Source: an uncultured Bacteroidota bacterium (GTDB taxonomy: Bacteria > Bacteroidota > Bacteroidia > Bacteroidales > CG2-30-32-10). From it: 48,576 nucleotides of DNA. The notes below the pieces were generated by a model. That model did not search any database and was not told the origin of the DNA. It saw only the letters and a program-made list of their open reading frames with translations. Location: contig CAISZK010000270.1 of assembly GCA_903889915.1 (NCBI GenBank), positions 1-48,576 of the forward strand. The letters run 5' to 3'. Below are positions 1-48,576 of this stretch, piece by piece. The stretch's first letter is position 1; every line of letters begins with the position of its first letter. A program made the position numbers and the translations under genes.

Positions 1-4
1 GGCA

Positions 5-126
5 ACCTTATTACCTTAGTAAAAGGCTGATAAATAGAAACATTTACCTTATTACCTTATTGCAAATTAATAAGATAATAAGGTTGGGTTCTCTAGTACA
101 TTATAATGTTACTAAGGTAATAAGGT
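5..126. repeat. Nested inverted repeats at window start
   Basis: Positions 5-22 (ACCTTATTACCTTAGTAA) are perfectly complementary to 109-126, an 18-bp inverted repeat. Inside it, 46-61 pairs with 69-84 with one mismatch. The motif ACCTTATTACCTTA occurs in both outer and inner arms, so alternative pairings are possible. No ORF of note lies inside. It could be a large hairpin or the end of a small mobile element cut by the window edge; the sequence alone does not decide. Confidence 0.7.
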
Positions 127-368
127 CTTTCTTTCCAGCACAAAAGAAATTAATCAAATTAATTAAACTGGTACAATAACGGGTACTCAATTTTTGATTT
201 AAGATTTCGTAAAACTTTTACATTTTAAATTTCTTGTTTTACATTTTACATTATTTTTGATTTGGTTGAATGTGTAATGATCAATGTTGAATCTGCTCCG
301 AAAAGTAAAAAATACAAAAATGCCGCTAAGTGAAACTTTCAAAATAACTTCCCCAAATTAAGTTCAGG

Positions 369-490
369 GCATCAATTGCAGTTGCTTTCTAGCAATATAT
401 GATAAAGTTTAGTTCCTTATCGCTTAGCATCATTCTTTGTAATTATGAGGCTAAAGCCAAATACTTTTTTTAACTGACTGCAATTGATGC
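369..490. repeat. Perfect 14-bp inverted repeat, 94-bp spacer
   Basis: GCATCAATTGCAGT at 369-382 is the exact reverse complement of 477-490. The spacer is AT-rich and non-coding. The arms sit in the otherwise gene-free 1-645 stretch upstream of the sigma-like gene. Candidate explanations are a structured RNA or a miniature element remnant; no transposase or recognisable RNA family is visible. Confidence 0.55.
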
Positions 491-608
491 TTTTATTTTG
501 AACTTTTTACTAAGACATTCTGCTAACCATGTAAGGGTTGAATGTGAACCAATTTTTTTTTGATTGAATAACGCAGGAATATTTGCATGGTTTTTGTGCA
601 GATCTTTC

Positions 609-616
609 TAAATTTG
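609..616 (+). promoter_or_regulatory. Candidate Bacteroidetes -7 element for the sigma-like gene
   Basis: TAAATTTG matches the Bacteroidetes -7 consensus TAnnTTTG and lies 30 bases before the ATG at 646. TTTG at 582-585 is a possible -33 box with slightly long spacing (23 bases). This is assigned by consensus match only. Confidence 0.4.
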
Positions 617-645
617 TATCTCTTTAAAACCTCTCATTTTTCCTT

Positions 646-1992
646 ATGATAAATACAGAAGTTCTTGATTATGTTTTCGACGGGCTGAATGATGCCAATA
701 ACAATGCTTTTGAAGCGGAGATGATGGCTGATGAGTTCCTCGCCGACGAGGTTGATGGCATCCTCGATTTTTGCATTATCAATAATGTGACAAGCAAAGA
801 AGAGTTTGAAGCGAAATGGGAGGGGCTGCAACCCTCACGCGACAAGCTTTTCAAAAAGATTTGGGATCATATTGAATACCTGAAAAAAAAAGATGAGCAC
901 ATAAGCCGTGATTTTCGCAGGTCAACGATTGCAGGTCTGAGCGCGAATGTTGAAGAATTTTCACCGGTAGAAGAAGCAACATTTGGTGAAGAATTAATCA
1001 GGGGTATTGAAGAAAAGCTTTCTTCCGCCGACCTCAAAGAGAAAGAGCTTGTGATGCGATATATCAGCGGCGACAACACTGTAGTGTTTTTCCTTCTTGA
1101 GCCTCATTCGCGGATAATCAAAGAAACATACAGAAAATTCCTCCATGATACGTACACTTCGGATGAAATAATCCAGGTGCTTGAAAAAGAACTTTCAAAA
1201 ACCCAAACAGGCGAGAGAAGAAGAAAATTTGTTTTTGAACATGGTGAAGTGAATGTGATACGGTCTCTCAAAAAACTGATCACTGATAAGGTTCCTGATA
1301 CGGGACTTATGCACATTTACTGCAATGAAACGCAAACGGGCAATGAAGCTATTGCTTTGCTGATCGAACGGCATCACTGTAAACTTAATCACTCGGTTGC
1401 GCATAAACTCTACGATTACCAGATAATACACATTGAAGCCGATGACATAATAGCCGATGTTACAATGTTGTTACTGGAAAAGGAACTTCATGAACGGCAT
1501 AAGGAGTTTTTTGAAAACAATAATATAAGACTAGATTTTCTGAAGATCATCTGTGGCAGAATGAAACAGAAAGCCATTGATTACCTAAGGAAGAAACGTT
1601 CTGCCGATAAATATGAGGAAAGTATTGCCGACAACCTGGAATTCCTGACAACTGAGATTGATATAAAGCAGATAGACTGCGAAAAATACATATTGCAGGA
1701 TCTGGATTTTCTTGAACAGCATCATCAGGACATACTGAACAAGTTGAATCCCCTGATAAAAATAGCAATCTTGCGGCTTTTGAAATGTCATAAATTCAAT
1801 AATGATGAATACAAAATATGTTGTATGCACTTCTTGGGCTTTAATCATGAGGAAATACATAAAATACTTGGGAGTACAGAAGAACTCAATCGTGAACTCA
1901 GCGACATTACCTACGAGAAAATAAAATTAATAAAAAAAGAGTTCCCAAAGATAATAAAGGATATGAGAAATCATCATCATGAGTTGTTGTAA
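646..1992 (+). CDS. Divergent sigma-70 family-like protein with N-terminal extension
   Basis: A 448-residue protein. Residues about 232-318 read like sigma-70 region 2: a helix with EADDIIADVTMLLLEK (compare AEDIVQEVF in ECF sigmas) followed by FLKIICGRMKQKAIDYLRKKR, the usual -10 recognition helix pattern ending in IDYLRK+R. Residues about 370-430 contain a region-4-like helix-turn-helix (YKICCMHFLGFNHEEIHKIL). The first 225 residues match nothing I know, so the protein is more than twice the usual ECF length of about 180-200. It may be an alternative sigma factor or a sigma-derived regulator; the match is by pattern and is divergent. The gene is monocistronic, with a long gap on both sides and a hairpin just downstream. 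The 646 start is the first ATG, 30 bases after a TAnnTTTG box. Confidence 0.6.
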   Translation: MINTEVLDYVFDGLNDANNNAFEAEMMADEFLADEVDGILDFCIINNVTSKEEFEAKWEGLQPSRDKLFKKIWDHIEYLKKKDEHISRDFRRSTIAGLSANVEEFSPVEEATFGEELIRGIEEKLSSADLKEKELVMRYISGDNTVVFFLLEPHSRIIKETYRKFLHDTYTSDEIIQVLEKELSKTQTGERRRKFVFEHGEVNVIRSLKKLITDKVPDTGLMHIYCNETQTGNEAIALLIERHHCKLNHSVAHKLYDYQIIHIEADDIIADVTMLLLEKELHERHKEFFENNNIRLDFLKIICGRMKQKAIDYLRKKRSADKYEESIADNLEFLTTEIDIKQIDCEKYILQDLDFLEQHHQDILNKLNPLIKIAILRLLKCHKFNNDEYKICCMHFLGFNHEEIHKILGSTEELNRELSDITYEKIKLIKKEFPKIIKDMRNHHHELL

Positions 1993-2016
1993 AGCAAAAT
2001 CCACAAATTTTTTTTA

Positions 2017-2093
2017 CCACATAGCATCATAGAAACATAGGTTTCATCCCGAAACTTCGGGATGAATTTCTATGTTCCTTATGTGTCTATGTG
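2017..2093. terminator. Large hairpin downstream of the sigma-like gene
   Basis: TTCATCCCGAA (2043-2053) and TTCGGGATGAA (2056-2066) form a perfect 11-bp stem with a two-base loop. The outer flanks (CACATAG... ATAGAAACATAG against CTATGTT... CTATGTG) extend the pairing to about 2017-2093. It lies 25 bases after the stop codon of the sigma-like gene and probably ends its transcript, although there is no uninterrupted T-tract. Confidence 0.5.
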
Positions 2094-2394
2094 TTTCAAA
2101 GTTAAAAAACGCTTAACTAATTGACATTTCTTTTTTGCAGGGTTTTTTTGCAATTTTTCTTCATTTCTATAAATCTTATTATTAGCTGTTTGTAAAAAAA
2201 ATAACAAATTAAATGTTAATTTTTCTGAGAATTGCCTTTCTCAAACGGTGAAGTAAGTGGAGAGCGGATCAAACCGGCTTTCTTTAATCAGTTTCGAGTT
2301 CAAAGTTTCGGGTTTCGAGTTATGCAACCCGTAACAACAAACAACAAACGACAAACAACTAACTTTTTTTAAAAACCTCACACTGTATAGGCAA
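2094..2394. other. Intergenic, low-complexity
   Basis: No gene was found here. The last 110 bases are low-complexity: repeats of the GTTTCGAGTT / CAAAGTTTCGGG type (about 2287-2325) followed by an AAC-rich run (CAACAAACAACAAACG). Similar C/A-rich runs lie before the prolyl oligopeptidase stop (19395-19440) and before 21724. Confidence 0.4.
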
Positions 2395-2396
2395 GT

Positions 2397-3140
2397 GTAT
2401 CATAGTATGAAAACAATGTTAAGGCAGATAGCCGGAATACCAGTGGGTTTGATATTCCTGCTTGCCATGATTCCCACAGTGGTTACACACCACATTTTAG
2501 TCGTTGCTAAGTGCCCACGCAACGTTGACAAGTTAATAACCGATGTTTACGCCATTCTTGAGGCGATGACTGATAACGCGTGGTTTCCCACGCCATCGCC
2601 AACTTTGGCATCGGTGAAGACTAAAAATGACGACCTTAAAGATGCCCAGGTCGCAGCCAAATCAAAGGCACCAGGCGGAGTTCAGGCCCGCAATGCTAAG
2701 AAAGCAATTATCATCAAAGCGGTTTATGCTTTGAGAGATTATTGCCAGTCAATTTGTGATGCCAATCCTGAATTAGCCGAAACGATCGCTTTGAGCGCTT
2801 TGTTCCATGTGAAGAAAGTTGCTATAAAACAAAAACGTACATTCCAGGTAAAACAATTGAATTCCGGTTCAGTGGAATTATCTTCAGGTGTCTTGGGGAA
2901 CCAAAGAGCACATGAATGGTGTATGTCGCTCAGTCCTGACGATCCGGGAAGCTGGTACGCTGCAATCATTCCTGCTACAACAAAAGCGATGACTGTTGTA
3001 GAAAACCTTAAGCCAGGAACAAAAGTTTATTTTCGTCATCGTATTATTACAAAAGATGGTCCTTCGGACTGGGACCAAACAATTAGTTTAATTGTTGTTT
3101 AAAACACGTAGGAAAAGTTTTTCTAAGGGTACTATGATAC
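2397..3140. repeat. 11-bp inverted repeat bracketing the FN3-like gene
   Basis: GTATCATAGTA at 2397-2407 is the exact reverse complement of TACTATGATAC at 3130-3140. The left arm overlaps the start codon of the FN3-like gene and the right arm lies 28 bases after its stop. A second imperfect stem (3103-3115 with 3151-3163, one mismatch) surrounds the right arm. The two arms could pair in the mRNA or mark ends of an inserted unit; no target duplication was recognised. Confidence 0.5.
2407..3102 (+). CDS. FN3-like C-terminal domain protein, hypothetical
   Basis: Begins at ATG 2407 (231 residues); a GTG at 2395 would add four residues. The C-terminal third, about residues 160-231 (EWCMSLSPDDPGSWYAA ... 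LKPGTKVYFRHRIITKDGPSDW), has the look of a fibronectin type III fold: LKPGTxYxFRxR and a final G-x-SxW strand. The middle is charged and helical (ARNAKKAIIIKAVYALRDYC). In Bacteroidota, FN3-tailed proteins of this general layout are common and of unknown function. Residues about 9-32 form a hydrophobic stretch (GIPVGLIFLLAMIPTVV), so a membrane anchor or uncleaved signal is possible; alternatively the true start is later. An 11-bp inverted repeat brackets the gene (2397-2407 and 3130-3140) and a strong terminator follows. Confidence 0.65.
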   Translation: MKTMLRQIAGIPVGLIFLLAMIPTVVTHHILVVAKCPRNVDKLITDVYAILEAMTDNAWFPTPSPTLASVKTKNDDLKDAQVAAKSKAPGGVQARNAKKAIIIKAVYALRDYCQSICDANPELAETIALSALFHVKKVAIKQKRTFQVKQLNSGSVELSSGVLGNQRAHEWCMSLSPDDPGSWYAAIIPATTKAMTVVENLKPGTKVYFRHRIITKDGPSDWDQTISLIVV

Positions 3141-3200
3141 CAATGAAGACTTTCCAACGTGTTAAACATCCGAGATTTAAGCCGGTTTGAAACACTCCAA

Positions 3201-3238
3201 ATGCCGTTCTGATGCAGATTTCAGGACGGCATTTTTTT
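3201..3238 (+). terminator. Rho-independent terminator
   Basis: ATGCCGTTCTGA (3201-3212) pairs with TCAGGACGGCAT (3221-3232) at 11 of 12 positions, with an 8-base loop and a run of seven T. It is about 100 bases after the FN3-like stop codon and is the clearest intrinsic terminator in the window. Confidence 0.85.
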
Positions 3239-3316
3239 ATGCCCCTACCAAATCCATACTTTCAATGAATAAATCAAAGACGATTTCCTGCCACTTTGCA
3301 AGATGATACATTTACT

Positions 3317-3499
3317 GTACCACGTGGTACAGTTAGTGTACCACGACAACCAGTCACTGTACCATGTGGTACAGTTAGTGTACCACGTCAACCAGTCACT
3401 GTACCATGAGGTAGAGTTAGTGTACCACGTCAACCAGTTACTGTACCATGTGGTACAGTTAGTGTACCATGACAACCAGTTATTCTACCATGTCCACCA
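3317..3499. repeat. 42-bp tandem repeat, four units plus a partial
   Basis: Units start at 3317, 3359, 3401 and 3443 and each splits into two related 21-bp halves: GTACCACGTGGTACAGTTAG(T) and GTACCACGACAACCAGTCAC(T). The first half begins with the 14-bp palindrome GTACCACGTGGTAC (later units read GTACCATGTGGTAC or a variant). A partial unit follows to about 3499. Because 21 is divisible by three, several frames stay open on both strands and give spurious repetitive peptides such as WYTNCTTWYS. I regard these as shadows, not genes. Confidence 0.85.
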
Positions 3500-3677
3500 A
3501 TAACATAAACCAGTGACTATAACTCATATCAGTTGAATAATCTCCTATTGAAATGAATTTTAATCCCAACTTATCACATAGTATTTCCCCAACAGTTGAT
3601 TTTCCTGTACCTGCATAACCCTTAAAGTAATTTTCTTTTTCAATCATTGCTGTTAAATTGTTGTTTTTATTGAACAA
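3480..3677 (-). pseudogene. Truncated P-loop kinase remnant
   Basis: A 65-residue frame starting at ATG 3677 (or 3647). Residues 20-48 read GYAGTGKSTVGEILCDKLGL followed by KFISIGDYS, the Walker A and early region of a small nucleotide, shikimate or dephospho-CoA kinase-like protein (GxxGxGKST). The family normally continues for another 130 or more residues, but this frame ends almost at once with residues encoded by the 42-bp tandem repeat. The most likely reading is that the gene was broken by or fused to the repeat and is not functional. Confidence 0.6.
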
Positions 3678-3703
3678 GATATTCGGAAATAACCAACACT
3701 AGC

Positions 3704-3776
3704 GGGATTGCAAATCCCCGGTTAAAAACCAAAGGATTACAAAGGCTATCGGGCGCACTGCAAATCCCGGCTGGCG
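3704..3776. repeat. R1 dispersed repeat, copy 1
   Basis: Contains GGGATTGCAAATCCCC (3704-3719, self-complementary), then GGATTACAAAGG and GCACTGCAAATCCCGGC. It belongs to the R1 family marked by GATTRCAAATCC and CGCAAATCCGG blocks that recurs at 4946, 7028, 8040, 8188 and 9019. It lies downstream of the HTH/alpha-CTD gene. Confidence 0.7.
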
Positions 3777-3840
3777 AAATCTGGTATGACGAACTCAATA
3801 ATCATCCTTCCTTAATTGAGTCCACTCCGATATGTCCTTT

Positions 3841-3937
3841 TTACCACAAAAACACGAAAACACCAAAATCTACGGAATTGTATTTTATTAAAAACTTGCA
3901 TTTTGTGTTTTTTTGTGTATTTGTGTTTTAGTGGTAA
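3841..3937. repeat. Imperfect inverted repeat after the HTH/alpha-CTD gene
   Basis: TTACCACAAAAACACGAAAA (from 3841) is nearly complementary to the stretch ending TTTGTGTTTTAGTGGTAA at 3937. It ends 12 bases below the stop codon of the minus-strand gene at 3950 and is probably its transcript end or a dispersed A/C-rich hairpin. Confidence 0.55.
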
Positions 3938-3949
3938 TTTTCACATTTA

Positions 3950-4834
3950 TTACTTTTCGGAGTAAACTCTTAATTCAAATCCATGTTTTTTCAAAAATTC
4001 TTTAACTTCAAGAAGTGAAATTTTACCAAAATTTCGGTATCTGATCAACTGTTCTTCTGAAAATGACAATAAGTCGGCAATAGTTTCAATACCGGCAGCC
4101 CTTAAGGCATTAAGACACCTTATACTAAGATTATAATCAACAATCCTTGTCTTTAGAAAATCAATATTTTCATCAGATCCTGATTTTGCTAATAATTGAT
4201 TAAATTGGTTGCATACGATATCATAATTGATTTTCAAATCTTCATATTTCTGCTGATAGCTATTTTCAACTTTCATTTGGCTAAACAGGTATCTTGTTTT
4301 TTGTAGCAACTTATCAGAGGCATGTTTAATAATTGTATTTACACGCGTCCGACTGGTATGAAGCAACCTGGCAATTTCAGCAATAGATTTACCTTCTGCA
4401 AAATGCATAAAGATGGCATCCCTTTCTCTGCCTGTAAAGATATCCACATTTTCAAAGAAACCAATAAACAGTTTTGCAAACTTAAACGGGTTTTTCCCTC
4501 TATAATAAAACAAGTTCAGCTCATGTTCCTTTTCAAGGACGGAATTTAAAAAGATTATTTTGCTACCCTGACCGTGAGCCAATTTATAATACGGGATTAT
4601 ATTCAGCTTTACAAGTGATTTGAGGGTGTTTTGGGAAATATGATACTTGCTGCAAACCTCAGGCATTGTGAGTGAACCTTCAGTCCTGAACTTTTCAATT
4701 AATTTCTGAAGTTTAGCATCACTGACCTCAACACCGTTGTCAATGAATCTTATCTTATTAATCAACGACACTTTTATTTGTCTTTCATCTTTCAAATGAA
4801 ATAAATTTTTTAATTCCTCAAGAGTGGTTATCAT
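3950..4834 (-). CDS. HTH regulator with RpoA-type C-terminal domain
   Basis: A 294-residue protein with three recognisable parts. Residues about 54-84 (LTMPEVCSKYHISQNTLKSL) look like a helix-turn-helix. Residues about 132-176 (FTGRERDAIFMHFAEGKSIA, then EIARLLHTSRTRVNTIIKHA) resemble sigma region 4 or a LuxR-type HTH. Residues about 231-290 (LSIRCLNALRAAGIETIADL, then LRYRNFG-like IRYRNFGKISLLEVKEFL) closely follow the RNA polymerase alpha-subunit C-terminal domain, where LSVRALNCLK and RNFGKKSLxEI are diagnostic. The alpha subunit's N-terminal dimerisation domain is absent, so this is not rpoA. The predicted role is a DNA-binding protein touching UP elements, activators or sigma; this is inferred from domains. 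It is a single gene, with R1 repeats on both flanks. Confidence 0.7.
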   Translation of the reverse strand: MITTLEELKNLFHLKDERQIKVSLINKIRFIDNGVEVSDAKLQKLIEKFRTEGSLTMPEVCSKYHISQNTLKSLVKLNIIPYYKLAHGQGSKIIFLNSVLEKEHELNLFYYRGKNPFKFAKLFIGFFENVDIFTGRERDAIFMHFAEGKSIAEIARLLHTSRTRVNTIIKHASDKLLQKTRYLFSQMKVENSYQQKYEDLKINYDIVCNQFNQLLAKSGSDENIDFLKTRIVDYNLSIRCLNALRAAGIETIADLLSFSEEQLIRYRNFGKISLLEVKEFLKKHGFELRVYSEK

Positions 4835-4890
4835 GGCTATTTGTTTTTGAATTGATTTGAAATTTTAGTTTTTCATGTATCTGGCTCCCT

Positions 4891-5030
4891 GTTGGTGCGC
4901 ATTTTTCCGATGCGTAACATTATTTCCGTGCACTACCATTGTTTGTCGGATTACAAATCCTTATATTAAAATGTGATCCGCAGGCTGGCGGACAAATCCG
5001 TCACAGCGGAGGCAATCGCAAGCGGCATCT
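4891..5030. repeat. R2 (partial) plus R1 repeat
   Basis: GTTGGTGCGCATTTTTCCGATGCGTAAC (4891-4918) is a shortened R2 copy, compared with 7543 and 9637. GGATTACAAATCC (4948-4960) begins an R1 copy that ends in CAGCGGAGGCAATCGC near 5020. It sits between the HTH/alpha-CTD gene and the 3' end of the zinc-ribbon gene. Confidence 0.7.
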
Positions 5031-5032
5031 AC

Positions 5033-6550
5033 TTATGTTTTATTATTCCTGCTGATTTTATAACATACCGGGCACCAGCGGTCATTAGAGTTTTCATAAA
5101 TCGCTTGCCATATATGACCTTCGCTGCATTGCCATTCTAATTTTGTCTTGGAATCATGATATTCTTCCGAGAGGCATTTACCCCCATGTTTTGCAGCTAT
5201 ATCATGCATATACTGAATGGTTTTTTTTATTCTGCCGGCACAATAAGGACACCAATTCCCGGATGTTATGGCATTGGATCTGGTTTTCCACACGTGGCCT
5301 TCACTACATTGCCATTCTAATTTTTGTTTGTTGGTGGTATATTCTGATGAAAGACATTTACCTCCTTTTTTTGCAGCCATTTCCTGCATATCCTGAATTG
5401 TTTTTCGCATTTTACCTGCACAATAAGGACACCATGTTTTATTGTTAGAGATGCTTCCTCCACTCGCTTCCCATTGATGACCATTTTTACACTCCCATAA
5501 TAATGGTAATTCACTATTGATATAAACTGTTGATAATAATTTCCCTCCTCTTTCTGCTGCAATTTTCCTGTATATTTCAATATCCTTTCTTTGCTTTGCC
5601 GACCTTGATTCATTTCCACAAACAGGACACCAGTTTCTCTTTAGAACACTATCAGGGGTTGCCTTCCAGATGTGACCTTTACTACATTTCCATACCAGTT
5701 TTGTTTTGGTATTTACAATTTCTGTTGAAAGGCAATATCCTCCTTTTTTTGCTGCAATTTCATGCATGTCGTGAATGGTCTTTCGGACTGTACCGTAGCA
5801 ATAAGGGCACCATGATTTATTGATTTTTATTGAACCGGGAGTACAATACCACTGATGTCCCTCGCGGCATTGCCACAATAGTTTAGTCTTATTTGTGACT
5901 TTTTTGTTCTCATTTATCAGTAGCTTACCCCCACGTTCTTCTGCTATTTTATGATATACGCCTATGTCGAGTGTGATTTTTTCCGCGCCTCTTTCTTTAC
6001 CACATTTTGGGCACCAACGACCTTGATGTATTACTTTGTAAGGTTCTATTTCCCATTCGTGACCTTTGCTGCATTGCCATTTCAACTTTGTTGTTGAATT
6101 AATAAATTTTTCAGAAAGAAGCTTGCCTCCCCTGCTTGCAGCTATCGCCTGCACTTCTTCAAGTGTATGATGCATGCCAACGCAATGAGGACACCATGAT
6201 TTATTGTTTTTAATAGAACTACCTGTTGTTTCCCATTGATGACCTTTAGCGCATTCCCATAGCATTTTTGTTTTTCCATTAATATATTGTTCAGTTAAAA
6301 GCCTGCCTCCTCTTCCTTGTGCAATTTCTTTCAGTTCTTTCAGATACTCATCCTTTGTCAATTGAGCTTTTGCACAAACAGGGCACCAGGCGCCCTGTTT
6401 GATAAAGCGCCAGGGCAATTCCCACACATGCCCTTTTTCGCACATCCACATCAGCCGGCAGATGTCGTCCCAATATTCTTTGCTAAGGCATTTGCCGCCG
6501 TGTTGTGCGGCGTGTTGCTGCATGTTTTCGATGGTAGGTACAGAAGGCAT
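5033..6550 (-). CDS. Protein of eight treble-clef zinc-ribbon repeats
   Basis: A 505-residue protein built almost entirely of eight units of about 60 residues. Each unit has AA..GGKxLS..Y then L.W.C..GH.W....S+....WCP.C. The paired knuckles are W-x-C-x-x-GH-x-W and WCPxC, so each unit can bind one zinc through Cys, His, Cys and Cys. This matches the probable zinc-ribbon / DUF4379 class (PF14311), often found in phage-linked, plasmid or accessory regions and thought to bind nucleic acid. All eight units keep the four ligands, arguing that the gene is intact. No signal peptide or catalytic domain is visible. The function is unknown; a role as a nucleic-acid-binding scaffold or homing-endonuclease-like DNA-binding part is inference. 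Confidence 0.75.
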   Translation of the reverse strand: MPSVPTIENMQQHAAQHGGKCLSKEYWDDICRLMWMCEKGHVWELPWRFIKQGAWCPVCAKAQLTKDEYLKELKEIAQGRGGRLLTEQYINGKTKMLWECAKGHQWETTGSSIKNNKSWCPHCVGMHHTLEEVQAIAASRGGKLLSEKFINSTTKLKWQCSKGHEWEIEPYKVIHQGRWCPKCGKERGAEKITLDIGVYHKIAEERGGKLLINENKKVTNKTKLLWQCREGHQWYCTPGSIKINKSWCPYCYGTVRKTIHDMHEIAAKKGGYCLSTEIVNTKTKLVWKCSKGHIWKATPDSVLKRNWCPVCGNESRSAKQRKDIEIYRKIAAERGGKLLSTVYINSELPLLWECKNGHQWEASGGSISNNKTWCPYCAGKMRKTIQDMQEMAAKKGGKCLSSEYTTNKQKLEWQCSEGHVWKTRSNAITSGNWCPYCAGRIKKTIQYMHDIAAKHGGKCLSEEYHDSKTKLEWQCSEGHIWQAIYENSNDRWCPVCYKISRNNKT

Positions 6551-6592
6551 GGATGTTAAAAAATTTGAGGGAATAAAATTACTAAATAAAAT

Positions 6593-6973
6593 TTATTTAA
6601 CACCCGAAAAACACCAGTCGCTCCAGTTCAGGTCATCAAAATTGAATGGCTCACTCCAGGGTAATGCTTCGGTAACTTTCCATAACAAATCGGGGTTTGC
6701 TTTTATCCTTGCCAGATCATCATAATCATGCAACTGAATTTTCCCAAACTGTAAGCCATCAATTGGAATATTCAAAGTGACTGTTCGCCCCATAATGTTG
6801 GGTTTGTTTTTTGCCCCTTCGCCTGCCTGGAATTCCGGAGTTTGCCCCTTCACTTCAATATGAAGGTGGGCAGGCTCCCATACAATACCCCCATCATAAG
6901 AGCACTGCAATCCAACCAAGGTTCTTTTTGCTAAACGAACCCCGACATTTGGTTTTTTGTTTTTTTTATCCAT
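6593..6973 (-). CDS. Hypothetical protein, 126 residues
   Basis: I do not recognise this protein. It starts MDKKNKKPNVGVRLAKRTLV at ATG 6973 and has a basic N-terminus, a likely beta-rich middle (VTLNIPIDGLQFGKIQLHDYDDL) and a Trp-rich end (FNFDDLNWSDWCFSG). No signal peptide or membrane segment is present. It is followed by the zinc-ribbon gene 42 bases on, the only junction in the array without a repeat, so these two may be co-transcribed. Its upstream flank (6974-7028) closely resembles that at 8132-8188. Confidence 0.55.
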   Translation of the reverse strand: MDKKNKKPNVGVRLAKRTLVGLQCSYDGGIVWEPAHLHIEVKGQTPEFQAGEGAKNKPNIMGRTVTLNIPIDGLQFGKIQLHDYDDLARIKANPDLLWKVTEALPWSEPFNFDDLNWSDWCFSGVK

Positions 6974-7028
6974 TGTTGATGTTTTTTAATTTTTGTTTAA
7001 AAGTGGCAAATTGCTGTTTTTTTTAAGA
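6974..7028. repeat. R5 upstream-flank repeat, copy 1
   Basis: The pattern GTTGATGTTTTTTAATT, then GTTTAAAAGTGGCAAATTGC and TGTTTTTTTT, matches 8132-8188 (GTTGATGTTTTTAATTAATG, then GTTAAAAGTTGCACAATGCT). In both places it links the start codon of a minus-strand gene to an R1 repeat, so the repeated unit is R1 plus a 55-bp leader. Confidence 0.6.
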
Positions 7029-7102
7029 GATTACAAATCCTTGCGGACGGCGCAAATCCGGCGCGACGGAGCCATCGGAGTGCTGCTAATCCTGACACGC
7101 GG
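7028..7102. repeat. R1 dispersed repeat, copy 3
   Basis: AGATTACAAATCCTTGCGGA followed by CGGCGCAAATCCGGCGCGAC and GGAGCC. The first 45 bases are nearly identical to 8218-8263 (GGATTACAAATCCTTGCGGA, then CGGCGCAAATCCGG). It lies 17 bases below the stop codon of the 7120-7419 gene. Confidence 0.75.
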
Positions 7103-7119
7103 AAAATTTAAATTCAAAA

Positions 7120-7419
7120 TCACTTCTGCTTTTTAGCTTTAGCAGGTATGAATGTAATTTTTAATTCGCCCCATTTTGGCACACCGCTCAATGCTATATC
7201 TATTGTGTTTTCTTTTTCTATTGCTGTAAAAAAGAGATTATCATTTTTTGCCACATCTTTTCCTTCAAAAAGATAGGTCTTTACAAATTTCTTGCTTTCA
7301 TGTTTAATCATTAGGTGTAAAACGTCATCAGAGGTAATGCCCTTTGTACTTATCTTGTATTTGGCGTTTTCTCCTCTTGTAGATGGCCTGATGGTTCTTG
7401 TTTTAAAAATTATTGACAT
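7120..7419 (-). CDS. Hypothetical protein, 99 residues
   Basis: I do not recognise this family. The predicted protein is lysine-rich and beta-patterned (FKTRTIRPSTRGENAKYKIS ... WGELKITFIPAKAKKQK) with no signal peptide, cysteine cluster or membrane helix. It starts at ATG 7419. Repeats lie on both sides (R1 below, R3 above). Codon use and a clean frame support a real gene, but nothing shows its function. Confidence 0.5.
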   Translation of the reverse strand: MSIIFKTRTIRPSTRGENAKYKISTKGITSDDVLHLMIKHESKKFVKTYLFEGKDVAKNDNLFFTAIEKENTIDIALSGVPKWGELKITFIPAKAKKQK

Positions 7420-7466
7420 ATTGTTGGGAGTTTTGTGGTTGTTTTATTTTTGTGTTAATTATCTTA

Positions 7467-7529
7467 GCAAGAGTCCGCCCGCTGGCGGATGCCGCTCGTG
7501 TTAGTTATTTTATGGCATCCTGCCTTTCT
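7467..7529. repeat. R3 dispersed repeat, copy 1
   Basis: GCAAGAGTCCGCCCGCTGGC ... GCCGCTCGTGTTAGTTATT ... ATGGCATCCTGCC. It contains the hairpin TCCGCC-CGCT-GGCGGA. The 3' half, TTAKTTATTNNATGGCATCC then TGCC, is shared with copies at 15993 and 17389. Confidence 0.7.
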
Positions 7530-7542
7530 TTTTATCATTCCT

Positions 7543-7622
7543 GTTGGCACGCATCTCCTGATGCGTGACTTCATTGCATTTTAAATTTACAAACGCGTCA
7601 GGAGACAACTCCGAATGCGGTG
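7543..7622. repeat. R2 dispersed repeat, copy 2
   Basis: GTTGGCACGCATCTCCTGAT then GCGTGACTTCATTGCATTTT then AAATTTACAAACGCGTCAGG. The arms TCTCCTGATGCG and CGCGTCAGGAGA are complementary at 11 of 12 positions around a 30-base AT-rich core. Over the first 58 bases it is nearly identical to 9637-9694. Confidence 0.75.
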
Positions 7623-7671
7623 ATTTTTATTTTTGTTTCTGTTTTTGATTCCATCATATTGCATCGGGTGG

Positions 7672-7980
7672 CTATTGAGATAAAACCCTTTTAGGGTTTT
7701 CTATTTGGTCATTTTCCTTTACTCTCCTTTTTTTTTCATTATCGCTTGCAATCCGGCAATTCTTACAACAATATAGTTGCCCATGCTCAAAGGGATTAAA
7801 AGTATTATTGCAATATTTACAGATTTTAGCCTTTGTGGGTGCAAGGGGATAACTTTGCCTTTCTAATAATACTATTTTTATGCTTTTATTATTTCCCCTA
7901 CACTGCTTACTGCAATATGTTTTATTCCTATTATTTGTTAAAAAGGATCTGTTACATAACGGACAATTCTTTCTTACCAT
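7672..7980 (-). CDS. Small protein with two Cys4 zinc knuckles
   Basis: A 102-residue basic protein starting at ATG 7980. The first knuckle is CPLCNRSF ... KTYCSKQC (Cys6, 9, 23, 27) and the second CKYCNNTF ... LYCCKNC. The CxxC-x(n)-YCSxxC form is that of small MYM/HNH-adjacent or DUF2116-type zinc ribbons that bind nucleic acid or partner proteins. No nuclease His-Asn-His motif is visible. It is followed by an R2 plus R3 repeat. The role is unknown. Confidence 0.6.
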   Translation of the reverse strand: MVRKNCPLCNRSFLTNNRNKTYCSKQCRGNNKSIKIVLLERQSYPLAPTKAKICKYCNNTFNPFEHGQLYCCKNCRIASDNEKKRRVKENDQIENPKRVLSQ

Positions 7981-8039
7981 AATTAAAATTTGATTTTGTG
8001 ATTTTTGCTTAGTGATATTTCTTTGGGGGCAACTTTTGA

Positions 8040-8116
8040 CAGATTACAAATCCATATAGTAAAACGGAACGGATTAATTAAATCCGTTCCGGCGGCGGTG
8101 TACATCCGGAACGGCG
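8040..8116. repeat. R1 dispersed repeat, copy 4
   Basis: AGATTACAAATCC (8041-8053) then AACGGAACGGATTAATTAAA then TCCGTTCCGGCGGCGGTGTA and CATCCGGAACGGCGG. Inner arms AACGGAT and ATCCGTT pair around TAATTAA. It overlaps the short frame at 8078-8131. Confidence 0.7.
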
Positions 8117-8131
8117 GAATTTTTTATTCAT
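8078..8131 (-). pseudogene. Possible emptied cassette: 17-codon start-plus-tail frame
   Basis: ATG at 8131 opens MNKKFRRSGCTPPPERI and stops at 8078. MNKK equals the start of the neighbouring TPR protein (MNKKKRN) and RRSGCTPPP resembles that protein's repeat-encoded end (RRSGFTAPPP). The upstream flank (8132-8188) is the same R5 leader found before 6973. It therefore looks like a leader and start codon joined directly to a repeat-derived tail, with the gene body missing. It is probably not a functional peptide. Confidence 0.45.
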
Positions 8132-8188
8132 GGTTGATGTTTTTAATTAATGGTTAAAAGTTGCACAATGCTGTTGTTGTTGTTTATG
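8132..8188. repeat. R5 upstream-flank repeat, copy 2
   Basis: GTTGATGTTTTTAATTAATG, GTTAAAAGTTGCACAATGCT and GTTGTTGTTG correspond to 6974-7028. The stretch joins an R1 copy (8188) to the ATG at 8131. Confidence 0.6.
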
Positions 8189-8287
8189 GGATTGCAAATC
8201 CCGGGTTAAAACCGCAAGGATTACAAATCCTTGCGGACGGCGCAAATCCGGAACTACGGAGGCGGGGCTGTAAATCCGGACCGACGG
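8188..8287. repeat. R1 dispersed repeat, copy 5 (longest)
   Basis: GGGATTGCAAATCCCGGGTT (8188-8207) then AAAACCGCAAGGATTACAAA then TCCTTGCGGACGGCGCAAAT. The last 34 bases lie inside the 3' end of the TPR gene and encode its final residues. Several nested hairpins are possible (AAGGATTACAAATCCTT is self-complementary apart from its centre). Confidence 0.75.
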
Positions 8288-8958
8288 ATCTCATCAGGAA
8301 GCAGCCGGTATGCTTTTTTAGCTTCTTTCTGCGCTTCGGTTTCTTTTTCGTAATACAAATAAAACCTTGAAAGTACACAATGCATATAGGCCTGTTGGGT
8401 TTTTGTGGTTGCAGCCTTCAACAACATTTGGAAAGTATTTAATGCTTCTGGATCCATTTCATCTTCAAACTCGTTATCGTAGTTTTCAGTGTAGAACGAC
8501 GACATACATTCAAAAAACCAATCAGCGGATGTAAGTTGACCGAATTTTAGTGGAAATGCAAGCATAGATACAAAGTTTTCAACTGCTTTTGTAAAATCGC
8601 CGGTTTCAACATACAGCCTGCCCATCTCAAAATAATTATAGGGTTCAAAAGGAGATAATTCAATCTGCTTTTGTTTGGCAGTTATAGCATTCGGTAAATC
8701 ACCAAGCTTTTTATAAGCCATTGACAGACATCCATAATAATCAGGATGAGGTTCTGTGGCGCATTGAATAGCCTGCCCTATTGCTCTAATAGCATTCTCA
8801 TATTGTTCTCCGTCATAATAAGCATTAAACATTCTTTCCAGACAATCATCTTTAAATTCAGGATTTGCTATCATATCTTCCATAAGTTTTTCAATCCTTT
8901 GTTCAGTTGTTAGCTCACTATCCGGGATATCCCAAAGATTACGTTTTTTTTTATTCAT
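8254..8958 (-). CDS. TPR-like protein with repeat-derived C-terminus
   Basis: A 234-residue cytoplasmic protein starting MNKKKRNLWDIPD. From about residue 40 to 215 it shows helical tetratricopeptide-type repeats: YDGEQYENAIRAIGQAI, YYGCLSMAYKKLGDLPNAI, YFEMGRLYVETGDFTKAVEN and YLYYEKETEAQKEAKKAY. TPRs usually mediate protein contacts; no catalytic domain is present. The last residues, RRSGFTAPPP, are encoded by an R1 repeat and are unrelated to the TPR fold, so the ancestral 3' end has probably been replaced. A small acidic stretch (NEFEDEMDPEA) interrupts the repeats. Function unknown. Confidence 0.7.
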   Translation of the reverse strand: MNKKKRNLWDIPDSELTTEQRIEKLMEDMIANPEFKDDCLERMFNAYYDGEQYENAIRAIGQAIQCATEPHPDYYGCLSMAYKKLGDLPNAITAKQKQIELSPFEPYNYFEMGRLYVETGDFTKAVENFVSMLAFPLKFGQLTSADWFFECMSSFYTENYDNEFEDEMDPEALNTFQMLLKAATTKTQQAYMHCVLSRFYLYYEKETEAQKEAKKAYRLLPDEIRRSGFTAPPP

Positions 8959-9018
8959 AGGTCATTGTAATTATGAAAAATTGTTTAAAAATATTAGTCG
9001 TGTATATTCGTTTTTATT

Positions 9019-9120
9019 CGCAAATCCTTTCCGTTCCTTCGGCTAAGGGACAAATCCTGACCGGAGAAATCTTTTCGGGAGGCGCAAATCCTGACCCCAT
9101 CGGACGGGACAATCGGGAAA
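9019..9120. repeat. R1 dispersed repeat, copy 6 (diverged)
   Basis: CGCAAATCCTTTCCGTTCCT then TCGGCTAAGGGACAAATCCT, then GGCGCAAATCCTGACCCCAT and CGGACGGGACAATCGGG. Three CAAATCC blocks with GC-rich linkers are typical of R1. It follows the stop codon of the 9134-9595 gene. Confidence 0.6.
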
Positions 9121-9133
9121 TTGCTGACCTTTT

Positions 9134-9595
9134 TTATCCCACAGCGGAATTATTTTCTAAACTCTTTTTTTTCTTCAGGTTTTTCTTGAACATTTTAAAA
9201 TGTGTCTTGATTTCTTCAGTATAATTCGGATCAGTCATCAGAATTTCTTTGAACATCTTTAATATACGGGGCGCCAATACTGACTGTGGATTTAATGAGT
9301 CCAGCGCAGGGCCCTTTATTTCATCCATCACTTCTTTACTAACATTTTTATAAAGTTTCTTGTAGAAATTCCGGCTTTTCCAACCCCAACAAATTACTGC
9401 AACAGGCACTTTCATTTTGCTGCACATAACATAGAACATCACCCGGTGGCAATCACATTCATTGCAATAAAGCTCATAGAAAATATATTTATCCATTGGT
9501 AATCCAAATTCATTGTCTTCGGATTTAACATTTAAAGCCATTGTACCGCCATCTTCTATGTTCGAACAGATTTCGTAAAAAGGTATGTATCCCAT
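9134..9595 (-). CDS. Hypothetical protein with a CxxCxC cluster
   Basis: I chose ATG 9595 (MGYIPFYEICSNIEDGG, 153 residues); an in-frame ATG at 9628 would add eleven mostly lysine residues and is less likely. The core has YCNECDCHRVMFYVMC, a possible metal site, then a VICWGWKSRNFYKKLY segment and a helical C-terminus. I do not recognise the family with confidence. The end (KKKKSLENNSAVG) enters CAGCGGAAT repeat-like DNA, so the natural C-terminus may be altered. R1 lies below it and R2 above. Confidence 0.5.
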   Translation of the reverse strand: MGYIPFYEICSNIEDGGTMALNVKSEDNEFGLPMDKYIFYELYCNECDCHRVMFYVMCSKMKVPVAVICWGWKSRNFYKKLYKNVSKEVMDEIKGPALDSLNPQSVLAPRILKMFKEILMTDPNYTEEIKTHFKMFKKNLKKKKSLENNSAVG

Positions 9596-9636
9596 ATTTT
9601 TTTTTGTTTTCTTTTTCAGTAATGTCAACTGCTTCT

Positions 9637-9714
9637 GTTGGCGCGCATCTCCTGACGCGTGACATCATAGCATTTTAAATTTACGAACGCGTCGAGACGC
9701 GCCCGAACGCGGTT
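9637..9714. repeat. R2 dispersed repeat, copy 3
   Basis: GTTGGCGCGCATCTCCTGAC then GCGTGACATCATAGCATTTT then AAATTTACGAACGCGTC, then a GAGACGCGCCCGAACGCGG tail. It is nearly identical to 7543-7600 with compensating changes in the stem (GATGCG here GACGCG), which favours a conserved structure. It separates the large STAND gene from the 9134-9595 gene. Confidence 0.75.
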
Positions 9715-9734
9715 AAATCCTTACTGGCAGATTT

Positions 9735-12700
9735 TTATAATATATCCTCTCTAAGCAAATAAGCATTAACAGAACCTCGTTCTATTAAAAAATTCAGAAT
9801 TTGCAGAATTTTATTTTTGATTCTATCATCTCGCCTGACTTTATTTCGATTCAAGAAAATATATTTCCTTACTAGCTTTTCTGTGTAATAGACAGTGTTT
9901 ACTTCGAGCTTATTTCTTTTGTTTTTTTCAACCATATCGCTAATCCAGAAAATTCCCTCGTTTAAGAATTCACTACCAATTTCATTCAATAATTGTACTA
10001 TTGAATCCAGAACGGATGGAAGATGACCAATTTCTTTAACTACTTTTTTGTAAAATATTTTCTCATTTTCTTTTAAAGAATGCCAACTTTTTGCTGACTC
10101 TATCCAGTTATTACAAGCTAATAAATAGTTATGAACTACTTCTCTTAGATGATAATTTCTTGAAGAAGAATTTATCGTTAACTTTTCAAAGAAAGATTCC
10201 CATACTGTCCAAAAATGTTCGTATCGGGAAACTCTATCTTGAGCTAAAATAATTTGATGAAAAAAGGATGCCATATGTTCGTTGACTGAAAAATTATCAA
10301 CAAATGGTTGAATAAATTTGCCAATATCCTTTATATCTCTGAATAAAATGAAATAAGAAAACTTCGTAAAAACTTTAATTCTTAATGAAAAATCAATATC
10401 TTCATCTTCGTCTTCATCTTCGTCTTTATGCAACAATTTTTTGGCAAATACGGCACAAATAGAGTTGACAAATGATAATAAATCTTCATTTTCTGTATCG
10501 TGAGGTACTAATTGAAAAGCAACTTCCAAATCACGTATACTATAAGAGCTAATGTCAATTTCCTCAATTTGCAAGGGAATTAATATAAAGGACTCTATAT
10601 CATCTCCGTATTTTTCGATTAGTTTATTTATTATCTCACTTTGAGTATGACGTTGCCATTTGTAATTATCGGCGGCATCTTCCTTTAATTCGCTTAATAC
10701 TGAGTTAAAAACAGGTTTGAATTTTAAGAATGCAAAAAGAATTTTTTTTGCATCTTCGAGTGAAATTCGCCATAAATCATTCAATATTGATTCAATTGAA
10801 TAATCACTTACACGTTTGTATGCGCCAAGCTGGGTTGGATCAAAAAGTATTAATAATAGAATGGTTAAGAATTTATTCTTTTCAACAGGAAACAATTCTA
10901 TCAGAAAAGGCAACACATTAATTGCAACTTCAACACCATCCGATATTTGATATTGATAATTTTGTTGAAAAGGTTCTAATGCATATTCTAAAATAGTTTG
11001 CTTACAGATGTCTAAGTCATCAGCAGTTAATTTTGATGAATATTCGCGAAGTAAAACCGAACATGTATAAGCAGGTATCGAGCCATTGAACAAATGAAAT
11101 ATCCCATCTTGCCCCGTTGTTAATAATCCTTCAATGATTTCTTTTGTCTCTTTTAAAACAAGTTGAGGATTGTCGTCATACTGCTTATAATCATCCGTTT
11201 TTTTTGTGTTATCAAATTTATGGGATGCCCATAATTTTAATGCAGTATATTTCATTAACTCAATACTTTGCCTTGTCGTATCTTCGCTATGCTTTATTAA
11301 CTCTTCATCAATTTGGGGGTTAAAGTCAATGACAAGATTGTCTCCTTGCCTTTCGACAATGGGTTTCATTTTTCTTCTATCAATTCTTGCAAGCAACAAT
11401 CTTTTTGTTTTGTCATCATCTGTTTCTTGAGATTTTTCCGGTAGTTCGTTGTAAAGCCTATCAATTATTTCCCATAATTCTTTTTGTTTTTTATCAGCTT
11501 CTTCTTCTGTGGTCTGTTCATCTCTAAAAAATTGGTAATTTAGGATCAAATTTTCTAATGAAAGACTTCTGTGTTTATCATCACAAGTTTTTAACCGCTC
11601 ATTTTCAAATATCTTATCCTTGCTATTCATGCCCCTTCCTATTGAATAAAGACTTTTTGCTTCATGCTCTCCCATTTTTGCCCTTAGATTGTCAATCAAT
11701 AACAAAGAACTACAGCTAAAAAGTATCTTAGCAACATTAAAGAATTTATTTGGGAAAGCTAATACTATACTTGTAACAACTGATGTAATAGAAGCTGAAT
11801 TTGACTTGGTAATTAAGTAAATAAGCCAACTTTCTATAATCTCTGAATCATATTTTTCGGCTTTTTCCAAAAAATATTTTTCCAATGCCATGTGGATAGA
11901 TTGCAATAAATATGGAGATACTGGAGAACCCGCACCTCTGTACATATTCCATAAGCTACGGGAAAGATATTGTTTACAACTTTGCCCTTCATTAATAACC
12001 AACTTTATCTCTTGAATATCATTGTCAAACCCTGAATCTACATAGTTTTTGACGGTTTTGTTTGTAATGTCAATAATAAAGTCAATTGTTTTTTCAAATG
12101 ATAATACCAACAACCAATAAATAGGCGTTTGTAACGCACTTGCAGGAAAGTAATCGTGATGTCCAGAATCGTTTAATCCATAATAATTTTCGACCCCGTA
12201 CCCACCATAAAATTCTTTTTTCTTGTTTGAATCAATCCAAAATAATTTAGCCAACTTTATTACATATTCTGGAAGAGCATCTATGATGGAAAGATTGTCT
12301 GTATCGGAACTAATTACAGCTTTGCACAGGTCATAATTTAATCCTCTACGGTCAACCAAGGGTTTGGCAAGCATTTCATCAAACAAGACTATTAATTCAG
12401 TTTTAATTTCGTATGCCGAATGAATGATAATTTTGATTAATGTATTGGTAAAATCAGCACTGGATCCGTATTTATCCTTTGTCTGAATTTCTGTATAGAA
12501 TTTTAATGCCAATAGACCAGCTTCCCGAGTTGAATTTCCCTTTTTATTATTGTTGCACCAATCAGATAATAATGGAACTATATGTGGTAGAAGCGGAAAG
12601 GGAATCATATTTTGATTTTTATATATCAAATGAATAGTGCTGTTCCACCCTTTCCCTTTAGGCTTGGTAAAGACGTAATTTAAATTAATATCTTGAGTTG

Positions 12701-14483
12701 GGTCTAACAGTTTAGACCGTGTGTTATCGACTTCCTTACATGAAATTCTTAGTAAAAAGCTGATTTTTTTGAGAATTAAAAAATCGTTGTCTAAAATATT
12801 ATTCTTGAATTGTATGAAAAATTCTTCCGAATATTCGGATAATAATACAGAAGTTAAGATTTCATCTTTCCAGAATAATTCAATGCTGTCATTTTCAAAA
12901 GCATCTTCAATAAAAGTCTTTATTACTGCTATTTTATCCAATAATTTATCCGACAGCCATTGTCTGAAAGCTCGTCTTATGATTAAAGTCGTACCTATAT
13001 CATTCAAGAAAGCAGGATAATCTTGTGCAGTGTTAAAAGTTCTTTCGATATGCACATTAATCCCCCATTCTTCGTAAATATCATGAGTTATAAAATACCC
13101 TCCTGAATTTTTATCAAAACCAATGATTTCGTCCTTTACAAGCAAAGAAAGTATATTATCAGAACACTCAGTGGGTAAAATATAAAACGCACCCCTCTCA
13201 GACCTGATTTTAGCTATGTTTAAGAAGCACTTTTCCCTTAAAATATGTGTGTTATCTTTTGTGAAAGATGAGTTTTGAATTTTTCTTAACCAAATTATTT
13301 CTTTGAATTGGGCATAAAGAATTGAATTATTGTAACTGGCGTAACTTTTAAAATATTCATCAAGATAAAAGGGATTCTGGATTATATTTTTCATTCGAGC
13401 ATTTGCAGGTAATTCAAATGCATATTGTTCAGACAGCTTTTCAAGTTCTTTATCCGTTAGGTTGCTAATATTTATTTGTTCAAATGATAAGCGATAAACG
13501 CTTAAAAACTGAAAACGTAAATCATCCAGATAACTCAAACGTGTTGTAAAGATGATAGTCCATGAGTTCTTTAGCAGTTCAGATAGGAATTCTTTAACCG
13601 GTTCCTGATATTCTAAATCTGAAATTCTTTCAGCCGAATCAATTACTACAATTTTTTGTTGCTCATTTTCGTGGGCTTTAATAAAGTCTTGGAGCGAATA
13701 ATCTCCATAATTATGAAAAAGCGATTTAATCTCATGGACATTAAATTCCACTGCTTTAAACATATAAAAAGGGATTGCATTCTTATGTTTTTCAAAGAAA
13801 TCTTTAACAACAGCAGTTTTGCCGCACCCTCCTTCTCCACTTAGAATAACTGCTTTCGACTCATTCAAAGTTTCATCTAAAGTCTTTATGATTTCCTTTC
13901 GGTCAATTTTAATAGATTTTTCATTGAATACAACATCTGTTTGAATGGCAAGAAACAAATTCTCAGTATGATTTTTTAGTCCTTCGATAAAATCAATCAC
14001 ATTTTTACCTGACCCAAAGAAGAATTCTGCCAGATACAGATTCTCAGGTAAAGCGAGTTGCCTTTCAAAATGACTTGGCACTCTCCAATCAATGCTTAAA
14101 TTGATTTTCTGCGCTTCTTTTTCAATATCAGTTTTATAATCAGGGTCTTTCTTACCTTTTGTGCTGCTTTCAGAAAATTCTTGATTGATATAGAATGAAA
14201 TTTTATTAAGATTTGGATTTTCTCTTTTAGCTTTTTTAATCGAATCAATTATATCGTCTTTATTGTCGGCAATTTTTGTTTCGTAAAACTTTGCTTGGAA
14301 ACCCACAAGTTCCTCATTTGCTTGAATGGGTTCGGTTTCAATTCCAGCCTGGTTCTTAAATCGAAAAATACCTATTCTATTATTATGTTCTGCACAAAAA
14401 AGCTGATAAGCGAGATTTTCAAAAGTACCGTTTTCTTTGCCATTGAATTTGACTTTGAATATGTGCCAGTTTATTTCTATCAT
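9735..14483 (-). CDS. Avs-like antiviral STAND NTPase with Mrr-type N-terminus
   Basis: A 1582-residue protein. Residues 1-150 resemble an Mrr-type PD-(D/E)XK nuclease: FENLAYQLF at 21-29, acidic residues in AGIETEP (46-52) and GFQAKF at 61-66, fitting the (D/E)...QxK pattern. Next come Walker A GEGGCGKTA (216-224), Walker B KIVVIDSAE (277-285) and an IFTTR arginine (311-315), typical of STAND/NACHT ATPases. The remaining roughly 1,200 residues are helix-rich and repeat-like, probably a sensor. This architecture and length are those of antiviral STAND (Avs) proteins, particularly the Mrr-bearing Avs4 class, which bind a phage structural protein, oligomerise and cut DNA. The subtype is inferred; the sensor sequence looks unfamiliar. 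A short acidic run EDEDEDED (encoded near 10398-10428) interrupts the sensor. The gene is monocistronic and repeat-flanked. Confidence 0.7.
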   Translation of the reverse strand: MIEINWHIFKVKFNGKENGTFENLAYQLFCAEHNNRIGIFRFKNQAGIETEPIQANEELVGFQAKFYETKIADNKDDIIDSIKKAKRENPNLNKISFYINQEFSESSTKGKKDPDYKTDIEKEAQKINLSIDWRVPSHFERQLALPENLYLAEFFFGSGKNVIDFIEGLKNHTENLFLAIQTDVVFNEKSIKIDRKEIIKTLDETLNESKAVILSGEGGCGKTAVVKDFFEKHKNAIPFYMFKAVEFNVHEIKSLFHNYGDYSLQDFIKAHENEQQKIVVIDSAERISDLEYQEPVKEFLSELLKNSWTIIFTTRLSYLDDLRFQFLSVYRLSFEQINISNLTDKELEKLSEQYAFELPANARMKNIIQNPFYLDEYFKSYASYNNSILYAQFKEIIWLRKIQNSSFTKDNTHILREKCFLNIAKIRSERGAFYILPTECSDNILSLLVKDEIIGFDKNSGGYFITHDIYEEWGINVHIERTFNTAQDYPAFLNDIGTTLIIRRAFRQWLSDKLLDKIAVIKTFIEDAFENDSIELFWKDEILTSVLLSEYSEEFFIQFKNNILDNDFLILKKISFLLRISCKEVDNTRSKLLDPTQDINLNYVFTKPKGKGWNSTIHLIYKNQNMIPFPLLPHIVPLLSDWCNNNKKGNSTREAGLLALKFYTEIQTKDKYGSSADFTNTLIKIIIHSAYEIKTELIVLFDEMLAKPLVDRRGLNYDLCKAVISSDTDNLSIIDALPEYVIKLAKLFWIDSNKKKEFYGGYGVENYYGLNDSGHHDYFPASALQTPIYWLLVLSFEKTIDFIIDITNKTVKNYVDSGFDNDIQEIKLVINEGQSCKQYLSRSLWNMYRGAGSPVSPYLLQSIHMALEKYFLEKAEKYDSEIIESWLIYLITKSNSASITSVVTSIVLAFPNKFFNVAKILFSCSSLLLIDNLRAKMGEHEAKSLYSIGRGMNSKDKIFENERLKTCDDKHRSLSLENLILNYQFFRDEQTTEEEADKKQKELWEIIDRLYNELPEKSQETDDDKTKRLLLARIDRRKMKPIVERQGDNLVIDFNPQIDEELIKHSEDTTRQSIELMKYTALKLWASHKFDNTKKTDDYKQYDDNPQLVLKETKEIIEGLLTTGQDGIFHLFNGSIPAYTCSVLLREYSSKLTADDLDICKQTILEYALEPFQQNYQYQISDGVEVAINVLPFLIELFPVEKNKFLTILLLILFDPTQLGAYKRVSDYSIESILNDLWRISLEDAKKILFAFLKFKPVFNSVLSELKEDAADNYKWQRHTQSEIINKLIEKYGDDIESFILIPLQIEEIDISSYSIRDLEVAFQLVPHDTENEDLLSFVNSICAVFAKKLLHKDEDEDEDEDIDFSLRIKVFTKFSYFILFRDIKDIGKFIQPFVDNFSVNEHMASFFHQIILAQDRVSRYEHFWTVWESFFEKLTINSSSRNYHLREVVHNYLLACNNWIESAKSWHSLKENEKIFYKKVVKEIGHLPSVLDSIVQLLNEIGSEFLNEGIFWISDMVEKNKRNKLEVNTVYYTEKLVRKYIFLNRNKVRRDDRIKNKILQILNFLIERGSVNAYLLREDIL

Positions 14484-14538
14484 TTTTATTGAGTCTCAAT
14501 TTTTAAAATTATTTCAGTTATCACCAACATATATCTCC

Positions 14539-14725
14539 GCAAGCGTGAGCGTGCTGCTCGTACCTAATATTAAAAGGCTTCCAACCCATATTCCACCGGT
14601 CCCCATTAACCCCTCTTTCAACCACAATTCCCCCTCTAAATTATTATTATTTTTTTAGATTTTATCCCTTTTTCTTTTTTGCTTCATTCAGTATTTTCTT
14701 TTCATTGCCTTGCAATTGCTTTGCA
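14539..14725. repeat. R3 plus R4 composite repeat, copy 1
   Basis: R3 part: GCAAGCGTGAGCGTGCTGCT and CGTACCTAATATTAAAAGGC (14539-14578). R4 part (14608-14725): CCCCTCTTTCAACCACAATT, then CTAAATTATTATTATTTTTT, then TTTATCCCTTTTTCTTTTTT and GCTTCATTCAGTATTTTCTT. On the minus strand R4 encodes the tail KKILNEAKKKKG of the upstream gene. Confidence 0.8.
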
Positions 14726-14877
14726 TTTTTGGCTGTCACAATTTTATCACCTGTTTTTGCTTCTATTTCTTTGCGGGTATTGCCGGCAATTGTGCCTCCC
14801 TGTTTTGCAATCTTTTTGCTTTGTTCAAAAGTTATAGGCTTTTTCTTTTTTGAGATTTGTGGTAGTGGCTTCGGCAA
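14662..14877 (-). CDS. Detached C-terminal part of the Bro-N gene (other frame)
   Basis: A 71-residue frame: ISKKKKPITFEQSKKIAKQG then GTIAGNTRKEIEAKTGDKIV, which is what one expects after ...NMLAEATTT in full-length Bro-N proteins of Bacteroidota. It overlaps the N-terminal part (14825-15517) by 53 bases in a different frame. The nominal start (MPKPLPQ) is the frame-shifted reading of the same region that encodes NMLAEATTT, so it is unlikely to be an independent gene. It ends in KKILNEAKKKKG, encoded by R4. Confidence 0.6.
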   Translation of the reverse strand: MPKPLPQISKKKKPITFEQSKKIAKQGGTIAGNTRKEIEAKTGDKIVTAKNAKQLQGNEKKILNEAKKKKG

Positions 14878-15517
14878 GCATATTAAGGACTAATTCCAAA
14901 TTCGCCATATGATCTCTAAGATTCTCTTTTTTCAAACCTTTGAGGTTCTTGTATTGCTTGGTAGTTAGTTCTGCCCAGGCTTTGGTAATTTCATCAGTCA
15001 GTATTGCATATTCCTGTCCTTTCTTAACTCCGCGATTATCCCATTCGTCAGTGAGTTCCTTCCTGACTTCAATGCTTTTCAGGCGTTGGTTGATCCAGTT
15101 TTTGCTGTAACCTTTTTTCATATAGGTTTCCATCAGGCGGTCGAAGCCAATTTCGGGGTCTTCAATTTCATCAATTCTTTCTCTGCCTACCTTTGCCAGC
15201 CACATTTTAAAAGGTTCGACTTTGGGTGAAGGAATGGATTGAATAAGGCGGAATAGTTGTTCTGTATCGGCTACATCAGTCAAATAAAATTTGCCATCGG
15301 CTGATTGCATTTTCAGTTGTCCGATTTTTTCGGACAACTGACTTCCCTCCTTATTGATCTTTGCTTTTAAATCATTCCAATATTTCCGTGGCCGGTCGGT
15401 GCCTGTAAGCGCTTCGATGACATCAATAATTGAAAAGTACCATTTTTCGAGTTCGTCATTCCAAATAGAGCGTACCTGCTTCGATTCAAATAATTTTATG
15501 CTTGTTTCTTTAGTCAT
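14825..15517 (-). CDS. Bro-N domain antirepressor-like protein, frameshifted 3' end
   Basis: A 230-residue frame. Residues 1-100 form a Bro-N domain: IKLFESKQVRSIWNDELEKW then YFSIIDVIEALTGTDRPRKY, then FRLIQSIPSPKVEPFKMWLA, all diagnostic of the prophage antirepressor/Bro-N family. A helical part follows (GYSKNWINQRLKSIEVRKEL, and DEITKAWAELTTKQYKNLKG). The frame ends abruptly with NLKKEKAYNF, while the expected continuation ISKKKKPITFEQ is found at 14662-14877 one frame away. A one-base change around the A6 run near 14845-14855 explains this. It could be a real mutation, an assembly error or slippage. Bro-N proteins bind DNA and are common in phages and mobile regions. Confidence 0.75.
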   Translation of the reverse strand: MTKETSIKLFESKQVRSIWNDELEKWYFSIIDVIEALTGTDRPRKYWNDLKAKINKEGSQLSEKIGQLKMQSADGKFYLTDVADTEQLFRLIQSIPSPKVEPFKMWLAKVGRERIDEIEDPEIGFDRLMETYMKKGYSKNWINQRLKSIEVRKELTDEWDNRGVKKGQEYAILTDEITKAWAELTTKQYKNLKGLKKENLRDHMANLELVLNMLAEATTTNLKKEKAYNF

Positions 15518-15685
15518 GGTTTTGTGTGTTATATTAAAGTTTTAAGAGTGGTTGCGCTATGGAGCAGACTTTATTATCATCATTCGTTCCTTCAAAAATC
15601 TATAAGCAAAATAAACAATTTCTGTTCATCCACATTAATATCCCTTTTTTATTCTCTCATTCTTTCAAACTATTTGTGGCGACCT

Positions 15686-15946
15686 TCAGCAAGTGCACGC
15701 CAGCCGTATATTTCGAAGTTTTCCGGTATTGGTCGGCATGTCTATCTGGGGACAATTTGTCCCCAGGTAATCGCCAAATAAGGAATCACGTTTTCGCAAT
15801 TTCTTCAAATAATCGGTTGGATTAGCGCTGTCGGTTAAAATTCCAACCACATCCACTATCGAAAAATACCACTCTTCTTCCTCTTCATTCCAAGAAGTAC
15901 GGATTTTTTTATCCTCAAAAAGTTTTATAGTGTTTTGACTATCCAT
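15686..15946 (-). CDS. Truncated Bro-N paralogue
   Basis: An 86-residue frame beginning MDSQNTIKLFEDKKIRTSWN then EEEEEWYFSIVDVVGILTDS, clearly paralogous to the start of the neighbouring Bro-N protein. It continues GTNCPQIDMPTNTGKLRNIR, the usual region before LA..+..FRIIQSIPSPK, but stops at once with LACTC. The helical C-terminal half of the family is absent, and the following 170 bases hold no continuation of the Bro-N domain; only a short other-frame stretch ALAEGRHK is seen. Probably a decaying duplicate or an isolated DNA-binding half. No R3/R4 repeat follows it. Confidence 0.65.
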   Translation of the reverse strand: MDSQNTIKLFEDKKIRTSWNEEEEEWYFSIVDVVGILTDSANPTDYLKKLRKRDSLFGDYLGTNCPQIDMPTNTGKLRNIRLACTC

Positions 15947-15992
15947 GTTATTAATATTTTTCTTGTTCTAAATCTAATATTCTTTTTCTTCT

Positions 15993-16190
15993 GCAAGCAA
16001 GAGTATCCCACTTGCACTAGTTATTAATTGGCATCCTGCCATTTTCCATCCCCTCCTCATTTACCCCTCTTTCAACCACAATTCATCCGCTAAATTATTA
16101 TTATTTTTTTGATTTTATCCCTTTTTCTTTTATGCTTTATACAGTATTTTCTTTTCATCGCCTTGCAGTTTTCGCTTTAGCTTTTTAATG
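15993..16190. repeat. R3 plus R4 composite repeat, copy 2
   Basis: R3: GCAAGCAAGAGTATCCCACT then TGCACTAGTTATTAATTGGC then ATCCTGCCAT (15993-16042). R4 (16051-16190): CCCCTCTTTCAACCACAATT then CATCCGCTAAATTATTATTA, then CAGTATTTTCTTTTCATCGC and CTTGCAGTTTTCGC. Read on the minus strand, R4 gives KKLKRKLQGDEKKILYKA and a stop, an orphan version of the tail seen in two neighbouring genes, with no gene body attached. This fills most of the 15947-16247 gap. Confidence 0.8.
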
Positions 16191-16247
16191 TCATCCGAAG
16201 GAGACAATTGTTCGGGTTTTACTCAGCATGCGTCCGCCAGATGTTGT

Positions 16248-17330
16248 TCAATGGTTGTCTTCTTTTTTCTCAATCTTTTTTGTTTCATTTTCTAATTGAA
16301 GGAATCTGTCGAAATCGCTTTCAAACAAATGATCTTGCACAATTCTGAACTTTTCCCATTCTGTTTCGGCGTGATGTTTGGCTACTTCCATTGAAATTTT
16401 TCCGGAGTTGGTTAAAAGTTCGTGTTCGGTAGCCATCAAAATTCTATCAAGGTGTTGCGCCCAATCCTGCATTGTCATGGGAATGTTTCGTTGAGCTTGC
16501 CGTTCGGCAAAATCGAGATAACCCGAAACAATAAGTTCTAAAGCCCTGATTTCTTCCTTTTCTAAATAATTTTTTGCTATCACTGCATCTGATTTCCTGA
16601 TTTTTCCGGTGGGGGCAGCTTCCCATGTTTGCAGTCCCATATTATCCTTGTTGGCATCGGCACGCTTATAAATCAGTTCGGCAGCAGTGTGTCCGTGAAT
16701 TGCCCAATGCAATTTATTTTGCACCTTTTTAAAAAAATCAAGTGTGGTTTTTGCGCTTGGGTCATAGTCTAAAGCTGTACCATATATATCCGTTATTTTT
16801 TGATAAAAACGTCGTTCCGATAATCGGATTTCACGAATAACCTCAAGTTGCTTTTCAAAATAGTCTTTGGTAAGAATCGTTCCGGAATTTTTAAGCCGTT
16901 CGACATCCATTGACCAGCCCTGTATGGTGTATTCTTTTACAATTTTATTTGCCCATTTACGAAACTGAACTGCCCGTTGATTATTTATTTTAAAGCCAAC
17001 AGCAATAATAGTTTGCAGGTTGTAGTGTTTTGTATTGTATTGCTTTCCATCTTTTGCAGTTATTAAGTAATTCTTAATAACTGAATCTTCCCGCAACTCA
17101 TTATCTTCAAAGATTGTTTTCAGATGCTGATTAATTGCCGGAATGGAAACATCATAAAGTTCGGCCATCATTTTTTGCGTCAACCAAACGTTTTCATCCT
17201 CGTAACGCATCTCAATGCTATCGGGATTGTCGCCGGTTGCCGCTATAAAAGTGAGGTATTCGGCAGCAGAGCTCCTGATGGTAATCTCCTTACTAATCAT
17301 TTTATTATTTTGCTGGTTTTTCTTTTTCAT
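16248..17330 (-). CDS. rhuM: RhuM family protein
   Basis: A 360-residue protein matching the virulence RhuM family (PF13310) along its length. Its N-terminus carries an antirepressor-like HTH (VWLTQKMMAELYDVSIPAIN, then QHLKTIFEDNEL), followed by the diagnostic YNTKHYNLQTIIAVGFKINN and QRAVQFRKWANKIVKEYTIQ, then the Fic-like-adjacent region (HWAIHGHTAAELIYKRADAN) and a helical end. RhuM was named in a Salmonella pathogenicity island and is scattered through mobile and defence regions; its biochemical role is not established. ATG 17330 is used; ATG 17300 (MISKEITIRSS) is also plausible. The gene is a single unit with R3/R4 on both sides. Confidence 0.9.
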   Translation of the reverse strand: MKKKNQQNNKMISKEITIRSSAAEYLTFIAATGDNPDSIEMRYEDENVWLTQKMMAELYDVSIPAINQHLKTIFEDNELREDSVIKNYLITAKDGKQYNTKHYNLQTIIAVGFKINNQRAVQFRKWANKIVKEYTIQGWSMDVERLKNSGTILTKDYFEKQLEVIREIRLSERRFYQKITDIYGTALDYDPSAKTTLDFFKKVQNKLHWAIHGHTAAELIYKRADANKDNMGLQTWEAAPTGKIRKSDAVIAKNYLEKEEIRALELIVSGYLDFAERQAQRNIPMTMQDWAQHLDRILMATEHELLTNSGKISMEVAKHHAETEWEKFRIVQDHLFESDFDRFLQLENETKKIEKKEDNH

Positions 17331-17388
17331 TATGCATCTCCTTTCAAATCGGCTACAATTTCATAAATGGCGGTTTTTTTTCTGTCCA

Positions 17389-17573
17389 CAAGCGCGAGCA
17401 TGCCACTCGTGCTCGCTATTAAATGGCATCCTGCCATAATCCTTCCCCTCATCATTCACCCCTCTTTCAACAACACTTCATCCGCTAAATTATTTTTTTG
17501 ACTTTATCCCTTATTTTTCTTTCAGCATTTTCATTTCATCGTCTTGCGGTTTTCACTTTAGCTTTTTAACCCC
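17389..17573. repeat. R3 plus R4 composite repeat, copy 3
   Basis: R3: ACAAGCGCGAGCATGCCACT then CGTGCTCGCTATTAAATGGC then ATCCTGCCAT, with a GCGAGCA/TGCTCGC stem. R4 from 17459: CCCCTCTTTCAACAACACTT then CATCCGCTAAATTATTTTTT and TCATTTCATCGTCTTGCGGT. The minus-strand tail reading is decayed by internal stops (KKLK, stop, KPQDDEMKML). It occupies most of the 17331-17642 gap, below the YhcG gene; the remaining bases near 17574-17642 show nothing further. Confidence 0.8.
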
Positions 17574-17642
17574 TTAATCTCTCTGTTTCCAATCAATGAT
17601 TTTATTTGTGTAATTGCAATTTTGTTCAATTGCGATATGATT

Positions 17643-18707
17643 TTAGTCATTGTTTTTCTTTCCTATTTCCAGTTGCCTCATTATTAACTGATGAAGTTCT
17701 TCGCGATTGGGAAGATACAGTTGATATTTACTTATAAAAAGTTGTGATGAGATATTATACAACGCGTATTTCACAAGCAGTTCGTCTTTTTCTTTTGCCA
17801 AAACAATTCCAATGGGGGGATTGTCGCCTTTGGTGTTTTCTTCATTTTCAAAATAACCAAGATACATGTTCATCTGGCCTATATCTTCATAACCGGCTTC
17901 TTCTTTTTTCAGATCTATCAGCACAAAACACTTCAGTATGCGGTGATAAAAAACCAAATCAACATAGTGAGGGCGGTTGCCAACAGGAATGCGGTATTGC
18001 CTGCCAATAAAAGCAAAGCCTTTGCCCAGTTCAAGCAGAAACTGCTGCAGATGATCAATAATGCGTGTTTCCAGTTCGGTTTCGCTAAGATGGTAAGGTT
18101 CTGGTATTTTTAAGAACTCAAGAATGTATGGTTCGCGTATGATGTCAGCAGGATTTTCAATTATTTGCCCCTGCTTTGATAATTGCAGGATGCCTTCTTT
18201 ATCTTTTGAAGCAGCAAGGCGAAGAAACAGGGAAGAATTTTTTTGACGAATTAATTCCCTGATACTCCAGTTTTCAATAATAGTTTGCTTTTCATAAAAA
18301 CTTCGTTCCAGATCATTATCAATTTTAAGCAACTCCACGTAATGGCTCCAACTCAATTGGTGAGACACTTCAGCACCTTTTGAATTATTTTTCAATTTTC
18401 CAGACACTGTCTGGAAAATTGGATACTTGATATAAAACAACCTCATCATGTAAAGATTGCTTACACTAAATCCTTTTCCAAAATTCAATGAAAGATCTTT
18501 TGATAACATTTTGAGCAATGCATCACCATATATCGCTTTGCTAAGCCCTGCCTGTTCAAATTCTATGATATGTTGGCCAATGTTCCAATATGTTTCAACC
18601 AAATGACTGTTTACAGCCAATACTGCTTTCTTTCGCCCTTGCACAAAGGTTTCTGAAATCTGATAAAACAGTCCTTGGTAATCAGTTTTGTTATTCATCA
18701 TTTCCAT
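17643..18707 (-). CDS. yhcG: YhcG / DUF1016 family PD-(D/E)XK nuclease-like protein
   Basis: A 354-residue protein typical in length for YhcG. The N-terminal DUF1016 part has NSHLVETYWNIGQHIIEFEQ, LSKDLSLNFGKGFSVSNLYM and HQLSWSHYVELLKI. The C-terminal nuclease-like domain has HYVDLVFYHRILKCFVLIDL then KKEEAGYEDIGQMNMYL; the acid in VDLVFYH and the D-x-K of LIDLK fit the PD-(D/E)XK core. Members are frequent beside restriction-modification genes, toxin-antitoxin genes and mobile elements, and the E. coli protein is a predicted nuclease. Start at ATG 18707 (MEMMNNKTD). It lies between two R4 copies; a substrate cannot be read from sequence. Confidence 0.9.
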   Translation of the reverse strand: MEMMNNKTDYQGLFYQISETFVQGRKKAVLAVNSHLVETYWNIGQHIIEFEQAGLSKAIYGDALLKMLSKDLSLNFGKGFSVSNLYMMRLFYIKYPIFQTVSGKLKNNSKGAEVSHQLSWSHYVELLKIDNDLERSFYEKQTIIENWSIRELIRQKNSSLFLRLAASKDKEGILQLSKQGQIIENPADIIREPYILEFLKIPEPYHLSETELETRIIDHLQQFLLELGKGFAFIGRQYRIPVGNRPHYVDLVFYHRILKCFVLIDLKKEEAGYEDIGQMNMYLGYFENEENTKGDNPPIGIVLAKEKDELLVKYALYNISSQLFISKYQLYLPNREELHQLIMRQLEIGKKNND

Positions 18708-18862
18708 GCAAATTCATTTTATCAAATCTTGTCAATTCAACTACATTTACGTCATTTCATTAAAATCTTTCTCTCCATTCTTCCCTTTTCTCATTCTCAT
18801 CCATCCAAATCCCTTTACCCATTTCATTCAATATCCAATTTCATCCTCTCCTCATTTACCTC

Positions 18863-18960
18863 TTTCAACCACAATACGTCCGCTAAATTATTATTATTTT
18901 TATCCCTTTTTCTTTTTTGCTTCATTCAGTATTTTCTTTACATCGCCTTCCGTCATCGCA
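18863..18960. repeat. R4 repeat without R3, copy 4
   Basis: CCTCTTTCAACCACAATACG then TCCGCTAAATTATTATTATT, TTTATCCCTTTTTCTTTTTT and GCTTCATTCAGTATTTTCTT, about as similar to copy 1 as copy 2 is. It encodes the last residues of the ORF6N gene. The pyrimidine-rich stretch 18720-18860 below it (ATTCTTCCCTTTTCTCATTC) shows no gene. Confidence 0.8.
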
Positions 18961-19265
18961 ACACCTTGTTCTGTATAAGCGAGTGGAAAATATTTTACTC
19001 CTCTGTAATTTCTTGAACTCAACACAATTTGTGATGAGTTGTCAGAATTCAAAACAAATTGAGGTCTGAAATTTTTAAATTCAGTCTCATTTAACTGAAA
19101 CATAAAATCGGAAGGGAAACGGTCAATATTACGCTTTACCGCCTGATTGAGAACGAGGGTTTCAACACCATAAAGATCGGCAAGATCACTATCGGACATT
19201 ACCTTTTCACCGCGAATAAAATAGATTAACGAAGCAATATTTTCAACTTTAAGAATAATGTTCAT
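18900..19265 (-). CDS. ORF6N domain protein, 3'-truncated and fused to an R4 tail
   Basis: A 121-residue protein. Residues 8-102 form an ORF6N domain: IASLIYFIRGEKVMSDSDLA then DLYGVETLVLNQAVKRNIDR then FPSDFMFQLNETEF, then YFPLAYTEQGVAM, all diagnostic of phage-type ORF6N DNA-binding proteins. In intact members TEQGVAM is followed by LSSVL..++AI.VNI.IMR.F and a coiled-coil tail. Here the frame jumps to TEGDVKKILNEAKKKKG, which comes from the R4 repeat. It may still bind DNA, but the partner or oligomerisation part is gone. This is the highest-coordinate, and on the minus strand the first, gene of the array. Confidence 0.8.
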   Translation of the reverse strand: MNIILKVENIASLIYFIRGEKVMSDSDLADLYGVETLVLNQAVKRNIDRFPSDFMFQLNETEFKNFRPQFVLNSDNSSQIVLSSRNYRGVKYFPLAYTEQGVAMTEGDVKKILNEAKKKKG

Positions 19266-19443
19266 AAAGTGCTTATTATTTCTTTGGAATCAAATAGCAA
19301 AAATAAACAATTTCATCAATACTTCATTCATTCTAACATTCACTCAATCTCTTTTTCTAATTGTTTCCATGCAATGAATTAAATTGGCTCTCCAACAACA
19401 ACCCACTAACCACCAACCACTAACCACAAACCACAAACCATCC

Positions 19444-21564
19444 TTAGAAACTCGGCTTCATTCCCAAATTAAACATGATGAACGACCACATGTCGGTAAC
19501 TTCTTCTATTGCTTTTGTTGTCGGTTTTCCTGAGCCGTGGCCTGCATTTGATTCAATACGTATGAGTACGGGTGCGGTGCCGGCTTGTTTTTCCTGGAGG
19601 GTTGCAGCAAATTTAAATGAATGTGCAGGCACCACCCTGTCGTCGTGGTCGGCTGTCATCACCATGGTTGCGGGGTATTTGGTTCCGGCTTTCAGGTTGT
19701 GCAGCGGCGAATATTTGTAGATGTATTTAAACTCTGTAGAGTCGTCGCTCGAACCGTAATCACTCGACCATGCCTTGCCAATGGTGAATTTCTGATAGCG
19801 CAACATGTCCATCACACCCACCTGCGGAATGGCCACTTTAAAAAGTTCCGGTCGTTGTGACATGCAGGCGCCGATAAGCAACCCGCCGTTGGAACCGCCT
19901 GCAATGGCAAGCTTTTCACTGCTCGTGTATTTTTCTTTTATGAGGTATAAAGCTGCTGCAATAAAATCATCAAACACATTTTGCTTTTTCAGTTTGGTTC
20001 CTGCATTGTGCCATTCTTCGCCATATTCGCCGCCCCCGCGTATGTTGGCCATTGCATAAATTCCACCGTTTTCGAGAAACAAAAGCCTGCTGATGCTGAA
20101 GCTTGGTGTCATGCTGATATTAAAACCGCCGTAACCGTAGAGCAATGTCGGGTTCTGCCCATTCAGCACAAGGCCTTTTTTATAGGTCAGGAACATGGGT
20201 ATCAGCGTGCCATCCTTGCTTGTGTAGAACACCTGTTTTGTTTCGTATTCATCGGTTTTGAAATCAATGTCGGATTTGTAATACACAGTTGATTTATTCG
20301 TGGCGACATCAAATTTGTAAATCGTTGAAGGGAATGTGAAAGAAGTGAACGAATAGAATGCGATTTTATCTTCCTTCTTGCCTGTAAAACCGCTGGCGGT
20401 GCCAATGCAGGGGAACTGCACTTCGCCGGTTTTAATTCCGTCAACTGAATAAATATAGGCTTTTGAATAAGCGTCCTTGATATATTCGGCCAGTATCTCG
20501 CCATTCACGATGCTTACACTTTGCAGCACTTCCGTTTTCTCGGGGATGATGGTTTCCCAGTTTGCTTTGTCAGGATTTGCCGGGTCAATCATCACCAGTT
20601 TATATTTGGGAGCGCCATCGTTGGTCATCATGTAGAGTTTCCCGCCAAGGTTGTCAATGATGGAATAATCGAATTCGAAACCTTTTGCGATCTGTTTAAA
20701 AGCGCTGTCAGCTTTTGTCAGGTCACGAATATAAAGGCCGTTTCCGCTGGTGGTTTCGCTTTCACTTACGATCAGGAATTGCTCATCTTCGGTTGTCTGT
20801 GCGCCATAATTTCTGTCGGGATATGCTTTGTTTTCATACACCAGCTTGTCGTTTGCCTGCAATGTTCCCACCTTGTGGAAATAGATCTTATGATTTTCAT
20901 TTTTCTGCGTGAGTTCTTTTCCGGCCACAGGCTCATCAAAGCGGCTGTAGTAAAAACCATCACCTTTCCAGGCAATGCTTGAAAATTTCAACCATTTCAG
21001 ATGATCGCTGAGTAGTTTGCCTGTTGCGACATCCATCACATAAGCCTCGTTCCAGTCGGAGCCACCCAGCGAAGTCATATAGGCAAGGTATTTGCCATTG
21101 TGCGAAACCGATTCACCTTCGAGCGATACAGTGCCATCAGTTGATAATTTGTTGGGGTCAAGAAAAACCTTTGGAGTGCCATCAAGACCTTCCTGGATAT
21201 AGAGTACGCTTTGGTTTTGCAAGCCATCATTTTTATAAAAGAAATAATATTTACCCTCTTTGAAAGGCACGCCATATTTCGGGTAGTTCCACATTTTATC
21301 AAGCTTGTCTTTCATCTGTGTGCGGAAAGGAATTTTAGCCAGGTAATCAGTGGTCACTGCATTTTCAGCCTTTACCCATGCGGCAGTTTCGGCAGATTTA
21401 TCATCCTCCAGCCAGCGGTAAGGGTCTGCAACTTTTGTTCCGAAATAGTTGTCAATGGTATCAACTTTCTTGGTCACGGGATACTTGATTGGTGTTTGAG
21501 CTTTCATGGTGAATGAGGTTAAAATTGCAATGCTTAACAATGCGACAAAATGTTTCTTTTTCAT
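19444..21564 (-). CDS. Prolyl oligopeptidase (S9A), secreted
   Basis: A 706-residue protein from ATG 21564, chosen because it begins with a signal peptide (MKKKHFVALLSIAILTSFTM then KAQ); the longer frame to 21681 adds an implausible hydrophobic leader. Residues about 25-430 are the seven-bladed propeller region with the S9A hallmark DNYFGTKVADPYRWLEDD. The hydrolase domain has GYGGFNISMTPSF, RGGGEYGEEWH, the nucleophile Ser558 in GGSNGG, the Asp motif TADHDDRVVP and the His motif NAGHGSGKPT. It cleaves peptides after proline; the signal peptide suggests the periplasm. It diverges from the 21724 gene. A possible promoter lies at 21616-21623. Confidence 0.93.
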   Translation of the reverse strand: MKKKHFVALLSIAILTSFTMKAQTPIKYPVTKKVDTIDNYFGTKVADPYRWLEDDKSAETAAWVKAENAVTTDYLAKIPFRTQMKDKLDKMWNYPKYGVPFKEGKYYFFYKNDGLQNQSVLYIQEGLDGTPKVFLDPNKLSTDGTVSLEGESVSHNGKYLAYMTSLGGSDWNEAYVMDVATGKLLSDHLKWLKFSSIAWKGDGFYYSRFDEPVAGKELTQKNENHKIYFHKVGTLQANDKLVYENKAYPDRNYGAQTTEDEQFLIVSESETTSGNGLYIRDLTKADSAFKQIAKGFEFDYSIIDNLGGKLYMMTNDGAPKYKLVMIDPANPDKANWETIIPEKTEVLQSVSIVNGEILAEYIKDAYSKAYIYSVDGIKTGEVQFPCIGTASGFTGKKEDKIAFYSFTSFTFPSTIYKFDVATNKSTVYYKSDIDFKTDEYETKQVFYTSKDGTLIPMFLTYKKGLVLNGQNPTLLYGYGGFNISMTPSFSISRLLFLENGGIYAMANIRGGGEYGEEWHNAGTKLKKQNVFDDFIAAALYLIKEKYTSSEKLAIAGGSNGGLLIGACMSQRPELFKVAIPQVGVMDMLRYQKFTIGKAWSSDYGSSDDSTEFKYIYKYSPLHNLKAGTKYPATMVMTADHDDRVVPAHSFKFAATLQEKQAGTAPVLIRIESNAGHGSGKPTTKAIEEVTDMWSFIMFNLGMKPSF

Positions 21565-21615
21565 AATAATTGCAAATGGATTTTTTGATTTGATAAAGGT
21601 TTCTGATATTTGCGC

Positions 21616-21623
21616 CAAAATTA
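21616..21623 (-). promoter_or_regulatory. Candidate -7 element for the prolyl oligopeptidase gene
   Basis: On the minus strand this reads TAATTTTG, matching TAnnTTTG, 52 bases before ATG 21564. No good -33 TTTG is found at the usual spacing. The element lies inside the longer upstream reading frame, which supports the shorter start. Confidence 0.35.
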
Positions 21624-21723
21624 TAAAAATTAATGCGAGTATCAGACTGAACAAAAATTTAATTGTTGAATTGTAATTCAAAAATCCTAAATCTTAAATC
21701 ACAAATCAAAAATCCTTTACCTC

Positions 21724-22626
21724 ATGCCAGCAATAAAAACCATCACCATCAACAAGTATGATTACATGAATGCAAAGCCGGCTGCTGATTTTACTGATGT
21801 GAAACCGGTCATTTCAGCATTCACCGAATTTGATAAAGAAGGGCATACAATCACTGAGATCACTTATCTCAATGATGGCAGTATTGAACAGAAATGCGAA
21901 TATCAGTATAACGAAAAAGGTGAACCCATCAGCGAAATTCTGATCAATGACGAAGGAGAAGTTGATGAGAAAAAAACCTTTGAGTACAATGATAAGGGGC
22001 AACTTTCAAAAGAGTTTCTGATCTACCAGGATGAATCATTCGATACCACCGATTTTAATTACAATGATGAAGGAAAATTGCTTGAAAAGATCACTGTTGA
22101 TCATGATGGTGTTCCTGAATCAAAAAAAGAATATAAGTACGAAAAAGGGCTGCTGATGAGCGAAACTGCTTTCGATGGTGAAAACAATATTCTCACGGAG
22201 ATCAATTATGTTTATGATGAAAAGGGCAATGAAATTGAGATCATCCACCACAATGCACTGGAAGATGTGAGAACGCGAACGGAATATGAGTATAACGAAT
22301 CCAATAAGAAAACGGAAGCTTATGCTTACAACAGCAAAGATGAGTTGGTGGCGAAAAATCTTTATAAAGAAGATGAAAAAGGACAAGTGATTGAAATTGT
22401 TGAAGAAGATCAGTTCAATAAGAGCACAACGGTTATTGAGTATGATGATAAAGGCAACATGATCTCGCAACTTGAATCGAATTCGGCTGGCGAATTAAAT
22501 CACCGTATTTTAAGGAAGTTTGATGAGAATGATAATTTGCTTGAAGTGGCCGTCACCATTGACAAACACGGGGCAGGCCTGAACCAAAACTATGTCATTC
22601 ATTACGAATACGAATATTTTGAGTAA
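21724..22626 (+). CDS. YD-like repeat protein without signal peptide
   Basis: A 300-residue acidic protein containing about nine units of 20-25 residues that resemble RHS/YD repeats: YNEKGEPISEILINDEGEVD, EYNDKGQLSKEFLIYQDESF, YNDEGKLLEKITVDHDGVPE, YDEKGNEIEIIHHNALEDVR and YDDKGNMISQLESNSAGELN. The pattern Y(N/D)-x-KG-x-(I/L)-x-E matches YD repeats, which in secreted proteins build a beta-cocoon. Here there is neither a signal peptide nor an RHS core nor a toxin end, so it is a free-standing cytosolic version. Start ATG 21724. It may be unrelated functionally to the divergent peptidase gene. Function unknown. Confidence 0.7.
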   Translation: MPAIKTITINKYDYMNAKPAADFTDVKPVISAFTEFDKEGHTITEITYLNDGSIEQKCEYQYNEKGEPISEILINDEGEVDEKKTFEYNDKGQLSKEFLIYQDESFDTTDFNYNDEGKLLEKITVDHDGVPESKKEYKYEKGLLMSETAFDGENNILTEINYVYDEKGNEIEIIHHNALEDVRTRTEYEYNESNKKTEAYAYNSKDELVAKNLYKEDEKGQVIEIVEEDQFNKSTTVIEYDDKGNMISQLESNSAGELNHRILRKFDENDNLLEVAVTIDKHGAGLNQNYVIHYEYEYFE

Positions 22627-22792
22627 GTTTGCGCACTTCATGCGTGTTTTGCTTTCTTAATTTTAATGAAGGAAACCCTGAAAAATAAATTAACTTTAAC
22701 CTATCAGGCAAAAGCAACTATAAAGGATTTTTTTCGTCTTTCAACCGGAGTTGCACAAATACTTTTAAATTGTTTAATAAAGTGTTTTAATT

Positions 22793-25700
22793 GTGAAGTT
22801 TAGATTACCATTAATAATAATATTTTCTCTTTTGTCAGTCCTTTCCTTTGCCCAGCGTGGCAAAGATGGTAACAAAACAGTGGCTGCTGCCAACACTATC
22901 GTTAATGAATATACTTCTCTGACAGCCGATGCTACTGCCGGAGCCACTTCATTGCAGGTTGCAGCAAGCGGGCTAAATACCAACAGCCGGTTTTCAGCAA
23001 CTCTCTCTCCCGGCGACCTTATCATGATCATACAGGTACAAGGCGCTAGTATACAAACAAATGTTCAGACAAGAGAATGGGGCAAAATTCTCAGTTATAA
23101 TAACTGTGGATTGTATGAATTCGCCGAAGTTCTTTCTGTCCCTAATAGTACTACCATCAATATTGAATGTGCACTTGTAAACAATTACACCTCTGCCGGC
23201 AGGACTGAAGTTGTCAGAGTACCCCGATATTTAACTCTTACTTTGAACAGCCCCGGCGTTCTTACCGGTGATACATGGAATGGAACTATTGGCGGCATCT
23301 GTACCGTTGAGGTAACCGGAAATACTGTAATTAATACAGGCGCTAAATTTGATATGTCAGGCAAAGGTTTTCGCGGAGGTGCCGAAAACGATAACAACAG
23401 TGTAAATGGAATAGGAGAGTACTATTATCCGGGAAATAGTTATGGCTCAGAAAAAGGTGAAGGCATTGCCGGTTATCAGTTGGATTATGATGCCTTGGGT
23501 GGCCGCTATTGTCGCGGCGCAGCTGCCAATGGTGGCGGTGGCGCAAATGCACATAACCATGGTGGTGGTGGTGGCGCAAATGCAGGCGATACTTCTACCT
23601 GGACAGGACAGGGAAACCCAGATATTACTACAAATGCGAATTACATAACAGCATGGAATCTTGAATTAGGAAACTTTGCTTATACCACTTCATCCGGAGG
23701 TGGAAGAGGAGGTTATTCTTTTTCAGTAAATGATCTGAATGCGCTTGTTGTTGGACCATGGAACACCAATGGCAATTTACAAACCTGGGGAGGAGATTTT
23801 CGCCGTAGCTGGGGCGGTTTGGGTGGACGTCCGCTTGACTATAGTACCGGCCGTATTTTCTTTGGTGGCGGCGGTGGTACAGGTGATCAAAATGATGGTT
23901 ATGGAACTGCCGGAGCAAATGGAGGTGGTGTTGTTTTTATACAGTCATATGGGACTATCACCGGCAGTGGTCAGATTTTAAGTAATGGAACAACGGCAGC
24001 AAATTCATCTTCAGGTACAGGAATTTTTGGAAGCGGTGGCGCTGACGGAGCAGGAGGCGGTGGTGCAGGTGGTACAATTATTATTAAAACTGTGGGGCCT
24101 GCAAACGGTATTACAACTCTTGCAAATGGAGGTAATGGCGGTAACCAGGTTATTGCTAATTTATACAATACTCAACAAACACAGGCAGAAGGCCCGGGTG
24201 GCGGTGGCGGCGGTGGATATATTGCCTTATCGAACGGATCAATATTAAGCGCTGCAAACGGCGGTCTAAATGGTACTACAAATTCCTCCGGAATGACAGA
24301 ATTTCCTCCTAATGGAGCTACAAAAGGCGGCGCCGGAATCAACAACGCAATTGCAAGCGCTTTTTATATTCTGGCTCCGAATGATACTATTTGCTCCGGT
24401 ACTTCTGCAACTTTAACAGCTACGCTTATTGGTGTTGCTCCTACAGGAACAGTGATCAATTGGTATGATGCCCTGGTTGGCGGTAACATCATTGGAACAG
24501 GGCCAACATTTACCACTCCTGTCCTGATTACCACTACAACTTATTATGTTGGGACCTGTCCAGGAACGTATCATCAACCTGTCATTGTCTATATTAATAC
24601 TGCAACTGCTGATGCAGGTCCGAATGCTTCGATTTGTTTAGGCGGAAGTACAAACCTGAATGCAACAGGAGGAACAAGTTATGTATGGTCGCCTTCAGTA
24701 GGTCTTAGCAATATACACATTGCAAATCCTGTGGCAAGTCCGGCAACAACTACTACTTATTATGTCACGGTTACAAATTCCAGCGGTTGCACTGCCATGG
24801 ATTCGGTTAAAGTTACTGTGAACGGTGTGATCAATGCATCTGCCGGTAATGATGTTTCAATTTGTCCGGGTGCAAGTACAAATCTTCTGGCAAGTGGAGG
24901 GGTTACTTATGCATGGTCACCTGCAGGAAGCTTGTCAGCTTCAAATGTTGCAAACCCTATTGCTACACCTGTCAGCACTACTTCATATATTGTTACTGTT
25001 ACAAATGCTTCAAGTTGCACAGCTGCGGATACAGTTGTTGTCACCGTTTATCCGGTTGTTGTTGCAAATGCAGGAAACGATACAACGATTTGTACAGCCA
25101 GTACAGCGCAACTTCATGCAACCGGAGGAGTAAGCTATATATGGTCACCTACGGGAACCTTGAGTAACTCAACTATTGCAAACCCTATTGCAAGCCCGTT
25201 AACAACGACAACATATTTGGTTACTGTTACCGATGCCCACGGATGCACAGGAACTGATGCTGTGATAGTGACAGTAGCTTCAAATCTAAACATAACAGTC
25301 ACCCCAAATGCACCTACAATTTGTGCAAGTGGAAGTATTCAACTCACAGCTTCCGGGGGTAATACTTATTCATGGGCGCCTGCCGGGACTCTTTCTTCAA
25401 CAACCGGGACAACGGTTACAGCCAGTCCTACAGTCAATACAACCTATACTGTTACTGCAACAAGTGCAACGGGATGCACAGGATCAACTACTGTAACAGT
25501 GACTATAGGCTCAAACCTTAGTCCCTCAGTTACACCTTCAGCTCCTTCAATTTGTGTTGGAGGAAGTGTTCAGTTAACAGCCAGCGGAGGCACTAATTAT
25601 ACCTGGTCGCCTGCAGGTGGATTGTCAGCTACAAGCGGAGCTACAGTGACAGCTAATCCAACAACGACCACTACTTATCTTGTTACAGCAACCGATGCCG

Positions 25701-27427
25701 GTGGGTGTTCAGGTACAACTTCGGTGATAGTCTCTATTGGTACAAGTCTTACAGCTTCAGTCACACCTTCCGCTCCAACAATTTGTCCGGGAGGAAGTGT
25801 ACAGTTGATAGCCAGTGGAGGTTCAACTTATACATGGTCACCTACAGGTGGTTTGTCGTCCACAACAGGAGATACTGTAACAGCCAATCCAACAGTAAAC
25901 ACCACTTATATGGTGACAGTTTCAGATGGGGGAGGTTGCTCAGGCACTGCATCAGTTGTTGTTTCTATTGGAACAAATCTAAATGTTACAGTCAGTCCGA
26001 ATACTGCATCGCTGTGCCCTGGTACCAGTGTTCAACTTACGGCCTCCGGAGCCACTAATTATTCATGGAGTCCGAATGCAGGATTATCAACGGCAACAGG
26101 AGCTATTGTCATTGCCAATCCAACAACCACGACAAGTTATACTGTTATAGGAACTGATGGTTCCGGATGTTCAGGAACTGCCACTGTGGCTGTGACTGTA
26201 AATTCTATCAGTGCTGTTGCATCTTCAACAAATGAAAACTGTGGAATGGCAAACGGAACTTTAACGGTTGTACCAACAGGAACATGTACACAAGGATTCA
26301 CTTATGCATGGAATACTGTTCCCCAGCAAACTTTGCAAACGGCAACGAATGTAGCTGCCGGAGTTTATACCGTGACTGTTTCTTGTGGCGCATGTTCAAC
26401 AACTGCCACCACAACAGTTGGCAATACTGCAGGTCCAACAGCGAGTATTACAAATTCTTCAAATTCAAGCTGTGGTATGTCAAACGGGCAGGCAACAGTA
26501 ACCGCTACCGGAGGTACAAGTCCTTATACCTACCTTTGGTCAAATGCACAGGACACTCAAATATTATCCAATGTTGCTGCAGGAGCCTATACAGTCACAG
26601 TTCAGGATGCGAGTGGTTGTTCAGCAAGTACTAATGTTACGATCGGACAGGCTACCGGTTTGGTTGCATCAGCGTCATCAACCAGCACAGATTGCAATCA
26701 GGCCAATGGAACAGCAACAGTTTTTGCATCACAGGGATCAGGAAATTATACTTATTCATGGAGCACAAATCCTGCTCAAACTACTTCTACGGCCACAGGA
26801 TTGGCTGCAGGTACATACATGGTTACTGTGAATGATGGACCTTGTTCTGCAGTTGCTACAGTTACAGTTCCATCTTCGCCAGGCCCTACTGCCAATTTTA
26901 TTGCCTATCCAACGGTATTGACAGTTGGCAGCGGTACAGTTTATTTTAATGATAATTCCTCAGGGAGTGTTGTTAGTTGGGTTTGGAATTTCGGTGATGG
27001 AAGCCCTTCTGTGTCGGGACAAGCTACTACCCATATCTTTAACAATGTCGGGACTTTTTATGTTGAATTATCAGTGACTGACAACAATGGTTGCATTAGT
27101 AATTATTATGACTCTATCGTGGTTCATGAAATTTACACTTATTACATACCAAATACTTTTACACCCAACGGAGATGATCTGAATGATGTTTTTCTGCCAC
27201 AAGGATTGAGTGTAGATCCGAATAATTTCGAAATGGCAATTTATGACCGTTGGGGTACACTTGTATTTATCAGCACAACACCAGGTGAAGGTTGGAATGG
27301 TACCTACATGAACAAAGGTAAATATGAAAAAGATTCTGTAATGGGTGTTTATGTGTACAGGATACGGTTAAAAGATCTGGCAGGGTATGAGCACAATTAT
27401 ATTGGTCATGTCAACCTGATACCCTGA
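22793..27427 (+). CDS. Giant cell-surface adhesin-like protein, T9SS exported
   Basis: A 1544-residue protein starting at GTG 22793, the only start that preserves the signal peptide (MKFRLPLIIIFSLLSVLSFA then Q). Residues about 25-520 are glycine-rich and beta-helical-looking (GGGGANAHNHGGGGGANAGD). After a Cys-containing Ig-like unit (about 530-600) come seven repeats of about 72-77 residues with consensus ..A..ICPGGSVQLTASGG, then Y.WSPAGGLS, then ANPTTTTTY.VT.T...GC. Three SprB-like repeats follow (CGMSNGQATVTATGG ... GAYTVTVQDASGCSA), then a PKD domain with VWNFGDGSPS, then a gliding/CHU_C end (YIPNTFTPNGDDLNDVF ... YDRWGTLVF ... GVYVYRIRLKD). The CHU_C end is a type B T9SS sorting signal. 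It probably acts in adhesion or gliding at the cell surface. Confidence 0.92.
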   Translation: MKFRLPLIIIFSLLSVLSFAQRGKDGNKTVAAANTIVNEYTSLTADATAGATSLQVAASGLNTNSRFSATLSPGDLIMIIQVQGASIQTNVQTREWGKILSYNNCGLYEFAEVLSVPNSTTINIECALVNNYTSAGRTEVVRVPRYLTLTLNSPGVLTGDTWNGTIGGICTVEVTGNTVINTGAKFDMSGKGFRGGAENDNNSVNGIGEYYYPGNSYGSEKGEGIAGYQLDYDALGGRYCRGAAANGGGGANAHNHGGGGGANAGDTSTWTGQGNPDITTNANYITAWNLELGNFAYTTSSGGGRGGYSFSVNDLNALVVGPWNTNGNLQTWGGDFRRSWGGLGGRPLDYSTGRIFFGGGGGTGDQNDGYGTAGANGGGVVFIQSYGTITGSGQILSNGTTAANSSSGTGIFGSGGADGAGGGGAGGTIIIKTVGPANGITTLANGGNGGNQVIANLYNTQQTQAEGPGGGGGGGYIALSNGSILSAANGGLNGTTNSSGMTEFPPNGATKGGAGINNAIASAFYILAPNDTICSGTSATLTATLIGVAPTGTVINWYDALVGGNIIGTGPTFTTPVLITTTTYYVGTCPGTYHQPVIVYINTATADAGPNASICLGGSTNLNATGGTSYVWSPSVGLSNIHIANPVASPATTTTYYVTVTNSSGCTAMDSVKVTVNGVINASAGNDVSICPGASTNLLASGGVTYAWSPAGSLSASNVANPIATPVSTTSYIVTVTNASSCTAADTVVVTVYPVVVANAGNDTTICTASTAQLHATGGVSYIWSPTGTLSNSTIANPIASPLTTTTYLVTVTDAHGCTGTDAVIVTVASNLNITVTPNAPTICASGSIQLTASGGNTYSWAPAGTLSSTTGTTVTASPTVNTTYTVTATSATGCTGSTTVTVTIGSNLSPSVTPSAPSICVGGSVQLTASGGTNYTWSPAGGLSATSGATVTANPTTTTTYLVTATDAGGCSGTTSVIVSIGTSLTASVTPSAPTICPGGSVQLIASGGSTYTWSPTGGLSSTTGDTVTANPTVNTTYMVTVSDGGGCSGTASVVVSIGTNLNVTVSPNTASLCPGTSVQLTASGATNYSWSPNAGLSTATGAIVIANPTTTTSYTVIGTDGSGCSGTATVAVTVNSISAVASSTNENCGMANGTLTVVPTGTCTQGFTYAWNTVPQQTLQTATNVAAGVYTVTVSCGACSTTATTTVGNTAGPTASITNSSNSSCGMSNGQATVTATGGTSPYTYLWSNAQDTQILSNVAAGAYTVTVQDASGCSASTNVTIGQATGLVASASSTSTDCNQANGTATVFASQGSGNYTYSWSTNPAQTTSTATGLAAGTYMVTVNDGPCSAVATVTVPSSPGPTANFIAYPTVLTVGSGTVYFNDNSSGSVVSWVWNFGDGSPSVSGQATTHIFNNVGTFYVELSVTDNNGCISNYYDSIVVHEIYTYYIPNTFTPNGDDLNDVFLPQGLSVDPNNFEMAIYDRWGTLVFISTTPGEGWNGTYMNKGKYEKDSVMGVYVYRIRLKDLAGYEHNYIGHVNLIP

Positions 27428-27468
27428 TGGGATGACAGAATAGTTTCTAAAATTACTTCCTCATAAAA

Positions 27469-28728
27469 TCACTTTTTTTCAACGAATTTTGGAGAGCACA
27501 TTGCCAAAATAATAATCAGAACGGTTGCTCCGTAAGTAATGGTTTTGTAATGTTGCGTTATCTGATCAAAGGCATGTCCGAATAAATTATTCGTCAATAA
27601 TGTCATCAAAACAAAGGAGAGAATAAAAAGTGTGAGTATCGTGTAAAATCTCTTTTTGTTATCTGTCATCATCTGTGATTTGTAATTCAAAATAACAAAA
27701 TATGAAATGTAAAACAGGGCAGGAGCCGCCAGAAAAAATTCATATTTCTGTTGATGCGGAAAGATTAATGGGATTAATAAAAAGATGAAACTAAGCTCAC
27801 GCAATTCCCTTAATTTTGATTTGGCTTTTTTGAATGGCGGAAATCCTAAAAAATAAACTGTGAAAAGGATAAAACCGATTCGCACACCATTAAGAATGTA
27901 AGTGGTTGTCGCAAGATCAAGGTTAAGTAGGTTCCTGGAATAAGGCAAAACGCCTGTTGTTTTAGTCAGGAGTGAAGGAATTAATGCTGTCAGGCTATGA
28001 GCCCCAAGATCTGTTTCCAGCAAATGTTCTGCATTGTTAGGGTTGACAACGGACCACCATTCTGAAAGCATAAACAAATTATTTGACCATCCGAAATAAA
28101 TGCAAGGCAAGAAGAGGAAAACAATGCTGAAAAAAACAGTACTCAGCGCACCCTTAAATTCTTTGCGATAGATCAAATATGGAATGAGTACAATCGGAAG
28201 AATTTTGATGTTGATAATAAATGCTAAAAGTAAACCTCCACAAATGAAATTGTTGTTTCTGAAAAATCTCAGACTTTCAAGCGCTCCCCAGAGAATAAAG
28301 ATGGTCATTTGTATCATCTCGAAATTATGAAGGATAAATTTCAGGTTTAGAACAATACTAATAACCAACAGCCAATATGCTCGCTTTTTGGAAAGACTTT
28401 GGATGTCCACGTAATTTTTAAGTAGGATCCATATCCTGTATAAAAAGAAAGCATTTGCCAATAACCAAATGAAATTAGGGATAAAACCGGGAAGGTAAGT
28501 AAAGGGGATAAGTATTACTGCCCATAATGGGCTATAGAAATAAAGTGCGTAGTTTCCTTCGGTGATAAAAATCCAATCGTGGTATGGGTTTTTACCTGCT
28601 GCCACTAACTTTGCGGCTTCTAAGAAAACTTTGAAATCCCCGTAATGCAATGCTTTTAAAACAAGGAAGCCCAATATTAAAATGCAAGATAAGGTGATGA
28701 TAAGTCTTTTGATCTTTGTGTTTTTCAT
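27469..28728 (-). CDS. GT87-family integral membrane glycosyltransferase
   Basis: A 419-residue protein with about ten hydrophobic segments. The N-terminal arrangement, YGDFKVFLEAAKLVAAGKNP then Y-x-YFYSPLWAVILIPF, is the GT87/DUF2029 signature (an acidic residue after the first helix, then a Y/F-x-P pocket). The family uses polyprenyl-phosphate-linked sugars, usually mannose in actinobacteria; in Bacteroidota the substrate is unknown. It converges with the adhesin gene (42-base gap), so adhesin glycosylation is a possibility but only by proximity. Start ATG 28728. Confidence 0.75.
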   Translation of the reverse strand: MKNTKIKRLIITLSCILILGFLVLKALHYGDFKVFLEAAKLVAAGKNPYHDWIFITEGNYALYFYSPLWAVILIPFTYLPGFIPNFIWLLANAFFLYRIWILLKNYVDIQSLSKKRAYWLLVISIVLNLKFILHNFEMIQMTIFILWGALESLRFFRNNNFICGGLLLAFIINIKILPIVLIPYLIYRKEFKGALSTVFFSIVFLFLPCIYFGWSNNLFMLSEWWSVVNPNNAEHLLETDLGAHSLTALIPSLLTKTTGVLPYSRNLLNLDLATTTYILNGVRIGFILFTVYFLGFPPFKKAKSKLRELRELSFIFLLIPLIFPHQQKYEFFLAAPALFYISYFVILNYKSQMMTDNKKRFYTILTLFILSFVLMTLLTNNLFGHAFDQITQHYKTITYGATVLIIILAMCSPKFVEKK

Positions 28729-28846
28729 TTATCAATAATTGAACTTTGTTGAGTTTATAACTTAAAGAGGAACGAATATTATCATGACATTAAAACACTA
28801 TCAACGAAAGCTTGATAAGTAATCTTTTCAAAATTAATATTATTTG

Positions 28847-31789
28847 TCAGAAGTGCAGTGCTTTCAGAGTTGCAGTTCTGGCTACTGTTTCAATTACTAT
28901 TGCAGCCAAAGCAGCGCCATAATCAAGATCAATATTTTCCATTGTATCTTTTGTGTCATGATAACCGCAACGGTAAATATCATAGTTTTCCATAAAAAGC
29001 ACTACAGGTATTCCTACGTCTGAAAATATTTGTCCATCGGTATTGTAAAGCGAACTGCTGTGGTTAAATTTTGTGCGGATTTCACCGGTCAGCGGAAGAT
29101 GCTGTGCAATATCCGGAATTGTTATTCCATCACAGCTGCGAATGCCACGTTTACAATTACTCCTTTCCTGAAGTAAATTCCAAAGAGATGCCCAGTTGTT
29201 CCAAATTTGATTTGCAATATGTGCCTGATAGGACAGGAAAACAGATTGCATATTATTACCGGGTGAAGCCTGAAAAATATCCCGATCCCTATCGTTATTA
29301 TGGGCGATCATGTCTGAAACAAAAACCCCTGCAATTTTCGTTTCTGACAGATCAATGACAGTATTATTTTCAACATGAAGTTTTAAATCTTTGTTTATTA
29401 CTGCCTCGCAAAAATGTCTTGCCCCAAGACAATCGGAAGGGAACTCTTCGCCTGTGAGATGTAAGAGCCAAACATCACGTTCCAAAAGTTTCTTTTTGGC
29501 AAGATCAAGAAAAATTGAACAGGCTCTGAGCAGAGCGGAAGTGGCGGAATGATTATCATCAGCGCCGGCGGCCGATAAACGAGCACCTGAACCACCGCGA
29601 TCTTTTTCATAAATATCCTCCATAAATGCCGTGTCATAATGATCAGCCATGACTACTGCTTCACCTCTGTTTTTCCCCGGGATGATCACTAGAATATCCC
29701 TTTCAAACTCCAGTTCATCCTTGTTGTTTTTCCATCCCTTATATTGATTGTAGTTGAAATCAGTTTTCCATTTAAAAGGCAATTCACCGCAAAAAGCAAT
29801 TTCATCCATTCCTGCTTTTTCAATTTCTTCACGATGTCGTGATATCAGGTAATCTCCAAGCTGAGCAAGGTCGCGTTTATGATGTTTGATTTTATCAAGT
29901 GTGGCGGCATCATCTACAAAGTCAGCATTGTCTTTATTTATGAATTTTCCATGCGATAATGTGAAAATATCATTCCAGTAAGCTTCTTCAAAAGCACGGT
30001 TTGCGGAGTATTTATATGTAATACCTTCAAAAGTTTTTTCACGGTATTCTGTCTCAAAAATTTTTTCCAGTTCAATTTTCATTGCAAGCCCGGTTTCGGT
30101 ATCATTGGATAATTCCGGTAATGATGACAACCATTGTTCTAATGTTTCGTGTTTACCTATATGTAAGAGATGTCGTGCAAAATTCCGGGGTATTCTGGCT
30201 TTTATAAAAAGGTCTTTCTGGGCAAGCAAATTTATAATGTTCATCGTAGTTTGATGTGCAAAGCTATCGTGTTTGCTTTTGAAATTCTTTATTGCCGATA
30301 ATTGCAGTGGTCGTTTTTGAATTCGTGGCCATAGCTCAAGAGTCTCAGGTTGTGAGTTTTTTCCAGTTGGATAAGCAGAAATATAACCATTCATAGCATC
30401 TTGCATAACTTTAATTTCATTTGTGTCTTTTGAAACAAATGAAATTAGCGGACGGTGCCAATAGATCTCATGATTTCCAATAGTCATTGGAGGAAAATAA
30501 AAGCGATAACCAAATAAACCACCATGATTAATTTCATTTTCCGCTTTCAGGATATCTTCGTGAGTGGCATTCAGTCCATCAAGCAAAAGTGAATAATCTT
30601 TCCTCCACAATTGACAATTTCTTGCCATGGGTTTTCCATACAGACCCATAGTGTCAAGTTCGGTACTGAAGAGTGTTGCTATAATTTTTGTCAGCAGGGG
30701 CGGGTGCAACAATTCATCCTCATTCTTGTGTATCTTTTGCCAGCGATGTGTGCGATGATAAGAATCCAGAATAAGTTCCTGATGAACATCTGATGCCTTA
30801 ACATCAGGATGAGGTTCGTATATCCATCCTGATTGAGGAACACTCATTCCTTCATGTCCCCTATGTCGGGTAACCAGTCTGAGCAAGGGAATTTGAAGGG
30901 CGGATGGTAATTCGTTTTGTAATTTTTTGTAATTGTCCATACCCCAAAAGACAAGACTTCCGGGGAAAGGGAGTAAGACAATTTCGCCATCAAGATATTT
31001 TTTTCTTACTATATCAGGTAATGATCCGAAAGGACGGAAACTTAGAATGTATTTGATGTTTTCAAAAGAGTCTTCATCCATTATCATAAATGATTTTGTC
31101 CATGAGGGAAGTAAATCATTGTTTTTTGATTCCAGGATACGAAAACCATTTTTCAGTAAATCTGTTTTGTCCGTAGCTTTCACATGATGTGTTTCGCTTA
31201 GGATTTGGATGATCAGAGAAACGAATTTCTCCTCATTTGTTTCAACAGATGGTTTGTCAACAAAACTTTTCCAGAATACATTTTCAGGCTCATTGGAACT
31301 GCCGCCGAAGAATGTCCATCTTATACGTCCTTTATCATCCTGGGTTCGTGAAAGCATCATGGGAAGAAAAACTATGTACTGTTCGTTTTTTAATTTTCCT
31401 GCGTTTGATGCAAGTTCAGCTGGCCAATAAGGGTTGTTTATTAAATTTTGGTTACGATGGCCACCGATGTGATATTCCGGTAAACCCTTTCCAAGTTTAA
31501 TGATGTGCTCCATTAATTGACTGCCGATATTTTGGATGCCTGGTTTTAATTCGAGTTCTTCTTCCAATTCGGAAATTTTCCATCCGTTTAAATCATACTC
31601 TGAAAAAATTTCTTCATCAATATCCCCATTAATGTTGTAGCCAAGCCTTGGTGATGGCATGAATTCAGAATAAGCAGGAAGAACGAATTTGTTTTCATTT
31701 GAAGGTAAATTGAAGTTGTGGAAAAGCTTTTTCCAACCTTTTTCTTTATCTATATCGGTTGATGAATTCATAGATTTATGTGTTGACAT
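28847..31789 (-). CDS. Large M28-type zinc peptidase-like protein
   Basis: A 980-residue protein from ATG 31789 (a TTG at 31810 lies inside a promoter-like box). The last third is an M28 aminopeptidase core: ADHYDTAF (zinc His, about residue 715), GADDNHSATSALL (bridging Asp), LTGEEFPSDCLG (catalytic Glu and zinc Glu), VSDMIAHNND (zinc Asp) and CGYHDTKDTMENID (zinc His). The five metal ligands appear intact. The first roughly 560 residues match nothing I recognise and are much longer than in usual M28 enzymes; there is no signal peptide, suggesting a cytosolic enzyme. The substrate is unknown. Confidence 0.8.
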   Translation of the reverse strand: MSTHKSMNSSTDIDKEKGWKKLFHNFNLPSNENKFVLPAYSEFMPSPRLGYNINGDIDEEIFSEYDLNGWKISELEEELELKPGIQNIGSQLMEHIIKLGKGLPEYHIGGHRNQNLINNPYWPAELASNAGKLKNEQYIVFLPMMLSRTQDDKGRIRWTFFGGSSNEPENVFWKSFVDKPSVETNEEKFVSLIIQILSETHHVKATDKTDLLKNGFRILESKNNDLLPSWTKSFMIMDEDSFENIKYILSFRPFGSLPDIVRKKYLDGEIVLLPFPGSLVFWGMDNYKKLQNELPSALQIPLLRLVTRHRGHEGMSVPQSGWIYEPHPDVKASDVHQELILDSYHRTHRWQKIHKNEDELLHPPLLTKIIATLFSTELDTMGLYGKPMARNCQLWRKDYSLLLDGLNATHEDILKAENEINHGGLFGYRFYFPPMTIGNHEIYWHRPLISFVSKDTNEIKVMQDAMNGYISAYPTGKNSQPETLELWPRIQKRPLQLSAIKNFKSKHDSFAHQTTMNIINLLAQKDLFIKARIPRNFARHLLHIGKHETLEQWLSSLPELSNDTETGLAMKIELEKIFETEYREKTFEGITYKYSANRAFEEAYWNDIFTLSHGKFINKDNADFVDDAATLDKIKHHKRDLAQLGDYLISRHREEIEKAGMDEIAFCGELPFKWKTDFNYNQYKGWKNNKDELEFERDILVIIPGKNRGEAVVMADHYDTAFMEDIYEKDRGGSGARLSAAGADDNHSATSALLRACSIFLDLAKKKLLERDVWLLHLTGEEFPSDCLGARHFCEAVINKDLKLHVENNTVIDLSETKIAGVFVSDMIAHNNDRDRDIFQASPGNNMQSVFLSYQAHIANQIWNNWASLWNLLQERSNCKRGIRSCDGITIPDIAQHLPLTGEIRTKFNHSSSLYNTDGQIFSDVGIPVVLFMENYDIYRCGYHDTKDTMENIDLDYGAALAAIVIETVARTATLKALHF

Positions 31790-31807
31790 GAAGTCTGATT
31801 CTGTGAA

Positions 31808-31815
31808 CAAAAGTA
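31808..31815 (-). promoter_or_regulatory. Candidate -7 element for the M28 gene
   Basis: On the minus strand this reads TACTTTTG (consensus TAnnTTTG) and lies 19 bases before ATG 31789. The alternative TTG start at 31810 overlaps it, which favours the ATG. Confidence 0.45.
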
Positions 31816-31918
31816 ATTAAATTTCTTATTGGAAAAGTGAAACTTCTTTCTATCGGACAACCATTCATTTATTCATGGTAAAATCACTAAAATAAAAAAG
31901 TCGTAATGAGATTTTTTT

Positions 31919-31926
31919 TATCTTTG
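31919..31926 (+). promoter_or_regulatory. Candidate -7 element for the ParE-type module
   Basis: TATCTTTG fits TAnnTTTG and lies 20 bases before ATG 31947. No clear -33 TTTG was found upstream. Confidence 0.5.
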
Positions 31927-31946
31927 TATTACCAAAAAATGTAATA

Positions 31947-32186
31947 ATGGACTTACAGACGAGAAAACTGACCTTGATTGAAAGGCTTATTTGGCTAAAT
32001 GATTTAACTACTTTAAATAAAATTGATAAACTTCTTGATAAGTCAGCAAAAGTAAATTATGAAGCACGAATTAAACCAATGACGAATGCAGAGTATAAAG
32101 CCCGCCTTGATAAAGCCGAAGATGATTTTAAAAAGGGGAATGTTACCGAACAATCAGATTTTGAAAAGGAAATTCTAAACTGGTAG
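31947..32186 (+). CDS. Antitoxin of a type II toxin-antitoxin pair
   Basis: A 79-residue, highly charged, helical protein (LTLIERLIWLNDLTTLNKID ... PMTNAEYKARLDKAEDDFKK). The layout and the ending ..QSDFEKEILNW are those of short antitoxins paired with ParE/RelE toxins in Bacteroidota. It lies 3 bases before the toxin start, so the two are translated together. The N-terminal part is probably the dimerising or DNA-binding element and the C-terminal part wraps the toxin. The family is assigned from the partner rather than from a strong motif. Confidence 0.75.
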   Translation: MDLQTRKLTLIERLIWLNDLTTLNKIDKLLDKSAKVNYEARIKPMTNAEYKARLDKAEDDFKKGNVTEQSDFEKEILNW

Positions 32187-32189
32187 GCC

Positions 32190-32492
32190 ATGAAAATTAT
32201 CTGGGCAGACTTGGCTAAAGTTGACGTCAAAGAGATTTATGATTATTATTGTATCGTAGCTTCAAAAAGGATTGCTGTTTCAATAGTTGCGAAATTATTA
32301 GCAACAACTAAGAAATTAGTCAAACACAAAGAAATCGGAAGGATTGAAGAAAATATTAATTTGCAAGGACAGGGTTATAGATTCCTGGTTGTTGGATATT
32401 ACAAAATAGTTTACCGGATTATTGATCCAAAGACGATATTGATAGCAACTGTTTTTGATTGCCGTCAAAATCCGGATAAGTTGGAATTCTGA
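32190..32492 (+). CDS. ParE/RelE superfamily toxin
   Basis: A 100-residue protein with the ParE-type fold pattern: IIWADLAKVDVKEIYDYYC (N-terminal helix pair), GRIEENINLQGQGYRFLVVG then YYKIVYRII (beta-sheet) and IATVFDCRQNPDKL (C-terminal strand with basic residue). This ending, V-x-D-x-RQ(N/D)P, is typical of ParE-like toxins. ParE members poison gyrase and RelE members cut ribosomal mRNA; I cannot decide between them. It directly follows its antitoxin. Confidence 0.88.
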   Translation: MKIIWADLAKVDVKEIYDYYCIVASKRIAVSIVAKLLATTKKLVKHKEIGRIEENINLQGQGYRFLVVGYYKIVYRIIDPKTILIATVFDCRQNPDKLEF

Positions 32493-32510
32493 CAACAAAA
32501 ATCAGTTAAA

Positions 32511-34442
32511 TCATTTACAACATTTCTGAAGCACATCTGCCGCATCTTTATAACCTAGCTGCAATGCCCTTTTCAAATCCTGACAAGCATTCGTTGTATC
32601 CTTCAAGCATAGTTTTGACATGCCTCGATAGTAATATGACATGCCAATATCCGGTTTTTGTTTCAAAGAAATATTAATATCCTCAATAGTTTGCTTATAG
32701 TTTTGCAGCTGGAAGTTGATATACCCTCTGAAACCATAAGCATCCCCATCGCCGGGAGCATATTTAATATCCATAGTGAGATCATTCAAGCTACCGGGAA
32801 GGTCGCCATTTTCCGACTTTAGAACTCCACGGTTATAAAACACTCTTTCGGTTTTTGGATTGATGAGGATAGTCTTGTTGAAATCTTCCAATGCGAGGTC
32901 TGTTTTATTTAACCTGTAATAAGCCACACCCCTGTTATTGTAAGCTTCTGCCATTTCAGGATCCAGGCGAATAGCTCTTGTGTTATCAAAAATCGCTGCT
33001 TCATTATCACCCAGTTGATACTCAAGAAAACCTCTTTTTGCAAATGTTTCAGCAATTGTGGAATCCAGGGTTATGGAATAATTCATGTCCTGCAAGCCTG
33101 TTTGCATTTCACCATTATTACTTCTGTAGGCGCCCCTGTCAAGGTATGCACGATAATAATGCGGGTTTTTTTCAACAATATCATTGAAAAGTGTATCGCC
33201 GTTTTTCCATGTGCCAATGCGGATATAAGATGTTATGCAAAATGCCAGCATAATGAATGTGAACAATACCATGACAATATTTGTTGTCTCCTTTTTCTTT
33301 ATATCCGATATCCATTGACCTGCTATGTAGAATAAGCCGATGTACGAAATATAGGTGTAGCGCTCACAAACAAGTGCTGTTGAATTGGGGAAGATTTGCA
33401 CCATCATCAGAATCGTGATGAGGAAAAAAGACAACCCAAATATCACTTCTCTCCTGTTTTTCTTTGGCCTCAGAATTGCCCAGAATGCGATCAGAACAAA
33501 AGGTAAGGCTGCATAATATTGCCAGGGAAACATTCCGTTTTGCATTGCAGGATAGTAATACATGACGGATAAATTGAAAGGAACAAAAAGTTTTGCGATG
33601 TAAAATGCAAAGGTGTAGGAAATCAGAAATGTTTTTTCAATAATATTGTAGGAGAGTGAAAGCTCTTTGAGTATGTCAGCGGTTTGAAACAATGTGATTA
33701 TACCTGCCCCTACTGATAGTAATAAGAAGGGGATTTTTTCAAGCAATGATTTGAAGTTTATTTTCCTTCCTTTATAGAGATCAAAAACAATCAATAACAC
33801 TGGTAAGGTTACTGCAGCAGGCTTTGACAGAAGAGAAGCGACAAAAATGAGTAAAGCTGCAACATAATATTTCTTCGCGAAATTTGATTTGAGGTAACGA
33901 AGGTAAACCAACAATGACCACAAATAAAAGAATGAATACAAAACATCTTTTCTTTCTGCAACCCAAACAACTGATTCCACATGCATAGGGTGGAGAGCAA
34001 ATAAAATCATCACCGCCAAAGCAGTAATTTTTTTGCCACTCAGCTCATGCACCAGTTTATAGACAAGCCATGTGTTCAGTAAATGGAGGATGATATTAAA
34101 AAGATGATAGGGTAGGGGATTTAATTTGAAAAAGGTATATTCTATCAGGAAAGTCAGTAAAGTAAACGGATGATAAAAGTTGCAGTAAATGCTGGTGAAA
34201 ATTGTTTTTATTCCATCAATGCTGAAGTTTTTGATTAACTCATCCTGCCTGATATACCTGTCATCATCGAGGCCTACAAAACCATTGAAAAGGCACCTGG
34301 AATAAATGATAGCTGTAATAACCAAAACCGCAGGTACAACCCATTTGGGAATCTGATAAGCAACTTCCTTTTTAGCTTTAGGCTTTGCCAGCACAGAAGG
34401 TGGCTTTTGGGGTTGTGCGTTTTTCTTTTGTTTTGGAGGCAT
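32511..34442 (-). CDS. TMTC-like membrane protein with C-terminal TPRs
   Basis: A 643-residue protein. A Lys/Pro-rich cytosolic start is followed by about 10-11 membrane segments (residues 35-420). Loop residues FVGLDDDRYI after the first helix and ALHPMHVESVVWVAERKDVL are the typical landmarks of TMTC/DUF1736-type GT-C proteins. The last 210 residues are TPRs (YRAYLDRGAYRSNNGEMQTG, AEAYNNRGVAYYRLNKTDLA, DAYGFRGYINFQLQNYKQTI). GT-C proteins transfer sugars from polyprenyl-phosphate donors, which suggests protein O-glycosylation, but no donor is shown by sequence. Promoter-like and operator-like sites lie upstream (34464-34496). Confidence 0.8.
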   Translation of the reverse strand: MPPKQKKNAQPQKPPSVLAKPKAKKEVAYQIPKWVVPAVLVITAIIYSRCLFNGFVGLDDDRYIRQDELIKNFSIDGIKTIFTSIYCNFYHPFTLLTFLIEYTFFKLNPLPYHLFNIILHLLNTWLVYKLVHELSGKKITALAVMILFALHPMHVESVVWVAERKDVLYSFFYLWSLLVYLRYLKSNFAKKYYVAALLIFVASLLSKPAAVTLPVLLIVFDLYKGRKINFKSLLEKIPFLLLSVGAGIITLFQTADILKELSLSYNIIEKTFLISYTFAFYIAKLFVPFNLSVMYYYPAMQNGMFPWQYYAALPFVLIAFWAILRPKKNRREVIFGLSFFLITILMMVQIFPNSTALVCERYTYISYIGLFYIAGQWISDIKKKETTNIVMVLFTFIMLAFCITSYIRIGTWKNGDTLFNDIVEKNPHYYRAYLDRGAYRSNNGEMQTGLQDMNYSITLDSTIAETFAKRGFLEYQLGDNEAAIFDNTRAIRLDPEMAEAYNNRGVAYYRLNKTDLALEDFNKTILINPKTERVFYNRGVLKSENGDLPGSLNDLTMDIKYAPGDGDAYGFRGYINFQLQNYKQTIEDINISLKQKPDIGMSYYYRGMSKLCLKDTTNACQDLKRALQLGYKDAADVLQKCCK

Positions 34443-34463
34443 TCCTGATTATTAAATAAATTT

Positions 34464-34480
34464 AAGTTGATTGTCAACTT
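34464..34480. promoter_or_regulatory. Operator-like palindrome upstream of the TMTC-like gene
   Basis: AAGTTGATTGTCAACTT has perfect 7-bp arms around a 3-base centre. It lies between the ATG at 34442 and a -7-like box, a position suited to a repressor. No cognate regulator is adjacent. Confidence 0.45.
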
Positions 34481-34488
34481 TCAAATGG

Positions 34489-34496
34489 CAAAAATA
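34489..34496 (-). promoter_or_regulatory. Candidate -7 element for the TMTC-like gene
   Basis: On the minus strand this reads TATTTTTG (TAnnTTTG), 47 bases before ATG 34442. Confidence 0.45.
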
Positions 34497-34547
34497 AAGA
34501 AGATTTTGCCAGGGAAAAACTAATTAAAATCTGATTCAATATTTCAA

Positions 34548-35291
34548 TTATTTCCAATCCTTCACTGCATTTTTATAATCGCCGGTGAAGCCGTAGTGTG
34601 CTGTAAAAATATATTGAGCGCTATCAATTTTTGTTATTTTCAATATTGAATTTTTTGCAGTTTCGTCTTCCATGTTGAAAAATTTATTGAACTTCCCGAT
34701 CTTGCCATTCTTTAAGCTCAATGCATCACCTGTGAACAAATATTTATCATTAACAAGATAGCACATTGATCCGCTGGTGTGGCCGGGAGTCAGGTAACCT
34801 TTCACTTTAATTTTACCAATGTTCAAAGTTTGCTGGTCATCAAGCAATGTGTATTCCGTAGTTGAAATATGGTTTCCAAAAAAAAGGAATTTCGATTTGT
34901 TTCCGTTGATCATTTGTTCTTCAGGTCTTGAAAAATACAACCTGGCATTTCTGAATAATTTTAATGCAGCAACATGGTCTTTGTCAGTGTGCGTAAGCAG
35001 AACGGCAATTACTTTGTCAGGATCAATGCTTAACTTTTTAAGTCCTTCGGAAATTGTACCTGCATCATTTCCTGCATCAATTGCGATGTAATGTGTGCTG
35101 TCCTTAACTAGGAACATGTTGACAAAAGAGTCATTTATTGCATACACATTTGCAACTACTTCTTTGGTTGCAATGGCACTCATGTCTTTGGTTTCAGATT
35201 TGAATTTGAAATACATTCCAACTCCAAATATCAGAGTAGCCCCAATGATGATGGTGATTACTATCAATACTACTTTAAAGAAATTTTTCAT
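34548..35291 (-). CDS. MBL-fold metallohydrolase, membrane-anchored
   Basis: A 247-residue protein with an N-terminal hydrophobic segment (VVLIVITIIIGATLIFGVGM), so it is probably anchored with the enzyme outside the cytoplasm. Metal motifs are LLTHTDKDHVAAL (an HxDxDH variant of HxHxDH, as also seen in ComEC-type members), PGHTSGSMCYL, FTGDALSL (bridging Asp) and TAHYGFTGD (final His). The substrate cannot be told; the superfamily includes glyoxalase II-like, lactamase-like and phosphodiesterase members. It is a single gene between two intergenic regions. Confidence 0.82.
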   Translation of the reverse strand: MKNFFKVVLIVITIIIGATLIFGVGMYFKFKSETKDMSAIATKEVVANVYAINDSFVNMFLVKDSTHYIAIDAGNDAGTISEGLKKLSIDPDKVIAVLLTHTDKDHVAALKLFRNARLYFSRPEEQMINGNKSKFLFFGNHISTTEYTLLDDQQTLNIGKIKVKGYLTPGHTSGSMCYLVNDKYLFTGDALSLKNGKIGKFNKFFNMEDETAKNSILKITKIDSAQYIFTAHYGFTGDYKNAVKDWK

Positions 35292-35480
35292 AAGATCTCA
35301 TTTTTGTTATTGTAAAAGTGTTTTCAATAATAATGAATGACTGCCTTTCTGCAATTTTTGCATGCATGATTTTTATTTCGCTATTGCAAAGATATTACAT
35401 TTTCAATTACTTTTTCTCGTAAAAATTTATGACAATTTCCCTCATCTTAATAAAACAACGGTCAAATTGTTTCGATGGCG

Positions 35481-35600
35481 CAAAATGAGCTTCGCTGAGG
35501 GAAAATGAGCTTCGCTGAGGGAAAATGAGCTTCAATTCCGTGAAATGAGCTTCAATTTCGGAAAATGAGCTTCGATTTCGGAAAATGAACTTCGATGGCG
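35481..35600. repeat. Six-copy 20-bp tandem repeat
   Basis: Exactly six 20-bp units (starting 35481, 35501, 35521, 35541, 35561 and 35581) share AAATGAGCTTC, with the last nine bases drifting (CGCTGAGGG, AATTCCGTG, AATTTCGGA, GATTTCGGA). TTCGATGGCG occurs just before (35471-35480) and at the end (35591-35600). The array is non-coding, in the 35292-35719 gap between the MBL gene and the divergent DUF2179 gene. The rest of this gap is AT-rich with no gene seen. Confidence 0.85.
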
Positions 35601-35687
35601 TTCATCCTAATTTATAAATACACAATTCAGGATAATGAAAATTATTTCACTCATTCATCCTCCATTCAAACTTACTTTAAAAATTCT

Positions 35688-35695
35688 TATATTTG
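35688..35695 (+). promoter_or_regulatory. Candidate -7 element for the DUF2179-Nudix operon
   Basis: TATATTTG fits TAnnTTTG and lies 24 bases before ATG 35720. It overlaps the TTG at 35693, which argues against that start. The 20-bp tandem array ends 87 bases upstream. Confidence 0.5.
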
Positions 35696-35719
35696 CCATC
35701 AACTAATTGCGAATTTTTT

Positions 35720-36313
35720 ATGGAACATTTCCAATTTATCAACTCCGACGTTTTTGCATGGGTAATACTTCCATTGCTTATTGTTTTAGCCCGTATTTGC
35801 GATGTGAGCCTTGACACACTTCGTATGATCTTTATTTCAAAAGGGCTTAAAAATATGGCTCCATTGCTTGGTTTTTTCGAGGTGATTATTTGGTTGCTTG
35901 CTATCGGTCAAATTATGCAGCATCTTGACAATATTGTTTGCTACCTTGCATATGGATGCGGGTTCGCGCTGGGAAATTATCTTGGAATGTATCTCGATGA
36001 AAAGTTATTGATTGGAGATGTCATTATCCGTGTAATAACCGGGTCCGATGCGATAGATCTTATTGGTGAATTAAAGTCGCAAAATTTCGGTCTGACTGTT
36101 GTTGATGCGGAAGGTTCCCAGCAAAAAGTAAAACTTATTTTTTCAGTTATTAAACGAGAAAATATCGAGCATTTTGTTTCAGTTATCAACCAGTATAACC
36201 CGAGGGCATTTTATACAATTGAAGATGTGAAATCGGTGAATGAAGGCGTTTTCAAACGCCCCCGTAAAAGGATAATAAATAGTTTAGGATTCATGAATAA
36301 TAAAGGAAAATGA
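35720..36313 (+). CDS. DUF2179/UPF0316 family membrane protein
   Basis: A 197-residue protein from ATG 35720. Three membrane segments occupy about residues 11-90 (WVILPLLIVLARICDVSLDT then LRMIFISKG), with the UPF0316 hallmark ARICDVSLDTLRMIFISKGL and GNYLGMYLDEKL. The C-terminal cytosolic DUF2179 domain (about 100-180) has VIRVIT, GELKSQNFGLTVVDAEGSQQ and RAFYTIEDVKSVNEG. DUF2179 is an ACT-like sensory fold; the function is unknown. The gene overlaps the Nudix gene by four bases (ATGA), indicating translational coupling. Confidence 0.88.
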   Translation: MEHFQFINSDVFAWVILPLLIVLARICDVSLDTLRMIFISKGLKNMAPLLGFFEVIIWLLAIGQIMQHLDNIVCYLAYGCGFALGNYLGMYLDEKLLIGDVIIRVITGSDAIDLIGELKSQNFGLTVVDAEGSQQKVKLIFSVIKRENIEHFVSVINQYNPRAFYTIEDVKSVNEGVFKRPRKRIINSLGFMNNKGK

Positions 36314-36825
36314 AAGAAAATAATTTTGCAGTTCGTATTTATGGCATCCTGATAAATGATGCCGGTCAGGTGTTGATCACTGATGAGATTTTTAAAGGCA
36401 AACAATTGATCAAGTTCCCGGGAGGGGGCCTTGAATATGGTGAAGGAACAATCGAATGTCTTCAAAGAGAAGGTCGGGAAGAAATGGGACTGAAAGTTGA
36501 AGTTGGTGAACATTTTTATACAACTGATTTTTTTCTTCCTTCAATATTTAATAACAACTGCCAGGTTGTTTGTATTTATTACAGAATAAATGTTGCCGAT
36601 TATAACCTGATAAAAACATCACAAAAGAAGTTTGATTTCCCTGAACAAAAAGATGGCGCTGTAGTATTCAGATGGGTGAATGTAAAGGATATTTTATCTG
36701 AAGATTTTACTTTCGAAAATGATCGTAGAGTAGCGAAAATTCTTTTTGAAAAGCTAATGAAAGGCGAAAAATATGAATGGTCAAAGGGAAGAAAAGGCGA
36801 ATGGGGAAATGGTGGTATAGTGTAA
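36310..36825 (+). CDS. Nudix hydrolase
   Basis: A 171-residue protein. The Nudix box is complete: GGLEYGEGTIECLQREGREE then MGL, fitting GX5EX7REUXEEXGU, with the metal-binding glutamates present. A Nudix hydrolase cleaves a nucleoside diphosphate linked to another group; the substrate is not evident. The C-terminal tail (EKYEWSKGRKGEWGNGGIV) is unusual, basic and glycine-rich. Coupled to the DUF2179 gene; a shared terminator follows. Confidence 0.9.
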   Translation: MKENNFAVRIYGILINDAGQVLITDEIFKGKQLIKFPGGGLEYGEGTIECLQREGREEMGLKVEVGEHFYTTDFFLPSIFNNNCQVVCIYYRINVADYNLIKTSQKKFDFPEQKDGAVVFRWVNVKDILSEDFTFENDRRVAKILFEKLMKGEKYEWSKGRKGEWGNGGIV

Positions 36826-36832
36826 ATAAAAA

Positions 36833-36866
36833 AAAGGTTTCAACTTTTTATAAAGTCGAAACCTTT
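36833..36866. terminator. Bidirectional terminator between the Nudix gene and ilvE
   Basis: AAAGGTTTCAACTTT (36833-36847) pairs with AAAGTCGAAACCTTT (36852-36866) at 14 of 15 positions around a 4-base loop. A-rich sequence precedes and T-rich sequence follows, so it can end transcripts from both converging genes. Confidence 0.8.
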
Positions 36867-36890
36867 CTGTTTCTTTAAATTTCAAAACCT

Positions 36891-37946
36891 TTAATCAATA
36901 ATAAAGTTCCAGCCAAATTTATCTTCTTCTTCGCCAAGCTGAATACCTTTTAGTTTGTTGTAAAGTTTTGTTGAAACCGGGCCGGCCTCTCCATCTTTAC
37001 AATACAAATATTCAAGTCCGTTTTCTCTGTCAAGAATTTTCTTTATCGGTGTGATAACTGCAGCAGTTCCGCAGGCACCAACTTCTTCGAAGGTGGCAAG
37101 CTCTTCAACTGGAATTCTTCTGCACTCCACTTCCATTCCCATATCTTTAGCTATATCTTTAAGGCTCATATTGGTTATTGAAGGCAGAATTGAAACTGAT
37201 TTAGGGGTAATATACTTGTTGTCTTTAATCGCAAAGAAATTTGCCGGACCACATTCATCAATGTATTTCTTCTCTTTTGCATCCAGAAAAAGTACTGATG
37301 AGAAACCTTCAGCATGTGACCTTTCTGAAGCCTGCAAGCTTGATGCGTAGTTTCCGCCAACTTTTATATGACCGGTTCCAAGAGGAGCTGCTCTGTCATA
37401 ATCACGAACGATTTGAATAGAAACAGGTTTAAACCCTTCTTTGAAGTAAGGGCCAACAGGTCCAACAAAAACCATGAATAAATATTCCTTTGCAGGTTTA
37501 ACACCAACTTCAGCACCACTGCCAATTAAAAGTGGCCTGACATATAAAGACGCTCCTGTTCCGTAAGGAGGAATAAATCTTTCGTTCTTTTTGATTACAG
37601 TGATCATTGCTTCTTTAAATAATTCAGCGGGTACTGGTTGCATTAAAGTCCCCTGTGCCGAGTTATTCATTCGTTTGGAATTTTCTTCCCAGCGAAAAAC
37701 ACGAACTTTTCCATCCTTACCTTTGAAAGCTTTTAGTCCCTCAAATGCTTCTTGTCCGTAATGCAATGCAGTTGCGGCAATATGAATGTTCACGTACTCC
37801 GAATCAGTTACCTCTAATTTGCCCCATGCTCCGTTCTTATAGTAGCAACGCACATTGTAATCGGTTTTGAAATAACCGAAAGGCAGGTTTTTCCAATCAA
37901 TATTTTCCATTGTTTTAATTTTTTCTTTAAGCTCTGTTGTTTCCAT
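36891..37946 (-). CDS. ilvE: Branched-chain amino-acid aminotransferase
   Basis: A 351-residue class IV PLP enzyme of the longer, eukaryote-like type (about 350 residues). Landmarks are ALHYGQEAFEGLKAF, the lid region YVRPLLIGSGAEVGVKPA, the PLP-binding lysine in GHIKVGGNYASS and the phosphate-binding EVGACGTAAVITPI. It makes or degrades Leu, Ile and Val by transfer between the keto acids and glutamate. ATG 37946 is used; a second ATG (MENIDWKN, residue 13) is also possible. No other branched-chain synthesis genes lie alongside. Confidence 0.93.
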   Translation of the reverse strand: METTELKEKIKTMENIDWKNLPFGYFKTDYNVRCYYKNGAWGKLEVTDSEYVNIHIAATALHYGQEAFEGLKAFKGKDGKVRVFRWEENSKRMNNSAQGTLMQPVPAELFKEAMITVIKKNERFIPPYGTGASLYVRPLLIGSGAEVGVKPAKEYLFMVFVGPVGPYFKEGFKPVSIQIVRDYDRAAPLGTGHIKVGGNYASSLQASERSHAEGFSSVLFLDAKEKKYIDECGPANFFAIKDNKYITPKSVSILPSITNMSLKDIAKDMGMEVECRRIPVEELATFEEVGACGTAAVITPIKKILDRENGLEYLYCKDGEAGPVSTKLYNKLKGIQLGEEEDKFGWNFIID

Positions 37947-38302
37947 AAACTTAATTTTTTAATGATGTGTTTGTTCTTTATTCAGGAGGCTAAAATAATA
38001 CTTTTTTAGATAGCAATCGCCTTTTAAAAAATATTTTTTTTGAAAGAAAATGGAGGACTTTTATTTGGAAAGAGTTAGTTTCAGCCTGCCACACAGTAGT
38101 TGCCACTTGTCTATGTTTCTGTAATCAAAAATTATTGTTAATTCCTTACCGGTTCATGGAGCTTTAATAAAGCAATCATGAAATTCATTTTGGGATATCT
38201 CCTACAAATGAAAAGTTTATACTCTCAAAGCAATTCTGTGAATTCTACGAATGCTATATGTGCTTGATGAAAGCTACATAGTTAAAGGAAGGAATTCGCA
38301 TA
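37947..38302. other. Intergenic stretch without gene
   Basis: The 356 bases between ilvE and dacB hold no convincing ORF, repeat or RNA. The part next to ilvE is A/T-rich and likely carries its promoter, but no exact TAnnTTTG match was found. Confidence 0.4.
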
Positions 38303-39805
38303 TTACCATTCCGTTTCTGCAATGAGCACCATAAGTTTCTCAAGCATTGACTGCATTTTGGCTGGTGTTGCAGAGTGACCATTTACTATGATACCAAAAG
38401 TCAGGAGTTTGTTTTTTTTGTTGTAAACATAACCTGCATAGGAACGAAGTCCACGCATATAACCACTCTTCGCCCTGAGATTATTTTCAGCAACCGTTCC
38501 TTTGAAAATACGGCTTATTGAACCGGACCTGCCTGCGATTGGCAAGGTGTGATAGAATACGGTAAATAAAGTGTCGGCAATATCAGCACGTAAAATTTCG
38601 GCAAGTTGCCGTGGTGAAACCCTGTCTTCCGGAGAAAGTCCGCTGCCATCATTCATTACAAATCCTTTTAGGTTTACACCTTTTGATTTCCAGAAATTAG
38701 TCACCAGCTGGGTGCCAACCTGTGTGGAACCTGTACCGGTTTTCTCGTAAGCTAACATTTTCAGAATATCTTCGGCCCACGTATTAATGCTGAATTGATT
38801 GGTATAATAAGCTATTGTGTCAAGCGGCGGACTTATCAGTCTGTAAAAAAAAGTAAGAGCACCAGGTTTTCGTTTTCCTTTTGCTTTTTCTTGTTTTAGC
38901 GTAGAACAGGAATCTTTCACAACAATCCCGCTATCCTTAAGAGTTTTGAAAAGTGAGTATGCACAAAAGAAAGCAGGATCAGGAAGTGAAGCCCTGATGG
39001 GAAACTCATCTTTATTTTTAGGGATCCATCCTTTGATAATTCTTCTGTTGTTATAAGGAGAACCACCCACCCACAGATCATCCGGTGTGTAATAATAACC
39101 TGTCTTTACAACATTGTCAATACTGATGTAAGGAATAGGTGGATCTAATTTGACAATCCTTGAAGTATCATTAAATTTATTTCCAGATTTAATAATTATT
39201 CTAAAAGAGTTTTCATGAAAAGTTAGTCCTGAAGCACCGGCTCCATAATAAGTACCCAGATCATCTTTATCCCAGGTAGCGGGAGTTAGCGTATCATCAA
39301 AAATACTGGCATCGCCTACTATTGCACCATTAATCTTTTTTATTCCATGTTTTTTGATGCTTTTGACCCATAGTGGCAGCAAGTATTTCATATCATTCAT
39401 CGAGTCAATACGGGGAGAGCCTAAAGAAGGATCACCTCCGCCTCTGATATAAATGTTTCCATGCAACACACTATCTTTGCTTATATCTCCATCGTAAAAA
39501 AGGTAAGTCTTAAAAGTGTAGTCTTTTCCAAGCATAGAAAGAGTTGCTGCTGTATTTATGGCTTTCATTGTAGATGCAGGTATCAATCCTAAAGAATCAT
39601 TATAAGAAAACACAGTTTTTTGTGAGTCAGCAGTGATCACACAAATGCCCCATTTGGCATTTTTCAATGTAGCATCTTTACTGAATTTATCTACTCCGGC
39701 CTTAAGTTTAATGATTGATGAGTCGTTTGGTACTTGTGAAAAAGTAACATTGGAGGCAACCATTTGAACCAAAAAAACGACTAATATTAAAAAGCAACGA
39801 ATCAT
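38303..39805 (-). CDS. dacB: D-alanyl-D-alanine carboxypeptidase/endopeptidase (PBP4, S13)
   Basis: A 500-residue protein with signal peptide MIRCFLILVVFLVQMVASNV then TFSQ. It carries the three penicillin-binding motifs of family S13: S-x-x-K in IPASTMKAINTAATLS, S-x-N in SINTWAEDIL and K-(S/T)-G in RAKSGYMRGLRSYAGYV, plus MNDGSGLSPEDRVSP, typical of PBP4. It trims or cleaves peptidoglycan cross-links in the periplasm. It is single; the neighbours are unrelated. Confidence 0.92.
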   Translation of the reverse strand: MIRCFLILVVFLVQMVASNVTFSQVPNDSSIIKLKAGVDKFSKDATLKNAKWGICVITADSQKTVFSYNDSLGLIPASTMKAINTAATLSMLGKDYTFKTYLFYDGDISKDSVLHGNIYIRGGGDPSLGSPRIDSMNDMKYLLPLWVKSIKKHGIKKINGAIVGDASIFDDTLTPATWDKDDLGTYYGAGASGLTFHENSFRIIIKSGNKFNDTSRIVKLDPPIPYISIDNVVKTGYYYTPDDLWVGGSPYNNRRIIKGWIPKNKDEFPIRASLPDPAFFCAYSLFKTLKDSGIVVKDSCSTLKQEKAKGKRKPGALTFFYRLISPPLDTIAYYTNQFSINTWAEDILKMLAYEKTGTGSTQVGTQLVTNFWKSKGVNLKGFVMNDGSGLSPEDRVSPRQLAEILRADIADTLFTVFYHTLPIAGRSGSISRIFKGTVAENNLRAKSGYMRGLRSYAGYVYNKKNKLLTFGIIVNGHSATPAKMQSMLEKLMVLIAETEW

Positions 39806-39958
39806 TACAGTTTTTTGCGAATGTATGGATTTTTCATAGTGGTTTTGTTTGTCAAAAATCTATTATTCAACAACGGATTGTGAATAGCGTAAATTAAAGA
39901 AACTTGTAAGTTTTTAGGTTCGTTACTTTCGAAGATGTTCGTATTTGCATGAATTATT

Positions 39959-40162
39959 ATGATGAAGTTTTTCTTTCAAATACTGCTTTACATTCTTGGG
40001 TTCACATGCATTTCGCTGATGATCTCACAGATTCCTGCGTTTTTTAAAGGGGCCGATTTTTTTGTTAGTGATGAGGAGACAATTTTATCAATTATTGCAG
40101 GCATAGCTTCAGGACTGATAGTGGGTTTTTTCAATACCAGAAGGTTCACTGAAGAAAGTTAA
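39959..40162 (+). CDS. Small two-helix membrane protein
   Basis: A 67-residue hydrophobic protein (MMKFFFQILLYILGFTCISL, then an acidic loop FVSDEETILS, then IIAGIASGLIVGFF and NTRRFTEES). Two membrane spans with a short positively charged C-terminus. I do not recognise a family and nothing near it suggests a role. Begins with two adjacent ATG codons at 39959. The compact shape supports a true small gene rather than a shadow, since no gene lies on the other strand. Confidence 0.55.
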   Translation: MMKFFFQILLYILGFTCISLMISQIPAFFKGADFFVSDEETILSIIAGIASGLIVGFFNTRRFTEES

Positions 40163-40240
40163 CAGCTCTCAATATTTGTTGATAATCATTACAGCCTTTC
40201 TTTAAAAACAGGAAAGCTATCTCTTTTTCTCAAATCAGTA

Positions 40241-40903
40241 CTATTTAGTAGCTCTTAAAATTTCACGTTTTCCTTTAGGTCCGGGAAGTTTTTCTATGGA
40301 AAACCCTGCTGCTTTTAATGCCCGCTTTACAATTCCTTTTGTTGAATAGGTTGTTAATATTGCTTCGTTTTTCATTGAATGGTGTATGTTTTCAAAAACG
40401 GTTGTTGTCCATAGTTCCGGTTGAACATCCGGTGCAAATGCATCGAAGAATACAAGGTCAAAATTATTTTCTGGAAGAGACATTTCCTGTACTTTACTTT
40501 CGAGCTTTTGGATCTTGAAAAAATCAGAAATGATTTGTTTTACTCCCCACTCAACTTCATGAATTTTGAGAAAAATGTCATTTGAAATCTTCAAAATTTC
40601 AGAATAATTTAATTGAGAATAAATTTCCATGTCGAGCGGAAAAGCTTCAATTGCGGTATAGTCGCATTTAATGTGTTGTCTTTCCAATTCTATGAATGTC
40701 ATTAATGCATTCAATCCGGTTCCATAACCAATTTCGAGAATATTTATTTCACGTTTGTTACTAATTGCTTTTTTTAAACCAGCATCAATAAAAATATGCT
40801 GTGATTCATTGATGGCTCCAAAAACAGAATGATAATGTTCGTTAAGTTCAGGAACAAATAAGGAGTGTGAACCGTCTTCTGTAATGACAAATTTTAAACT
40901 CAT
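40241..40903 (-). CDS. mnmD: tRNA (mnm5s2U34) methyltransferase MnmD
   Basis: A 220-residue protein matching the stand-alone MnmD type (the methylase half of MnmC). Landmarks are DGSHSLFVPELNEHYHSVFG then AINESQHIFIDAG, the SAM motif ILEIGYGTGLNAL, and DLVFFDAFAPDVQPELW. It methylates nm5s2U to mnm5s2U at tRNA position 34. The fused FAD oxidase half (MnmC1) is absent, as in most Bacteroidota. It starts 1 base below the stop codon of the lipoprotein gene, so the pair is likely one transcript. Confidence 0.93.
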   Translation of the reverse strand: MSLKFVITEDGSHSLFVPELNEHYHSVFGAINESQHIFIDAGLKKAISNKREINILEIGYGTGLNALMTFIELERQHIKCDYTAIEAFPLDMEIYSQLNYSEILKISNDIFLKIHEVEWGVKQIISDFFKIQKLESKVQEMSLPENNFDLVFFDAFAPDVQPELWTTTVFENIHHSMKNEAILTTYSTKGIVKRALKAAGFSIEKLPGPKGKREILRATK

Positions 40904-40904
40904 T

Positions 40905-42233
40905 TTAGCGGTTATAGAGAAAACGGAAATCCAATATGGAATCAGCCACTGTGATAGTGTTTATTAAAGTGTGTGAATTATAATCGTACACTCTGATGTT
41001 GTGTCCTGATGAAGCATATAGTTCAGAGGTGGTTGAATCAAATTTGATGTCAGTGGCAATATCGCTCAAGTAACTTGTTAGGCTGTTGTCTGAATAATCA
41101 TAGTAGTAAAGACCACTTGCAAGGGCAAGAATATAATGATCTTCGCTAAGCTGAATGGCATCATAAAGTTTTCCTGTTGGCAACGTATGTGGCGCCCATG
41201 TCCCATTATCAGAGATCTTATAAATATTCATAACAGCCTGTCCGTTTTGATTTCCGAAAAGAACAATATTGTCATTGTCTTTTTCGAACATTTCCAGAAC
41301 ACCATAATTTGTGGTCATCTGTTGCTTGAGCGCTCCACTCACAGCATAGTACACTGCGAAAACCTTTGCTGAACCTGAATATTCCGCATGATCAGCAAAT
41401 AAATACGAAGAAGTTACCATCACTTTTTGCGGATATGTTCCAGTGGGTGTAGTTGCATTAAATGTGATGCTTCCATTCTTATTGTACCCTTTGATGTATC
41501 CATTGTAAAAAGAAGTGTAGAGAATGTCATTATAGCAGCCAATATTTTCAAAATAAGGGAAAGGTGGATCACTTATTACAGGAATTGACCATGCTTCGGT
41601 TTCATCAGAAACATTATAGGCATGCATGTCTCCAAATGTTTTACCGCAAGTATAAAACAACTGAAATTTTGAGCTCACTGCTGATGCTGAAAAATCTCCA
41701 TTGATGTCAAACATCTGTTGAGGATTTCCTGAGGAAGTTTTTCTTAGTGCATGAATAGTTGTACTATTTCCGAAACTTAAAATGTAAACATACTTTAAAA
41801 CTTTTGGAATTGCATCAATCTTGATTGTTCTGTATGTGTCATGAACATTTGTACCATCAGTAGCCCTTACCCTGATGAAATAATTTCCAGAAGAAAGTTC
41901 GATGTCATTGATGTCATAGGGTATTGTAAAAGTGTAATTTTTATTATTAGGTAATGTGCTCATGGTTTGCAGAACAGGAGTTTTGTTTTCATCTGTTAGT
42001 GTGACATCAATTTGTTTTAGGGCAGTCTCATCATCAACTGTGGCAGTAACCCAAACTGTGTCGAGTGTTGAATATTGCTGATTTTCGTAAGGTTTGATTA
42101 TAGTAATAACCGGGGCCACCTCATCCTTATTTTTTCTGCAGGATAAATGAAAAATGACCGCAAACAAAAGCAGTATGATAAGTTTAAGTTTCACTCTATA
42201 AAAGTAAAGTTTTTTTTCCGATTGCGTGATCAT
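40905..42233 (-). CDS. Lipoprotein with Ig-like and beta-propeller domains
   Basis: A 442-residue protein. The lipobox is FHLSC (Cys32), preceded by LKLIILLLFAVIF. With ATG 42233 the signal is long (31 residues); a GTG at 42194 (VKLKLIILLL) would give a more usual one. Residues about 40-145 are an Ig-like domain (ITIIKPYENQQYSTLDTVWV ... RVRATDGTNVHDTYRTIKI). The remainder is rich in WD/YVTN-like strands (YNDILYTSFYNGYIKGYNKN, ELYASSGHNIRVYDYNSHTL), likely a propeller. An outer-membrane lipoprotein of unknown ligand. The gene runs into mnmD. Confidence 0.75.
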   Translation of the reverse strand: MITQSEKKLYFYRVKLKLIILLLFAVIFHLSCRKNKDEVAPVITIIKPYENQQYSTLDTVWVTATVDDETALKQIDVTLTDENKTPVLQTMSTLPNNKNYTFTIPYDINDIELSSGNYFIRVRATDGTNVHDTYRTIKIDAIPKVLKYVYILSFGNSTTIHALRKTSSGNPQQMFDINGDFSASAVSSKFQLFYTCGKTFGDMHAYNVSDETEAWSIPVISDPPFPYFENIGCYNDILYTSFYNGYIKGYNKNGSITFNATTPTGTYPQKVMVTSSYLFADHAEYSGSAKVFAVYYAVSGALKQQMTTNYGVLEMFEKDNDNIVLFGNQNGQAVMNIYKISDNGTWAPHTLPTGKLYDAIQLSEDHYILALASGLYYYDYSDNSLTSYLSDIATDIKFDSTTSELYASSGHNIRVYDYNSHTLINTITVADSILDFRFLYNR

Positions 42234-42247
42234 TTAAAAAATAAATT

Positions 42248-42255
42248 TAACTTTG
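42248..42255 (+). promoter_or_regulatory. Candidate -7 element for the exonuclease gene
   Basis: TAACTTTG fits TAnnTTTG, 27 bases before ATG 42283. Confidence 0.5.
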
Positions 42256-42282
42256 GTGAATTATAACCTTTAATATTTTCTA

Positions 42283-43002
42283 ATGCTTGAATTCTTAAAT
42301 CTCGAAAATGTTCTGTTTCTCGATATTGAAACGGTACCAATGTGCGCTGAGTATAAACTGTTGCCTGATAACTATAAAAAACTATGGGACAGAAAAGCGG
42401 AATTTCTGCCGCGTAGACCTGAAGACACGCCTGCAATATTATTTGACAGGGCTGGTATCTTTTCCGAATTTGGCAAAGTAATATGCATATCAATTGGTGC
42501 TGTGAAAACAAATGACAACAGAAAAACCATTAAGTTAAAATCGTTTTATGGTGATGATGAAAAAAAATTGCTTGAGGATTTTGCATTGTTATTAAATACA
42601 AGTTACACTAAAAAGGAGAATCTTTTATGTGCCCATAATGGCAAAGAATTCGATGTACCTTATTTGACAAGAAGGATGATGATTCAGGGGATAAAAGTGC
42701 CCGCAATCCTTGATCTTGCAGGTAAAAAACCGTGGGAAGTAAGTACAATTGATACTATGGAATTATGGAAATTTGGAGACTTCAAGCACTTCACTTCTCT
42801 TGAACTTCTTGCCACACTTTTTAATATTCCGACTCCAAAAGATGATATTGCCGGTAGCGATGTTGCCCGTGTTTATTATGTTGAAAAAGATCTTAAACGT
42901 ATTGTTACATACTGCCAGAAAGATGTGCTTACAGTAGCACAGCTTATCTTAAAATATCAGGGAAAACCTTTGATTAAAGAAGAGGATGTGACTATTGTCT
43001 GA
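42283..43002 (+). CDS. PolB-like 3'-5' exonuclease (DEDDy)
   Basis: A 239-residue protein of the predicted PolB-like 3'-5' exonuclease family (RNase H fold). ExoI is FLDIETVP, ExoII CAHNGKEFDVPYLTRRM and ExoIII Y-x3-D in TYCQKDVLTVAQL, giving the DEDDy set. It has no polymerase part, so it is probably a stand-alone nuclease for DNA or RNA ends. It lies immediately before dnaB, which fits a replication or repair setting, though dnaB has its own promoter-like box. Confidence 0.85.
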   Translation: MLEFLNLENVLFLDIETVPMCAEYKLLPDNYKKLWDRKAEFLPRRPEDTPAILFDRAGIFSEFGKVICISIGAVKTNDNRKTIKLKSFYGDDEKKLLEDFALLLNTSYTKKENLLCAHNGKEFDVPYLTRRMMIQGIKVPAILDLAGKKPWEVSTIDTMELWKFGDFKHFTSLELLATLFNIPTPKDDIAGSDVARVYYVEKDLKRIVTYCQKDVLTVAQLILKYQGKPLIKEEDVTIV

Positions 43003-43095
43003 TCCCCCGATCTCTTTATCCGCTTGGTTTATAATCCGCTCGCATTGTTAATAACTATTTCCGTACAATTTCTTTTTGAACAAGACTTCAATTCG

Positions 43096-43103
43096 TATTT
43101 TTG
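43096..43103 (+). promoter_or_regulatory. Candidate -7 element very close to dnaB ATG
   Basis: TATTTTTG (TAnnTTTG) with TTTG at 43075-43078 as a possible -33 box (17-base spacing). It lies only 4 bases before the annotated dnaB ATG. Confidence 0.4.
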
Positions 43104-43107
43104 ACAC

Positions 43108-44625
43108 ATGAACGAAACAACAAACTCTCAACAGGAATCTATCAGAAAAAGAACAAAGAAGACTTTTTCTACTCCCTCAATCCTTGAACATGGAAAATTG
43201 CCTCCCCAGGCTATAGACCTTGAAGAAGCAGTGCTTGGAGCCATGATGCTCGAAAAAGATGCACTAACTGCTGTCATAGATATTTTAAGACCTGAAGTTT
43301 TTTATAAAGAAGCTCATCAGAAAATCTATAAAGCAATCCTAGACCTGTTTAATAAAAGCGAACCTGTGGATATTCTCACTGTTACCAGTCAACTGAAAAA
43401 AAATGGTGAACTTGAAACAGTGGGTGGCCCTTTTTATATTACTCAACTAACTTCACGTATTGCTTCCTCTGCCAATATAGAATATCATACACGTATAATT
43501 TCCCAAAAGTACCTGCAACGTGAGCTAATAAGGATTTCTTCCGACATTATCCGTGACGCATTCGAAGATACATCAGATGTGTTCGAATTGTTGGATTCCG
43601 CTGAAAAAAATCTCTTTACTGTCAGTGAAGGTAATTTGCGCAGAAGCTATGCTGAAATGCCGGATTTATTAAAGGAAGCAATTGAGCAAATAAGAACAGC
43701 AAGTAAAAAGGAAGATCACATGGTTGGTGTTCCTACTGGATTTACAGAACTTGACAGGGTGACTGGTGGATGGCAAAGATCCGATCTGATTGTTATTGCT
43801 GCCCGACCAGGTATGGGTAAAACAGCATTTGTACTTTCAATGGCGCGGAATATGGCTGTTGACTACAAGAGACCAGTTGCATTTTTCTCTCTTGAAATGA
43901 ATGCTCTTCAACTTGTGACACGTTTAATTTCGAGCGAAACACAACTCCCTGCTGATAAGTTAAAACGTGGTTTACTTGAGGAATATGAATGGGAGCAATT
44001 GAATGCTAAAATTGTTCCATTAACCGAAGCTCCCCTCATCATTGATGATACCCCCGCTCTTTCTATTTTTGAATTAAGGGCAAAAGCAAGAAGATTGAAA
44101 GCGCAATATGACATCAATTTGATAATAATAGATTATTTGCAGCTAATGTCGCAAGGTGCTGATAACAGGGGAAACCGTGAGCAGGAGATAAGCAATATTT
44201 CAAGATCATTGAAAAGTCTTGCAAAGGAATTGAATATTCCGGTTATTGCACTGTCACAGCTTAGCCGTGAAGTTGAAAAGCGTGGAGGTTCAAAGCGACC
44301 TATACTTTCAGACTTGCGCGAATCAGGTGCAATTGAACAGGATGCCGACCTTGTAGTTTTTATTTACAGACCTGAATATTATAAATTAGAAGCCTTCGAA
44401 GACCAATCGCCTACCAAAGATGCTGCCGAGATCATCATCGCTAAAAACCGTAACGGTGCTTTGAAAGATATCAGGCTTAAATTTATTGGAAGGTTTGCTA
44501 AATTTGAAAATGTTGATACAAGTGGTGTTGATTTTGCAGATTACCAGTCCCCTTATAGTGATAGAGATTTGCCCTCTACAGTAACTGTTCAGTCAAAAAT
44601 GAATGATGAGCCAACTCCATTTTAA
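43108..44625 (+). CDS. dnaB: Replicative DNA helicase DnaB
   Basis: A 505-residue protein. The N-terminal collar domain begins at about 27 (GKLPPQAIDLEEAVLGAMML), followed by the linker helix and the RecA-like C-terminal domain: Walker A ARPGMGKTAF (about 230-239), SLEMNALQLVTRLISSE, Walker B LIIIDYLQLM, then LSQLSREVEKR and LRESGAIEQDADLV. It unwinds DNA ahead of the replisome as a ring hexamer. The final stretch (TVTVQSKMNDEPTPF) is a typical Bacteroidota tail ending. No intein is present. Confidence 0.97.
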   Translation: MNETTNSQQESIRKRTKKTFSTPSILEHGKLPPQAIDLEEAVLGAMMLEKDALTAVIDILRPEVFYKEAHQKIYKAILDLFNKSEPVDILTVTSQLKKNGELETVGGPFYITQLTSRIASSANIEYHTRIISQKYLQRELIRISSDIIRDAFEDTSDVFELLDSAEKNLFTVSEGNLRRSYAEMPDLLKEAIEQIRTASKKEDHMVGVPTGFTELDRVTGGWQRSDLIVIAARPGMGKTAFVLSMARNMAVDYKRPVAFFSLEMNALQLVTRLISSETQLPADKLKRGLLEEYEWEQLNAKIVPLTEAPLIIDDTPALSIFELRAKARRLKAQYDINLIIIDYLQLMSQGADNRGNREQEISNISRSLKSLAKELNIPVIALSQLSREVEKRGGSKRPILSDLRESGAIEQDADLVVFIYRPEYYKLEAFEDQSPTKDAAEIIIAKNRNGALKDIRLKFIGRFAKFENVDTSGVDFADYQSPYSDRDLPSTVTVQSKMNDEPTPF

Positions 44626-44688
44626 TTAAGTTGCGGATTTTAAGTTGATGAGTTTTTAGTTGGAATTTGGTTTAGAAAATGTAATAAA

Positions 44689-46107
44689 ATGAAAGAGTAT
44701 AAAATCTACGCTGCAGGTGAATTTCATGTGTCTAAAGATGTCCTGTCAGTTAATAATCCTCACAACAACGAACAAATTGCCAAGACATATCTTGCTGATG
44801 CAGCTCTTTTGGAAAAGACAATTGTCAAAGCAATTTCTCTTGAAAAGGATCTGAGGGAAATGCCCGCTTTTGTAAGATATGATATACTTATGCAAATTGC
44901 TGAAGTCATCCGTTCACGTAAGGATGAGTTAGCATTGGTTCTGTCCAAGGAAGCAGGAAAACCTTTAAAATATGCTATTGCTGAGATCATGCGGGCAATA
45001 TCTACTTTTGTTGCTGCTGCCGAAGAAGCAAAACGTTTGCCAATGGAGTACATTCGTCTTGACTGGGAACCTACCGGCAAAGGGAAAGAAGGTCTTGTAA
45101 AATATTTTCCTGTAGGTTTGGTTGCCGGCATTTCACCTTTCAATTTTCCGATAAACCTCGCAGTGCATAAGATCGCTCCTGCCATTGCAGCAGGTTGTCC
45201 CATTATCCTGAAACCCGCATCCTCAACTCCTCTTTCCACTCTGGAACTTGCCATGATCATTAATCAAACTGCTTTGCCTAAAGGTGCTGTTTCAATAATG
45301 CCAATGGACAGAACAAACGGAAACCTGCTGGTGACGGATGAGCGAATCAAACTTCTAACGTTTACCGGATCACCGGTGGTTGGCTGGAAAATGAAAGCTG
45401 ACGCAGGCAAGAAGAAGGTTGTGCTTGAATTAGGTGGTAATGCCGGTGTTATTGTGACAAAATCTGCCGACATTGAATACGCTGTGAAACGCTGTCTGGT
45501 CGGGGCATTTGCTTATGCAGGACAGGTGTGTATTCACACTCAACGCATCTTCGTTGCCAAAGAAATTTTTAATCAATTCAAAGAAAAATTCGTTGCCGGA
45601 GCTTTGCAATTAAAGGCAGGATTACCACAGGAATTTACTACTGATATCTCTGCAATGATTGATGAAGAAAACGCTATCCGTGTTGAAGAATGGGTGAAAA
45701 GTGCCGTAAAGGATGGTGCTGAATTACTTTGCGGAGGAAAAAGAACAGGATCTTTTTATGAACCCACAATAGTTACCAATACCCACAGAGATATGATGAT
45801 TTCGTGCCGTGAAGTTTTTGGTCCGGTGGTGGTGCTTGAACAATTTGAATCTTTTACTGATGCAGTAGATAAAGTGAACGACAGTGTTTATGGCTTGCAG
45901 GCTGGTGTGTTTACCAATCAGGTGGACGAAATGAATTATGCTTTTGAAAATTTACATGTTGGCGGAGTGATCCACAATGATGTTTCACTTTTCCGTGTTG
46001 ACCACATGCCTTATGGAGGAATCAAGGAATCGGGCATGGGTAGGGAAGGAGTGAAGTACGCTATTATGGATATGATGGAGGCGAAGATATTGGTGAAAGA
46101 GTTTTGA
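44689..46107 (+). CDS. NAD(P)-dependent aldehyde dehydrogenase
   Basis: A 472-residue protein of the ALDH superfamily. It carries the substrate-pocket FNFPINLAVHKIAPAIAAGC, the NAD-binding LTFTGSPVVGWKMK, the general-base Glu247 in VLELGGNAG and the nucleophile Cys281 in AGQVCIHTQR. The ending (HMPYGGIKESGMGREGVKYA) is that of a GapN/succinate-semialdehyde-like group. Which aldehyde it uses is not shown. It follows dnaB at a 63-base spacing on the same strand but need not be co-transcribed. Confidence 0.9.
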   Translation: MKEYKIYAAGEFHVSKDVLSVNNPHNNEQIAKTYLADAALLEKTIVKAISLEKDLREMPAFVRYDILMQIAEVIRSRKDELALVLSKEAGKPLKYAIAEIMRAISTFVAAAEEAKRLPMEYIRLDWEPTGKGKEGLVKYFPVGLVAGISPFNFPINLAVHKIAPAIAAGCPIILKPASSTPLSTLELAMIINQTALPKGAVSIMPMDRTNGNLLVTDERIKLLTFTGSPVVGWKMKADAGKKKVVLELGGNAGVIVTKSADIEYAVKRCLVGAFAYAGQVCIHTQRIFVAKEIFNQFKEKFVAGALQLKAGLPQEFTTDISAMIDEENAIRVEEWVKSAVKDGAELLCGGKRTGSFYEPTIVTNTHRDMMISCREVFGPVVVLEQFESFTDAVDKVNDSVYGLQAGVFTNQVDEMNYAFENLHVGGVIHNDVSLFRVDHMPYGGIKESGMGREGVKYAIMDMMEAKILVKEF

Positions 46108-46125
46108 AAAGCGACTACTGATATG

Positions 46126-46566
46126 TTATTGCTTTAAAATTTCAGTATGTAGTTTTTCTTTTTTGAATAATTTCAATAATAAATAATCATCAGTAAAAAA
46201 TAAATCTGCTTCTTTTTTGATATGAATAGCTGATGCTAACTGAATGGAATCAAGAGTTCGGAGGCCATCGTTTCCATACTTAGAAATTAACTGTCTCGCT
46301 TTATGTTTAAGTTGTGCATCATCATTTATAAAGGAAAACTTTCCCCAATCGTTCTCAAAATTTTTAATTAATCCTTGTGCTTTTTTGTCATCAATTTCTC
46401 GTTTGCGAACTTTTTTCCACACAACTGAATCAAATTCAAGTTTTGTAATTTCAGATAAAAATACACTTTCTATCATAGTGGATTTGAAAAACAATATTAA
46501 TTGTTTTGTTCCACTTTCAAGGTGATATAATTTAAAGAGAGTTGAAGTATCCAGGAATATTTTCAT
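46126..46566 (-). CDS. PIN-domain toxin, VapC-like
   Basis: A 146-residue PIN-domain protein. Acidic positions are in place: MKIFLDTSTLFKLY (Asp6), SEITKLEFDS (Glu), GLRTLDSIQLASA (Asp) and FFTDDYLLLKLF (Asp). PIN toxins cut RNA, often tRNA or rRNA, with Mg or Mn. It overlaps the upstream antitoxin by four bases, the typical VapBC arrangement. Confidence 0.87.
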   Translation of the reverse strand: MKIFLDTSTLFKLYHLESGTKQLILFFKSTMIESVFLSEITKLEFDSVVWKKVRKREIDDKKAQGLIKNFENDWGKFSFINDDAQLKHKARQLISKYGNDGLRTLDSIQLASAIHIKKEADLFFTDDYLLLKLFKKEKLHTEILKQ

Positions 46567-46790
46567 ACTGCATTCCGTCTTTCTGTAATTACTTCATCAC
46601 TGAAAGAACCCTTATAATCATGCAATAATTTTTGGGATTTCAAAAATGAAAAATCCGACAGTTGTAAACCTTCATTATCCGCTTCTATTTCTTCCTGAAA
46701 CGTAATAATAATTCTTAAAGGTTTTTTTGTTTGTATAGACTTTTCAAGGTGAACCTGACCGTTATAATATGTCCCAGTAAGCTGTACCAT
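46563..46790 (-). CDS. Antitoxin partner of the PIN toxin
   Basis: A 75-residue protein from ATG 46790 (MVQLTGTYYNGQVHLEKSIQ); a TTG at 46808 would add six residues. The N-terminal beta pattern YYNGQVHLEKSI-KK--RIIITF is that of short antitoxins of the DUF2281/AF2212-like class, and the tail (LLHDYKGSFSDEVITERR) would occupy the toxin site. It overlaps the PIN gene by four bases. Confidence 0.75.
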   Translation of the reverse strand: MVQLTGTYYNGQVHLEKSIQTKKPLRIIITFQEEIEADNEGLQLSDFSFLKSQKLLHDYKGSFSDEVITERRNAV

Positions 46791-46831
46791 TTTCTTAATT
46801 TTTAACAAAGATACGAATTTTTATTTTCCCT

Positions 46832-48574
46832 TTACTGAATCACCAATTGCTTCGTCAGCACATTTGATTTTGTCCTGACTTCCATCATATAAATTCCCTG
46901 TGAAAGATTGCCGGCATTGATGCTTTTCATACTGTTGCCATTTACCATTTCGAAATTTTCATTGTAAACAAGGCTACCTGTAACATTGAATATTTTTACT
47001 GAAGCATTTCCTGTGTAGTTCGACTTGGTGAACAAAATAAAACTTCCTTTACTGGGATTCGGATAAGTAAAAAATGAAATTTCAGGATTGAAATTGTTTT
47101 CCTGAATTCCTGAAGATGTACCAATAATAAAAAAGTGTGGATCGGCTTGCCCCATCAAGGCATGGTATGCTGTTTTGCCATTGACATCCTTTGCTTTTAT
47201 GTAGTAATAAACAGTGTCTCCTGCATTTTGAGCAGGTATGGTTGCTTTATAATTCAGGTAACTGACATATCCCATTGTCAACGAATCCCACTGTCCATTG
47301 TAGTTTATACGGTATTTAACCATTGGGTAATTACCAGCAATGGCATATCCTCCATACGAAACAACTTTTGCATTGATGTCATATCCTGTTGGTGAGTAGT
47401 TAATCAATCCGAACAACGGGTAATGCTGAATATACAGCATATCGCTGTCGGCAATTTCATGTGTACGGCAATGCAGTGCATCAGAATTTAGCCACACTTG
47501 CGAGCTTACTATTGAAGTATATCCTTTTACAATGTAGCCTGGCATCGCATTTCGGTAAACAATGAGTGCAGCCGTATCATTAGCACTTGATGTACCCCCA
47601 CCTATTGGAACAAAAACCCTGTTGTTGAAAATAAATGAATTCGAATATGGCTGTGTGGCGGCGCTTAAAGAACTCCCGTCAATCAGAGTCCTGTAAACTT
47701 TGTATGGATAGTTATAAGAACAATTGGTGCTTGCAAAATATGCTGCTGCTGCTTCGAATTGACTATAACGGCTATCTGTAGATGGAACTGAGTCAACCAA
47801 TATTTTGTCGGGAGCTAAAAATTTTGCCCAACAATCAATATGTTCAATAGTCTGACCAAGGGCATCAGGTACAATCATATAGTTGTTGATCCCCAAATAA
47901 TCCAAAACATCTTGTTGGATTTGAGCAGTCGTTAATCCTGTATTTTCTTGTTGTACAAGCACAGTCGAAACAGCTCCGTTATAACCATCGCACATCCAGT
48001 TGCCGCCTGTGGTCTTTAAATTCATTCCATAGTACGTAGTTCCTAATAGAGCGGCTTCATATTTTGTCAGGGAATCATCATTTGGCCTTGAGCTTCTGTT
48101 GTAAGTGAAATCAACAACCTGCACATGATTGCTGCTGTCCGCAATGAACCAACCTGAATAATCTCGTGTCCACCATGAGTCAACAGTGGCAGTGAGGAAG
48201 CTGCAATTGGCCGTGTTGACACCATTTGTTGTAAGCAGATTCAGCGCTGTGGTCTGGTTTGAACTTTTGGCAGCAATGATCACATGCCCCGAATTCGACA
48301 GGTCTTTTATAACTGAATAAGGCAAACCAAAACCACTGGCATAAGCAATCAGCACAGCTTCGGCAGGCTCAAATTCGGCAATGTTGCGAACGGGAGCTAT
48401 TGGTGGATTAGTGATTCGAAAGTTAGTGCCAAAATCATTTGCATTAAAAGTTTCACCGGCGCTTAAACTATGCGTCAGTCCATGATTTGGTAAATCATTA
48501 TTTTGTTGTGCAAAAATCAGGTTGAAATTTATCAGCAAAATTGTAATCAGTAATAGGGTGTAATTTTTTTTCAT
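46832..48574 (-). CDS. Secreted Porphyromonas-type peptidylarginine deiminase, T9SS type A
   Basis: A 580-residue protein with signal peptide MKKNYTLLLITILLINFNLI then FAQ. It carries the PAD_porph (PF04371) core: DSWWTRDYSGWF (Asp138), the arginine-pocket YNRSSRPNDDS, GGNWMCDG, HIDCW (His245, Asp247) and the nucleophile Cys369 in DALHCRTHEI. All positions known from the P. gingivalis enzyme (Asp130, His236, Asp238, Cys351) have counterparts. After an Ig-like stretch (about 415-480) the last 80 residues (FTYPNPSKGSF ... GNLSQGIYMMEVRTKSNVLT) are a type A T9SS sorting domain. It likely turns peptidyl or free arginine (or agmatine) to citrulline outside the cell. Its ATG lies two bases inside the window edge, so the upstream region is not visible. 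Confidence 0.88.
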   Translation of the reverse strand: MKKNYTLLLITILLINFNLIFAQQNNDLPNHGLTHSLSAGETFNANDFGTNFRITNPPIAPVRNIAEFEPAEAVLIAYASGFGLPYSVIKDLSNSGHVIIAAKSSNQTTALNLLTTNGVNTANCSFLTATVDSWWTRDYSGWFIADSSNHVQVVDFTYNRSSRPNDDSLTKYEAALLGTTYYGMNLKTTGGNWMCDGYNGAVSTVLVQQENTGLTTAQIQQDVLDYLGINNYMIVPDALGQTIEHIDCWAKFLAPDKILVDSVPSTDSRYSQFEAAAAYFASTNCSYNYPYKVYRTLIDGSSLSAATQPYSNSFIFNNRVFVPIGGGTSSANDTAALIVYRNAMPGYIVKGYTSIVSSQVWLNSDALHCRTHEIADSDMLYIQHYPLFGLINYSPTGYDINAKVVSYGGYAIAGNYPMVKYRINYNGQWDSLTMGYVSYLNYKATIPAQNAGDTVYYYIKAKDVNGKTAYHALMGQADPHFFIIGTSSGIQENNFNPEISFFTYPNPSKGSFILFTKSNYTGNASVKIFNVTGSLVYNENFEMVNGNSMKSINAGNLSQGIYMMEVRTKSNVLTKQLVIQ

Positions 48575-48576
48575 AA

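Follow-up and report, generated by a model that had tools for sequence, protein, structure and literature searches.

A complete and probably functional Avs4 antiphage protein encoded by an uncultured Bacteroidota bacterium

Among the Avs proteins, Avs4 recognizes the phage portal and Avs1-3 the large terminase (PMC12724215). In Avs1-4, the nuclease effectors cut the DNA of phage and host alike (PMC12931631). The closest described system to the locus presented here is the plasmid-encoded Avs4 of E. coli (EcAvs4; PDB 8dgf, NF041815), whose PDB entry is entitled 'Avs4 bound to phage PhiV-1 portal' and holds one sequence in four chains, consistent with a tetramer. Here we analyzed a gene within a stretch of 48,576 nucleotides (the window, on contig C270) from an uncultured Bacteroidota bacterium, whose genome is fragmented (476 contigs, 5.55 Mb in total). 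Its product is Avs4 over the whole length, an already described immune protein, and thus a new member of the family and not a new kind of sensor.

The gene is a single open reading frame on the minus strand with no internal stops along its 1582 codons (Table 1). The protein aligns from residue 5 to 1582 with the whole NCBIfam Avs4 equivalog model (profile positions 1-1579 of 1579), exceeding the curated cut-off of 1500 bits by 571, and from residue 1 to 1582 with the whole PADLOC Avs4 model (1-1570 of 1570). Because the 2071-bit match to a curated model is full-length, the feature cannot be ascribed to chance. PADLOC assigned the product to Avs4 alone, with no second defence family; at E values up to 0.1, Avs1-3 and Avs5 are absent from its output, the presence of each of these models in the library being unverified. 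When the PDB was searched with phmmer, 8dgf was the sole real match (residues 1-1582 against 1-1587), and the identity to EcAvs4 is about 42% end to end. The two proteins are alike in length (1582 and 1587 residues), domain order, nuclease and ATPase motifs, and in the folds predicted for both halves of the window protein, whereas they differ in their source (an enterobacterial plasmid versus an uncultured Bacteroidota contig), in their gene neighbors and at residues 1251-1350, which are poorly conserved. Avs3 (PDB 8dgc) has the STAND ATPase core in common with the window protein, but it is a weak structural match with another sensor, and the match to Avs5 (PDB 9jap, 9nc9) is limited to the common STAND ATPase core, Avs5 having another sensor and a SIR2 effector.

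Table 1. Coordinates of the avs4 gene and of the domains and motifs of its product in the window.
Feature	Position	Strand	Evidence or remark
avs4 gene, 1582 aa, ATG start	9735..14483	-	NF041815 2071.5 bits; PADLOC Avs4 1967 bits; PDB 8dgf 1226.7 bits, full length
Mrr-like PD-(D/E)xK nuclease domain, residues 1-143	14055..14483	-	model of residues 1-380 superposes on 8dgf_A
Nuclease motif Q63-A-K65	14289..14297	-	presumed catalytic with E22 (14418-14420) and E49 (14337-14339)
Walker A GEGGCGKT, residues 216-223	13815..13838	-	conservation in 80 relatives; Pfam nSTAND1/AAA
Walker B IVVIDSAE, residues 278-285	13629..13652	-	conservation in 80 relatives
FTTR motif, residues 312-315	13539..13550	-	conservation in 80 relatives
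HDIYEEW, residues 467-473, family signature past the ATPase core	13065..13085	-	conservation in 80 relatives
Helical C-terminal sensor region, residues 480-1582	9738..13046	-	model of residues 383-1582 on portal-bound EcAvs4 8dgf_A

An earlier sequence-only reading had proposed an Avs-like STAND NTPase with an Mrr-type nuclease, a P-loop, Walker B and IFTTR, and a long helical C-terminus in one reading frame. Every one of these features is present, and the profile search with Avs models that it suggested places the protein inside Avs, with Avs4 as the exact identity. The structure predicted for residues 1-380 (mean pLDDT 91.2) superposes on residues 1-394 of 8dgf_A with a Z score of 32.9, the next row scoring 13.0, and residues 1-150 hold the nuclease fold of 8dgf. 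The presumed catalytic residues are strongly conserved in the best 80 of 152 relatives, on which all alignment and conservation counts are based (E22 and E49 in 76/80 each, Q63 in 74/80 and K65 in 78/80), and the exceptions are mostly rows whose N-terminus is swapped or absent. Pfam nSTAND1 and AAA score above their cut-offs over residues 195-350. Within the ATPase, Walker A (seen as SGEGGCGKT, 215-223) retains G219, G221, K222 and T223, and Walker B retains D282, S283 and E285, each in all 80 relatives; in IFTTR (311-315), R315 is likewise invariant, with F312 in 77 and T313 in 78. The HDIYEEW motif, which served as a scan pattern, has D468, Y470, E471 and E472 in 80/80 each. Among the columns conserved in at least 90% of these relatives, the window protein deviates at nine only, and all of the changes are mild (e.g., L to I or Y to F).

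The remainder of the protein was modeled as residues 383-1582 from 27 sequences of the window and the retrieved loci (mean pLDDT 84.9) and is almost wholly helical. This model superposes on residues 392-1587 of 8dgf_A with a Z score of 39.1 and an rmsd of 6.6 over 1148 aligned residues with 41% identity, an rmsd as would be expected of a long flexible solenoid. 8dgf is its sole strong structural match, the next one being an unrelated helical-repeat protein (Z 11.7). At the sequence level, the last 667 residues alone match residues 918-1587 of 8dgf with 468 bits. Both halves therefore superpose on the solved Avs4, the comparison that had been proposed as a check. The broad class given by the sequence-only reading thus stands, together with its Mrr nuclease and defence-gene neighbors; its suggestion that the C-terminal sensor could not be placed and might have a new phage target finds no support, given that the whole region is homologous to the EcAvs4 sensor both in sequence and in predicted fold, and we reject an orphan sensor. 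The most variable stretch is formed by residues 1251-1350, with 16-30% identity to EcAvs4, so the portals recognized could differ.

The 152 relatives, of which the best 80 were kept, were retrieved by a scan of genome contigs; their sources include Bacteroidota, Bacillota, Pseudomonadota, Campylobacterota, Omnitrophota and Methanosarcina, among others. In the tree, the window Avs4 clusters with those of six Bacteroidota loci (L035, L036, L040, L081, L043 and L044) with SH-aLRT values of 98-99%. The nearest relatives found, from Cyclobacterium jeungdonense (L036) and a Bacteroidales MAG (L035), are 57% identical over the full length, and relatives of the Bro-N, RhuM, YhcG and ORF6N genes of the window were not detected alongside them. 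Of 395 genomes sampled from the phylum, only the window's own passes the Avs4 cut-off, which implies a patchy distribution of the gene. Phage-borne copies were also sought: the avs4 query gave no relative in IMG/VR and only a weak partial match among GenBank phages. Exchange of effectors on a common sensor is known for Avs proteins. In four of the retrieved loci (L033 4869-9224, L003 853-5718, L103 and L106), the Avs4 ATPase and sensor are preceded by something other than the Mrr-like nuclease. Proteins with such a different N-terminus comprise one from a Calothrix plasmid, two from Campylobacterota and that of the Bacteroidota locus L003, whose first 220 residues look like a trypsin-like protease.

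Upstream of avs4 and on the same strand lie genes for Bro-N (PF02498; PDC-S13), RhuM (PF13310; PDC-S05), YhcG (PF06250/PF17761; PDC-S02) and ORF6N (PF10543; PDC-S05), all PADLOC candidates, which we regard as uncharacterized defence candidates. The adjoining defence-associated genes had been recognized correctly before, the first three by name and here confirmed by Pfam, with ORF6N unmentioned. In Desulforamulus aeronauticus, too, avs4 is immediately preceded by a Bro-N gene (L045 7971-8936; 64% identical in the matched part), and in a second Bacillota genome by a truncated one (L089 8636-8989; 57% identical in the matched part). Since two of the 80 retrieved loci are too few, no functional link between Bro-N and avs4 is claimed. 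The Bro-N gene of the window (14655-15517) stops early through a frameshift near its 3' end, and an alternative frame there continues with the C-terminus seen in D. aeronauticus. A second, N-terminal Bro-N remnant is located at about 15700-15946, and these lesions represent either real decay or an assembly error.

Several other readings of the locus were weighed. The identity of 42% to EcAvs4 leaves room for change and residues 1251-1350 are hypervariable, and for a Klebsiella Avs2-family protein, binding of the additional protein Ksap1 alongside the terminase is reported (PMC12724215); an Avs4-fold protein of this Bacteroidota lineage might accordingly have shifted its sensor from the portal to another phage protein. 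We consider such a shift very unlikely, as the entire sensor superposes on portal-bound Avs4, every strongly conserved sensor position is kept, and the same sensor is retained in relatives from many phyla. Only slightly less improbable is that changes at residues ~1251-1350 restrict the response of the protein to portals of a phage group untried with Avs4, or direct it to a non-portal phage protein. The frameshifted Bro-N gene and the neighboring remnant could also indicate that avs4 itself is a decayed, inactive copy in a degrading island, but its frame is open across the full length and all catalytic motifs are intact, which makes this reading less probable still. Finally, the protein could belong to another antiphage STAND family, whether Avs1-3, Avs5 or one without a name, and carry a new sensor, as the sequence-only reading suggested; this has nothing in its favor except the common domain order. 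The Avs4-only assignment by PADLOC, the NCBIfam score far above the cut-off, the superposition of the sensor on 8dgf, and fold matches with a TM score of 0.34 for Avs3 (8dgc) versus 0.86 for Avs4 all speak against it, leaving it a negligible probability.

We therefore favor, with a probability of roughly 0.93, a complete and probably functional Avs4 that would act through a portal trigger, a tetramer and a nuclease with an abortive outcome. Given the identity, the predicted folds and the intact, near-invariant motifs, the protein most likely works like EcAvs4, by portal binding, tetramerization and DNA cleavage. From what is described for the family, we infer that, in the resting protein, the helical solenoid at the C-terminus would bind the portal of a tailed phage during infection, upon which the STAND ATPase, with ATP, would assemble into a tetramer. 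This assembly would bring the N-terminal Mrr-like nucleases together to cut DNA, and the infection would be stopped at the cost of the cell. The locus adds one diverged Avs4 to a family of known trigger and structure; it is of low surprise and raises no new sensor question, and its chief use is comparative, namely whether portal recognition holds across phyla.

A repeat of 115-186 nt occurs four times in the gaps between avs4 and the Bro-N, RhuM, YhcG and ORF6N genes (14568-14717, 15990-16175, 17389-17554 and 18835-18949), with some occurrences extending into a gene end. Each copy opens with the 3' end of a Bro-N-type gene (LQGNEKKILNEAKKKKG), followed by about 150 nt. The rest of the genome contains a single partial copy, so the repeat is nearly confined to the island, and these Bro-N-end repeats point to local duplication or recombination. 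Intergenic repeats of this kind suggested an integron-like cassette array, which we do not claim, given their make-up from a Bro-N gene end and their near-confinement to the island, and with no integrase recognized in the scanned genes. Neither tRNA genes nor other known RNAs that could mark an integration site were found within the window. A gene for an S9 peptidase is common to the same-family and same-order genomes compared, two of three of which also have its other neighbor (21724-22626). None of the island genes was found beside the S9 peptidase in these genomes, their contigs being too short to reveal an empty site. A separate 59-nt repeat, 92% identical between its copies, occurs at 7541-7599 and 9635-9693, the second copy directly past the avs4 stop codon. 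Elsewhere in the window, positions 5033-6550 encode a 505-residue protein containing six DUF4379 treble-clef zinc-finger units, which account for the strong tandem DNA repeats there.
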